From positions 30,905,902-30,969,901 of the forward strand of contig OU452198.1 of the NCBI GenBank assembly GCA_911728435.2: 64,000 nt of DNA, in the 5' to 3' direction. Under the pieces are notes generated by a model. It made no database searches. It had not been told where the DNA came from and worked only from the letters and a program-made list of their open reading frames with translations. Position 1 is the first letter of the stretch, and each line of letters starts with the position of its first letter. The translations under genes and the position numbers were made by a program. This document shows positions 1-64,000 of this stretch, piece by piece. The DNA comes from Apoderus coryli. Its lineage: Eukaryota > Arthropoda > Insecta > Coleoptera > Attelabidae.

Positions 1-2693
1 AAAAGAATTCAATAAATATATATATATATATATATATGCAGGCCGGCTATAATTTCAATAATAAAAAAAATTCCACGGCCCAGTTTTGAATTCGCAACCT
101 AACGATTACGGAGGTAAACGTTAACACATAGCCCAACAGGTATGCCATGATTGGTTTTTTAAAATTGTCATTAAATGCAGACGCCTAGAACCTAGATGGT
201 GACGACGGTAAAATAGACATATTCGAATGCCAAATGTGTCAACGTATGTCATTTAAAAACAATTGTGTCAGATTTAGTGCTGATAAACAAGAAAAACGTT
301 TTTGCTTATTGTTTCCCAAAAGTACGACTACTATGTCTGATTCCGAAGATTCCATCAGATGTTTGGGGTATAGCAAAGACTGTAACCAAAGGATTGTTGC
401 TTTATCAAAATAACTTTCGTTGCCGAATACTGCCTATCTGGAGCCCCAACTAGGAATTTATTAACATGATCACGCGTAAAAACACTTGCTTTCTTAGGCA
501 CCTTATTTTTTCCAAAAAGCACGTACCTAGTTTAAGGTACTTGCTAACATCAATACTCTGATATTCATTAACGCTCGTATTAATTGAGTAAGGCGACCCA
601 TGCTAATAATAGTTCTTCGGGATACCATTTTATATTCTTTCCATCACACCGTTACATAAAACGACTTGGTATACCAAGTCCACTGCGGTTTACGAAGCTT
701 CGAATAGAAGATAATTATATAAATTATTTTTTTCTACGACTGTCAATAAAAGCTTTTATTGTGCGTTTACTAGTGACGATAGGAATCTTATAGCAATGCA
801 GGCAATGCAAATAAATACAAACAGTTAATAACAATTATTATGTTAAAATAATATTGAGTTTGAAGTTGAACTATTTTAATTATCTTAGAATATTATTTAT
901 TATGGAAAGTCGTGATAGCGAATTTAGTTTAACGCCACCCAGTGTTTTAGAGGCAGGAAATGTCGCGTCATTAAACACGAAATATTTGTTGTTATTTGTG
1001 GAACGTCAGTTTGACATCCTAAAAAGAAAAATATTACTAATCCCGCTTTCTGTAATAGTTGCAGTCGTAGAAAAAGTATAGTGTAAAACTCGCATGGAAT
1101 GATCATTCCCTACTCGTATGATTTGCAGCACTCGCCTACGGCTCGTGTTGCAAACGTCATACTACTCGTAGCAAATGCATGTCATTCCATGCTCGTTGTA
1201 CAATATACCCAGTATTCTAATTCACATGGAGTGTATTTTCGTAAAAATCTCGATTTGATTTCCCTTATTATTTATTGTCTTTTCAAAATAATGTTGGCAC
1301 GTTTATGCATAGACTGATACATAACTAAATTCAATTTTCTTTAATAATAAGGAAATAGTGACGAGGCATTAATGCTAGGTACGTTTTTTCTTTCGTTTGG
1401 GGAATCCTTTACTATTATAACGAATTACAAAATTCTCATTATAACTATTAGCATTTTGTTATGAAAGAACGAAAATATTATATTACAATGCCATAACAAA
1501 TCCATCAATCAACAAAATATGACGCATTTTTTATTAGTAAATAGGCCGGTCCGTACTGTCGACCCGAAGTTTCCGAAATACTAGAGGATTTTTTTATTTT
1601 CAAAATAGAAACAACTGACAATATTTTGTCATGAAGCAATTTTACGTTAATTTTTGACTAAAATTAATACCAAATACATTAGGTTATGTTATGTTCTTGA
1701 TCATGTCCAAAAACGCTTCAACAGAATTACGAAATGATGGATCACTCTAAAAATCGCTACCTGATCAACTTTGTTGTGATGAACGCGCGCTATGTTAGTG
1801 AAAACAGAAAATGATTAAATTTAAATCACGAATCACAACTATTAAAAGGGAGATGCATATTTATTGTGGTCAAATCAAATCTGTTATGTAAATAATTGTA
1901 CTACAGATTTACAGGAATTACTGAATATAACTTGAAAAAAATAGTGGAATAACTGCTGTTTGTCCGAATATTAGGAGGTCGTCTTTTTCTTAATCCACGA
2001 AATTCTATTCAAATATTTTTTTTTCGTAAATAAGATTTTGGTAACAACATATTATATTGTTATATCACTCGCAATATATCTTCCAGAACAAACCTACTTG
2101 CTCTCTTCAGCTCCTCTGATGGCGAACAATATTTTTAATTAGGTATATATCTTCTACTGAAATAGAAGTTTCTAATGGTTGGTTGAACGTATTGAAAACA
2201 TCAATGAAAAAATGTGATTTTTTGATGAAAATAGTATCTCTATTCAATAAAATCCTTGAGGTTGTAATAATATTCAAAATTTATGGTTTTTCAGCTCAAA
2301 AAATTGATGCCATAATCTCTTTTGCCAATCGTTCTGACTTCACCTTGAGAATAAATGATTACAAATTTTTGCTTAAAAATCATATATGACCAGTCTTATA
2401 TACAATTATCTAGAGAATCAAAATGACTTAGCACATTTTCATGGTTGTAGTAGACATTCCGCCAAAACGACTTTTGCATGAGAACGGATAGCCCCGGTAG
2501 AATCGTTAAATTTAAATATTTTACATTGACTTTGGCTAGACTATACCTACAACGCCTTGTATAGGTCTGGTTTGGAACATTCAGCTAGGATAGGAAAGGT
2601 CTTTACCTCTCTCATCATCAATCAACCTTGGTAAATTTTGAAAGTGAAGATTTGTCTTTAAAAAAATCTACAATGTTTTCTGTTACCTTCCAG
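1..2693. other. AT-rich stretch without a recognisable gene
   Basis: Only short open frames occur here, and none resembles a known family. A short (AT)n run lies at about 17-38. The segment 727-1190 is described separately. The last bases, 2681-2693, form a polypyrimidine/CAG acceptor for the first visible exon of the membrane-protein gene, so at least the right end is probably intron. Upstream exons of that gene were looked for and not found. Confidence 0.6.
727..1190. repeat. MITE-like repeat with TTTTTCTACGACTG termini and flanking hairpin
   Basis: The segment 727-1075 is bounded by inverted termini TTTTTCTACGACTG and CAGTCGTAGAAAAA. Just outside the right terminus (about 1096-1190) is a long imperfect hairpin containing the CACTCG / CGTGTTG type arms. 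Related copies lie at 13962-14506 and 16213-16904, each with the same termini and a neighbouring hairpin, so this is an interspersed family. No coding capacity is visible. The transposase class is unknown. Confidence 0.6.
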
Positions 2694-5600
2694 ATAATCC
2701 CTTCTTTGCCAAAGATGTAAAATTATTCACATCTGGGTTACCAAAAGAAAGCAGAAATACAGGAACACAGGCTATTGGATTGGTATTGGGTACACTTTTA
2801 GGGGTGGTTTTAATATTTGCTACCATATTTTTCTTGTATTCCACTAGTTTTGAAAGGTACAACAGGTGATAAATTAATTTTACGGGGTAAGTTAAAAGTT
2901 AGAATTGTCTATTTTTAAATTATAGGTTTAGATTGGGCTCGAGACCGATATCAACATACATGGCTCGATATGACAACATACATGATAGAGGTTATATTAT
3001 TGAAAATCAATCTATAATGGGTTCAGTGCTGAGTTTGGACCAATCATTCGAAAATCCAATGTTTGGTGAGGCACTAAGTTTAACACCGAAGCAAACAGAA
3101 GAAAAAACTAAGGTAGTAAAACATAAGCGTTTCTAATTCCACGGAATGGTGGTGATCGAAGTTAGTGGTCGGGGTATTTTTAGTCGTCACATGTTCTATG
3201 ACTCATCGTTAGTATAAATACCAAGTGTTATCTTTTTCGGGTCATTAATCTTTGAACTATCGGCGATCAAGCAATTAAATCGAGAAGAAAAATATAAAGA
3301 CATGTATGGTGGTCCAAATTTTTGGTAGGAGCTACAGAAAAAGTATCCTACATGCACCGAGCTCAAATTTCATAAAATACTGTATGCCGAAAACTGCACA
3401 TCGATATATGAAACTGTTGACAAGATATACAGGGTCGTATTCCATTTTGTGCATTTTTTGACCCACTACCCTAACGTCTCTACCTATAAATATTTTTATG
3501 GCAATTTTTTAAGGGGAAACCCAAAGGTGTTGTTAAATTTTTTTGTAAAAAAATAGTTTTGATGCTATGACATAAACTTGTGCAGTTAAATATCTACAGG
3601 TCTACCAAAAACTACTGCTTGCCGAATTTCTAAAAATCATAAATTTAAGTAGTATATAGAGTGAGAAGAGTTCACAAACTTCGACCACACGACTTACAAT
3701 TCTGGGTCGACTTTCGTCAGTAATTTGGGAACAATTGGCTTGGCAGTCGATGTCCTGTCCATTGGCCGGCAAGATCTCCCGATCTTAGTCCCCTATAGAC
3801 TTTGACCTCTGCTCGGAACATCCTACGACTCCCCCAAACTCATACACCAAAATTTAGCTCAATTGGTTGAAGCGTTTAGGCGCTATCGTGGAAGAATACA
3901 GACACACACACACACACAAAGACAGGCAGACTTCCATCTGGAAATGGTTATATCCGTCCTTATTTCAATTTTTTTAAAGCGTTCACAATACTTTCCCTGT
4001 GCGTTAATGTAAGATCGGTTGTGTCGGCCCAAAACTCTCCCGACAAGATATAATATAATCATAAATATATGACCTGCGTAGCGAAACTGAATTTTAATAA
4101 TAATTATTATTATAATTGTATTATTTATTATTTTCAGTAAACTAACGGCCCAAACTAAATCAAATCAAAAAATGTATTGTTCTTAAAGATTTACAATCTT
4201 ACAACAAAAGGTAAAAAAAAACGTGTTTTCCCTAATATAATGAGAACCAAAATACCCATACCAAAGAAAGGAAATTCTTACACTAGTGATAAAGAGAGTG
4301 AAAAACGAAAAATAAAAGTACTCTTGCCATTTATAAATTAATAGATGAAAGAAATGTATAACAATATTATATCTATAATAGTTAATTCAAAAAAAATAAA
4401 TAAATAAAAAAAGTAAAAGATAACACACCTAGGTAAAGAAAAAATAAGCGTATATCAGCTGCCTATTACAGAAATTAATAATCCTTAAACATTAATAAAA
4501 CATGAAACAAAGTAACAATATAGGGAAACAAATGAACGCAGTTTCAGACACCCAAGAAGAAAATTAGCAATTTTGCGGATGTCCGATAAAGTAGGCTTAT
4601 TTAAAGTTGACACGAATCGTTCAACACTTTGCATTATTGAGACACCACTACGGAGGCCAGAGTACAGTGGACATTCAAAGAGTATGTGGTGAAGTATTTC
4701 ATTGACAAGCATGTTGCACATCGTACAGATGTTATCAGGTTTTATCAAGTAACTAAACTGTTTGTAGGAGAATTTGTAGTAATGAATATTCGTTAACCTA
4801 ATTTGAGCTAAAATCCTTATGTAATGAATTGAGGTATTAAAGTTTAAATAGATTTGAGCAGTGTGAGAAAACGTGAAACAGGAATAAAAGAGAGGCGATC
4901 TAGAATTCTGTACCAGAGACAGATCCTTACTATAACATTCGTTCTGGTATTGCGTAATAATGTCATCTTTAGCTGATTTTAGTGAATGATAAGACAAATT
5001 TTGCCCAAATCTTTGTAACTCCCCATTAAGGAAGCAATGGTTCAACTATTTAAGCCAGTTATATCTGATATCAGCCTCTCCACCTTGCATTAGGTGAAAA
5101 CATCTTAACAAACAAGTCTTGCGGTATCTGCGGCCAGCCATCTTTAGAATCTTCAGCAGCCAGCTTAAAACAAGTTTTAGAACAGTACAAGAAACCGGCA
5201 TTCTTCCGCATAGCATCAGCTGTATTATTTGGGAGTAAAAGTAGCCGTTTAAAGAAACTTGTTTGTACTTTTTCGAAGATATCACAGTATCTCAAACCCC
5301 AAACGGAAACACATGAAGAAAATGAACTCAAAATAATAGAGTCGAATAGCCTGATTTTTGATGCCCAATCACTGGATCTAGAGCGTGAGAGTAAGCTTAA
5401 GACCGCACCAGTTGCTTGTGTGGCCTTAGAAACCGCCGACTCAGCCATAACCCTGAAAACGCCAGTAGAAGAGAAAATAACACCCAGATACCTAAAAGTT
5501 TTCACAACATCAAGTACTGAGCCTTTGTAAACAAAGTTAAGTGAGTTAGTTTGAATATTACTAGCTCTAGAAAAGCACATGACGTTTGTCTTCAATGGAT

Positions 5601-6735
5601 TCAGCTCAAGCTCAATAATTGTATTATATCCCTCCAAAATGCGCAATTTCCTGTTTAAGTCGACCTGACTCTCTCCCAACATTACGAAATCATCGGCATA
5701 CATAAGCAAAAAAATGTCAGTGTGCCCATCAATGTTCAAACCAGAGACACCTCGGCCACGAAAAAAAGCTTCAATACCAGATACAAATAGCGAAAACAGT
5801 AATGGGCTCAAGGGCTCTCCCTGTAGTACGCCAGTTGTTATATCGAGGTCTCGGGAAATGTTATTTCCTGACTTAATTTTAGCGTAGGCTCTGTCGTAAA
5901 TATACTTAAGTAAATTGATGATGGTGGAGCTTATACCAATGGCACGTCACAAACTAACAACTTTATTCAAAAACTCGGAAAAAAAGTATTCCCAGAGCTG
6001 GGATTCGAACCCATTACCTTCCGAATGCTCTATCAATGAAGCCACAAAACCCTCTTTCAAAATATTGTAATAAGGTAAACCTATCTTATTACAATTACAA
6101 CTACCTAACTGGTGAAATTTTAAACGCAATTTTCTTCAGAATTATGGGGGCACATATTGAAAGTAAGCTATTGCTGTAAAGCAGATAAAAAATGCATTAA
6201 AATGATGCATCACTCGACCGCTACTGCTACTGCTATTTGAAAATTTAGCGGTTGTGTCCACCCCTATCACAGGGCTTAACCAAAATACTAATGGGTTCAT
6301 ACTAGGACTCCCCCAAACTCATATAACAAAATTTAGCTCAATGCGTTAAAGCGTTTGGGCGCTATCGTGGAAGAATACACACACACAGACAAACAGACTT
6401 CCTTCTGGGAATGGTTTTAATCGTCTCAGGGAACTTCAAAATGGTTATATCCGTCTTTATCTCAATTTTTTTTGCGCGTTCACAATACTTTCCCTGTGCG
6501 TGAAAATAAGGTTGATAAAAGAGCATCTTCTGAAGACAATTTGTTAAATTTACACTAGTACTTAACCTGCTATAATATTCTACAGGATTCCACTGAGGAA
6601 GTAACGCTAATACCAAGAACTGCTGAAGAAAATGAAGATTTACTAGATCTAAAGTCAAAGCAAGCACACAGTTCCAGTGAAGATACGTTGTCAAGTGGGC
6701 AAAATAGTGACGAAACTGTTCTTGAAAGTTTGTAA
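2694..6735 (+). CDS. 3' exons of a type I membrane protein with FxNPxF signal (amnionless-like candidate)
   Basis: Three exons join in frame: 2694-2865, 2926-3112 and 6586-6735, with GT-AG borders (donors at 2866 and 3113; acceptors AG at 2692, 2924 and 6584) and matching phases. The first exon encodes a short lumenal part and a transmembrane helix (QAIGLVLGTLLGVVLIFATI), followed by a basic juxtamembrane stretch. The second encodes a cytoplasmic tail with SFENPMFGE, an FxNPxF clathrin-adaptor sorting motif. The third is acidic and Ser/Thr-rich and ends VLESL-stop at 6733-6735; AATAAA signals follow near 6820. Amnionless, the cubilin membrane anchor, has a single membrane pass and FxNPxF motifs, so it is a reasonable guess, but the extracellular exons that would prove it are not visible. 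The 3.5-kb last intron is filled with transposon debris. Confidence 0.6.
3590..3800 (+). pseudogene. Tc1/mariner-type transposase remnant
   Basis: Broken frames match the insect transposase family that begins with a DUF4817/HTH domain. One piece reads like GLPKTTACRISKNHKFK (helix-turn-helix plus linker). A second, in another frame, carries the signature of the last catalytic block (PVHWPARSPDL-like, around 3755-3795). The middle of the protein is missing. The same family appears, better preserved, at 29812-31900. It sits inside the last intron of the membrane-protein gene. Confidence 0.6.
3830..4015 (+). repeat. Interspersed repeat with ACAGACAGAC-type tract, copy 1
   Basis: The copy runs from CCCCCAAACTCATA through CGCTATCGTGGAAGAATAC, an (AC)n tract and TTCCATCTGGAAATGG, to GCGTTCACAATACTTTCCC. 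Near-identical arrangements occur at 6300-6515 and 42120-42310. No coding potential is seen. It may be the 3' part of a retroelement, since related tails with ACAGACAGACAG also occur near 27850. Confidence 0.6.
4040..5940 (-). pseudogene. Non-LTR retrotransposon, 5'-truncated (family A, copy 1)
   Basis: On the minus strand the reading frame runs from 5940 to about 4485. The reverse transcriptase part has GVLQGEPLSPLLFSLF and the catalytic MYADDFVML, then thumb residues such as FRYLGVIFSS and SCVSVWGLRYCD. After a frameshift near 5050 the C-terminus carries a cysteine/histidine motif (CTMCNMLVNEILHHILFEC), typical of CR1/Jockey/I-like ORF2 ends. Endonuclease and fingers are missing: the element stops at 5940, directly against a tRNA-derived SINE. 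The 3' end contains a (TTA)n/(ATT)n-like stretch at 4090-4130. It lies in antisense orientation inside the last intron of the membrane-protein gene. Family A also occurs at 33390-34440 and 39830-40207. Confidence 0.8.
5941..6130 (-). repeat. tRNA-derived SINE head, copy 1
   Basis: Read on the minus strand, the repeat has an A-box-like TGGCTTCATTGATAGAGC and a perfect B-box-like GGGTTCGAATCCCAGC (5997-6012 on the plus strand), spaced too closely for a full tRNA. A second copy at 49860-49990 keeps a longer anticodon region. After the tRNA-like part both copies share GGGAATA, a T-run and TTTTTGAATAA. A real tRNA gene is excluded because no acceptor stem forms and the anticodon arm is deleted. 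Confidence 0.7.
6300..6515 (+). repeat. Interspersed repeat with ACAGACAAACAG tract, copy 2
   Basis: It matches the 3830-4015 repeat from CTCCCCCAAACTCATA to CACAATACTTTCCCTGTGCG, with an extra block (ATCGTCTCAGGGAACTTC) that copy 3 at 42120 also has. It lies in the last intron of the membrane-protein gene, ending about 70 bases before the last exon. Confidence 0.6.
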
Positions 6736-7810
6736 TAATAAGGATCATGCAATTTTACTATGTTCTACACGATAATATTAAGTAAAAGTATTATAAAGTA
6801 CTTCTACATTATATCTAAAAATAAATAAATTGTTTTCGTTAATAATTTATTAAACAACACGAATTTATTTTTATGTAAATGTTTATTATAATATGAGTTT
6901 CGTAAATAGGTTTATTTATTTATACAAATTAAAAACATAACACCATAACTACTTTGACATTATATCGTTAATTGGTTATTCGAAATGTATTATTCATGTC
7001 ACATTTACTCAACAATAGACGAAATGTTGGAAAATGTACATATTCAAATCGTATAACACTTATTTCGAGACTTATTTGTAGTGTAGATGATAAAAAGTAC
7101 AAGGACCCACGACCTTATAGGTATATAGTGTTGGTACCTCCATTCAATCATTAGGTTTATCTAAATTTATTCAAATCAAGAGCAAATAATATATATTTAT
7201 TTATGCTGTGGCAACGGTATACCGGGTGTACCATAGGGAAGGGATTCAATGGATTATGGAGAAACTACACTGTGCAAGAATCTGAAATTCTGGTGTAGTA
7301 CTTAGGTCGATGGGGCCAATTCGGCTAAAATGTTTTCGAGAATCTAGAACTTCCGGTTATACCGGAAATGGGTCTCAACTTCCTTATTTCAAATGCGACC
7401 CCATGTAAATTATATTTTTTTTGGATTCTCTTTGTAATTCTAAACATATTTCATGCATAATATGTTATACCTATCGCGAGCCGTTTTCTAAATATTTGAA
7501 ATGTTATGTCAAAAATGAATAGAGAATAATAACAATTGTTTATTACATGGAAGCTTTAATAATTTAATTTGTTAGAATATCCTAGAAGATATAGACCTAC
7601 TTTAGCCGCCTACATATATTTTTTTAGTAAATATTAATACAGGGTATTTGAAAAAAAGGGTAATAAATCAAAATTTTTAAATGGCAACCCCCATTTTATA
7701 TATTTTTTTGCATCAAAAATAAGGGCAAGTTTATGAAAGAATGTCTATCCCAAAAACTAATAGTTTTCAAAATATTGACAATTTTACATTTTTCTATTAC
7801 AATAGTGATC
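6736..7810. other. 3' UTR of the membrane-protein gene followed by empty sequence
   Basis: AATAAATAAAT near 6820 is a plausible polyadenylation signal for the gene ending at 6735. Beyond that the sequence is AT-rich with a TACCGGGTGTACC-type fragment at about 7220 and a TACAGGGTATTTG fragment near 7640, both resembling ends of the Tc1-like repeats found elsewhere. No gene is seen. Confidence 0.5.
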
Positions 7811-8418
7811 TGAATTTGAAATTTAATTGATTTTAGTTGGCCATGATGGCTTTAGATAGCAAATAAATATGACACTTGACAAAAATAATCTACAACCTAC
7901 AAATTGTAGACATTAATTAGTAGTAATAATCATGGCGGGCGTATAAATTATACTAACGAATACTATCTAAATTTGTTTATTATTTATGGATAATGTGCCA
8001 GAGTGATGCCACAAACGTGTGATACATTTTCTGCCAGGTATCCAGAAAAACACAAGCCATCATCAAAAGTTGTTAAACGGATAATAGATAAATTCAAAAA
8101 TTTCGGGTCCGTAAAGACAAAAATAAAACGAAGGAAACCTATTTGTGACGATGAAGCTGTACTGGCGTACTTCACGGCATATCCTACGACATCTCTGAGA
8201 AAATTTTCAGTGGAGTCTGGATTTTCTAAAAGCACCATTCTCCATAAATAATAAACAAATTTAGATAGTATTCGTTAGTATAATGTATACGCCCACCATG
8301 ATTATAACTACTAATTAATGTCTACAATTTGTCAAAGTTGATTATTTTTGTCAAGTGTCATATTTATTTGCTATAGATAGCATCATGGCCAACTAAAATC
8401 AATTAAATTTGAAATTCA
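7811..8418 (+). mobile_element. Fold-back element carrying only a transposase DNA-binding domain
   Basis: Arms of about 170-180 bases (7811-7988 and 8249-8418) are inverted copies of each other, differing at a handful of sites. The only interior is a short frame (8006-8251, possibly starting slightly upstream) whose protein resembles the N-terminal domain of DUF4817-type Tc1/mariner transposases: SARYPEKHKPSSKVVKRII, then a basic KIKRRKP and a second helix-turn-helix ending SKSTILHK. The catalytic DDE part is absent, so the element is non-autonomous. The frame stops exactly where the right arm begins. No clear target duplication was found. Confidence 0.7.
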
Positions 8419-9649
8419 TATCCGGCACTGTATACATTTCCTAGGAATTCTATAGAATGTGTTATTTTAACACATTGCCGGTAACCGATACAATAATTAC
8501 CGCTGTATATGTTGGGGAAGATAGTAGGAAGATTACCACCTGTGCATTGGCATGTAATTATTGTTGTTTGAAGTTTTTCGAATAATATCATATTTTTTGA
8601 CCACTCTGTACTTACATACAGCATAATGCACAATGTAAATGAATAAATTATAGAATTATGACGGCGTTGAACAAAACCGCATTTAACAGGAAACTGTATC
8701 CTGTCGGTGGTTTTAGTTTTACATCAATAAATAATAAAATATTAGCTCACTAACAAATAATAGCATCGATGCACCTTTTAAAATAATATTAGGGAAATTT
8801 TACATTTGTATATCATATACAGGGTTATTCACGCCATATGACACGGAATAGTGTGGCTAAACTATTTAATTTCCTAAAAGTTTTATTCATGGGTTCGTTA
8901 AAAATGATTTATGGCTACATTTTAAAAATATTGAGGGGAGGGTGTCTCAAATATAAGAAATGAACCATAGTTATCTTTTTTTAAACGCAATGCCCTGTAA
9001 ATGAATACATTTTTAGATTCCCCGTTCAAAATAAACCTAACTTTCATTAAAGTACATCTCACCTAAATATTTTAATTTTTATAAAAATATAGACATAATT
9101 TGAATGAAAAAATTCACACCTATTCGTTTGTTGTTTTTAAGCCAGTCGCGCCTGATAAATATACCCACTTATCACTTGTTACGCCAAATATAAAAAAAAC
9201 TCCAATACTAAATACAGTGTGTCCAATAATATAAGTTATATAAACGTAAAGTTTAATTCTAAATAACTTGTTTATTTCAAATGGAACATCCGGTATATGA
9301 GGTAAAAATTAGATGCAAAAAGTAATTATCTGTCAAATATTATGATACTTTCCTATGGATAACTTTTGTCGTTTTCGTGGAAAATGCACATATTCATAAT
9401 ATTAGGCGAATTTTTAATTGAACCTGTTAATTTCATGTAGACCACCCTGTATTTGATGATGATGAAATTAATTATCTATTAATCATGATAGCACATATTG
9501 GTAGTAATAGGAAGAATTTTTCAAAATTATAATATTTGTCAAGTCAGCCATGAGAATTTGACAAACCATATATTTAAACAATAACAAAATAAATAAATAC
9601 ATTTTTAACTTAAATGAAATAACAAGATATATATAAATACTGATAAATT

Positions 9650-10010
9650 TTATAATAAATGTTCAAAATGATTGGACTCTAGGCACATTTGAATCATTTT
9701 CTGAAATCCTTCAACAACTTTATCCTGGTGTAACGCTTCGTTTATCTGCTCCTTCATCTCCTCTATTAAAAAAGTTTTCGTTTTCGATGATTTTGTTCCT
9801 ACCCATGTACAAAATTCAACACGACTTAAAACCAATATTGAAAAGTTCTTGATGCAGTTGCACTGTGTTTGGGGGTATCTTTCATTAAACTGCCTTAACA
9901 GTCTCTCGAAGACAGCTTTTTTGGGATGATTTTGCGCCGGGAACCTTTGCACGTAACCCCCGATGCCAGTAAAGCGTTTTTGGACCATTCTCCCAGAACA
10001 AAAATCATGT
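9650..10010 (-). pseudogene. Internally deleted DUF4817-type transposase
   Basis: The 112-residue frame fuses an N-terminal helix-turn-helix segment (YVQRFPAQNHPKKAVFERLL) to the C-terminal end of the transposase (EEMKEQINEAL, ending NHFEHLL). The catalytic DDE core between them is missing. The copy at 57266-58779 carries what looks like the same fusion, so the deletion predates spread of this family. This copy also gives the empty site for the MITE inserted in the other copy. The protein cannot catalyse transposition but might still bind the termini (inference). Confidence 0.7.
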
Positions 10011-10851
10011 ATATTCTTTCTCCTTTGGAATAGGTTCGCATATTTGATTAATTGAATTAAATTAGATGTTACAGATAAAAAACTGTTTTATGAAAAATTC
10101 CCAACTCTTAGGTAAGAATTTTCAACAGACTATTTGACAGTAAATATCAAATTAAAAAAAAAGTATTCAGTATTCCCAAATTCTCATCGCTGGACTTGAA
10201 AATTCCTCCTATTATTACCAATATGTGTGCCTCTTCCATGCAAAATTAAAGATATACATATCTATAGGAAAACTTTACTTTAATTTTTGCATCATCAAAT
10301 ACAGGGTGGTCTACTAGAAACTAAGAGATTCAATTAAAAATTCGCCTAATATGAATATGTGCATTTTCCACGACAACGTCAAGAGTTATCCATAGGAAAG
10401 TATTATAGTATTTGACAGATAACTACTTTGTGCATATAATTTTGACCTCATATACCGGGTGTTCTATTTGAAATAAACTAGGTAGTTATTTAGAATTAAA
10501 CTTTACGTTCATATAACTTATATTATTGGACACCCTATATTTAGTATTGGGGGTTGGGTTTTTATATTGGGCGTAACAAGTGATGAGTATTTATCAGCCC
10601 AGACTCGCTTGAAAAGAACAAACGAATAGGTGTTAATTTTTTCATTCAAATTATGTCTATAAAAATTAAAATATTTAAAAACTGTCAGGATTAGGTGAGA
10701 TGTACTTTAATGACTGTCTTTCGGAGGAAGGAATGCTTTCACAGTCATTCGTTTATTTTGGGGGTATCTAATATAAGATAAATCCTGGAGCTTGGCGAAA
10801 TGCAAACTACAATAACCCTTAGTCTTTTCTTATAACAGCCTACAATTTGGA

Positions 10852-11080
10852 TACAGGGTAACTCAAAAATGTTTACATTTATTTTTTAAGACTTTTTAGG
10901 CACGGCAGAACCTTATATATAAAAAACTTTTACATTTTTTTCGTTCGCTAGAAGGACATGTTTTATACAGGGTGTCTCAAAAATGTTTTCATTTATTTTT
11001 TAAGATTTTTGGGCACTGCGAAACCTAATTAATAGGAAAACTTTGAATTTTCTTAGTTTGTTAGAATGGTCTCACAAAAT
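10852..11080 (+). repeat. Two tandem copies of a ~114-base TACAGGG repeat
   Basis: The units begin TACAGGGTAACTCAAAAATG at 10852 and TACAGGGTGTCTCAAAAATG at 10966. Both continue through TTTATTTTTTAAGA, a GGCAC-G block and an AAAACTTT run. They lie inside the insertion that splits the right arm of the fold-back element. The TACAGGGTG start is the same as Tc1-like termini elsewhere in the window. Confidence 0.6.
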
Positions 11081-11329
11081 TTATTTATATACAGTCGCGT
11101 CTTTGTCGAAAATCTGTAAAAAAGGGCTGTATCCGACACCGCCGGTATTAGGTTGCAATGTAGTTATATATATACACAGTTTTTTTTATACGGCAGTATA
11201 CCAGTGACACGAGCGGAACACGTTTTTTTTCGTTTTGAGGGGGAATTATTTTGTGACAAGTGTAAGTATATAATATAATATTTGTTTTTAAAAATATTTT
11301 TGCTTACTTTTATAAACAAACCAAATCAC

Positions 11330-11830
11330 CTTATAAAGATATATACAAAAGACGGTGAGTATACTGTATTGTCTAAAAACATCTTGAGAAGTTCCCCTGA
11401 TCAGAATGTCAATTATGCAGCCAATTGCTCTCTTTTGTAATACAAACACCCTATTCATCTCTGTACCCCCACCCCAAATCGCGATATTTTAAGCGCTGAT
11501 CGAATATATAAAAGCATAATATATAGAGATTAACGAGTGTCTATTCATATAGCTTTTTAAAGAACACAGGACATAGATATTTCTGCTGAGTCTGGCACAC
11601 AGCCTTTCGACATGCTCCATTCACCTCAGGCACAGATCCAAAAAACACCCAACAACTTTGCCCACTCTGCCCATAATAAAGTTAAGCTATTACAATGTAT
11701 ATTGAAATTCAGCGGATTTCCATATTTTTTAAAATGCAAAACAACTCTTTTGCTGTAATTTATAATCAGCTTATTTTTTTGACACCAAGACTGAAATTCC
11801 ACTACTAGCCTTTATCTTGTTCTCCCGATT
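11330..11830 (-). pseudogene. Non-LTR retrotransposon fragment (RT thumb and C-terminus)
   Basis: Minus-strand frames read FQSWCQKNKLIINYSK, then KLLGVFWICA, then CARLSRNIYVL, and in another frame RVFVLQKRAIGCI. These are the post-catalytic blocks of CR1/Jockey-like reverse transcriptases in the right order. The YxDD part is missing, so the copy is 5'-truncated at about 11830. It lies in the foreign block that interrupts the right arm of the 8820-12207 element. Confidence 0.65.
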
Positions 11831-12207
11831 TGATAACCGAATACGAAAGTTTTACTTCACCGTTACTGTACGCAAATTCTGGAACTTTGATGTGATCACG
11901 GTCTGGCCACCCCTACCTAGTTGCCAGAATCGCGCATTTTTAGCCGACTATGAAAAACACCTTGTCTGATCTAGACTGAAAAACAGACTTTATTTTGAAC
12001 CGGGAATCTAAAAGTATATTCAAATACAGGGCGTTCCATTTAAAAAAACACAACTATGGTTCATTTCTTATATTTGGGACACCCTGAGATTCACAATATA
12101 TTTAAAATGTAGTCACAAATGATTTTTATCGAACCCATGCATACAACTTTTAGGAAATTAAATAGTTTAACGACACTATTCCGTGTCGTATGGCGTGAAT
12201 GACCCTG

Positions 12208-13856
12208 TATATATATACAGGGTACGCCAAAGTCGATGGCCTATTATTATTCTTTGAACACATTTTTGCCAGTGCGCTGTTGCCAGATCATGTGCTACTG
12301 AACCCAACTTTGAAATTTCAAATGAATCACCCTATTTATTATTGGATATTCGGATTCTACGTGTGATTCTGAGCATACCGATTTGTTGTTTGAGATTTTG
12401 ACATATGAATTAAGTGCAATTTTTTTCGCGAAAAACAGCATTTTCAAAAAATGCGATAATTTTCTGGCCAGTAATGACAAAAAGCTGCAATTCTTACAGC
12501 AGCTTCCTAAAACACAATTGTATAAATTTTGACGCACATCCCATTTATACAGGATGTAAAAAAAGTAAGTTAGACTCCGACACAAAAAAAAATGCAAAAG
12601 CCGATTTTTTTTTTAAATGGAACACCCTGCATTATACGATATGTGACACGAGCTATAGTTTGAGTTTCGCTGATGGTATGTGGAATCCATCAGGAACATA
12701 TTTTATGCACAAATATGTCTATATGACAGCAGGTCACATGACGATCTAGTTCTATCATTTTACGATGTTTTTTAGAATCCCAACAGAATTTGGCCGACCC
12801 CCACGTGACGACGAACGAAAACGAAATTCTGCACTGTCCCTATACAGGGTGGCTCGAATTCGACCTTCATCAATGGGATCTCGAAAACCAAAAAAGATAC
12901 AAGATCGGTTATGAGATTGCAATTACCGGAGATATTCCTGGCACCATTTACGAACGAATTTTAAAATAAATTGCACAAAATATTTGTTTGTTGAACTAGT
13001 CTGTTATAAGTAAAAATTCATAGCTGCCCTAAGTAAATTTGTTACAAAATTGGTAGAAATGCAGGGTCGTATCGGAAAATTTCCTGTTGTTGGTCATAAA
13101 AAGCACGAAACGTCGTAATAAACATAATTTGTTATAGATTCCTGGTTTCGTAATAAAAATACTTTCAAATTCGAATATTTAAAAAATCCCGATGGTAGCC
13201 AGTCGGAAAAGTAGATTTTTGATTTATGTATTTTTTATTTATACTTAGTCTACCACTGACACCCACTATTAATAAACAAATAATGGAATATTCTGACATT
13301 CGCCAAATATAACCAGTCTCATATTGACAGTTATTTTAACTGAAATACCCATTATACTATAATACATACGTAAGTACGGTCTTATTGTTATTTCACAGCG
13401 ATGAAAAAACTCTCCAAATAAATATTGTAGAGATTTAAGTGCTCTATCATTTGATATGTAACATCGGTATTTTCTATTAACAACGAAAAAAATATGATTT
13501 TTTTAAAACTTTGACAGGCCGCCATTCTGAAATTAGCTCTCCGATTTCAATCGCCAACGAACTCACGCGATTCCATGACCTAGCCGATTTTTTAACCAAA
13601 TTTTGTTTCGATTGGTCAAAAAATGCGGCCTAGAACGTGACGCAAAGTTTCTATATCCCATATATATATATATATATATAGATATATAAACTTTTGAACT
13701 GAGGTCATTTTTAGGATCCAGGGGTCATAAAATGAAGTACTGCATAAAAATTTTTCAAAATTTCGGTTGTGTCGATCTCCTGAATAGTTAGATTTTTTTT
13801 AAAAATCTACTAAAAACAGGTCCGTATGTAAATAACTCAAATATGAAACGCAATTT
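12208..13856. other. Mosaic of Tc1-like repeat ends, no gene
   Basis: TACAGGGTACGCC (about 12219), TACAGGATGTAAA (about 12548), GGAACACCCTGCA (about 12619) and TACAGGGTGGCTC (about 12843) look like termini of several short Tc1-like MITEs packed together. The rest is AT-rich and non-coding. A short (TA)n run lies at 13660-13690. Confidence 0.5.
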
Positions 13857-14506
13857 ATTTTTTCTACGACTGTCTTTAAATGCCTTTATTATATGTTCAA
13901 TCATGATTTGAAAATGTAGTACATTGTAATGTTGTTTTTCATTTACCCGTGCGTAATAATATTTTTCTACGACTGTCTTTAAATACCTTTATTATATGTT
14001 CAATCATGATTTGACAATGTAGTACATTGTAATGCTGTTTATCATTTACCCGTGCGTAATAATATTTCCCACTAGTTGCCTAGCAACTACAGTGGGAAAT
14101 ATTATTACGCACGGATAAAATTTCCTGGTAATGACAAAAGTAGCGGCGGGCACTATAGCAACGCCGAAAATACTCGTACAAACATCAAATTGACAGTTTT
14201 GGTATTTATAATTAATAATAATTATAATTAAGTATTTCGCTAATTTCAAAACACATAAACCGTGATAGTGAATATAGTTTAACACCACCTAGTCAATTTA
14301 ATACTTCTAATTTACCGTATTTGGGCTTATACGCTAACAAGGGTAAGTTTCGAAAAACAAATATTTTCCTAAAAATTATGTTAAATTTATTCAAAAGCAT
14401 TAAAACAGTCGTAGAAAAAGTATAGTGTGAAACTCACATGAAATGACCATTTCCTACTCGTATGATTTGCAAACGATCATACTCGTAGGAAATATATGTC
14501 ATTTCG
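13857..14506. repeat. Tandem 105-base repeats and MITE-like copy with TTTTTCTACGACTG termini
   Basis: Two consecutive units (13857-13961 and 13962-14066) each start TTTTTCTACGACTGTC and end at GTGCGTAATAAT. The second start pairs with CAGTCGTAGAAAAA at 14406-14419 to bound a 458-base MITE-like copy. A hairpin (TTTCCTACTCGTATGATTTGC and its inverse, 14441-14506) lies outside the right terminus, as in the copies at 727 and 16213. Confidence 0.6.
14051..14113. repeat. 63-base near-perfect hairpin
   Basis: A perfect 23-base inverted repeat (14051-14073 with 14091-14113) encloses a second perfect 6-base stem (AGTTGC / GCAACT, 14074-14079 with 14083-14088). Only the CTA tip and two bases (14089-14090) stay unpaired. 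It lies inside the MITE-like copy at 13962-14419. Confidence 0.85.
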
Positions 14507-14639
14507 CGCATCTTTTGGTCGTCTGGGGATAAGAGTCTTCGATAATCATAACATCGATGTTCAAACTAAGAGTGTGTATAATGCTATTATAGTTCCTACC
14601 CTTACGTATAGTAAGTAAGGAAGTAATTGATTTATTTAG

Positions 14640-17150
14640 TAATTCATACTATTACATTACATTTATTATAACATCTAGTTATACCTAACTAGTAAATTTA
14701 GAGTTAAATTGGAAAACAATAAAAAAAATAATTGATGTCTACAATACACACATAGCACTATTCTTATTGAAATTCATAAAAATAAAATAAAATTAGAGCC
14801 ATTTGAATTGACAAATTATTAAATGTTTCTTTCAGAGTACGATTTATCACTTTAATCAAAATATTAACATTTGGACTATTTTTTACATTTGCTGGTAATG
14901 TGTTGTACATTCGAATTCCATCATAAAACAAAGTTTTGATAAAAATTCTCTACTGTTAAATTCTATATTATATAAAGTATTTGTTCTTAAGTTTCGGTCA
15001 TGCATGTCCCCACGCTTAGTCAAAAATTGTTGCAAATAGGCGGGAGTTTTATTATGAATTATTTTATACATTAATATAAGATTAGAACGCTCAACACACT
15101 GTTCTACAGACAACTATTTCAAGGTATTCAGCATACATTTGACTGGGGTATAAATATTACAATTCAATAGAATCCTCATTGCTTTATTGTGCAAAATCTG
15201 TAACCGATTTATATCTTGTTTTCTACATGAAATTAATATTGACTGGCAATAATTAAAGTGTGACAGCACTATTGTATTATATAAAACTTTTTTAGTCCAG
15301 TCGGATAGATAAAATGATATTATTCGCATAAAACCTATTTTTTTACCAATTTTCTTACAGATTTTAGCGACATGTACATTAAAGTTCAATTGTGAATCCA
15401 AGGTGACACCCAATTCCATGTCAGGCACTCTATTAATTTTCACATTATTTATTTTAATTTCAAAATTTGAGTTAATGTGCCTTTTACAATTAGCTGCGGT
15501 GCCAAATACCATATATTTGGTCTTGTCATAATTCAATTTAAGTTTGTTTCCGCATAACCAATTCTCAAACAAGTTAACCTCGTCGTTTAGAATATCCACA
15601 GTTTCCCTAAAATCGGTACCAGACATAGAAACGAGGGTATCGTCTGCAAACAGACTGACATATGATTTTTTTTACATCATTTATGTACACTAAGAACAAT
15701 AAAGGACCTAACACACTACCTTGAGGAACCCCATAAGGAGTTATTTACTCTAGTTTTATGATATCTATTCTCTAAATAATTTTGAAGCAATTCTAAATCT
15801 TTCTCTTTAATACCATATGCACTTACTTTTTTTATTAATAAATCACAATCAATCGTTTCCAAAGCCCTCTGTAAATCAACAAAAACACTTATCACTATTT
15901 TATTTTCGATGATCTTTTTCCTCCATACGCCGCACACAAATTGTAAAGGAGTTTCGCAGGAATGTTTACTGCGGAAACCAGATTGACCGTCGAAAAATAT
16001 ATTATTCTTTTCAATAAAATCCTGCAGTTGATCTCGTATCACAACTTCAATAACTTTGTCAATAACTGGTAACATATTGATCGGTCTAAATTGTCCAGGA
16101 GTTGTAGGTGACGTTACTTTTGGAATTGGAATAATTAAACTTGTTTTTAACGCGAAAGGCACTTGACCCGTTCTAATGGTAGTATTAATCATGTTTAACA
16201 ACGCATAACCAGTTACAGAATAGTATATTCTGTAACAAGTGAGGAATGTGGCATATTCTGAACGAGTGGAAATTTGTCACCCGAGCCGACCGGCAAGGGT
16301 GACGGTCCACGAGTTCAGAATAGCTGATTCCTCACGTGTTACAGACTATACTTTTTCTACGACTGCAACTTAATTCTCTAATCTCAGGAGGGGTACAAAT
16401 TATAGCGCTTCTTCGTTAGACATTATATTGAAAAAGTTCTATAACAATTTATATAGGTAGGTACTTTTAAAACTTCAACACCAAGATTATATAATTAATA
16501 ACTTACCTCAATGTGTATAAGTTGATATCTGATAAATAATATAAATAAAGAATTACACATAAGAGACTTTCAAATAATGACATATATGTCAAACAAATTC
16601 CACAATTTGTCGTTCTGTCAAAACTTAAATGTAAACACTTAAAAAAATTTCAATAAGATATTCAATAAGTTATTGTAACAGTTGTTATATAGATTTTAAA
16701 TATATCTGACTCATTTCTAGAGATACGAATATTTATTAATTACGCTAAAACACCGCTGTGTAATTATACATTCCGCTAAAGTTATAGGCAACCCTTAATA
16801 CGTCATTCTGTAACACTATTACGGAATGTTCAATATTCTGTAACAGTTATTGACATCAGAATATCTATATTCTAAAACAGTCGTCGAAAAAAAATATTCT
16901 GTAATACCCGAACACTAAGGCATAAATCATTTGTATTTTTTTGTTTTAAATTATTTACCATTTTTTGTAATTTATTAATACCAATCTCACAAAATTTTAT
17001 CATATAAACATTTTCACCACATACAATATCCGGAACTAGACGTACTTCGATGTTATTCCTAATATCTTCAATGCTTTTCCTATAATACCAACTAAAATTG
17101 TCTTCCGGTGACAAAGATGGATTATTATATAGCTGTGAGTCTTGAATCAC
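14640..17150 (-). pseudogene. Jockey/CR1-like non-LTR retrotransposon, interrupted
   Basis: Minus-strand pieces run in order: 17150-16905 (linker, ending KQKNTNDLCLS), 16205-15716 (fingers and palm: LIIPIPKV, GQFRPINMLPV, QSGFRSKHSCETPLQF, VFVDLQRALETID), 15715-15114 ([13 protein letters not shown], then in a shifted frame [12 protein letters not shown] with an intact FADD box, then KLKLNYDKTKYMVFG and FNYCQSI) and 15113-14883 (C-terminus). It is broken by frameshifts and by a 692-base MITE at 16213-16904. In its palm the usual aromatic-D motif reads RALETID, where most relatives have RAFDTID. Confidence 0.8.
16213..16904. mobile_element. 692-base MITE with TTACAGAATA termini inside a LINE
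   Basis: The ends TTACAGAATA (16213-16222) and TATTCTGTAA (16895-16904) are inverted copies. Inside lie a strong imperfect hairpin (16222-16345, GTGAGGAAT / ATTCCTCAC arms) and the TTTTTCTACGACTG...CAGTCGTCGAAAAA module (16352-16892) shared with the repeats at 727 and 13962. The LINE protein resumes on both sides, which confirms insertion. Flanks TAACCAG and TACCCG are at best an imperfect duplication, so the superfamily is open. Confidence 0.7.
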
Positions 17151-17487
17151 TTAACGGAGGCAATTCAAAACCCCCGACAAGTGCCATCAACGATGTCTTA
17201 GAAGAATTATTGGAATTAAATGGCAGGACCGACGAACAAACATCAGCGTTCGGGAGAAACCTGAAACAACTAGCAGTGAGGAGATGATTGTTAGGCACCA
17301 GCTGCGATTGACTGGCCACGTAATCCGCATGCCAACGGAACGCCTTCCAAAGAGAATCGTTTATTCACAGCTTAAGGTCGGCTCACGAAATCAGGGAGGC
17401 GAGCAAAAGTGGTACAAGGATGTTCTTAAAATCTGCGGCTCGAGGATCGGTCTGTTCAGCCATCCAGATATCCCTGAGTTGGAATAA

Positions 17488-18489
17488 TTCATACTCGTTA
17501 GCGAGTGAATGCTGATGATGATGACTTAGTTCGGCTCAGAGTCGAATTGTATATCTCCAGGCCACAATTCACATTCTGTACATCACTTATAGATACAAAA
17601 GTTGTAACAGTGCGAAACAATACATCAATTATTTTTAAACCTACGAGATGATTTTAATCTCATATACAGTCTATATATTTCATGATGAAATAAATCACAA
17701 AATCCAATTTCATCTAATGCATACGTAATCTATAATAGTAGCAGAAAACAGTTCCTTTTTATTTATGTTATGGTATTCTTGCAAAGAATACAGACACAAT
17801 CTACATTTAACTGAATTATTGTTACGTGAACACGTAACATCTTTTGATTGAACATCTTTTAGAAAGTAAAAGTTGGTACATCTTATTATACTGTGTGGAG
17901 GATTTAATGTTTTTATGCCTTTGACATTTTCTGTTTGGATTGGAATGGAATGTTAACATAGATTTGAAAGGTCGCGAAGGTATTTTACATTGTATTCGCT
18001 TTGAAGAAGAATAATAAATAATTAATGCTTTGTTAATAAATGTAATATTTTGTTGTTGCATTTCCTTTCAGTGTGAACGAACCAATAAAATATAGAGGGT
18101 GTCTCATTATAAGAAAAAGAGAATAAAACTATAAAATGTGTTTTTGTAAATACACTTAAAAAAATTGTTGGCCTCGAGGCGCGCATATTTAAGTGTAAAA
18201 GTAATATTTCTCGTAAGACTCTTGGAACAAGCTATATTTCCGAATAATTTAATTAATTATAAAAATAATTTTCTATTTAAATTATTTCATATTTCGAATA
18301 AGATTAGATTTTTTTTATTTTGACCCCTTTTCCACTATTTACCAACGCCTATGTAAGCAAGTTTTTTATGATACATTTTCTAGGTTATATTCTATCAAAG
18401 CTATAAATTATATGAAATAAAATGTATCAACTCCACAATGTATAATTAATAATTGTTTCCAATTTCTTATTGTTGATCTAGTCAGCGTA
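17488..18489. other. No gene; contains a single copy of the 63-kb satellite motif
   Basis: The stretch 18300-18420 (TTTTGACCCCTTTTCC, then CTATTTACCAACGCC, then CTATCAAAGCTATAAA) matches the degenerate tandem repeat at 62940-64000. The part before it (about 18150, CTCGAGGCGCGCATATTTAA) also matches sequence just before that array at 62955. Nothing else was recognised. Confidence 0.5.
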
Positions 18490-19147
18490 AATATAAGAGA
18501 CAGTATAACCACTATCGTCGGTATCCTTTGTGAACCTTTACAGAGAGATGCCGCGTATTGGGACATGCAACAATACAACATAGCCGAGAAAGCGAAATAC
18601 GGGGGCACGCATGTTTAAAAATTATTCTTATGAGGGCGGTAAAAATATAATTGTATATTCTTAAATTAAATCCATTGGTACATAAAAGCTTTTTTTTAAT
18701 TATTTCTTGAAGTAATTCATATAAGAGAGGAGTTGTATGTATAATATACAAATAAAACAACGTCTACTCCACTAAATTACTCATATACATGTTCACATTT
18801 AAATTGAGGTGCCAGACAAGTTATGTATAACATTATTTATAATAACGTCGTTCAATCTGTTCTCCATTTTATAGTGAAATTCTGAATTTCAAAATCTTTC
18901 CATAGAACCAAACAATAATTATGATATACAAAAAGAAATTTTATAAGAAAACAGACTAAACCTTTGTAATATTTAGATAACACATATGTATACTCCGTGG
19001 CTCTTAATGGTCATATGTAATAAAATGTTTCAATTTTTTTAACGATTTTATGTTTCAATAGTTTCCACAGATTGTTTGTATGGATGTTTAAATAACCAAT
19101 GCCATAATATTTGACTTGTAACATGACTACGTGATTATGTACCCGAG

Positions 19148-19170
19148 GCCACTGATGATGGAAACTTAAC
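19148..19170 (+). pseudogene. Truncated hammerhead ribozyme remnant
   Basis: GCCA-CTGATGA-TGGAAACTTA matches the 5' half of the ribozyme at 19616. The 17 or so bases containing the second half of stem II, GAAAC and GTC are deleted, leaving the stem I partner TGGC directly after. It is not expected to cleave. Confidence 0.6.
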
Positions 19171-19201
19171 TGGCATCTGAATTTAAATTTGAACATATAT
19201 A

Positions 19202-19345
19202 TGATTTTTCTTGAAGTAATCCATATCAGAGAGGAGTTGAATGTGTAAGACACAAATAAAACAACGTCTACTCCACCAAACTATTTGTATATTTGTTCGC
19301 AATCAGCTTGCAGCGCCAGACATGTTTCGGAAAACTAAGTTTCCA
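19202..19345 (-). repeat. Left arm of a divergent hammerhead pair
   Basis: An inverted copy of 19612-19745. On the minus strand it contains the second half of the ribozyme (TTTTCCGAAACATGTCTGG) followed by the shared tail GGTGGAGTAGACGTTGTTTT. The CTGATGA half has been replaced by unrelated bases (CGACAAATGG), so this arm is a half ribozyme. It faces away from the intact copy at 19616. Confidence 0.7.
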
Positions 19346-19615
19346 TTTGTCGAAAGTTTTAGATTGCAAAATATTAGACAAAATAATAATGATATACAAA
19401 AAGAAACGCTAGATAGAAAAATGACTGAATTTTTATAATATTTTGACCACGCAAATGGTTTCTCATTTTCCATAAGAATATTTTTTTTTTATTTGAATTT
19501 TATAACATTTTATTGCACTAACTTCCACTAATTGTTTGTATATAGACGTTTAAATAATCCATGCCATACTGTGTTTGACTTATACTTAACATGACTGCGT
19601 AACTATGTATACTAA

Positions 19616-19657
19616 GCCACTGATGATGGAAACTTAGTTTTCCGAAACATGTCTGGC
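19616..19657 (+). ncRNA. Hammerhead ribozyme, minimal stem III type
   Basis: The core CTGATGA (19620-19626) is followed by one extra T, stem II GGAAA...TTTCC, then GAAAC (19644-19648), a two-base AT loop and the cleavage triplet GTC (19651-19653). Stem I pairs GCCA with TGGC across the cleavage site. Stem III is only two base pairs (A-U and C-G), as in metazoan type I hammerheads, which often need dimers for full activity. The extra T between the core and stem II recurs in the related copies. Downstream comes the shared tail GGTGGAGTAGACG. Confidence 0.75.
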
Positions 19658-20571
19658 GCTGCAAGCTGATTGCGAACAAATATATAAATAGTTTGGTGGA
19701 GTAGACGTTGTTTTATTTGTATATTATACGTTTTTTTATTTCTTTTACACAAAATCACCGATGTTTGATTTTTGACAAACTACTAGCTATTAAAATGTAA
19801 CAAAGATATAAAACAGAAAAATAAATGGAAAAAGTACAAAATTACATGTACTTAACTAAATAAGTATTTAATAAATTAAAACGAAGGTTTGAAACACAAT
19901 ATTTTAGCACATAAAAAATAGAAAAGATATTTTGTAATATATATTTTAGCTTCTTAGATCAAAATTAAAATAGTTTGATTAGTGTTTCTTATACTAATTC
20001 AGTATAGAAATTGGAGTTGTTCGTTTTATGGCATGGTGGTAAATTTAAAACTCTGTAATCGAAGCGCGTTCCTTGTTGAATCAGCAAGACCACAAAAAAT
20101 ATGGACTGCTTTGATTCAGGATAAAATGTATTAATTATCGCTTTTACGACAGACTATATGAAAATAGTCCATTAATAAAACTTTCATCTAGGTTATAACA
20201 AAATTATTTTTGCATCAATACCCTTTTCTCATCAAAGATCAACAAAAGCTATTTTCAGTGAGGAATTAATAATAAAACCCAGTAGATTTGATTCTTCTTA
20301 TTTATTTTCAAGTGAAGTGATCTATAAACAGACAAGAATTAATATCTTTGTAAGGTGTCATTTCGGACGATTTTTTTAAAATTAAATATAAAATTGGGAT
20401 TATATATTCGCCTAATAAAAAAAATTATATGAACTGACACCCAAGAGACTGGGATAACTGAGTATTCTGAAGTGATGTACCTAAAAATACACAATACCTA
20501 CTTATAATATTTTATCCTACAGAAAATAATTAATTACTGTATCAATGAGTTTATTTTTCACATTACAGAAC

Positions 20572-20583
20572 TTTGAGTCAAAC
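20572..20583 (+). repeat. 12-base direct repeat flanking the array, left copy
   Basis: TTTGAGTCAAAC occurs here and at 24614-24625, immediately outside the two ends of the 525-base hammerhead array. It behaves as a target-site duplication. At the right side the first three T overlap the repeat's own end, so the exact border is uncertain by three bases. Confidence 0.75.
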
Positions 20584-20705
20584 ATGAAAATAATTTCGTG
20601 GCAAAGCGGACTAAAATGTTGGCTTTACCTACACAAGGAATTTTGTTTAATTTAGCAGGGCCCCAGTCTAATTCGATAGAAACCAGACCGAGGCATGGGT
20701 CGACA

Positions 20706-20753
20706 GGTACTGACGAATTCGTTTCGCTCTTGTTATGAGCTCGTCAGAGCACC
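20706..20753 (-). ncRNA. Type I hammerhead ribozyme (array unit, left arm 1)
   Basis: All eight full-length copies share this sequence. Stem I is GGTGCT with AGTACC, extended by CGAC/GTCG and GGG/CCC beyond small internal loops. The core is CTGACGA. Stem II is GCTC/GAGC with a seven-base ATAACAA loop. Then comes GAA, and stem III ACGA/TCGT closed by a two-base loop. Cleavage is expected after GTC. Every invariant core base of the hammerhead family (CUGANGA, GAA, A15.1-U16.1, NUH) is present. Stems II and III are closed, so stem I is the open helix, making it type I, as usual in animals. Confidence 0.92.
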
Positions 20754-21230
20754 ATAGTCGCTGCCCATCACAAATATCGGCCTGCATTTAAGCACAATAG
20801 GATACACAACAGTAGACACATGTAAACATATATCATCTACATGTACATAGTAATGCATATCCCATACCATGCAGAGGCCGAACAAACTCAATGTATAGGT
20901 AAAACCAGTCGTATAAATAGAAATAAATATAAATAAAAATAGTATGAACACAAAACGCTAGCAGGAGACCATTTTATCCTTCTGCCAGCATCTCCCAAAT
21001 ATTTGGGTTTCAGCAATGCTCGGACGGTGGTCTCCAAGCGTTCTGCCGTCGATGTTTAATGCCAAATAATGAAAAATTAAGAGGATTTCATGTCCGTAAA
21101 TATAATAAATGAAAATAATTTCGTGGCAAAGCGGACTAAAATGTTGGCTTTACCTACACAAGGAATTTTGTTTAATTTAGCAGGGCCCCAGTCTAATTCG
21201 ATAGAAACCAGACCGAGGCATGGGTCGACA

Positions 21231-21278
21231 GGTACTGACGAATTCGTTTCGCTCTTGTTATGAGCTCGTCAGAGCACC
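21231..21278 (-). ncRNA. Type I hammerhead ribozyme (left arm 2)
   Basis: Identical to the copy at 20706-20753 and 525 bases from it. Cleavage is expected between 21237 and 21236 on the minus strand. Confidence 0.92.
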
Positions 21279-21755
21279 ATAGTCGCTGCCCATCACAAAT
21301 ATCGGCCTGCATTTAAGCACAATAGGATACACAACAGTAGACACATGTAAACATATATCATCTACATGTACATAGTAATGCATATCCCATACCATGCAGA
21401 GGCCGAACAAACTCAATGTATAGGTAAAACCAGTCGTATAAATAGAAATAAATATAAATAAAAATAGTATGAACACAAAACGCTAGCAGGAGACCATTTT
21501 ATCCTTCTGCCAGCATCTCCCAAATATTTGGGTTTCAGCAATGCTCGGACGGTGGTCTCCAAGCGTTCTGCCGTCGATGTTTAATGCCAAATAATGAAAA
21601 ATTAAGAGGATTTCATGTCCGTAAATATAATAAATGAAAATAATTTCGTGGCAAAGCGGACTAAAATGTTGGCTTTACCTACACAAGGAATTTTGTTTAA
21701 TTTAGCAGGGCCCCAGTCTAATTCGATAGAAACCAGACCGAGGCATGGGTCGACA

Positions 21756-21803
21756 GGTACTGACGAATTCGTTTCGCTCTTGTTATGAGCTCGTCAGAGC
21801 ACC
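21756..21803 (-). ncRNA. Type I hammerhead ribozyme (left arm 3)
   Basis: Identical to its neighbours at a 525-base period. A transcript through two units would be cut at each copy to release 525-base monomers (inference from the ribozyme family). Confidence 0.92.
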
Positions 21804-22280
21804 ATAGTCGCTGCCCATCACAAATATCGGCCTGCATTTAAGCACAATAGGATACACAACAGTAGACACATGTAAACATATATCATCTACATGTACATAG
21901 TAATGCATATCCCATACCATGCAGAGGCCGAACAAACTCAATGTATAGGTAAAACCAGTCGTATAAATAGAAATAAATATAAATAAAAATAGTATGAACA
22001 CAAAACGCTAGCAGGAGACCATTTTATCCTTCTGCCAGCATCTCCCAAATATTTGGGTTTCAGCAATGCTCGGACGGTGGTCTCCAAGCGTTCTGCCGTC
22101 GATGTTTAATGCCAAATAATGAAAAATTAAGAGGATTTCATGTCCGTAAATATAATAAATGAAAATAATTTCGTGGCAAAGCGGACTAAAATGTTGGCTT
22201 TACCTACACAAGGAATTTTGTTTAATTTAGCAGGGCCCCAGTCTAATTCGATAGAAACCAGACCGAGGCATGGGTCGACA

Positions 22281-22328
22281 GGTACTGACGAATTCGTTTC
22301 GCTCTTGTTATGAGCTCGTCAGAGCACC
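22281..22328 (-). ncRNA. Type I hammerhead ribozyme (left arm 4)
   Basis: Identical to the other left-arm copies, with the same core and stems. Confidence 0.92.
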
Positions 22329-22805
22329 ATAGTCGCTGCCCATCACAAATATCGGCCTGCATTTAAGCACAATAGGATACACAACAGTAGACACATGTAA
22401 ACATATATCATCTACATGTACATAGTAATGCATATCCCATACCATGCAGAGGCCGAACAAACTCAATGTATAGGTAAAACCAGTCGTATAAATAGAAATA
22501 AATATAAATAAAAATAGTATGAACACAAAACGCTAGCAGGAGACCATTTTATCCTTCTGCCAGCATCTCCCAAATATTTGGGTTTCAGCAATGCTCGGAC
22601 GGTGGTCTCCAAGCGTTCTGCCGTCGATGTTTAATGCCAAATAATGAAAAATTAAGAGGATTTCATGTCCGTAAATATAATAAATGAAAATAATTTCGTG
22701 GCAAAGCGGACTAAAATGTTGGCTTTACCTACACAAGGAATTTTGTTTAATTTAGCAGGGCCCCAGTCTAATTCGATAGAAACCAGACCGAGGCATGGGT
22801 CGACA

Positions 22806-22853
22806 GGTACTGACGAATTCGTTTCGCTCTTGTTATGAGCTCGTCAGAGCACC
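22806..22853 (-). ncRNA. Type I hammerhead ribozyme (left arm 5, next to the inversion)
   Basis: The full ribozyme is present, but only 20 further bases of its unit remain before the inversion at 22873. The opposite arm begins with the 3' strand of a hammerhead (CGTCAGTACC, 22875-22884), so the two strands of the palindrome meet inside or beside ribozyme sequence. Confidence 0.9.
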
Positions 22854-23079
22854 ATAGTCGCTGCCCATCACAATCGTCAGTACCTGTCGACCCATGCCTC
22901 GGTCTGGTTTCTATCGAATTAGACTGGGGCCCTGCTAAATTAAACAAAATTCCTTGTGTAGGTAAAGCCAACATTTTAGTCCGCTTTGCCACGAAATTAT
23001 TTTCATTTATTATATTTACGGACATGAAATCCTCTTAATTTTTCATTATTTGGCATTAAACATCGACGGCAGAACGCTT

Positions 23080-23151
23080 GGAGACCACCGTCCGAGCATT
23101 GCTGAAACCCAAATATTTGGGAGATGCTGGCAGAAGGATAAAATGGTCTCC
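23080..23151 (+). ncRNA. Second structured domain in the 525-base unit
   Basis: Three nested stems line up: GGAGACCA with TGGTCTCC (23080-23087/23144-23151), AGCAT with ATGCT (23095-23099/23124-23128) and CCCAAAT with ATTTGGG (23108-23114/23115-23121, an uninterrupted palindrome needing a small opened loop). The only unit difference noticed (A to G near 23649) turns an A-U pair of the middle stem into a G-U pair, so pairing is kept. The role is unknown. The same domain is present in each full unit on both arms. Confidence 0.55.
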
Positions 23152-23163
23152 TGCTAGCGTTTT

Positions 23164-23382
23164 GTGTTCATACTATTTTTATTTATATTTATTTCTATTT
23201 ATACGACTGGTTTTACCTATACATTGAGTTTGTTCGGCCTCTGCATGGTATGGGATATGCATTACTATGTACATGTAGATGATATATGTTTACATGTGTC
23301 TACTGTTGTGTATCCTATTGTGCTTAAATGCAGGCCGATATTTGTGATGGGCAGCGACTATGGTGCTCTGACGAGCTCATAA
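23164..23382 (+). CDS. 72-codon frame in each array unit, doubtful
   Basis: An identical frame (MFILFLFIFISIYTTGFTYT...) occurs in seven units: 20733, 21258, 21783 and 22308 on the minus strand, and 23164, 23689 and 24214 on the plus strand. The start is hydrophobic enough for a membrane or signal segment, but no known family is recognised. Its last codons overlap the hammerhead, so self-cleavage would separate the stop codon from the message. Conservation here simply reflects array homogeneity. I do not regard it as a demonstrated gene. Confidence 0.15.
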   Translation: MFILFLFIFISIYTTGFTYTLSLFGLCMVWDMHYYVHVDDICLHVSTVVYPIVLKCRPIFVMGSDYGALTSS

Positions 23383-23409
23383 CAAGAGCGAAACGAATTC
23401 GTCAGTACC
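23362..23409 (+). ncRNA. Type I hammerhead ribozyme (right arm 1)
   Basis: The plus-strand copy is identical to the left-arm ones. CTGACGA is at 23368-23374, stem II at 23375-23389, GAAAC at 23390-23394, and GTC at 23401-23403 with cleavage expected before A23404. Confidence 0.92.
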
Positions 23410-23886
23410 TGTCGACCCATGCCTCGGTCTGGTTTCTATCGAATTAGACTGGGGCCCTGCTAAATTAAACAAAATTCCTTGTGTAGGTAAAGCCAACATT
23501 TTAGTCCGCTTTGCCACGAAATTATTTTCATTTATTATATTTACGGACATGAAATCCTCTTAATTTTTCATTATTTGGCATTAAACATCGACGGCAGAAC
23601 GCTTGGAGACCACCGTCCGAGCATTGCTGAAACCCAAATATTTGGGAGGTGCTGGCAGAAGGATAAAATGGTCTCCTGCTAGCGTTTTGTGTTCATACTA
23701 TTTTTATTTATATTTATTTCTATTTATACGACTGGTTTTACCTATACATTGAGTTTGTTCGGCCTCTGCATGGTATGGGATATGCATTACTATGTACATG
23801 TAGATGATATATGTTTACATGTGTCTACTGTTGTGTATCCTATTGTGCTTAAATGCAGGCCGATATTTGTGATGGGCAGCGACTAT

Positions 23887-23934
23887 GGTGCTCTGACGAG
23901 CTCATAACAAGAGCGAAACGAATTCGTCAGTACC
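23887..23934 (+). ncRNA. Type I hammerhead ribozyme (right arm 2)
   Basis: Identical to right arm copy 1, 525 bases downstream. Confidence 0.92.
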
Positions 23935-24411
23935 TGTCGACCCATGCCTCGGTCTGGTTTCTATCGAATTAGACTGGGGCCCTGCTAAATTAAACAAAAT
24001 TCCTTGTGTAGGTAAAGCCAACATTTTAGTCCGCTTTGCCACGAAATTATTTTCATTTATTATATTTACGGACATGAAATCCTCTTAATTTTTCATTATT
24101 TGGCATTAAACATCGACGGCAGAACGCTTGGAGACCACCGTCCGAGCATTGCTGAAACCCAAATATTTGGGAGATGCTGGCAGAAGGATAAAATGGTCTC
24201 CTGCTAGCGTTTTGTGTTCATACTATTTTTATTTATATTTATTTCTATTTATACGACTGGTTTTACCTATACATTGAGTTTGTTCGGCCTCTGCATGGTA
24301 TGGGATATGCATTACTATGTACATGTAGATGATATATGTTTACATGTGTCTACTGTTGTGTATCCTATTGTGCTTAAATGCAGGCCGATATTTGTGATGG
24401 GCAGCGACTAT

Positions 24412-24459
24412 GGTGCTCTGACGAGCTCATAACAAGAGCGAAACGAATTCGTCAGTACC
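24412..24459 (+). ncRNA. Type I hammerhead ribozyme (right arm 3, last)
   Basis: Identical to the others. Its unit continues 160 bases past the cleavage site before the array ends at the TTTGAGTCAAAC direct repeat. Confidence 0.92.
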
Positions 24460-24613
24460 TGTCGACCCATGCCTCGGTCTGGTTTCTATCGAATTAGACT
24501 GGGGCCCTGCTAAATTAAACAAAATTCCTTGTGTAGGTAAAGCCAACATTTTAGTCCGCTTTGCCACGAAATTATTTTCATTTATTATATTTACGGACAT
24601 GAAATCCTCTTAA

Positions 24614-24625
24614 TTTGAGTCAAAC
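24614..24625 (+). repeat. 12-base direct repeat flanking the array, right copy
   Basis: TTTGAGTCAAAC, identical to 20572-20583. The site itself is nearly palindromic (TTTGA/TCAAA). Confidence 0.75.
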
Positions 24626-25193
24626 TTTTAAAGGAAATAAAAAAAAAACCTGTATTTTGTGTGTGTGTGACGAAATGTCATTAAAATCGCATTTATAATA
24701 AACCGATAAAATTATTATTGGCTTTCCAGAATCTTTGAAGTAATCTTAGTATTAGATATATTAGATATCTGTAAATTAAAGAAAACAAAATAATTATGTA
24801 ACAGGCACGTAGCGGTCTAATAATATGTCAGTGCCATCAATAGGTATTTAATAGATATAGCTTGACCGTGGGAAATCGTTTGCCATTCAAGACGTCGCGA
24901 TCGTCCTGCAATTTACATCGATTTGTATTTATTTTTACTTACATGTATAATATTGAGTTCAAGGCAGCATTAAACTAAAACTATTTATATAACATAAGAG
25001 CATAGAAGTATTTGACTCTGTATAAGTGTTCGCCAGATAGTTAGGAGTGTTGCCCTCTTGGAAACCAATAATTTTATAATAATATATGACTATTTTCCAT
25101 ACTCTCTAATTAAGAAAATATTTTACATTGACTTTGAGAAACTATATTTGATAATCCTAGATAAATGTAACTGTAACTCTATATGAATATCAT

Positions 25194-25235
25194 GCCACTG
25201 ATGATGAGAAAAAAGTATCTCGAAACATTTATGGT
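25194..25235 (+). ncRNA. Hammerhead ribozyme, minimal stem III type
   Basis: GCCA-CTGATGA-T, then stem II GAGA/TCTC with an AAAAAGTA loop, then GAAAC, AT, TTA as the NUH triplet, and TGG(T) pairing back to GCCA. The second stem III pair is lost (C opposite U), so activity may be weak. The shared tail TGTGGAGTAGACGTAG follows at about 25273. It forms the right-facing outer element of the 18.5-25.6 kb complex. Confidence 0.6.
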
Positions 25236-25856
25236 AGCGTATTGTAATTGACAAATATAAAGTGTTCATTTGTGGAGTAGACGTAGTATTATTTCAATTG
25301 AATAATGATATAACTCCTCGCAATAATATGGATTACTTTAAAAATAAAAAAAAAACTTTTATATACGGATATGGTTTAAATTGAAAAATTAACTACTTAA
25401 TTTAAATAACGAATATACAATTACATTTTTACCGCCCTCGTAACAATAATTTGTAAACATGCGTGCATAAATGCCCCCGTATTTCGCTTTCTCGGCTATA
25501 TGTTGTATTGTTGTATGCCCCGATACGCGGCTTCTCTCTGTAAATACCACAGAAAGGATACCCACCAGAGTGGGTATACTGTATCTTATATTTACGCTGG
25601 TTGAAGTAACTATAGTTTACAGTTTTCAGCCATTGCGTTTATAAGGACAATCTTTCTGCCGATAAAAAATATCAGCTGTATCCAAGCTTCTATAAATAAA
25701 GTATCGGATACTTCTAACTTAGCAAAGTATCCGATCTTTTCTATTGGATAGATACTTTTTGCACATCTCTAGTGCCAGAGTCAAGGCTCCACTATGTACT
25801 GGGTGGTCTTTGACTTTTGTGCATTTTTAACCTACCCCTGTAACTTATTTATACAA

Positions 25857-25982
25857 AATGGCAGCAGACATGTTTCGATTCTCTAAGGAATTATCTTCAG
25901 TGCTTACATCTGTATTGAAAATAACCTGCATTTAATAAACCAAGTTTGAGTGGATGAACGACAGTTTCATTTGAATCTTTAT
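25857..25982 (-). mobile_element. ~125-base hammerhead-bearing insertion in a transposon arm
   Basis: The left arm reads AACTTATTTA, then this insert, then TTTATTTATGATTC. The right arm (about 32250-32275) is uninterrupted. The bases around the junction (TTATTTA) are repeated at both sides, consistent with a short target duplication. On the minus strand the insert begins AGATTCAAATGAAAC and ends shortly after a hammerhead, a SINE-like layout with a 3'-terminal ribozyme. Confidence 0.65.
25864..25903 (-). ncRNA. Hammerhead ribozyme in the short insertion
   Basis: Minus strand: GCA-CTGAAGA core, a stem II built on ATTC/GAAT, then GAAAC, AT, GTC and TGC pairing back to GCA. N7 is A, which the family allows. 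The junction between core and stem II is slightly irregular (extra TA), so the fold is good but not perfect. Confidence 0.6.
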
Positions 25983-26389
25983 TTATGATTCTTTTTTGTT
26001 TGTGTGAAAACATTCGCAAGGCACTTTTTTGAGAGGAATGCAGTGGTGTCTCTAGTTTTTTTTTAAAGAGTGGTGTTGAAACTATGACATAAACTTGGAG
26101 TTTTTCTTATGGACTACCATGTATATTTTTGCATATATCCAAATATATATAATACTTGCCACTTATCTTTTGAAACTTTTGTTTTATTAATGTGTTCAAA
26201 TAATGTTAGATGCGCCTTTCAAAATTTGGCGTGGCATGCTGCAAAAAAATAGCGAAGTAACTTTGGCATCCAACAGTCGCTCTCAAACAATTAGTATTTT
26301 TTCATTCAAATCCAAGTTCTTAAGTTTGTGATGAGTTTAGTTATACATGACGAATTATTTTACAACAAATTTGTAGACCTGGAATTACA

Positions 26390-26770
26390 TGGAACGAAAT
26401 TATATCTGATCGAATTTTTCAAAATTGGTTAATTTGGTTAAAAGATTTAAAACACATTGCGGATTTAAAAATACCTAGATGTTATTTTTACTCATTGGGA
26501 AGTGCTCGGTTTATAGATTTACATATTTTTTGTGATGCAAGCGGAGAAGCTTTTGCATGTGCAGCGTATCTATGAATAATTTTAGACGATCAAATTGAAG
26601 TTTGTTTTATTTCTTCTAAAGCAAGAGTATGTCCTCTAAAACCACTATCTATACCGAGGCTAGAATTGCAGGCTGCAGTAATGGGTAGTAGACTTCTAAC
26701 TACTATCAGAAAAGAATCGGGACTTAATATCAATAATTCCTATTTATGGTCAAATGCTTCCCCTTTTAAA
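26390..26770 (+). pseudogene. BEL/Pao retrotransposon Pol fragment (peptidase A17/RNase H region)
   Basis: The frame reads WLIWLKDLKHIADLKIPRCY, then LHIFCDASGEAFACAAYL (a stop follows), then SKARVCPLKPLSIPRLELQA. These blocks are diagnostic of the BEL/Pao Pol region between reverse transcriptase and RNase H. One in-frame stop and truncation at both ends make it a fossil. It runs opposite to the adjoining gag-like fragment. Confidence 0.75.
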
Positions 26771-27450
26771 CATTTTTGTAACTTTGCCATTTTTTCATCA
26801 TCAGTATATTTACAAACTTCACTTCTTCTTCTGTACTGCGAAATAAACAACGGCCAAGCCTCAGGTTTACTATCAAAATTTGGTAGTTCTTTATCCTATT
26901 CACAATTCTTTCTGATGATTCAGGATTTTGTGCACTTTTTATTGCTTTTTCAATCACATGACATAATTTGGATAAAGAATTATCACTATCATTAACGAAA
27001 CTGTCGTGATTTACACTTGAAAGTTGGTCTTTGGTCTTTGATTGCACAATCATTATTATTCATCCAGTCAAAGATTAATGTACACAATAGATAGTCAGCC
27101 TATATGGGAAATAAAACAAAAATTTAAACTGTCTCGACACGAGCTACATCTATTAGAAAAACATGCAACCATGGAAATTGTAGATGGCGTTATATGTATT
27201 GTGTTGAAATAAAATAATCATATGGGCAATGTTAGACAAGGACGAGTATACTTTCCCCTACGAGGTGGGAGTTTGTTTTTATATTATAGGTATCATATAT
27301 GTACTACTGTGCAGCAGTGTTTTTTGTTTAAAATTATATGGTATACGTATACCTATCTACGCAAAGATTAATGTGTATGTACGAAAATAAAAAAAATTAC
27401 TATAATAGTATAAATATACAGGGCTGGTTAATTAAATGTTTTAGATAATA

Positions 27451-27492
27451 ATTTTAAATGACTAAAATAATATTATTTTAGTCATTTAAAAT
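27451..27492. repeat. Perfect 42-base palindrome
   Basis: Two 21-base halves meet with no spacer (ATTTTAAATGACTAAAATAA + T, and its inverse). It lies inside the 27070-29064 element. Such perfect palindromes are usually short-lived, so it is either recent or an end-to-end joining product. Confidence 0.85.
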
Positions 27493-28427
27493 TTCGGATA
27501 GCTATAAGGATGCATCAAAAAGTTATATTTAAATTAACGAAATTTGGCGTTATAGATAGGACTTCCGGTTATTACCTGATTCAGTTTTAAGGATCAAACT
27601 CAAACAGCAGATTCAACTTGTCGTTAACATTATGAAAAAATAAATCTCAGAGGCGGGTAAATTAAAGGAGCATACAGGCGTGAAATGCTACCGTAACTTT
27701 TTTATGCACATTTTTTGCGTGTGTTTCAATTCGGAGATGTAAAATCTAACAAATTATATACGTAATAAATGTATCCTTCTGTGATATTGATAGAAATTTG
27801 TACCAAATTTGATTAAAATCTGTTAAGCGGTTTTTGCGTTTTCGTGGATACAGACAGACAGACAGAAATTTTTTTAAAACTACTTATTTATGTATAAAAT
27901 GACCAAAAACAAGTATTTCCGGTGAAATTAAAAAAAAAATTTTTTCATGAAACTAATACTCTCCATATACTATTACATATATGATATGGAGAGCTAAAAA
28001 TATTCACAAAAAAATAACTAAGCAGCCAAAGATTAACTTATTAATCTTTGGTAGTATCAAAGATTAAATTAAATATATTAATTCTCTTCAAAACAAAATC
28101 AGTAGGTATGAAAACAATGAAAATCGCAATAACAGAGACAGACTATTATAATAGGTATACCTAATATAATATAGGTAGCAATGATAATTTTTTTTATTAT
28201 AGGTATTATAAGATCTACAACAATCTTGTTACATCTTTGCCACATTGTCTACGTGAAATATTTAAAATATATGTAATAAATTGAAAAAGTACCTAGTCCA
28301 TTCTTAAGTGGAGTTATAATTTTGACAAAGAATAATGTACATTAATACCTATTTGATTTCGGTATTGGTATAAAAGTCTAATATCCACGAAATAAATTTA
28401 ATATAATAATCATTAATCCATGTCATA

Positions 28428-28468
28428 CAACATGTTTCAAGACTAGACCAGTCCCATAATCAGTGGCG
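28428..28468 (-). pseudogene. Damaged hammerhead, left member of a divergent pair
   Basis: Minus strand: GCCA-CTGATTA (G8 changed to T), stem II GGGACT/AGTCTT, GAAAC, AT, GTT. The missing invariant G8 should abolish or severely reduce cleavage. It is an inverted copy of 28596-28636. Confidence 0.6.
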
Positions 28469-28595
28469 AGCAATAATTAAATCAAAAGCTTTTAGCTTTT
28501 ATATATTTAGATTTTTTTTATATTCATCAACAAATTATTACAATGGAGTCAAAAGTATGTTTCTATCTAAAAGCTTTTCATTTAGCGATTGTTCG

Positions 28596-28636
28596 CCACT
28601 GATCATGGGACTGGTCTAGTCTTGAAACATGTATGA
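28596..28636 (+). pseudogene. Damaged hammerhead, right member of a divergent pair
   Basis: GCCA-CTGATCA (G8 changed to C), the same stem II, GAAAC, AT, GTA. The two members of the pair carry different bases at the same invariant position, so G8 changed at least twice. The flanks CATGTCATAC / GTATGACATG continue the inverted repeat (28395-28480 with 28575-28660). Confidence 0.6.
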
Positions 28637-29622
28637 CATGGATTAAATATTAATATATTAAATTTAATTCATAGAGATTAGGCTTTTATTTCAATACTGT
28701 ACTTGTAATAAATCACCCTGTGTGTTTCTTTTACCGACGAATCGGCAACAGCACGACACACACCACATTCGCTTGTTTTTTTTTCTACCCTCCCTGCGTA
28801 TCCCCTCCAGATTAATACAGAATTTCATCAATTTCTCTCTCTGACAATACAGCATTGCCGGTGCATATCTGTTGCAAATCATGTAAATAATTGTTATACG
28901 TTGCGTTTTGTTTCTGATATTAATAAACTACAAAACGGTTTCTGGCTGTGACAATACTGCTCTATGCTGTACACGCTAGTATACGCCACGTAGTGGCAGG
29001 CATACTTAGAGATGTTCTGATTTTAATGCATTGGGCTGACTATCTATTGTGTAGATTAATCTTTGTTCCAGTCTTTAACATTATTTAATTTTTCTGAAGA
29101 ATGCAAACTTATTTTACTGTCACTAAGTTTACTACCACTTTCATAATCGTCATTTTCAAATTCCTCGTCTAATTCTGCTTCAGCAATTTCTCTTACTAAT
29201 TCAATAATTTATCGTTTTGCTTCCAATTCATGTTTCAATAGTTCTGCTTTGGCTTTTTCTGCTTCTAGAATTAATTTGTTTTTTTCGATTATTATTTTCG
29301 ATGTTTTTGAATTTATACTTTTCGAACTACCTTGTTCATTTCTTGCATTTGACTCTTTAACCGACCCAGCATTATTATCATTATTAAATCCGTGCAAGGG
29401 TCTTATATCTCCTAAAAAAATTTTGCAAGACTATTCCTTGGCAGTTCTTGTCAAAATTTTTTGAATTTTCTAGTTTCTGGATTTAAATCTTCCAGAGGGA
29501 TTCTTGGACTGTAAATAACTATTCCCCGTTTAGTTCAGGTGTTCTCGGAGGACCATGTAAAAATTTCTCATCTATTTTTGTCCATAATTTGATGTTTTAC
29601 CAGATTTATATCAACTGACAAG

Positions 29623-29811
29623 TTACATCAAATTATTATTATTTAGTCTCTCTTCAACTAAATGAGGGAAATTCGGCGATTCTTTAACATTAAGGTTTTT
29701 TACAAATTGAGCAGAACACGGAGAACATGTCGCTCCAAATTTCATTACTAACGTTTCATATTCTTCTATTTCTTTTGTTTTATTTCCATCTAAAGTGTTA
29801 TTGCGAATCAC
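29623..29811 (-). pseudogene. BEL/Pao reverse transcriptase fragment
   Basis: Minus-strand YETLVMKFGATCSPCSAQFV matches the FGATSSP..AQY block of BEL/Pao reverse transcriptases, just before the YVDDYL box, which is missing. It lies upstream, on the same strand, of the gag-like piece, i.e. in reversed order compared with an intact element, so the BEL sequence has been rearranged. Confidence 0.7.
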
Positions 29812-31900
29812 ATGAAGATGCTCAGGCTGCCCGCAATCTTTACTTTGACCGCTACCCTGAAAGAAGACAACCTTTTCGCGATTTGTTTTCCCGTTTGCAG
29901 CGAAATCTTCTCACCTACGGTGCGTTTAAAAATCCAAGACCAAGAACATACCAAGCTCGAAATAGGGACAGAGAAGTAGAAGAAATAACTATTTTAGGGG
30001 AAATTTAAAATCGGACAAATCTTTCATTACGTAAAATGCAGTTGAATACAGGTATACCAAAAACTACTGCTTTGCGAATACTGAAAAACAATAAATTCAA
30101 ACCCTATAGAGTGAGAAAGATTCACAAGCTGCAACCAAATGACCCACAATTCAGGCTCGAGTTCTGCCAATGATATTTGAGAAAATCTGCTGATGACAAG
30201 CAGGTTTACGTGTCTTATGGGGAGCATGAACGTGTGGCGGCGGAGCGCAGCTTCAACAATACCTTAAATAATATCTTTGTTTACTGTTCGAACCACGGTT
30301 TGAAAGTTAACCCACTGAAATCTAAAATAATCTACTTTGGTTTAAAACACGACACAAATAAATTAAAGATCGAAATAGATAATAGCAGTGTCCTCTCCTA
30401 CACGGAGGTAAACAACTTGGGCATTACGTTTGATGAAATATTGAGATTCCGAACGCATGTTAACAAAATTGTTCAGAGATCATTTATGACTTTACGGAAC
30501 TTGTTTCGCAGTAGACACTTACTAAATGTTAAATTAAAAAAGCAGCTGTGCGAAAGTTTAGTTTTGAGCCATTGTAATTTTGGAGATGTCATTTATGGTC
30601 CATGTTTAGATAATAAGAGCAGCTATAAAATACAAAAAATCCAAAACTCGTGTGTTCGTTTTGTATTTGGTCTTAGGGCGCCTGACCATGTAAGCGATAA
30701 ATTGAGAGAGCTACGGTGGCTACGAATGACTGAACGTAGAGACTTGCATATCGCTTGCATGGTACACAAGGTATTAACAATGAATTTTCCGTCGTATTTA
30801 AGGAACAAATGTGTACGCGACTCATGACAGACACACAAGATATCGCCACCTCCTGAGTACACCTAAACATAGTACAGCCCTTTTTCAGAGATCTTTTTCA
30901 TATATTGGAGCTCGGTTGTACAATCGGTTGGCAACGTCTCTGAGTTCTTTGGGGACAGCGAGCTTTAGAAAGAAACTCAAGAAATATCTGTTGGATAGAA
31001 GTGGGTAGCAATGGTCGTTGTGAATTTCCTTTGTTGATTTTATTTCGTTTTGATTTTTCTCATTTTCTTGATTTTATTTGTTTTCTGTTTCTTTTTCGCC
31101 TGCGTGGCTAACTGTGTTATTACAATATTTAATTTAGTACAGGTAAATTTTTGGTATGTGACAAATACTTAGAATTTTTTATGACTTCTTATGCACAATG
31201 TAATTTGATATTGTATTTGATTTGTTGTATAAATGCTCGGTTAAAAACAGCTTGCTGAAATTCGCCGAGTTAAAAATAAAGACCATTTATTATTATTATT
31301 ATTATTAATATGGTGAAAACCGGAATGTAGCGCAGAACATTATATGGACTGATCAAGCGTGCATAAGCAGCGCTGGCATTTTCAACAGATACAATTCCTA
31401 CAATTGGACTTTGGAAAATCCACATATTACCATGGAGACACAGAATCAAGGCCGATACAGCAACGATGGGTCGGTATTTTCAGAGGAAGGTTTATTGGTA
31501 TCTATATCTTTGAGGGTAGCCTTACAGCATCGCGATATCTGGAAATATTACGGAAGTTTGTTGATTTATTGATGATTTGCCATTAACGGAAATTGAAAAC
31601 GTATACTTCCACAAGACGCACAGATTATAAGGACATTTTTAAACCAACAATTTGGGCACAATTGACTTGGCAACCGGGGCCCTGTTCATTGGCCAGCAAG
31701 GTCCCCCGATCTAACGCCTCTGGATTTCTACCTTTGGGGAAGAATAAGAAACCACACATATAAGCGAAATCCTGTTTCTCGAGATGCGTTGGAAGCAGCA
31801 GTGCGATATGCTTTTGATTTTATATCTGCGGTAGAATTAATCAATGCTGTTAATCATGTCCAGGAGCGAAGTCAAATAATATGCTTTAATTTAAATGGTA
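29812..31900 (+). pseudogene. DUF4817/Tc1-like transposase split by a LINE
   Basis: Part one (29812-30190) has the N-terminal HTH domain AARNLYFDRYPERRQPFRDL, the RLQRNLLTYGAF linker and, after frameshifts, NTGIPKTTALRILKNNKFKP and LRKSADD. Part two (31309-31900) resumes with NIIWTDQACISS (first catalytic D), ENPHITMETQNQGRYSN and, later, PVHWPARSPDLTPLDFYLWG (third catalytic block). Removing the LINE at 30184-31308 restores the expected order. Multiple stops and frameshifts make it dead. It is the transposase of the 25799-32404 transposon. Confidence 0.8.
30184..31308 (+). pseudogene. CR1/Jockey-like LINE, 5'-truncated at the RT active site
   Basis: It begins at ADD, within what would be the YADD box, then VYVSYGEHERVA, KVNPLKSKIIYFG, NLGITFDEIL, SHCNFGDVIYGP and, after a frameshift near 30815, the C-terminus TALFQRSFSYIGARLYNRL to KKYLLDRSG. 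It ends in a (TTA)n tail at 31287-31308, the hallmark of this LINE group. It is inserted in sense orientation in the transposase gene. Confidence 0.8.
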
Positions 31901-32699
31901 TTCAATTTGAACTACGTACTCTTTGTTCTTGTTATTTTTTATTAAATTGATTAAATTAATTTATTATGATATTGTTTTTTGCAAGATAAATTTTCAAAGA
32001 CGCATCTAACATTATTTGAAAACATTAATAAAACAAAAGTTTCAAAAGATAAGTGGCAAGTTTTACATACATTTGGAAAGGTAATTTAATTTCTAAAACG
32101 AATATGCAAAAATATACAGGGTAGTAGATAAGAAAAATTACAAGTTTATGTCATAGTTTCAACACCAGTCTTTAAGAAAAAAAAATAGAGACACCACTGG
32201 ATTCCCCTCAAAAAAGTGCCTTGCGAATGTTTTCACAGAATCAAAAAACAATCATAAATAAATAAGTTACAGGGGTAGGTTAAAAATGCACAAAAGTCAA
32301 AACTTTCGTTTGAAAATCGAGCTCGTGACATGTAGGTTAGTTTCCTTCTAATTCCTCTAGAAATCGGTGTTTCCTATCAAAAGTGTCCAATTTGGACCAC
32401 TCTGTACATACCCTAATACTCGAATGGTCCTGCCAGGAAAGCTCATGCAAATAACATCTGAACCTCATTGTGATTTTTTTTTTTTGAAAACAAATCATTT
32501 ATTCTTTCTAACAAAATTACTACAATACATTTTGAGTCCTAACAGTGCTAAAAACACTGGTACCAAGGATACTAATAATACCATACGCTACGAACTTCAT
32601 AAGATAAACAATAATGTAATTTAATCCTTACAATAGAAAAACAAACAGGAAGTTGGGACAAAATATTGACAGATACAACACAATGCATGGTTCTAGACT

Positions 32700-32903
32700 C
32701 TAAGGTGAACTCAGCTCAAGGTGCATCTCTACATATTCTTCTTTAAATTTAGCTTTACTAGGAGCTTGCCTTAATAATTCCGGCAATGAATTGAACGCCC
32801 GTGCCGCCTCGTAAATTGGATTATGCAAACCCTTATTTGTTCTTATATTAGCCTGATGAATATTATGAGAGGTTCTTGTGAAATGATGATGTAGCTCGTT
32901 GGA
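32700..32903 (-). pseudogene. Non-LTR retrotransposon C-terminal fragment
   Basis: Minus-strand frame ELHHHFTRTSHNIHQANIRT, then AARAFNSLPELLRQAPSKAKF, ending at a TAG stop (32700-32702). This is the last conserved block of CR1/Jockey-like ORF2 proteins (...WNxLPxxIR...S...FK). Nothing upstream is preserved. Confidence 0.6.
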
Positions 32904-33389
32904 AAATATAAAAGGAGTGTTACAAGTGATTTATTTATAAAATTGACAGCATGCGCTGTTGTATTTGTATAAATAAAATTTAGTTTGACCACTGTTATAC
33001 TTATTTACATATGATTTTATTAAATAACACATTCGTTGAAAAATTTATGGCGATTATAGAAAATCAAGTGCTGTATCATAGACAAGGAGGAGTACTTACA
33101 GCTAGCTGGATGACCTCGTTTATTGCATTTAATACCGACTCTCCCACCTAATCGAATGAAAATTAAACAAAAATCGTATATACACATGCATTTCATTGAC
33201 CTTCGATCTTAGACCTTTAACTTCCGAGAAATTATATGTTAGTGGGCGCATGAAATTTGTTCTTTTTACCTATATTTACCTATAGTAGGTATCGTAGATT
33301 GCGTTCTCAGGCTTTTTTGCCAGGATACACAACATATTTACCTATATGATATTTAATAACCATCAATACACCATTATTAATTACTCAGT

Positions 33390-34440
33390 AATAATAATAA
33401 TAACTTTATTGTTCTGTAAGATTATACATCTTATAACGAGAGTTTGGTTAGTTACATAAATATTCAAGAACCAAAAAAAAACTACATTATCAGAAAATGC
33501 AAATTAATAATAAGAATACTCTTAACAGGATAGTATCATTATTATAAACAAAAATTAGACGAAAATATATGATGGCTAAAAAACTATTATAACAGAAATA
33601 GTAATAATAATAAAAAAAACAAATAAAAAATCATTTGTTCAACACAAATGAACGCAACTTTAGGCAGCTCAGGACAAAGTCACACACATTTCGACTGTCG
33701 CAAATGGAAAGATTATTAATTTTCTGAAGAAAAACCTGAATATTATCAAGAAAATGATAATGTTTCATCGACATGCATTTTGCACATTGTGCAAGTGTCA
33801 TTGGGTCTGAATGAAAACTTATAGTAATATTTACTACATAGTCGTAACTGACATAGAATTCTTGTTACATGAATCCGAAGTCTAACAAGTAAATACCTGA
33901 GGAACCGATATTTAAACTCGCAAAAAACACAGCGGAAGTAGAAGTTTGTAATCTTAAAACATCTTCACTACATGTGTTTTTGTATTCACTTAGCAGATCC
34001 CTTCGATTTGACTTAAGCGTAGCAAAACTAAGATTTTCCCAGAGGTCGCGTCGACTGATATAACCAAATATTTCTTGAATTTGCTTGGCCCAATTATACC
34101 TAGCATCGCAATAGTCACACAGACGCAACAGTCTCAAATAATAAACTTTAGGATATCCTTGCATAACCAGTCGAAGGCCATTTTAAATAGGAGGTAAGAT
34201 AATCTAGTTATTCCGATCTCAAGCCGCAACATAGAACCTTCTTAGGCAAGAGGAGAAGGCGCTTGAAAAATCCACTCTGTACTTTCTCCAAGACATCTGC
34301 ATAACGGAATCCCCATACCGCCGCGCAATTTGTTAAAGAGCTGACAACTATTGATTCAAACAATTTGATATGCATTTGGCAATCACTTGATTTAGATTTA
34401 ACCAAAATTGACATAACTGCTCCCGTAGACTGCGCCGCTC
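33390..34440 (-). pseudogene. Family A LINE, copy 2
   Basis: The protein pieces SKSSDCQMHIKLFESIVVSS and FRYADVLEKVQSGFFKRLLL (34208-34414), then ARYNWAKQIQEIF (33865-34164), match the copy at 4040-5940 block by block. The RT catalytic part is absent. The minus-strand 3' end carries a (TAA)n/(TTA)n tail at about 33391-33403. Confidence 0.7.
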
Positions 34441-34492
34441 TCAGTACTTATTCACACATTCATTTCAAAATATATTAGTTAAACATAATATA

Positions 34493-35475
34493 CAGGGTAT
34501 TCCAACGAAAACCCCATATAATTAGTCAACCGGAAAATATTTCAAAAAAAAGGCCCGGCGATTTTTGTTCTTCAGAGGAGAATCATAAAAAAAGTTTTTG
34601 GCTACTGGTAGTGTTCTAAACTTAAGACAAAAAAAAAGTTATACCACCGAATATAGATCTATACGTTTAGTATAATCTTTGGGCGATGGGTATACCATCA
34701 CGCAGACGATGTTGGAGTTATTATAGCTGAGGCCTCCGTTACAGAAAATCCTAAGATGCCGCTCAGAGAGAGATCAGGTATCGTTAATATTAGCAAGTCC
34801 GAAAAATTAGGGCCTATAAAACTACACTCACACACACATTTGAAGAAGATCATGGTCGTAGGTTGGATTTTTGTTCAACTATTGGAGAAAAAAATATAGA
34901 AGAGAGATATTTTCATCATTTTCTCGGATAAATCCACATTCACAATAAATGGTGTTGTTTTATCACAAAATTGTCGGTATTGGTGATCTGAAAATCCCAA
35001 TTTTAGAATTCATTCTAGCGAAATTATTTAAAAAAAGTAAATGTGTGGTGTATCGTGTCGTATCACATTGGAGTTATTGAACCTGATTTCATGGAAGGAA
35101 GGTTAAACCAGCACTTTACAGATTCTTGAAATATTTTCTCAGGAAAATCTACATAATTTTAGAAATATGTATGCCTTTAATTAATTTGCAATACGACCGA
35201 CGCGACGGTTGCACTAGTCGCTCCACAGCTGCAGTTAATCAGTGATTGAATTTAAATTTTGAACCTTATCAATACTGGACTTCTTTTTATGGGGTCTTCT
35301 CAAACAATTGGTTTATGCTGAACCACTTCATAATTATGCAGCAATATTACTGGAAAGAATTAGAAATGCTGCAAACTCGTTAACATTAAAACACATTTTA
35401 AAACAGTTTTAATGAAAATTCAGACTAAGGATCGAAAGATGTGCGGATATGGGCGGTGATTATATTGAATAAATG
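34493..35475 (+). pseudogene. Tc1-like transposase remnant
   Basis: It starts with a TATACAGGGTATTCC terminus. Broken frames give FIIFSDKSTFTINGVVLSQN (first catalytic D block), ENPNFRIHSSE and, near 35290, LWGLLKQLVYAEPLHNYAA, the block after the third acidic residue. Several stops are present. It belongs to a transposase family distinct from the ones at 9650 and 29812, judged by the TINGVV block. Confidence 0.65.
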
Positions 35476-36462
35476 TTTATTAGAAAATAGTAAACCTATT
35501 GCTAATTACCCAGTTTGTTTATACGTTTGTTGTCTCAATTTTGATATTTATTATGTGTTGTCATCTTTATGTGGCGTTTGTTCTAACATACAAAATAAAA
35601 TAGTACGAGGTATTCTGTGATAATACTAATGATTGAAAAATAGTATTTTTCCAAAAATATGCTTTTATATTCTTGAAATTCGGTGCGGGGATATAAAATT
35701 GCATTCCAAACAACTATTGTTAGTAGAATTTTGGCGTACATTTTAAAATAAAGACACTCCGTTGATGATGATTTTTCTAAATTTGTTGATAAAACACGCT
35801 GTACAACAGCGATTTAACTCATTTTTTTGGTACCTTAGTTTTAAAACAAGCAGGACTCAGTCCCCAAATGTCATTGTTACATCTATCCTGGGACATTTTA
35901 AAATAATATAATTTTAGTTATTATTTGATAATATAAATATAACTTATGGCTTATTAACGTTTTCAGCAAAAATAGTATGTGCACTTCGTAGAAAAAGCAC
36001 ATTGCCGGACGCATTTTCGGAATTCGCCGACACATTAGCCGCTCGGAATAACTCGGATGATGCGAATCATAGATTCATAAAGTCCCGACGTTTTAGACTG
36101 ATGCGTCGGCGATTTATGAAATACATGCAATGTGCCAACTCCTAAAGTTACAAATCTCGGTTATAGTTTGGAAACTATGACAACAATTAATTCATGTTTA
36201 AGTATTTTGGGTCCACAATAATTTCTGGTTTCTTTTGTATAGTGGGTTATAGCATTTCGTAGGAAAGTACATTCAATTAGGTGTCAGTGACGTTTCGCGG
36301 CTTTATTTCCGCTTGTTCAACCTTCTTCCAGTTAGAATGTACAATTAAAACAATTAAATTACATTTTAAAGAAGTAGTCCATTCTGAAGTGGAGTGAATG
36401 TATTGTAATAGGAAATAAAAGTCTGACTCCACAAAATCAATTTAATACGTTACACTCAATGT

Positions 36463-36522
36463 GTCTGTCTTTCTACGCAGTACCTGCTAGGTGTCTATCA
36501 GGTACTGCGTAGAAAGACAGAC
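36463..36522. repeat. Perfect 24-base-pair hairpin with 12-base loop
   Basis: The left half, 36463-36486 (GTCTGTCTTTCTACGCAGTA + CCTG), is repeated exactly in inverse at 36499-36522. It sits at the inner end of the minus-strand tail repeat, opposite the hammerhead at 36717. Confidence 0.85.
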
Positions 36523-36716
36523 CATAACTTTGTTAAAATTCTATTCTGAAAATGATCACAAAAAAGAAAAACCAGATATAATATGTATTAACATAATTTT
36601 ATTTTAATAATATTAACAAAAAAAAAAAAAAAATTTTTCCTCAGGGTGACTTCGGCACGTTACTCTCAACCTAGTCATATGTAATATTTGCAAATACAAT
36701 TTTCTCTCGAAATTTA

Positions 36717-36756
36717 CCACTGATGATGAAGCTAGTGAGCTTCGAAACATGTTTGG
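36717..36756 (+). ncRNA. Hammerhead ribozyme, minimal stem III type
   Basis: CCA-CTGATGA-T, stem II GAAGC/GCTTC with a six-base loop, GAAAC, AT, GTT, TGG. Stem I is only three pairs in the native flanks. Stem II differs in every position from the copies at 19616 and 25194 yet pairs perfectly, which supports conservation of structure rather than of sequence. The tail TGTGGAGTCAGACTTG follows. Confidence 0.7.
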
Positions 36757-37085
36757 ATGTAACACATTGAGTGTAACGTATTAAATTGATTTTGTGGAGT
36801 CAGACTTGTATTTCCTATTACAATTAAATTACATTTCTATATACAAGTTAATGGTCAACACTAACTGAATTGATCACTAATCGTGTATAGTAACATTTTT
36901 TGGCACTGTTGGTGTATATAGAAATGTCATCTAATTGTTAATTCTAGATACAATCTAACTGGAAGAAGCTTGAAAAAGCTGAAATAAAGCAGCTAAACAT
37001 CGCTGACACCTAATTGATTGTACTTTCTTAGGAAGTCCTAATATTTTCCGGACGAGCATACATTACCAACTCACCGTAAACGACG

Positions 37086-38801
37086 CACAGTGGGGTATTT
37101 GCCTAATTTAGCGCTCCAAAATTCAATTTTGTAAATTTGTTAGAAATGGGTAGTAAATGTACCTATCATAAAGCCAGATAGACAAAGAACCATAAAATTT
37201 TCTTTTTGGACCTCTGTTTTTACCCGTAGGTGCATAGGGTTAGTGTATATCTGACTATTTATATAAGAGCATGTGTTTCAGTTAGTATTTCGTTATTTAA
37301 AGTGTGTTTTTGTGTGATAATTTTTTTGTATTTGGACATTGTTTTAAATAGAATTTATGATGGAATCTAGTCTTTCAGGTAAGTTATATTATATATAGCA
37401 CATAAGTACACTTTTATTTACTTTTCTTTTGTTAATAATCATATTTGACAAAAATAGTGTTTTAATTTCTTACTTTTTATAAGGATCTAAAAAACCGTAA
37501 GAAATTTGTTATATCTCCGGGCGAGTCCCAGCTATAATTTTCACTTTAGAGTGAAGTATAGTTATTCTGCTTTCAAGCTCAATGAAATTCTCATCCGGTT
37601 TTGTCCGTTTTTTTAGTGAATTAGGCGTTCTAATAATACCCTGTGGCCAAGAAACCATCACTATTTTCATGCACTGTGTTCGAAATACATAATTAAAAAA
37701 CTTTTGCAATTCGAAAACTATTTTGATATAAATTGTTTTTAAAACTAAGATAGATTATGTCGATTTTAAACAAAAATAGAGGTTGCCATATTTTTTTGTC
37801 TCCTTGGATTTAATATTCTTTAAAAACCTAAAGTTGAAACTTCTCTAATAATAATAATACCTTATCAATAAAAGTGTTGGATATTTTTATTGCAAATATT
37901 CCTTTAAAACAAAAAAAAATGTTTCAACGTTCCGAATAGATTATACCATCATCAATATATCTTTTTTTGTAGGCCCATCACCTGTGACTCTAATCACTAA
38001 AAGGGAGTTATTCAACATTATGCGACAACAAACTGAAATGGATATCCACGATTTTATTCTTCATCATCTGCCAAATCGATTCCATTATTCCGAGGAAAAT
38101 ATGAAAGATGTTAAAATAAAATTTTCTTATTTTAAATCCTAGATAAAAAACAAATGGGCAGCTAATCACTATAATGAAAAGCATATTTATTTTTTTAGAA
38201 CTAAGTTGTATGTTGGTGTCAGAATTGGAACACCCTGTATATGGATAAATTTGTTTCAAAAAAACCTAACTAATGTTTGGTACACTTGTGGCGACCATCA
38301 TTGTTCTTGTGTCACACTGTATATATACGTATTTTACTTTAGTCTGCTAGTATTATGGCGACCATTTATCTTGTGCCACACTGTATACATATTTTAAGTT
38401 TAGTAATGATTGTAAATAATGTACTTCAATATACGAAATTCATATTAAGTTCTGTAATTAAATATTTAATTTTGTAAATACCGTAACCAGTGTTTTAATC
38501 AAGTTACATACACCAAACACCCCAAATTACCAAACACCCTGTTTGTTTGTTTTTTTTAAATACTCTATTTGACCCACATTTTTGATCATTATAAAACTAT
38601 TTTGTATTTAATATTTTCTCCTAGATGTTTTCTTGTTATATTTGCCAAGGACACCCTGTATATTTACGTTTTGTAAGAAAACTTAGCTAATTTATCAATT
38701 TTAGTAATTATACAACCAACCTTACTGTTAGAACCTGTTTTGCACTTAGTGTATTTGTTGTATAATTTTGTCTTGCTAAATTGGCCAAATACCCCACTGT
38801 G
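37086..38801. mobile_element. Transib-like element with CGACG target duplication
   Basis: The termini CACAGTGGGGTATTTG (37086) and CAAATACCCCACTGTG (ending 38801) are exact inverted copies for 16 bases, flanked on both sides by CGACG (37081-37085 and 38802-38806). Five-base GC-rich CGNCG duplications and CACWRTG termini are the defining traits of Transib, the superfamily ancestral to RAG1; the first seven bases equal the consensus V(D)J heptamer CACAGTG. At 1716 bases it is too short for an intact transposase. Confidence 0.75.
37357..38142 (+). pseudogene. Two-exon reading frame inside the Transib-like element
   Basis: Exon 1, 37357-37378 (MMESSLS), ends at a strong GTAAGT donor. Exon 2 starts at 37973 after TTTTTTTGTAG and continues in phase as GPSPVTLITKRELFNIMRQQ, then HHLPNRFHYSEENMKDV, to a stop at 38140-38142. 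More coding-like sequence follows the stop (IKNKWAANHYNEKH). I do not recognise the domain with confidence. It could be the N-terminal part of the original transposase or of a captured gene. Confidence 0.35.
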
Positions 38802-39829
38802 CGACGGTCAGATGCGCCAATTACCGAAATTATTCGAACTTACGTCAAACACTCGAGCAGACACGACCGTAAATATAATACAAACGGCATAAACCTAACC
38901 TAAAAATACAAAGAATCTACATACCTTCTTTGGATCCATTTCATTAATTCAATATTAATAGGTAAAATTTATTTTTATTGGGAAATCAAAATGTCTTTAA
39001 CAGCTCAAGAAATCAAGAAACTAGTTACACAAATCTGATTCAAAACGAAAAGATATTCTTAGTTTGAGATGTGCAATTTCATACGTAAATCGCTGACGCA
39101 TTAGTCTAATACGTCAGGACTTTATTAATCTGTGAATCTTATCACCCGAGTTGTTCCGAGCAGCTAATGTGTCGGCGAATTCCGAAAATGCTTCCCGGAC
39201 ACCTATGGTTGCAAATTCCATAGTCGTCCGGGAATAAAGTGTTCCGTTTTCTTCTAAGTACACAATATACTATTTCCGATCCATGAAATGAGAAAAATAT
39301 CGCATAAGCATAGCAGGCTGATCGCTTTTATTTCTTGTTGAAACGACATTCAGTTGGTTATTGAAATAAGCCACAAAAGCAACTAATGAAATTCTGCCGG
39401 AAAATCTGAATTGTGGTACGAAAAGGCTTACAAGGAAGCATCTGAAAATTCGTATAGGAAATTAGACATTCTTTCCTCAACCATTTTTCTGTTATATAAA
39501 TCATAAATTATTTCATAATAAATTATCCTAGTAATAAACAATAATTTGATGAACTTCATAATAATTATAATCGTATGTAATTTCCATTTTCCTGTGTATT
39601 TTTTTTTATTACTAATGCTTCATTATTTATTTTCTATAATTTTCTCCGCATCATAAATAATGAACTGGTATAGGATGCGTGAGACAAATGGGAAAATACT
39701 TAACTCAATAGTTTACAAATTAGATAGATAGACTATTTAGAAATAACATGATTTTTGCTAATTTCAATAACTGTAGATTGTATAAAGTATGAATATACGA
39801 GGTGTGTTCAATAAATAACGGGAATGATT

Positions 39830-40207
39830 GTTTTTATCGTCTACATATACTAATGTTACCCAATTATTCGTAAAAAATAGATTTTATCAATTCAATTTCA
39901 ATTCAAAACTTTATTGTTTCCAAAACATACAGTTTTCTAACAATGAGTTAGACATTATTCGCATTATCTCACAACTCCGTGTATCAAACAAATATTTTAT
40001 TAAATTCACAAATTCACAGTTTATCTGATCAGATCAAGAGAGACGTGTACCATATGCAATCTAAATGTCCAGGAAACTTTATACCACATCCTGTTCGAAT
40101 GCCCAATTTTCGCCCCAATTAGGTCGGCACAGACCGCTGTATCATCCCTTGATGACTTGGTTAGTGCCCTAAATCATATTAATCTGCTCACGTATTGCAG
40201 ATATTCT
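39830..40207 (+). pseudogene. Family A LINE C-terminus, copy 3
   Basis: The frame reads DIIRIISQLRVSNKYFIKF, then after a frameshift TCTICNLNVQETLYHILFEC, the Cys/His motif matching CTMCNMLVNEILHHILFEC of copy 1. The stop lies at about 40207. Only the last 120 or so codons are present, on the opposite strand to copies 1 and 2. Confidence 0.7.
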
Positions 40208-40619
40208 TAAATTAAGATCATTTATTATGAACGAGTAGGAATGAATTGTTGTTTGTTTTTATCCTGTTTTCAGTTTTCGTTATCATATTATTATTGGATT
40301 GTTTTTTTTTGTTTATCTTTTTGCTATTTTTCTCATATGAGTTTCATATTCCACACCCGTGGAATATACATTTTTATACATATTCGAGCTTGCTTAGATT
40401 ATTGTTACTATGACAACTAGAGCATTTGAATTTGACACAAATAAAAAATATTTGATGTTTGTAATAATTTTACAATTTAGTGTAGAGATTAAATTGTTCT
40501 AAACGCGAATTTTAATGGATTCTGACAGTGAAAACTAAATTTCATGTACTCCTCCAGAAATGATTTGCTGAGGATTGATTTTGCATTATTTGCTTATTTT
40601 AGTATTTTGATTGTGAAAT

Positions 40620-40857
40620 ACAGGGTCTCACCGATAATTATTGCATAATGCGTAATATGGAGGATTTTTTTTTATTTATTTATTTTTCTTTAATTCAAAT
40701 AGAAGTTAAGTTTAGTTTAATGCTCGGGTCAGAATATAATATCGGTATTGTGCCTTCTGACCCTTTTCGTTATCACGTATGTACCTTGTCTTTATGTGTT
40801 CATATTATATGGTATTGTAATTTGATTGCGAACAAAAAGATTATTATTATTATTATA
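40620..40857 (+). repeat. LINE-like 3' end with (ATT)n tail
   Basis: The unrecognised sequence from about 40680 (TTTAGTTTAATGCTCGGGTC) runs into GATTATTATTATTATTAT at 40840-40857 and abuts the first recognisable Crypton codons. A microsatellite tail of this kind suggests the 3' end of a non-LTR element inserted in or next to the Crypton. No protein remains. Confidence 0.4.
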
Positions 40858-40859
40858 AA

Positions 40860-41892
40860 TCCGCGCGGCCGCAGAGGTAGCATCACTAGAATTACTTCCA
40901 GAAAAATCACGGAAAAATAACAATATTGTATATAACAGCTTTGTGAACTGGCACCTAAGAAATGGGACCAACTCATTTTCCGAAGACACTTTGTTAGTAT
41001 ATTTCAAGGAATTGACAAAGAAATATAAATCGTCTACTTTGTGGAGTCATTATTCCATGCTTAAAAGCACGCTTAATCTTAAATATAACATTCTTTCGCA
41101 AGAATTCGTGCTTTGTTAAAAAGACAATCAGATGGCTACCAACCTAAGAAATCAAAGGCATTTAGTGGAGAGGAAATACAAAAATTTATTGCTGAAGCAC
41201 CAGATATAAAATACCTAGCTACCAAGGTAAATTTTAATAGAAATAAATACATTACAATTTAACTGAATAATTATTTATTTGGTTTTTATAGGTTGTATTA
41301 ATAATGGGAGTGCAGTGATGGTAGCCTGTGGATCAAACGACTTATATCAATTGAAAATAGACAATATACCATTTTTTGACGGCTGCATAAATGTATCTGT
41401 TGCAGTAACGAAGACGAAAGTTCCCAGAATTTTTACCGTTACTGGCTATTTTTATAATGCCGTAAAAAATATGTAGATCTCAGACCATCAAACGTATCAA
41501 GTTCCCTTTTCCTAAATTTTCAAAACGGAAAATGTACAAATCAAATTATTGGTATAAATAAATTTGGCAAAATGGGTAAAGACAATTTTTGAAACTACCA
41601 AGTCCAGAAAGATACACAGGCCATTGCCTTCAGCGCAAATATTACAGCCCTAAAACGTCAAGGCGGTTGGAAATCAGCCTCTGTAGCTGAAGGCTATATT
41701 GCTGACTCCAAGAAAAATAAAATGGAAACTGCTAACAAAATTTTGCATGAAATCAATGCAAATTCTGTTAGTATTTCGAATACAAATCAATGTCCATCTA
41801 CGTCTTCTGATAGCGTCCACAACTTTGCAATTACCAATAAAAGCACTGATGTTATAATATACATTCTACAACAATACAACCATAAATTTTAA
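40860..41892 (+). pseudogene. Crypton-type tyrosine recombinase, copy 2
   Basis: The exon before 41226 reads GTNSFSEDTLLVYFKELTKK, SSTLWSHYSMLKSTLNL and, in a shifted frame, RQSDGYQPKKSKAFSGEEIQ to YLATK. A 65-base GT-AG intron (41227-41291) follows. Then come VVLIMG and, shifted, VACGSNDLYQLKIDN, where the first catalytic arginine (ACRSNEL in copy 1) is glycine (GGA, 41330-41332). RQGGWKSASVAEGYI covers the HxxW and tyrosine region, but its first histidine is Q. The HxxR block is damaged. Several frameshifts are present. Cryptons are DNA transposons that use a tyrosine recombinase. Confidence 0.8.
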
Positions 41893-42119
41893 TTATTGTC
41901 GTGAGCTTACATTAATTTTCTACATAAATAAGACTTACATTTAAAATATCGTCGTTTTGTTAATTTACTAATAATTATTGTAAATTATTTTTTGGAAATT
42001 TGTATAGTATTTGACTCGCATATAATGGCTATATTACACTCGCCTGCGAAGTGTACTACAGCCTACATTATACCCTCGTTAGCCGAGCCGGGTAGCCTAG
42101 ACGGATTATACAGTGACGA

Positions 42120-42310
42120 TCGTCGCGTCGAAGTGCAGCTCTGTGGAGCGCGGCACATACATACAGACAGACAGATACATACACACACAGACAGACTTCC
42201 ATCTGTAAATGGTCTTAATTGTCTCAACGAACTTCAAAATGCTTATATCCGTCTTTATCTCAATTTTTTTTTAGCGCGTTCACAATACTTTCTCTGCGCG
42301 GAAAAGTAAA
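42120..42310 (+). repeat. Interspersed repeat with ACAGACAGACAG tract, copy 3
   Basis: CATACAGACAGACAGATACA leads into ACTTCCATCTGTAAATGG, GTCTCAACGAACTTC and GCGCGTTCACAATACTTTC, matching copies at 3830 and 6300. Upstream (42002-42110) is an imperfect hairpin with CACTCGCC / GCGAAGTG arms. Confidence 0.6.
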
Positions 42311-42759
42311 ACTAAAAATAAGTAGGTATGTATTAAAACTTTGCCTTTAGTGCCGATCAGGTACAAACCACCACCAGCCGCCACTGCTGCATAGAGTCTA
42401 ATTCGGAAATACCCACAATAAAACTAAATTGATTTATAATTTTAAAATGTTTTCTATGAAAAATAAATAAAATCCTACCTTGTTATTACCTGGATAAAGG
42501 TAAAAATAAGTACTTACATTTTCCATAGGATTAATAATAATTATTGTGAAGATACGATATAGACCTTAACCTACCTGCTTCATTCAATATCTCTCTACCC
42601 ATTCAGGTAATGACATTTTATGATAACATAATATAAATATGCATAATTCTGTTTCCAAATATTTAGTTTATCACCAACTCTCAACTAAGAACCAACTTGT
42701 AGAGTGTTTATCGGTCTAAAGGTTTAATTGCTTCACCATTTTAAGTTTTCGTGTAAAAC

Positions 42760-45700
42760 ATGACGGAACTATCAGAGTATTCTACATTATCTGAGCTCAG
42801 TGAATATGAGAACTCAAGAATACCACACGAAGTGATAGAAAAAGATATTGCAATATCACCGTTAGGTCTGCAAAGTGATTTTACATGTCCGATTTGTTTG
42901 TGTCTCTTGACAAGAACAATGACTACCAGAAGTTGCTTGCACAGGTAAGTCACAAGACTAAGTTACGGAGTTTAAATTTTACCAGTTATTTTGATTTATT
43001 GAAAACTGTCCTCTATGTTACAAAAGAAACAACATTTCTTGTTGTCTGACATCAAAAGAACAATGTCCGTATTGTTTCAAGAATATTTATTCACCAGTAT
43101 CATTGCTGTTCCTTTTAAAAATAAAACACCGATATCTGCCAAGTAAGAAACACCTCTATAGAACTTATTTTTCTGTATAGAACTTCAATTTATTTAGCGA
43201 TGGAATGTTCATCTCACCGATGGCGGTAAAACGTTGTTTCTCATGATTCTGTTCAGCATCGGAAATAGCAGAAAAGTCGCAGGCCACCATGTCTAGCAAA
43301 TAGATGCATATCGTGATCCTGCGTAATGCTCCTACAATTTAGGTTTTAGTTGAAATTCGGAAAAAACTGCGAAAAAAAACTTTGGCATGACCATCAAACT
43401 TTGTTTCTAGTAGTCTGGCGTTATCAAGAGCATCCGCACGTTTTTCTCATCTCATTTATCATTAAAAACACAATTTACACCTTGGAAACATAAAAATATC
43501 TACATATTTTGAATTTTTCTGCTATTCAGGTTCTGCTACGAATGTATAACTGAAGCTCTATGGTCCGGTAACAAAGAGTGTCCAACATGCAGAAGAAAAC
43601 TCGTGTCCAAACGAGATCTACGTCCAGATGATAATTTTGACAGCCTTATTAAAGTTCTATTTCCTGATAAAGAAATGGTCGATAGGTAAGTTTGATATGA
43701 TTTTGATTATTACATTTATTTTCATTACAACAATATAATGCTATATGCTTTGAAGCATCAAATATCAAGTATTGCCCTAGTAATCGTTACCTAACCTGTG
43801 ATATGTAACAAATACTTTTACTATTTCATTTAATAAATAAAAAATAATTAGCAACATTCGCTTATTCAAACTATCTTTCTCCTCTTCCCAGCCCTCCCTT
43901 TTCTACGCCTCTGCGACTTACCACCCCTTAAGATAGAGGTTAATAAAAGCATTAGATAAAGGTTCATATAGGCATAGAATTCAAGGCGTAGGTAAAGAGT
44001 ATAAAAAAAGGGTCAAAACTTATCTAATATATTGTAAATTATTTGATGCCACGCTTTTTGTACACCCTGTATAATAGCACAATTAGCTACATATTTACGA
44101 GTTGAAAAAATAAAATCAAAAATAATAAACTACCCCGTTAGTCGTGATTCATTATGTATATGAACTTGCGATTTAGCTCAAGACTCAGCTTGTATACTAA
44201 TTTGCCGTTTTTATTTAAGGCGACATGAGGCTATTTTGAAAACACTGAACAAATTACCAAAGAAAGAAGAAACTTGTGTCGAAACACAACCACAGACACA
44301 GAAAAATAATAGTCTTCCGAAAAACAAGAAAAAACAACCAAAGAGAGAGACTACAACCAAATCAGAATCAACTGATAGAATGACAAGAAGTAAAACCAAG
44401 TAAGTTTATAGGTATAAGTAGTGTAGAATACGAGAGGTATACAACTGGGCTAATTACCTGTCGCCATTATGTCAATAGACAGGGTGTTCCTAAAAAAATG
44501 CAAAAAATCAAGGACAGATAGGTTCCTTGTTGGAAATACATATATAAATCTTTGCAATGTTATTTACATCTTCAAAAAAATACTAAAAAATCAAATATAA
44601 TATAATTTTTTTAACTTTTAAATCCGTAAAAAAATATTTCCGGTACATCAATGGCGACTAAACACAAGATGGACTTGGTAAAACTTCATTTAAAAAAAAT
44701 ACAAACAAAAATGCCCCTACCGTGATGCAAACTACCAATGAAAATAAAAAATAAAATAACTCGAAAACCATAAAAATTATTGAAAAATGTGCACTTCTTT
44801 AAGATCTATAATTTTGATTTTATACATAATATAACGAACTATATGATTTTTTTTTTTAATTTGTCCACCTTTTAATAAATACATCGGGTACGTCAAGAAC
44901 AATAATAGGGACCAAGAATTTGTGAAACATGATTTTAAGAAAAAAACCTCCAAATAGCTAAGGCACACTGACACAGATACACAATTCCAAAATACCTCCC
45001 TTTACTAGTTTAGAAAACCACGGCCCAAATACCCAAGGTTATCGGTGAACATTACCTGGAAATCTTGGAGCATTTTAGAGTTTCCTTAACACAGAAAGAA
45101 GCTTAACCTACCTTGTTCATTATTTGAGTAACTTGTCTACACCCACATTTTCAAGACTTTTGAGAGGATGAGCCATCGATCCGTGGAATGATTGGCCTTA
45201 CCTGAAACGAAAGAAGCATTTTATTTCAACAAAACAATAAAACCAAATAGATACGGTTGCTAAAATAAAGTGCAAATATTCGACCTACTTCTCCTGAAAA
45301 GTTGTATCACTGTTGTAGAATGACAACAATTTACGCTGATCTTTTCTACAAGAGATTTGACATAAAGTTTTTAATTTGAAGAAGTAGTCCATCCAAAAAA
45401 TGTATGCTATCTTCTCAAATTCTCATGGCTGCCTTGATAAATATCACAATTTTGAAAATTCTTCCTATTATTACCAATATGTGTGCATCTTCCATGCAAA
45501 ATTAAAGATATACATATCTATAGGAAAACTTTACTTCAACTTTAATTTTTGCATCATCAAATACAGGGTGGTTTACATGAAATTAACAGGTTCAATTAAA
45601 AATTCGCCTAATAACTTAAAACTTTTAGGAAATTAAATAGTTTAGCCACACTATTCCGTGTCGTATGGCGTATACCCTGTATACTGATCAATTTGGTTCC

Positions 45701-46229
45701 CGGTGGGATACCCTGTATATATTGGGAGTGTAAGCCTGTATATACTGTACATTCTTAAGGCAGGGAGAAAGTGCATGAAAGATTTATTTTGAACGGGGAA
45801 TCTAAAAATATATTCATATACAGGGCATTCCATTTTAAAAAAAACACAACTATGGTTCATTCCTTATATTTGGGACATACTGTATAGATTTTATTAGAAT
45901 TTTTGAGTTCTCTTGGATGCAGACAAACACAGACTGACATACAGACATTTTTTTAAAACTACGTAAAAATTGGGCACGTTGGGCTAAATGTATCAAGCTA
46001 AAAGGAAATTCTGTAGAAAAAATGTTCGGACAAAACACCCTTGTAGTTATATTTAGACCGTAGCAAATTTTGACTGCAATCCCATTTCAAAACAATTTGT
46101 CAATATTTCTAAAATATGTTTCTTTCATTTCCAATAATGTAGTTTTCAATAAGATAAGGAGGTGTTCAAAATGTTTAAATAAATTAATATCGCGTATTTA
46201 TTTCTATTTTCAGAAATTCGAAGAAGTAA
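42760..46229 (+). CDS. RING1/RING2-like (Polycomb Sce-type) E3 ubiquitin ligase, short form
   Basis: Exons 42760-42944, 43530-43685 and 44220-44399, plus a tentative 46214-46229, join in phase with GT-AG borders (178 codons). The N-terminus [20 protein letters not shown] and the RING domain, with all eight zinc ligands (CPIC, CLH, FCYEC, CPTC), match RING1/RING2 closely, as does [20 protein letters not shown]. In Polycomb repressive complex 1 this domain ubiquitinates histone H2A. The remainder is a basic, lysine-rich tail; the C-terminal RAWUL (ubiquitin-like) domain of true RING1/2, needed to bind CBX/RYBP partners, is absent. A stop codon (TAA, 44401-44403) overlaps the third donor, so unspliced message would end TRSKTK and the spliced one NSKK. 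No disabling mutation is seen. It is probably a diverged paralogue. Confidence 0.8.
42997..43180 (+). other. Cysteine-rich open stretch in the first intron of the RING gene
   Basis: The frame reads [20 protein letters not shown], then [13 protein letters not shown], with C-x2-C ... CC ... C-x2-C spacing like a zinc-binding loop, and ends at a stop near 43180. It could be a cryptic or alternative exon, or a chance frame. The upstream acceptor is poor, although a GTAAGA donor follows CCAA at 43146. Confidence 0.3.
45376..45890. repeat. Fragment of the TACAGGGTTATTCACGCC fold-back family
   Basis: Blocks of the 8820/56603 element occur here with a large internal deletion: ATTACCAATATGTGTGC, AAATTCGCCTAATA joined directly to AAACTTTTAGGAAATTAAAT, the terminus ATTCCGTGTCGTATGGCG, and later TTTGAACGGGGAATCTAAA. 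The neighbouring 45660-45770 sequence is an inverse match to 56512-56610, just outside the copy at 56603. Only one true terminus is present. Confidence 0.6.
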
Positions 46230-47136
46230 AGAAACTATATCTGCGCGTAAAAGCAAGCCGTAACAGTTCATCAAGACAATTTTCAACAACAATCATCAAT
46301 CAACGGCATCATTAGAAAGGGAATAATTAACATGTGAAGTACCCGTTAGATGGTACCGATTTTTTTGAAATATTTTTTGTTATTGTTAAATATTATGTAA
46401 TGGAAAATCTACTAATTAAAGTGTAATGTAATTAAATATTTTTATTTTATTATTGTGATTGGCTGGTGTGGAAGGTGATCCCTATTATAGAAATTCAGTA
46501 ACTAGACTATACAGGTTTTTCCTCCGGAAAAGACTGTGGTAAATATTAGGAACTGTATTAGATTATACAGGGTGCTTCATAATATATGCGCAGGACTTTA
46601 GGATGTGACTGCTCGTCTAAAAATATGAAAAAAAGTCTCTTAACTTACCCTCTAAAATGCACCATGTCCGAGATACAGGGTCTTGAAATTGAAAAAAAAA
46701 TCCGTTTTTTGCGAATATCTCCGGAATGGTTTATCGTACAGAAAACAGCTTTTGTAAGCATTGTCTACTCATAATAAGCTATGTTTTTTGTAAGAATTTT
46801 TAGTTTTAAATTCATAATTGGTGAAGATTTTGAAGGGGTAGTGGGTGTTTTTCTCCCCAATTTCTACGCCACTGGAAAAAGTACGGTTTTAAGATACCCA
46901 TTTGAACCGGCAATATTTTCTACACAAAAAAGATACTCTCGGTTATAAGCTCTAAAGTGGACCGTTTTCGAGGAAAACCAAGTTGTTGAAAAACATGGCC
47001 AATTTTTTGAAATAAATGTAATTTTTTGTAATTGCAAAATTAAAAAAAAAACAGAAACAAATCATACACAGTTAAATTAAATTTTGATGGTGTGGTTAAT
47101 GGGTTTTAGACAACGGTAAGAAAAACCAATTTATTT

Positions 47137-47177
47137 CATGCTGAGGTTTCGGTAATGTTTATTACCATCCTCAGGGC
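47137..47177 (-). pseudogene. Degenerate hammerhead, left member of a divergent pair
   Basis: Minus strand: GCC-CTGAGGA-T, stem II GGTAAT/ATTACC, GAAAC, then CTC in place of GTC, and a changed stem I strand. It is an inverted copy of 47222-47259. Core residues are intact but stem I no longer pairs. Confidence 0.5.
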
Positions 47178-47221
47178 TCAAACAACGGTTTTTCTAACAG
47201 AATAGAGAAACCGTTGTTTGA

Positions 47222-47259
47222 GCCCTGAGGATGGTAATAATCATTATCGAAACGTCGGT
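47222..47259 (+). ncRNA. Hammerhead ribozyme with one-pair stem III
   Basis: GCC-CTGAGGA-T, then stem II GGTAAT...ATTATC (one G-C pair replaced), GAAAC followed directly by GTC, then GGT pairing with GCC. CUGAGGA satisfies the CUGANGA rule. The CGAAACGTC ending is the typical form of Penelope-associated hammerheads. It lies in the loop of the fold-back element. Confidence 0.6.
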
Positions 47260-47929
47260 ATGAAATAAATTGGTTTTTCTTACTATTCAAAATTCCACCA
47301 ATAGACAATCAAAATACACTTCGTTAAATGAAATGTCCGCCGTTCAATGCACGCAGCAATTCTTCGATTTTTTTACGGTTTGGGAAATTTTGAAAACACA
47401 ACTTTTCTATCATTTTTTATTTTTTTTTAATTTTGCAATTATAAAGTTAACGTTTAAGTAGTAGAAAACATTAAATTTATTTCAAAAAAATTGACCACGT
47501 TCTTCAACAATTTTCGAAAGTTGATTTTCCTCGAAAACGGTCCACTTTAGAGCTTATGACCAAGAGTACCTTTTTTGTGTAGAAAACATTGGCGGTTCAA
47601 TTTGGTATCTTAAAACCGTACTTTTTCCAATGGCGTAGCAATTGGGGGGAAAAACACCCACTACCCCTTCAAAATATTCACCAATTATGAATTTAAAACA
47701 AAAAATTCCCACAAAAAACATAGCTTATTATGAGTAGACAATGCTTGCAAAAGCTGTTTTCTGTACGATAAATGGTTCCGGAGATATTCGCAAAAAAACG
47801 GATTTTTCAACACCCTGTATCTCGGACATGGTGCATTTTAGAGGGTCAGTTAATAGAGACTTTTTTTCATATTTTTAGGCGAGCTGTCACATCGTAAAGT
47901 CTTGCGAATATATTATGAAACACCCTATA

Positions 47930-49750
47930 CAGGCTGATCCACTAAGCGTGGCCAGCGGCTGTATCTCGGAAACTATTGGTCGTACAACCTTGGGGAATTT
48001 TTTTTTTCAATTAAAGTGGTCATGAGAAAATTCCAGAAATTATTTTCAAGTTCCGCATTTCGTCACAAGGGGGCGTTATTTCATTTAAAATTTTAAAATG
48101 CTTAATTTCTCCGAAATTTTCCAAATATAGATAAAAATGTGGTAACATCATTAAAAAGACTAGATAATTTTGCACCACTTTTGTCTGAGGCTTGTTGATG
48201 TATCATCTTTAATAAGAGTGGGGGAAGCCATTCAATGTGTAATTCTTTAAATAACTGTAACTTCTAAACGCCTTATTCGATTTTAACAAACTTGAGGGCG
48301 TTTCGAAGAGAAAACCAAGCATCCAAACATGTTACATCAGGAGACGTGGCCGGCTAAGGAAAGTTACTTCCTCTCCCAATCCACCGGTCTGGAAAATGTT
48401 CATTAAGAAAATTGCGAACACGAAGGGAAAAATGAGAAGGACACCCATCAAGTTGTAGCCACATGCTTCTTCTCACATGTAAAGGAACATTTCACGTCTC
48501 AAAATACCTTCAAAAATATGCCGACCAATAAGCATGCCGTTAATTGTGCCACACCAAAAATTACAGGTGCATTGATGTTGATTATCAACTAAACGCATCC
48601 AGTGTGGGTTGTTTTCTGACCAAAAATGCATGTTGTGCAAATTACCCTCCCAGTATTGGTAAATGATGCCTCATCTGTCCATAATATTTGAGACAAAAAG
48701 TGTGGATTATTTCTTATCATGTTTTTTACCCAATAACAATAGTTTAATCTCATATCAAAATCAGAATCACTTAGGGCTTGACATAACACTACATGGTAAG
48801 GATATTTTTTTCCACAAGGATTCTATGAATTGTGCCGTAACTAAGGTCCAAATCTCTGGCCATTTCCCTTATAGTACTATGGGGTTCTGGGTTAACATAT
48901 GCCAGTACATTAATAACTGCGTCCTCTGTCCTTGCAGGACGGCGTCTTCTTATGGATGGTACAGGCCGAACACAACCATATTGTCTCAAACAGCAAGTTA
49001 AACGTTGAACAACTCTCCGTGAATGGTGAACTCTGTGAGGATAACGCAAAGCGTATTCTCTTGAAACCACCACTGCATTTTCAATTGATTGAAAATAAAT
49101 AACTAACATCTCGTATGCTTCTTCGTTTGTAAACGGCATTCTAACCAAACAAATATTAGCTATTGCTTCAAATTAAATATTAATTATTTAACACTATTTG
49201 AGTAATTGTTAAAACACGTTTAGAAAATGTCACATACAATTTTACATAGAAATGTCAGTAGTGTTGTCTAATAAATAATCTAATTTATCTCCATGGAAAC
49301 CTGCCAAATTTGTTTGACGGCTATATGTATCTTGATTTATTTTTTAGAAGGCCCAGATTATTGTTTTGGCGATAACGTTGAAACGAACAAAGATATCGAA
49401 CTGCGATTTTCACATTTTTCTTGCAAATATAATGTAGTTTGCGATTATGGGATTGTAGTTATGCCGTGCAATTTAAGTTTTTGGAGAAAAATCTGTAATG
49501 ATTACAAATTGCGCCCTCTGGCAAGTTTATTAGGAACTATTGTGTATTTGCGGATACCACGGTTAAAAATGCTTGGTTTTCTCTTCCAATCAATCTCAAG
49601 TCTGTCAAAATTGAATAAGTGGTTTAGAAATTACAGCAATTTAAATAATTATACTTTGAATGGCTTCCCCCACTCTTATTAAGGATCATACATCAATAAG
49701 CCTTAGACAAAAGTGGTGTAAAATCATCTAGGCGGAAGTGGATCAGCCTG
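47930..49750. mobile_element. Full-length Tc1/mariner-like transposon with TA duplication
   Basis: TA|CAGGCTGATCCACT at 47930 and AGTGGATCAGCCTG|TA ending 49750 give a 1821-base element. The inner terminal repeats also match (CACCACTTTTGTCT, AAGAGTGGGGGAAGCCATTC), but the left side has about 200 extra bases (CAGCGGCTGTATCTCGG...), so one end was altered. It carries a nearly complete transposase on the minus strand. Confidence 0.8.
48290..49148 (-). pseudogene. DUF4817/DDE-type transposase of the 47930 transposon
   Basis: The 119-residue first part has the family start FTNEEAYEMLVIYFQ, then ENAVVVSREYALRYPHR, two helix-turn-helix units and a basic RRRRPAR linker. After a frameshift comes HFLSQILWTDEASFTNTG (first D). 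Further minus-strand sequence gives WLQLDGCPSHFSLRVRNFLN (second D; usually QQDGAPPHY) and PDRWIGRGS, then SPDVTCLDAW (third D). Frameshifts and a stop make it inactive, but all three catalytic positions remain readable. Confidence 0.75.
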
Positions 49751-49759
49751 TATAGAAAA

Positions 49760-49990
49760 AAATCGGTTGTGTCGCCTCAACACTTTCCCGACAACCAGAA
49801 TTTTAATACTTATTATTATAATAATTGTATTATTTTCATTATTTCCAATAAACTAACATAACAAAGTAACTACGTTATTCAAAAATTATAAAAAAAATAT
49901 TCCCATAGCTGGGATTCGAACCCAGAAACTTCCGCATACGAAGCGCACGCTCCATCAATGACGCCAAAAACTCTTTATCAAATTAGTTTA
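49760..49990 (-). repeat. tRNA-derived SINE, copy 2, with LINE-like 3' tail
   Basis: On the minus strand: TGGCGTCATTGATGGAGCG (A box), a degenerate anticodon arm with loop TTCGTAT, and GGGTTCGAATCCCAGC (B box, 49918-49933). A T-rich body ends in GTTAGTTTATTGGAAATAAT and a (TTA)n-like stretch. The tail and the following CGACACAACCGAT match the 3' end of the family A LINE at 4020-4150 and the stretch at 55520-55600. Confidence 0.65.
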
Positions 49991-50050
49991 TTATCTCTAA
50001 GAATAAGAGTTATACGTATATATCTCGTGCTAGTATAAGCTCCTCGTCAA

Positions 50051-50157
50051 TGTTGGAAATTTGGGTCACACTGCCTACCGATCACCCCTGATGAGATGTG
50101 GATCAACGAAACGGCCCGTCTGGTGAAGGCATGGTAGTATGAAACAAATTTCCAACA
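50051..50157 (+). ncRNA. Hammerhead ribozyme inside a long hairpin
   Basis: The outer stem TGTTGGAAATTTG/CAAATTTCCAACA is 13 perfect pairs. Inside it, TGCC/GGCA and TCACC/GGTGA extend stem I. The core is CTGATGA (50088-50094), stem II is short (G-C, U-A, G-C with a mismatch), then GAAA, stem III ACG(G)/(C)CGT and cleavage after GTC (50118-50120). The pair next to the core is a C-U mismatch. Here stem III is longer than in the other minimal copies. Confidence 0.65.
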
Positions 50158-50366
50158 TAACTAAAAGTCTTGTTACTTTGTGTAACAAGCAATTCGTAAT
50201 TTCAATTATGATTTATAAAGAGAAAAAACATACATAATACTTTATTTAACAGTTTTTAATATTTGAGATACATTTTCACGAGGTGACAGGAGTGCATTAT
50301 TCTATGAATCGTTAATTCTTAGTTTCTGTGCACATTGCAATGTAGTTTTTCGTAATCGACTGTATT

Positions 50367-50407
50367 GCCACTGATGATGGACCTTGAAGCTCCGAAACAT
50401 GTTTGGT
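50367..50407 (+). ncRNA. Hammerhead ribozyme, minimal stem III type
   Basis: GCCA-CTGATGA-T, stem II GGA/TCC plus a second pairing CT/AG beyond a C-C mismatch, GAAAC, AT, GTT, TGGT. Stem I is GCCA with TGGT. It is followed by a TTTCGTGGAAGATTGACTC tail related to, but diverged from, the GTGGAGTAGACG tails of the other copies. Confidence 0.6.
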
Positions 50408-50511
50408 AGAGTAATATTTTTGTTTCGTGGAAGATTGACTCTCATTCCCATTAAAAAAAAATCGATTTTTAACGTATGCAAAGGAAAACCATATACTTTT
50501 ATAGTTACTAT

Positions 50512-50637
50512 ACTATAAGGGATGTAAGTAATATTTACCCGTCGAGGACGAGTTTGCGCCCGAGCGATAGCGAGGGCTGGCAAAAAAGTTCGAGGCTGAT
50601 TAATGTACTTACATCCCATATAGTATATAACATTTTT
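50512..50637. repeat. Imperfect hairpin with CGAGG-rich loop
   Basis: The arms CTATACTATAAGGGATGTAA and TTACATCCCATATAGTATAT enclose a C+G-rich centre with CCGTCGAGGACGAG and GCGATAGCGAGGG. A smaller related hairpin (GGGATGTAAATTGACTTACATCCC, in two halves) lies at 52463-52488, on the other side of the Crypton. Confidence 0.7.
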
Positions 50638-50846
50638 CCCCCTCCCTGTATTGTATGTTTACAAGAAAATGCTGGATATATTTTTGGATTTTCATTATCA
50701 TTACATTAGATAGCATTTTCATTAAATTATGAAGGCAGCTGTGATCCGCTGCCAGAGCAACATATAAGCAGTTTTTATTTTATCAACAACGTCAAGTTGA
50801 CAATTCATAGCGAAAAGTTTGAAGAAGTCGAATTATTTGATTCTAT

Positions 50847-51905
50847 ATGGATAAAATGGATGTTTCAGACATAGAAGAATCAGCGAATATTGCTTGTTTA
50901 TCTGTACTACCGAAAAAGTCGAAAAAAGGTATGAAGCAGGTTATAAATCCTTTAAGAATTGGTGCCAAAGCAAGACGGCTACTGCAGTCTCAGAAACCTG
51001 GTTTTTGGCGTATTTTCACGAGAAAAGTGATTGATTGAAGTCCCCATCAAGCTTATGGTGTGAGTATTCGATGTTGAAGTCCACGCTTTTTATAGAGGAA
51101 AATATAGATATTTCTAAGTATACAAAACTTCGAGCATTTTTGAAAAGAAAAAATGATGGTTATATACCCAAAAAATCGAATGTGTTTAACAGGGAAGATG
51201 TGAATAGGTTCATGCTTGAAGCCCCCGATGATATATACTTATTGATGAAGGTCGTAATGGTAATGGGAGTGGCTGGGGCGTGCCGTTCTAATGAACTCTG
51301 TGAAATGAAAATGGACAATGTTAAAATAAGTCAAGAACTCATAATTGTGACCATTCCTGACTCCAAAAATGTAATGTCACGTACATTTACAGTGACAAAA
51401 AGTGACCACACTCACGTTTGTCATTTCAAAATAATTCAAAAATACATGGATACAAGATCCCACATGACGAATATTAATCCGCGCTTGTTTATGCGATATA
51501 AAAATGGAAAGTGCTTAAACTAGCCTGTCGGGAAAATACGTTTTCATCAATTCCAAGTAAAATTGCGAAATTTTGAGAACTTCAAAATGTATACTGGACA
51601 CTCTTTTGTTAGCAAATACTGGAGTTGCTGTATTAGTTATCAAGCGACATGGTGGATGGAAATCCGCTACTATTGCGGAAAGTTACGTAACTGAGAGCCT
51701 CAACAATAAAAAGGAAGTAGCGAATAAAATTTTATACAATAAGACCCAGCCAAAACTCTCTTGCAGTGCTTCAACAATGACAGAAACATTAGTTAGAAAT
51801 GAAGGATCTGTGGAGTCAGAAAATGTAATACACATCGAGAAGAAAACGTGTTTCCAAATTTTGTTTTTTTTTTTTTTAATTAAAGTGTCTCGACTACTAG
51901 GTCAT
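50847..51905 (+). pseudogene. Crypton-type tyrosine recombinase, copy 1
   Basis: The frame 50847-51035 (MDKMDVSDIEESANIACLSV...) is followed by a frameshift, then SSLWCEYSMLKSTLFIEENI, YIPKKSNVFNREDVNRFMLE, VVMVMGVAGACRSNELCEMK (first catalytic arginine intact), TNINPRLFMRYKNGKC, a break, YTGHSF with the following RR lost by a short deletion, LLANTGVAVLVIKRHGGWKS and TIAESYVTESLNNKK with the tyrosine. The usual GHSFRRTSATLL block is thus destroyed. Unlike copy 2 it has no intron before VVMVMG. The hairpins at 50512 and 52463 may mark the element's ends (inference). Confidence 0.8.
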
Positions 51906-51939
51906 TGACACGTGCAATAATTTTTACACAAACAAATAT

Positions 51940-52290
51940 TTACATTACAGTGGGTTCTATATCATTGCACATTTCTATTGATTTTAAATATCTTATAATG
52001 TTATTAGCATTTGCGGAGATTTCCGAGCACAGGATTGTCTTGATGTCGCCCTGAATACCATATTCGATTCGCTTGGAATGCAGGAAGAGACATTCGCGTA
52101 AAATATGTTGGACTGTAAGGCGATTCTCACATTGGCTGCACAATGGGGGTGGTTCTTATTTCTTTAACAGATATTGGTGTGCCGCTTTGGTGTGTCCTAT
52201 TCTTAAACGTCTGAGAATTACCGTGTCTTTACAATTTACTGTTGGGAATTTTTGCGGTATTGAGTAGCGTTCCAATGACGACAGTGTCGT
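51940..52290 (-). pseudogene. Non-LTR retrotransposon C-terminal fragment
   Basis: Minus-strand frame ILRRLRIGHTKAAHQYLLKK, a stop, then PPPLCSQCENRLTVQHILRE-C, and a degenerate end. The GHT...C-x2-C...H-x4-C layout is the usual C-terminus of CR1/RTE/Jockey-like ORF2. No RT is present. It belongs to a different family from family A. Confidence 0.65.
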
Positions 52291-52439
52291 TAGTGATGTG
52301 GACCATTGCATTTTCTATTTGGTGAATATTGTGAATAATTGTAAGAATAATTGTACCATTAATATTCATTTCAATTAATATCACCGAATTTTTTTCCAGA
52401 TATTTGTAATATGTTGATGAAATCAAGAATTAAAGGTAC

Positions 52440-53455
52440 TTATAATAATTTTAGAATATTTCCCTAGGGATGTAAATTGACTTACATCCCGTCGTTAAGG
52501 GCAACCAATACCTTCTTGAGTAACTTTCACTTACGTCTGTCAAAGCAGTGTCAAAATAGGTTGCTTACAATACAGGGCGGGTCCACTCTATATATTGAAT
52601 GAAAATATAAAAATATTAGATACCTACGGCTAAATTAATGCATGCTTAATACGAATTTGTTTAAGAAAAAACAACACAAACTAACTATACAATAAGTAGT
52701 CAAGATAACAGCAGCGAAGTTTCTGAAAACTTATCATAGGCATGCATGTTACTGAATAAATAAATAATAAACAGGTATGTAAAAAACAACACGCATATAC
52801 CTAGCTTTTCTTGGTATATGAACATAAGACATTTCCAGTAAGTATATTTCTTGTCAGGCATAACTTGGCATAATATCTTCATTCATGCCAATTTTTTGAA
52901 AAGTATGCCATTACAAACAGGCAGAGGAGTATCCAGGATATGGTCCAGATAAAATGGTACAAAATATCCGACTCAGGGCTAATTTTTTTGTTGATTCTAG
53001 TTTACGATGGTTCGTTTTAAAGTGCGTGTTATTTGACGTAACAGAAAAGTATACATGTTCGATCGTGTAGTAGATAAACGTAATTGCAAATGTTTTTCTT
53101 ATGGAAGCCCCTGTATATTATTAATTTTTTGGTTTCTCCATAAGATCGTAACAATATTTGATGTTTTATAAAATTCGCCTAAAGTCAACGGTTATCGAGA
53201 TATTTGCGGTTGAATAGCAAGCACAAAACGCACTCATAAAAACATTTTTGATAAAGTTTCTTGGTTTTTACTTTCTTGTCAATTGTTGCAAATGACAGTG
53301 TCATGTGCTTTTTAAAAATGATAATAAAATTTTGAACATCGATTCCTTTGTCTATCGTAAAAGTTTGACAAATTGAAATATTAATTATGATAGGATATGG
53401 TGGAGGTTTGTGAAATTTTCGTATAAGTAGTATCATAAGAATATCTAAATTTTCG
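52440..53455. other. No gene recognised
   Basis: Apart from the small hairpin at 52463-52488 the stretch is AT-rich with short meaningless frames. TACAGGGCGGGTCC (about 52571) resembles another Tc1-like terminus. Confidence 0.5.
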
Positions 53456-53559
53456 GAAAAAACACGTTGTTAAGTAATATCCGAGTCAAAGTCGAGGATT
53501 TTTGCACCTGCACGAATGCATTTTGTTAAGAAAAATATTACGTAACAACGTGTTTTTTC
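53456..53559. repeat. 17-base-pair hairpin with CGAG-containing loop
   Basis: GAAAAAACACGTTGTTA (53456-53472) pairs with TAACAACGTGTTTTTTC (53543-53559), and AGTAATAT with ATATTACG inside, around CCGAGTCAAAGTCGAGG. It is one of several hairpins of this style in the window. Confidence 0.75.
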
Positions 53560-53778
53560 GATTTTCGAGGAAAAATTAGATGTCCTAATGGTATTTGACA
53601 AGACTATTTCATGGGTAACACATTATTCTGCACATAGCTTACAAAATCAGAAAAATTGTTTAGCATCATTTTCTGGTGTCCTAGGAGAACATAATTATTT
53701 GTTAACAAAGGTATTTTAATTTTTGGTGACAACAGCTGTCAAGTTTTGCCGCGGATAAACTCATGGTACAATAACTCT

Positions 53779-55500
53779 CTAGGTAGGATATCGCCTCGGT
53801 TGTGCGCATGTAGATGGGGAGTGTGACGTCGTTTGTGCCCGTGCATGGTAATAAGAACACAGAGCCAAGTTACGAGAAACATGAAACAGACATGATTGAT
53901 CTAAACATACTTCCTGCATCCAATCTATTAAGAGCCGTACATCCCAAATAGTCTTATTCTGCGTTGGGGGATTCGCAATATCAATATTCTTTAACATTTG
54001 TTTCATCACTGGATTTCCCGAAATTGCCCAATTCGCTATGACAGATTTATGAATTTTAATTGTGCTAGGGTACAATTTTGGATGTAAATATAGATAGCTT
54101 AAATACTGCGCAACTTCAGAAGGGTCAGGCTTGTTGGGATCTAATTTAAATTGTTTAAATCTTGACTCCCAGGCTTTCCAAGGAGCAACATACGTTTTTA
54201 AAGTGGATGATCTCCAAGACTTACACCAGCAATTCTTTATCTTCTTTTTCTCAACTAGATACACAACTGACCTAGCTCGAACTTTCCAAGCCTTGTTTAG
54301 AACAAAGATTGTGTGCATTTGGAAGATGGGTTAACGTCGAGGCATCTGTCAAGTGATGCTGAAGATTCCTTATTTGGAATGGATGATCTAGAGCACGATT
54401 CTTCAAATCGGCTCTCCAGAAAAGCCTTTCCCACTTCGGCGCTATTATAATTTATGTTCCCTTGCAACCGTCGAGGTGAGATAGAACGTGTGGCATTAGG
54501 GACGAGGCGGGGGTGGAAAACCCAAACCAACATTTTCTCTTTTTTTTTTTTCTTTTTTTTTTTGTATTGTCATGATTATCTGTATGAATCGTATTGCTTT
54601 TTGTGATCGGATCTTGTGGGGGATATTACTTTTTTTTGGTTTTGTTATTTTTGTATATATGCATAAATATTATTCAGAATATTATAATGATTTGTGTATA
54701 GGTGTGAGCACTGTTGATTTGGTTTTGTAAACCTATTCTTGAGACCAGTGTTGCCTTCAAACACTGTTTAAAGAATTTTGTAACCATGTGTATGTAAAAC
54801 GGGAAATATTTGAATAAAGATTTGTTAAGAAAAGCCAGTCTGCAATTCAACTGTCTGCTGAATGCATCTGTGAACAGAGCCTTTTTGTCATCCCAGGTCA
54901 CATATCCGGGAACCACATGAGACCGACTGGTCGCAAAGAGATCAACTTCTGAAATTCGACTGGTAACAATTTGCTAAAGATGCCAATCCGGCTGGTGGTT
55001 CTGCCGCGATAAACTGTCTGCCAGACTGTTTTATATTCCCGGTATGTAATATGGAAGTAGAGTTATTCTCATCTGATAAGCTCTGATGAGCCAAAACTTT
55101 TTATGTTCTATACCCCCCATTCGCATTCCTGAAGAGCTAAAGATGGAACTAGAAACTTCCTGGTTTTGTTTAAAACTGAGAATTTTCCTCTGATCCACAA
55201 TTGAGAAAAACTTTCGGTGTTGTGGTATTATTGGAATGTGAAAGAAGGCCTGGGATATAGCAAAGATTGTGTACATTAATCTTTGGATATAGGTATCTAG
55301 TTTGACAAGAAAGTTGCAGAGCGTTCAAATGATTGGTGAGACAAAACTTTTTCGGACTCAGAAAGGAGTTTTAAATCTTGAAATTCATTATCGGACTGGT
55401 CAAGCCGTCGGATTTCGGAAATGGAAATAGTTTGGAAAGGTAGACGCTGTCTGAAGTCTTTTGTTTTAGCATATTCTGAATTTCGTAGTCCAGACTAGTT
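53779..55500 (-). pseudogene. DIRS-like retrotransposon remnant (RT, RNase H, tyrosine recombinase)
   Basis: In minus-strand order: LSKLFPFPKSDGLTSPIMNF (RT start, 55.45-55.35 kb), AISQAFFHIPIIPQHRKFFS (the DLxxAYxHIPI block, 55.27-55.03 kb; the catalytic D is not seen, reading AIS), VTWDDKKALFTDAFSRQ (RNase H start, about 54.9 kb), and then SSTLKTYVAPWKAWESRFKQ with APSTI-like YPSTIKIHKSVIANWAISG and NKTIWDVRLLIDWM (N-terminal domain of a DIRS tyrosine recombinase, 54318-53779). Catalytic RT boxes and the C-terminal HxxR...Y of the recombinase are missing. The order gag-RT-RH-YR and the domain style identify DIRS rather than Ty3 or BEL. Confidence 0.7.
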
Positions 55501-56510
55501 TGTTTGTTACGTTACTTGATTGGAAATAATGAAAATAACACAATTATAATAATAATTATTAAAATTCTATTTCGTTGCGCAGGTCATATATTTTTGATTA
55601 TAATATATCTTGTGGGGTATTAATAAATTGAATAATAATGGTATCTAATAATAATGATTGAACAAAATATAGATTACATAGGATATATGGTAAATAAATA
55701 GTTTTATTGATTTTTAAAAATAATATTTTTTTTAACCGTATTCTTTTCTGGAGAATACGTAGCTGAGATAATATACAATGATCCAACTTTATACAAAAAT
55801 AAAACAGTTTTTTACAAAATACTGGGTACAATGCCTACTTAATGGCGTTCATTGATCTTCATATGTTTTTTTTGGGTTGTAGGTTCAGTGAAAATTATAC
55901 TTTTCTTTTTATATTGCGACGTTTCGTTGCACAGTATTCATAAAATAAAAATGCTTGATTTTACCTTGGACAAAAATTCTTCATATGTATATGCTTGATC
56001 TCCAAATAAATTTCCAAATCCACTGTTTGAGCATAAGATTTATTTAATATTACACTCCTCTCCATATATGCACTATTTTTTTAAGATTGATATTATTTAA
56101 GTCCACTTTTACTATACCCTCGTAAAAAAAATAAAAGTATACGATACTTAAGTACCTATAGACTGTAGAAAGTATTTTTCTCTACTTTGCTAGTTTCGTT
56201 TCTCTGTCCTACCTAGTTACTGCAAAAATAGTTAGATATTTTTTGTGTGTATTGACCGATATCTTATTATTTCTACTATTTCTCTGTATTTTGCAATATC
56301 AGTCAATGCGTATCTATAAGATTATTATAATGTCTACAATGTAGCACCACCCACAAAATTATGTAGAATAGTTCATTGTTTGCAAAGAATTAATCATTGC
56401 AACATATAAAATATGATCTACTTCTTAATACTTGTGATATTGTAAGTAATCTGTATCAAATATCTCTTTGCTGACTGGACGACCTTAACAAAAAAATGCA
56501 ATCTGATGCA
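55501..56510. other. Repeat tail and empty sequence
   Basis: The bases 55520-55620 (GGAAATAATGAAAATAACAC, then (ATT)n, GCGCAGGTCATATATTT) match the LINE/SINE 3' ends at 4040-4150 and 49790-49860. At 55917-55945 the minus strand has CGAAACGTC preceded by a truncated core. No gene is seen. Confidence 0.45.
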
Positions 56511-56602
56511 CTTTCTCCCTGCCTTAAGAATGTACAGTATATACAGGGTTACACTCCCAATATATACAGGGTATCCCACCGGGAACGAAATCGATCAGTA
56601 TA

Positions 56603-59473
56603 CAGGGTTATTCACGTCATACGACACGGAGTAGTATGGCTAGACTATTTAATTTCCTAAAAGTTTTATTCATGGGTCCGATAAAAATGATTTATGGCTA
56701 CATTTTAAAAATATTGTGAATATATACAGGGTATATAAAAAAATTCACACATATTCGTTTGTTCATTTTAAGCCAATCTGGGCTAATAAATATACCCACT
56801 CATCACTTGTTACGCCAAATATAAAAAACTCCTTATAATAAATACAGCGTGTCCAATAATATAAGTTATATTAACGTAAAGTTTAATTCGAAATAACTTG
56901 TTTATTTCAAATGGAATACCCGGTGTATGAAATAAAAATTAGATGCACAAAGTAATTATCTGTCAAATATTATAATACAATGCACATATTCATAATATTA
57001 GGCGAATTGTTAATTGAACCTGATGATGATGAAATTAATTATCTATTAAGTAATCACTAAAAGGTTTTCCTATAGATATGTATATTTTTAATTTTGCATG
57101 GAAAAAGCACATATTGGTAGTAATAGGAAGAATTTTTCAAAATTATAATATTTGTCAAGTCAGCCATGAGAATTTGACAAACCATATATTTAAACAATAA
57201 CATAATAAATAAATACATTTTTAACTTAAATTAAATAACAAGATATGCATAACTACTGATACATTTTATAATAAATGTTCAAAATGATTGGACTCTAGGC
57301 ACATTTGAATCCTTTTCTTAAATCCTTCAACAACTTTAACTTGGTGTAACGCTTCGTTTATTTGCTCCTTCATCTCCTCTATTAAAAAAGTTTGCATTTT
57401 CGATGATTTTGTTCCTGCCCATGTACAAAATTCAACACGATTTAAAATCAAGATTGAAAAGTCCTTGATGCAGTTCCACTGTGTTTGGGTGGTATCTTTC
57501 TTTAAACTGCCTTACACAGTAAAAAAAATCGCGGAGAATTTTACACGAAAAGTGGTCTATATAAATCCACACCATTTCGTGTATATTCTACACTAAGATT
57601 TTTGGTAACTACCGTCTACAATTGACACAAACCAGTGTTATACATAACACACCATATTGTGTAAATTTTACACCAATTCGTGTTAAAAATACACAGAGCA
57701 GTGTAATCTACTTCATTTCTCCGTGTTAAATTTACACTAAACAGTGTTAAATAGACTACACTGAAAGGTGTAATATATTTCTCTACAGTAGGTATTAGCT
57801 ATAGAAAAAAAAACAAATATTTGAATATTTTTAGACTTGTTTATTATATTCAAAAACACATAAAATATTTGAGTCATATTACAAAGGAACTTATGCAAAA
57901 TATCAAAACTATATAAAATTGCAACAGTACAACTGAAACATTTTTAGTTAAAAAACAACAAACTACTTACGTAATAGGTAAATAAAAACTAGAAACAACA
58001 TGGCATTTTATAGGGTTCTTTGTACATTAAACACTTATTGAATCACGTTTCTCAGTCTCTAATAAGTTTTAGGTCTTTTTCCACAAAATTTAATTTAATT
58101 TACAAGTTAACATATCACTCATTTTTATTTGTTTTATAAGACGTTTTAAGTTTTAACCCTCTACGAGACTCAGTACTTAATTCTGTACATGGACAAATCA
58201 TAAACAATCTGGAACTGCGTCGGTGACGCCAGACAAACGACACGCGCATGCGCCACCTTGGACTTATCATATTATTCACTACAGGGTGTATAATCGTTCA
58301 TTGTGCAGTGTAAATTTAAATATTTTTAGTGTACAAGTAATGCGAGTGGTGTATAAAATAACACAGTCTCTGAGAAAGTAACACGGAACAAGCACATAAC
58401 TTGATTTTACACTGTAGTGTGTGAAATATTATTTTACCAAATTTGATTTCGTTACTAGGCCGGCACAATACGAATAATGGTGTAGAATTGTTACACACAA
58501 GGCGTTTACCACTCCGTCGTGTAATTATACACGGGATTTTTTTTTACTGTGTAACAGTCTCTCGAAGACCGCCTTTTTGAGATGATTTTGCGCCGGGAAC
58601 CTTTGAGCGTAAACTCGCGATGCCAGTAAAGCGTTTTCGGACCATTCTCTGAGAATAAAAATCATGTCTATTCTTTCTCTTTTGGAATAGGTTCGCAAAT
58701 TCTCATGGCTGACTTGATAAATATTATAATTTTGAAAATTGTTCCTATTATTACCAATATGTGTGCTTCTTCCATGCAAAATTAAAGATATACATATCTA
58801 TAGGAAAAGTCTACTTTAATTTTTGCATCATCAAATACAGGGTGGTCTACATGAAACTAAGAGATTCAATTAAAAATTCGCCTAATATTATGAATATGTG
58901 CATTTTCGATGAAAACGTCAAGAGTTGTCCAAAGTAAAGTATTATAATATTTGACAGATAATTCCTTTGTGCATCTAATTTTGACCTCATATACCGAGTG
59001 TTCCATTTGAAATAAACAAGTTATTTAGAATTAAACTTTACGTTCATAAGTTATATTATTGGACACCCTGTATTTAGTATTAGGGGTTTTTCATATTTGA
59101 TGAGTGGGTATATTTATCAGCCCAGACTGGCTTAAGAAGAACAAACGAATAGGTGTGAAATTTTCATTAAAATTATGCCTATATTTTTATAAAAACTTAA
59201 ATATTTCAAAAACTGTCAGGTTTAGGTGAGATGTACTTTAATGAAAGTTAGGTTTATTTTGAACGGGGAATCTAAAAATTTATTCATATACAGGGCATTC
59301 CATTTCAAAAACACAACTATGGTTAATTTCTTATATTTGGGACACCCTGTATATATTCAAAATATTTTTAAAATGTAGCCATAAATTATTTTTATCGAAC
59401 CCATGACTCAAACTTTTAAAAAATTAAATAGTTTAGCCACACCATTCCGTGTCGTATGGCGTTAATAACCCTG
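56603..59473. mobile_element. Fold-back Tc1/mariner-like element (copy 2) with nested MITE
   Basis: TA|CAGGGTTATTCACG at the left and TTAATAACCCTG|TA at the right match the 8820-12207 element, including arms and central transposase remnant. Without the MITE at 57515-58551 the element would be about 1.83 kb. The transposase relic (57266-57451 and 58555-58680, minus) shows RERIDMIFILREWSENALLA, YAQRFPAQNHLKKAVFERLL, then the MITE, then the C-terminal EEMKEQINEALHQ...NHFEHLL. Confidence 0.8.
57515..58551. mobile_element. 1037-base MITE with GTGTAA-rich ends and TA duplication
   Basis: CACAGTAAAAAAAATC (57515) and GATTTTTTTTTACTGTG (ending 58551) are inverted termini between TA duplications (57513-57514 and 58552-58553). 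The uninterrupted copy at about 9895-9905 shows the empty site CCTTAACAG. Both ends are crowded with TTACAC/GTGTAA-type half-sites (more than ten in the first 260 bases), possibly transposase binding sites. The middle is AT-rich with no coding frame. Confidence 0.85.
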
Positions 59474-59475
59474 TA

Positions 59476-61080
59476 TACTATTTAAATAAGCGCGTTGTTA
59501 TGTCACACTACCACAGTTTAATATACAGTTACTTGACCTTGTGTCGGCACCTTTGGTATCTCTGTCTTAAAAGCAATTCGCCGCCGCTTATAGTTATAGT
59601 ATAGTATCTTATAGTATATATAGATATAGTATATATAGTAGCGGGCCAGAATGTGTTTTTAGCGTCTACTGACCCTTCTTATCTATAGTTATTATTCTAT
59701 GACACTACGAACCCCGAAAAACGTTACAGTATCAAAGACATATCGCATGAAATAATGCCATTATTGATTGGCATTCCCACGTCATATAATCTTCTATTAC
59801 ATTAAGTTGATAGACTCTGCGGCACTGATGGGAGTGTACAACTATCCCAAACTACGATTGAAATTCTCTCTAAAAGTCTGCAAGTACTCTTTCAGATAAA
59901 ATGTTTGCAGTTGAGTATCTATTTCATTTTGTATTGTAACCTTTTGGCCTCTGAGTTTATTGAGATTAAGATGAAGCTAAGAAACCTATACGCTGATGGG
60001 AAAATTGTGTCAACAAAGTTTTGGAAAGAAGATGAAGAGAAAATATAAAAAAATTGCTATATGCAACATTTTGTTAAAAATAAAAATTGTATATGGAAGG
60101 ACACAACAATAAAAAATAAGATTACAACACACCTTAATAACGAAATAATAAAAATAACTGCCAATATTTTTTTTTAATTATTATTTTTCTGCTCACAACC
60201 ACACCTTTCGAATTGTGCCGCTTGAATCACCTTGTATGATTTAATCAAGAATCAGACTACACTAAAAAATAAAAATCCTATAAATTTGAGAAAATGAACA
60301 TAAAGTGAGCATTTAACATTTTATTTTTTGCCTGATTTAACTGATTATACACATGGGAAACAGCACGCAATGTAGCGATTATAGGACTAGAATAAAAAAG
60401 CGCTCAAATCACATTTACATATATACATACCTGAGTACTTTGATAAAAATTGTGAAACATATAAATTTCCCATTTACCAAGTTCTCAGAAAAAATGGAAT
60501 TTAGATAATTTTTTAATTTAACATTTAGGAGTGTGGGGGAAGGGAGTCTTATGGTTGCAGGACAAAACAGGCATGAGCAGTGGTCATCTATATAGATAAA
60601 TATCTCTAGTAAAACATTATTTTTTTTTGGCATGCAAATATCTCATTTGTTATCGTCGACAATTTGTTATATCGTTGGTACTTGGTAATAATTTATACAA
60701 GGTCGTTCTCTTTTCATTTCTTTACTTATTTACAGACGTACAGTGTGTCAGTATTTTCAAAATGATACATGTTTAAAAGAAAATCCGAGACACGTCAATT
60801 TTGATTTATGTTTAAATAAATAAATAAATGATTTATTATGCAAAAAAAAAAGAAACACTGTTATAATGTTTAAATTGTTACACTATTTAATAGTATACAT
60901 TATCACAACTAATAAAGGAAAAAAAATTAACAGTATCCTTTTGTGCACAAAAGGCAAGAGTTTGGCGGAAAGCCATTCTACCACTCTACCTATAAATTAA
61001 TTTTTCATCGACAAAGAAGAGAAAAAAAATCATACAAAAAACAATAAGATTACATCATTCCAGAAAAAAAAACAAATCAG
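59476..61080. other. No gene; simple repeats
   Basis: A (TA)-rich run lies at 59590-59640 (ATAGTATATATAG). At 60815-60835 a (TAAA)n run probably is the minus-strand 3' tail of the LINE at 61094. The rest is unremarkable. Confidence 0.45.
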
Positions 61081-61093
61081 AACATTATGTTTT

Positions 61094-62290
61094 TTATATT
61101 ATTCTCTCTTTTAAACAATGCTTGAACATGTCCAACGACAAACCCAGCAAATCACCGAAATCATGCTTCAGATGTGCAGCCATGTAGGCAAAACACCTCT
61201 CGAACCTAGAAGTTGTATGCTGAGGAACAGTAAACGAGTCTTTACGTATCTGGTGCACCTCAGACCTTCTCACAAGTAAATCATATAGATACGTTGGTGT
61301 TTGAGAGGCGTAAACTTTATATAGCATCACTGTGTATAAAAATCTGACTCTACAAGGTATTTTGAGTTCTCCAAGCATATTTATGTATGGCGTAATATGT
61401 GCGCGATAGGGAACTTTACATATGAACCGAATGCAAGCATTCTGCACTCTTTGCAATTTATCTTTGTTGTAATTAGGCAAAAAATGATAGTAAACAGGAG
61501 AGCAGTATTTAATATGAGGATAAATTAGTGACTTGATTAATTTCGACTTAGTCGATTCGTCCAGCAAACCCCTCAGATGGAAAATCGAGCTAAGTCTATA
61601 GAAACAGTTCCTATATGATCGTTAAAGCTCAATCTATCATCTACAATCACACCAAGATTCTTAGATTTCTGCACCCACTCAACGTTGACATGGTCGATAT
61701 AAATCCTATAGTTACCTGTTATACATATTTTGTGTCTCTCACCGCCCACGCACAATGCAACTGACTTTTTGGGGTTGATTTTTAAGCCGTTAACAATACA
61801 CAAACCTGAAAAAGCCTCCAAATCAGTGTTCACGGCTGCCATAGCCCAATCTGAGTCTTTAATAGAAAAAGACTTATAGAGTTGAATGTCGGCAGCATAC
61901 ATATGATAGTTAGTAAAACTGAAACTTACATCGAATGTACATATAGAAAAGAGAAGTGGGCCCAGTATGCTACCTTGAGGGACTCCACACTCCAAAATCA
62001 GAAAGGATAGAGCCGCTCAACTTAACTCTTTGTTTTCTATCAAAAAGATAACTTTTGAACCAATTCAAGGAGGAATCGACAAAGCTCAGGTATTTCAGCT
62101 TTGCCAGAAGTAATTGAAAATACACAGAGTCAAATGCTTTGCTCTGATCAAGCAAAAGTAGTACGCTTACCTGTGACTTATCAAGGGATTGTGCCAGATC
62201 GTTTGTGACCTTAAGCAACGCTGTCCAGGTGCTATTTTTTTTTCGAAAACCAGATTGTTCCACAGATATTTAGCAATTTTGTATTTGATC
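61094..62290 (-). pseudogene. CR1/Jockey-like LINE with a mutated RT active site
   Basis: Minus-strand blocks: VEQSGFRKKNSTWTALLKV, VLLLLDQSKAFDSVYF (first catalytic D), NWFKSYLFDRKQRVKLSG; then, after a frameshift near 61990, GVPQGSILGPLLFSI, HMYAADIQLY, GLKINPKKSVALCVGG, NLGVIVDDRLSFNDHI; then LIYPHIKYCSPVYYHFLPN and FERCFAYMAAHLK to the end at 61094. The usual YADD reads YAAD (GCC at 61893-61891), so the first of the paired aspartates is lost. Endonuclease and ORF1 are absent. A (TTTA)n-like tail follows at the left. Confidence 0.8.
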
Positions 62291-62935
62291 TGCAGTCAGA
62301 GCCATCGCACCATCTAAGTCAGGTTTATTTTAAATTACAACCCTATATTTTAGGACACTTTTGTGTTGCTGCTGTCGTCCTAAGTACAATGATGTACCAC
62401 ATGTCTGTGGGGGGTAACATAAGAAATGAGAGGTTTTCCTAACGAAGTCAATTTTGATATTTTCACCGTTACTCACTATAACTGCCGTTATTGGACTAAC
62501 AAATTTGCGTGTCTGGCACATTTGACCTTGAATGGCACGATACCTTGTTATGGTTCAGCCTCATAGGTATTATTTTCTCTCCCGATAATTTTGTTTTGCT
62601 CTTTACGGTAGTGATTGTGTTACTTTCTCTTGTTGACCTTTGCTGTGTTTTTACGTGTTTTTTCCGATTTTCATTTAAAACTGTTTTCCTCATTCTAAAT
62701 TACCTCTCTTCAATAATTACCTCTGTGCTTTTGGAACTTTCTTTAGATGGCAAACCACCTTAGCGAGGCCGATCGGATTACAATCCTAATGATGGTCGGT
62801 TAAGGCGACCGAAAAAGATTATGATCAGGTTTGTGCATTCTGAACGACATATTTCAAAATCTACTCAAAATTGATGATTTTTTTGTCACTCAAACTTGCC
62901 ATTAACGTGAAAATTTCGGCAACCCCATTTACACA
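62291..62935. other. Unassigned sequence upstream of the LINE
   Basis: Frames of 60-85 codons exist on both strands (for example minus 62330-62521), but none matches a family I know. It could be a remnant of the LINE's 5' part or unrelated. A CGATCGGATTACAATCC block lies at 62770. Confidence 0.35.
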
Positions 62936-62939
62936 AAAA

Positions 62940-64000
62940 ATATAATAAACTGTTGCACTCGAGGCACGAATAGCTCTCCATATTTAAGTGTAAAGTAATA
63001 ATTTTATGACCTTTTTGTCATTTATCTAAAATTTATATATTTTTTTTTGTTTTAGCCATCATCTATCTTTTTTTTTGAAGTATTGGGTTTTGTTCCTTTT
63101 TCTTCTCTTTGGAGTCACTATTTATACGTACATATTTTATATTTCAGATCTTCTAGGCCAAGTTCTTGTACGCAATATAGTTGATTTTTTTTTAGTTTTA
63201 TTATAAAATTTATTTTCCCCCTTTTCTACTATTTACGAACGCCTATGTAAACAAAATTGTTATGCTGCATGTTGTAGGTTATCTTATATCAAAGCTATAT
63301 ATAATTAGCTAATTTTTCGTTTTTGACCCTTTTTTACACTATTTTCGAACACCCGTGTGAACCAGTTCATTTATGTAACATTTTTTATGTTATTCTATCA
63401 CAACTATGAAAAATTATTCCGTATTTCGAATAAGTTTAGGAAGTATATATTTTTTTTATTTTGACCCCTTTTACACTATTTACGAACGCCTATGAAAACA
63501 AGTTATTTATAACATATTTTATAGCTTATATTCTATCAAAGCTATAAATAACTAGTCAATATTTCTGCTATTTTTAAGAAATACGTTTTTTTCTAACCTT
63601 TTTACCCCATTTTACACTTTTTTCAAATGTCAATGTGGTCTAATTGTTTAGGTTAAATATTTTAGGTTATATTTAATTAAACGCACAAAAAATTATTCAA
63701 TATTTCGGATAAGTTTAAGAATTATGATTTTTTAAATTTTTGACCCCTCTTTTATACCCCTTGCCTACGCTCAATGTTAATCACCACCTATAAATATCCT
63801 ATAGTATTTTCGTACCAAATGTGGTTAAAATCCGTTAAAAAGTGGTTTTTGAGTTATATTTAATTAAACACACACAAAATTTATCAATTTTTCGGATAAG
63901 TTTAAGAACTATGATTTTTTTAATTTTTGAATCCTCTTTTAAACCCCTTGCCTACGCTCCATGTTAATCACCACCTACAAATATCCTATAGTATTTCCGT
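62940..64000 (+). repeat. Degenerate tandem repeat, running off the window
   Basis: At least six diverged units start with TTTGACCCCTTTTACACTAT-like sequence (about 63218, 63323, 63460, 63597, 63742 and 63928), followed by TACGAACGCCTATG and TATCAAAGCTATAAATA, then TATTTCGGATAAGTTTA. Spacing varies from about 105 to 185 bases. A lone copy sits at 18300-18420. It resembles an old satellite or the body of a long repeat. AAATGTGGTTAAAATCCGTT near 63820 resembles the tail-type motif at 27800. Confidence 0.65.

Follow-up and report, generated by a model that had tools for sequence, protein, structure and literature searches.

The array of 525-base units in the window, a 64,000-nucleotide stretch of the Apoderus coryli genome (contig OU452198.1), is most likely a single insertion of a non-coding retrozyme of the metazoan type, placed there by Penelope-like element (PLE) machinery. 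Retrozyme insertions in this genome carry the signature of PLEs, which suggests that a PLE enzyme integrated them; their RNA would have been cleaved and made circular beforehand. The array was found to comprise two back-to-back strings of units, the first with the hammerhead ribozyme (HHR) on the minus strand and the second on the plus strand, within a 12-bp target-site duplication (TSD). Its features are as follows, with unit positions numbered from the predicted cut site of HHR motif 6 (23403/23404, by the known HHR rule).

20572..20583, no strand, left TSD copy, 12 bp, TTTGAGTCAAAC, direct repeat flanking the whole array
20584..22873, minus strand, left arm, 4.36 units, HHR strand minus, outer end at site A (unit position 128)
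20706..20753, minus strand, type I HHR motif 1
21231..21278, minus strand, type I HHR motif 2
21756..21803, minus strand, type I HHR motif 3
22281..22328, minus strand, type I HHR motif 4
22806..22853, minus strand, type I HHR motif 5
22873..22874, no strand, inner head-to-head junction, unit positions 464 and 521, without overlap or filler
22874..24613, plus strand, right arm, 3.32 units, HHR strand plus, outer end at site B
23362..23409, plus strand, type I HHR motif 6
23531..23564, plus strand, stretch from A (unit 128) to B (unit 161) in one unit, by the mean ends of 34 loci, counterpart of the PLE 'tail'
23887..23934, plus strand, type I HHR motif 7
24412..24459, plus strand, type I HHR motif 8
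24614..24625, no strand, right TSD copy, 12 bp, TTTGAGTCAAAC, direct repeat flanking the whole array

The outer end of the right arm lies at unit position 160, or 163 when the three bases common to the TSD are counted. Left and right arms were 100% complementary in the stretches paired by repeat finding. The array was absent from the list of Tandem Repeats Finder, in which the longest period was 500. The sequence-only reading had taken 20584–24613 for a tandem repeat with a spacing of exactly 525 bases. Its coordinates were confirmed and the spacing holds within each arm, but the step from one arm to the other is not 525 bases and the arms are inverted, with five HHRs on the minus strand (20584–22873) and three on the plus strand (22874–24613). 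This inversion and the TSD, both of which that reading missed, point to the mechanism. Among frames of at least 110 aa, no long frame lies inside 20584–24613; the unit is therefore not itself a PLE and is PLE-like in its insertions only.

All eight HHR motifs are full type I motifs with an intact core and three stems each, as had been claimed from the letters alone. The type I HHR descriptor matched these eight and no others in the window; first-order Markov sequence of 2.56 Mb gave one match, counting both strands. A covariance search, which the earlier reading had proposed as a check, supported them weakly: zero matches were obtained in the window at the Rfam gathering threshold, and a permissive search placed Hammerhead_HH9, the only hammerhead family listed, at all eight places with a score of 20.6 bits (E 0.13), where the gathering score is 52. 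Rows for microRNAs and archaeal sRNAs in that permissive search, at E 2.7–9.8, were taken as chance. A set of viral contigs gave 0 matches to the HHR pattern. For the lone HHR, another fold was predicted at −15.3 kcal/mol against −10.1 kcal/mol for the hammerhead, which makes it more plausible that the HHR would act as a dimer than as a lone motif.

We compared the window locus with 39 more loci from the same 428-Mb genome; these 40 were the best by score of 1516 candidates and are thus regarded as young copies. The two-armed (−)(+) layout was found in 36 of these best 40 of 1516, and the remaining four comprised three one-armed loci and one complex locus. One outer end was near unit position 128 (A) and the other near 161 (B) in 35 of the 36 two-armed loci, with L060 as the sole exception and not a single A/A or B/B pair; by our own arithmetic, the chance of 35 A/B pairs if the ends chose independently is 0.5^35. 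The mean A and B ends are 33.1 nt apart (34 loci), within the 30–40 nt on one side that is described for the tail of PLEs (PMC11167929, PMC3846280). A TSD of 12–15 bp was present in 34/36 two-armed loci, and T occupied the second base past the cut at 30/34 A-primed and 30/34 B-primed ends, the target consensus seen at the insertions being AAN-12 bp-NTT. Bases matching at the ends averaged 2.03 against 0.68 after shuffling, and none of 2000 shuffles scored as high. These fixed ends suggest that A and B would be cDNA start sites.

Four other readings were considered and set aside. Ordinary satellite DNA expanded through unequal crossing-over, in which the HHR is incidental, would give 525-base units in tandem, and the earlier reading had offered 'satellite' as one of its two labels; the compared arrays are instead short, dispersed and discrete insertions with TSDs, fixed outer ends and inverted arms rather than long head-to-tail arrays without a TSD, and this origin has next to no probability. 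Equally negligible is an artefact of assembly, for which long inverted repeats are a known hazard, since dozens of loci spread over many contigs have junctions, variants and TSDs of their own. Copying by a LINE reverse transcriptase through L1-like twin priming also yields inverted 5′ parts and TSDs, and reverse-transcriptase-like frames were seen by eye within the window; it would not, however, fix both outer ends at two sites 33 nt apart (35/36), and the same ends occur in the GIY-YIG elements of this genome, so that we consider it very unlikely. Finally, a single cDNA might fold back and copy itself into an inverted arm, consistent with the head-to-head inverted arms and with the self-priming discussed for rotifer Penelope (PMC3846280). 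Such self-priming predicts a repeated outer end (A/A or B/B), seen in 0/36, and a join near a palindrome, whereas the unit positions of the two inner ends bear no relation to each other, making it extremely improbable.

Integration by PLE machinery is further suggested by the resident GIY-YIG PLEs of the same genome. Their neighbouring pairs were (−)(+) in 19/19 cases, and in each of the six pairs with resolvable ends, C14 among them, an A end was combined with a B end at a distance of about 33 nt. Two pairs were read, C1 and C14, and one of them has a TSD of 12 bp, the other of 13–14 bp; read by eye, the target motif fits at both cuts of C14 and at neither cut of C1, which has four extra bases at one end. 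Counted against this reading, the distance from the HHR to A is about 128 nt in the retrozyme and 49 in the PLE. No sequence similarity was found between the retrozyme and the PLE 3′ region (best E 0.19), and the helper could therefore belong to a family other than the resident one. For a PLE fragment, the single protein homologue obtained came from the ladybird Coccinella septempunctata (29% identity). In vitro, an Anolis PLE cleaves and extends both target strands, and its reverse transcription begins at a pair of neighbouring internal positions on the RNA that match the genomic tail (PMC11167929).

The template was evaluated from the variants carried by individual units, leaving out L038 and L063, both of which are rearranged. 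Among 55 informative variant calls, 12 were shared by all units of the two arms, 2 were missing from one unit only and 41 occurred in a single unit, with no intermediate pattern (0/55). Such a distribution is expected if a single circle of monomer length is copied over and over, and it suggests that the insertions were probably made by copying a small circular RNA. An alternative that we regard as unlikely is that the same PLE machinery copied a long linear multimeric transcript, in which case a uniform parent array would account for the likeness of the units. A linear template accords with arms that span several units, with the near-uniformity of parent arrays and with the published PLE, which inserts in vitro without needing a ribozyme and has unprocessed RNA as its main substrate (PMC11167929). 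Yet single-unit variants are common, so that copying of a multimer should leave intermediate patterns, and these are absent; run-off at the HHR cut was also not significant. When all positions were scanned for a pile-up of inner ends at this cut (L063 left out), P was 0.27 and we claim none, although 10 of 70 inner ends fell within a 27-nt stretch across the cut, picked after looking, against 3.6 expected. A uniform spread fits the inner ends (KS P 0.43). The 'retrozyme-like' label of the sequence-only reading is thus supported by dispersed insertions with TSDs, an HHR in every unit and the uniformity within insertions that points to a monomer-circle template.

A retrozyme insertion by PLE machinery could proceed as follows. 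The genomic array would be transcribed and its HHRs, probably as dimers, would cut the RNA into 525-nt monomers, which a host ligase would close into circles. One such circle, as variants shared between the arms suggest, would be bound by a PLE reverse transcriptase with a GIY-YIG endonuclease, probably a dimer. The AAN-12 bp-NTT target, observed together with the TSDs, would be cut by this enzyme on both strands to leave 3′ overhangs of about 12 nt. Each target 3′ end would then prime its own cDNA, one at A and one at B as the observed ends indicate, with 0–5 nt of matching bases. By circling the template, the cDNAs would reach lengths between 77 nt and about nine turns of the unit, the range of arm lengths observed, with 52 of 72 arms exceeding one unit. 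Across loci the inner ends were found to meet with a short overlap or filler, which completes the two head-to-head arrays within the TSD. In its full form, to which we give an even chance, the model makes integration truly bidirectional, with a single RNA serving both target strands. A dimer of the PLE enzyme would grip one circle produced by the ribozyme, and the two cut strands would be extended from separate, dedicated start sites without ever sharing one. Both polymerases would travel round that circle until their products are joined by host repair.

According to a 2020 review, metazoan retrozymes have no conserved motif from which a helper could be deduced, and PLEs and Terminons are likely candidates given the shared HHR and co-occurrence (PMC7761336). 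The insertion sites described here provide direct structural evidence on the helper, in one genome, since the retrozyme and the resident PLEs agree in the pairing of one A with one B end, in the 33 nt between these ends, in the length of the TSD and in the head-to-head arrangement. The arrays also preserve, in nature, the traces of what seems to be copying of a circular RNA over many turns. The proposed rule that the two target strands are extended from different start sites is directly testable with purified PLE protein. If true, bidirectional integration would be a distinct mode of retrotransposition that accounts for the PLE tail and inverted copies, and the role of the ribozyme would be to make a template without end from a short RNA.

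Like GIY-YIG PLEs (PMC11167929, PMC3846280), the element has head-to-head inverted copies, a TSD, an HHR upstream of the start sites and, on the proposed mechanism, both strands cut and extended. PLEs, however, encode their own enzyme and carry a minimal HHR, whereas this element is non-coding and short, with a fuller HHR and arms often longer than one unit. Plant LTR retrozymes (PMC7761336) are likewise non-coding HHR-bearing retroelements thought to move via circular RNA, but they have a type III HHR, LTRs and a 4-bp TSD, with Ty3-Gypsy machinery proposed, in contrast to the type I topology and 12–15 bp TSD found here. With the metazoan non-LTR retrozymes (Cervera and de la Pena 2020, PMC7229834), the element shares tandem non-coding units with one type I HHR each, low GC, TSDs of more than 4 bp and a short helix III. 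Its 525-base unit exceeds their RNAs of ∼170–400 nt, a range that we take as a description and not a definition. Inverted two-armed insertions with A/B ends also differ from those published, the words 'inverted' and 'tail' being absent from the main text of that paper.

The fixed-end insertions in this genome can also be set beside known HHR satellites. Those of newts, schistosomes and cave crickets are tandem units with a type I HHR, as here, but form satellite blocks instead of discrete TSD-flanked insertions. These satellites are named in PMC7229834, and the short helix III with a palindromic loop seen here resembles that described there for amphibians.

The 525-base tandem periodicity that the sequence-only reading had proposed for this region held within each of two parts, but the parts were inverted relative to each other, with five hammerhead ribozyme motifs (HHRs) on the minus strand and three on the plus strand. 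We use arm for a head-to-tail run of units on one strand, the outer end of which adjoins the target-site duplication (TSD) and the inner end the other arm.

Features of the array in the window
20584-24613, minus then plus strand: whole array, 525-base period within each part
20584-22873, HHRs on minus strand: left arm, five hammerheads
22874-24613, HHRs on plus strand: right arm, three hammerheads

The direct repeat TTTGAGTCAAAC lies directly outside both array ends, and the array reads as a single insertion event rather than the head-to-tail satellite block that had also been considered. The sole variant among all of its units was at unit position 246 in one right-arm unit. Other tandem repeats in the window were found at 13859-14067 and 63321-63622 (periods of 103 and 138), and frames resembling, by eye, reverse transcriptase pieces of other retroelements at 5071-5946 (-), 15114-16276 (-), 30174-30827 (+) and 61094-62016 (-).

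The HHR sequence, GGTGCT-CTGACGA-GCTC-ATAACAA-GAGC-GAA-ACG-AATT-CGT-C-AGTACC, has a complete core, a stem I of six pairs including one G-T, a stem II of four pairs and a stem III of three pairs closed by an AATT loop. A descriptor of this motif recovered exactly eight matches in the window, the eight full-core, three-stem hammerheads originally reported, and one when both strands of 2.56 Mb of simulated sequence were scanned. An Rfam covariance search of the window gave no match at the gathering level, the best hammerhead match being a weak one below that level to Hammerhead_HH9 (20.6 bits, E 0.13). In the predicted best fold of the lone 48-mer (-15.3 kcal/mol, against -10.1 for the hammerhead), the core is base-paired to the region of the cut, and for two strands a double hammerhead was predicted at -32.0, the best cofold reaching -35.2. 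Amphibian HHRs in which helix III is short and the loop palindromic reportedly act as dimers (PMC7229834), and by analogy we expect that the HHR of the 525-base unit would do so too. Dispersed short CTGANGA...CGAAAC motifs with a very short third stem were also seen in the window (+ 19620, 25198, 36720, 47225 and 50371; - 25900 and 47174), which by eye look like minimal HHRs of Penelope-like elements (PLEs).

Using one unit, we searched the genome (428 Mb, 129 contigs) and obtained at least 252 matches, with the best 40 of 1516 candidates scored. The matches listed were assembled into 40 clusters including the window array, the other 39 were retrieved, and blocks were mapped onto the unit, with numbering that starts at the predicted HHR cut. 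In 36 of the 40 loci there was one minus arm followed by one plus arm and nothing more, an order by which the sense 3' ends face outward. Three loci (L031, L036 and L053) were one-armed and one (L038) was complex. The flanks of L031 and L032 (contigs C108 and C24) were alike, as if both had struck copies of another repeat, and in L048 (2211-2236) and L032 single units showed small expansions close to the AT-rich run at unit 295-302.

The outer ends followed a strict rule. In 35 of the 36 two-armed loci they fell at 126-134 (site A) and 160-176 (site B), TSD overlap being untrimmed, with A left and B right in 14, B left and A right in 21, and neither A/A nor B/B in any; the sole exception, L060, had its left end at 408 and no TSD. 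Each one-armed locus ended at B, and L036 was nonetheless flanked by a 13-bp TSD. After trimming, in the 34 loci whose TSD was 12 bp or longer, A ends lay at 125-131 (mean 128.0) and B ends at 156-176 (mean 161.1), with a mean A-to-B distance of 33.1 nt; L067 was outside the TSD tally because the flank retrieved was too short. The target consensus was AAN-TSD-NTT, with T as the second base past the cut at 30/34 A-primed and 30/34 B-primed ends. The primer-end match to the RNA averaged 2.03 nt versus 0.68 nt with TSDs shuffled among loci, and none of 2000 shuffles reached 2.03.

A genome search with the profile of GIY-YIG, the PLE endonuclease domain (PF01541), listed 150 matches (150 of 1260 candidates scored), among which all 19 neighbouring pairs within 10 kb were in minus-plus order. 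Two older GIY-YIG fragments were confirmed by Pfam, one with a YVDD reverse-transcriptase motif just upstream (by eye). We read 1.5 kb at either end of one pair (C1) and 182 bases at either end of another (C14). The C1 arms were identical along 393 nt, a stretch comprising the frame end and a stop, boxes resembling CCAAT and TATA (by eye), a minimal HHR and the end of the insertion, and one arm carried an extra 33 nt, on the left in C1 and on the right in C14. TSDs were 12 bp in C1, with four additional bases at one end, and 13-14 bp in C14. A 211-base probe over the PLE end region gave at least 42 matches (best 40 of 1371 candidates scored); among those listed, 36 ended at probe position 206-211 and 6 at 172-175, a ratio that is uninformative because scoring favours long ends. 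In each of the five pairs among them, C1 included, the order was minus-plus and a short end was paired with a long one; C14 brings such pairs to six. Comparison of the retrozyme with the PLE end found no sequence similarity, so RNA recognition may be structural, or the helper may be another PLE family.

A link between retrozymes and PLEs was proposed earlier (PMC7761336). According to PMC11167929, the purified protein of an Anolis PLE cleaves and extends both strands, and its two start points are neighbouring internal sites matching the genomic tail. No start-site difference between strands was seen in that in vitro work, so the strict one-each rule in A. coryli goes beyond it. In rotifer Penelope copies the pLTRs are inverted, TSDs measure 8-10 bp and a 31-bp tail is optional (PMC3846280), and animal retrozyme units are given as ~170-400 nt (PMC7229834), in contrast to 525 nt here. 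A literature search, with most subscription papers and all preprints outside its scope, returned no description of inverted, A/B-paired metazoan retrozyme insertions; as a signature of mechanism, this pattern has broader interest than the retrozyme element itself.

Arms longer than one unit were common (52/72; longest 4691 nt). A mutation must arise in one unit, and copying of one monomer-length circle predicts that it will then be found throughout both arms. With L038 and L063 omitted, 55 variant calls fell at positions that both arms and at least three units cover: 41 were confined to one unit, 12 were shared by all units of the two arms, two were missing from one unit only and none was intermediate; these are calls rather than events, six of the 41 adjoining in one L058 unit. 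Fixed cases included 115G>A in 14/14 units of L061, 454A>G in 8/8 units of L062 and an inserted A in 7/7 units of L067. Five of the 12 fixed calls were 408A>G, which may mark a subfamily because it recurs in five insertions. The main alternative to a circular template is a transcript of a parent array that was already uniform. The positions of the 72 inner ends within the unit were compatible with a uniform distribution (KS P 0.43), and an excess near the ribozyme cut was local only and lost in a scan. Six of 70 inner ends lay at unit 362-368, which may be a weak pause site; a 10-nt scan of every position was not significant (P 0.35). Fillers were seen at two inner junctions, GATGGGCAGCGACAG in L051 (1589-1603), which nearly repeats unit sequence immediately upstream of the HHR, and a 19-base AT run in L061 (4837-4855), hinting at template jumping while inner ends join.
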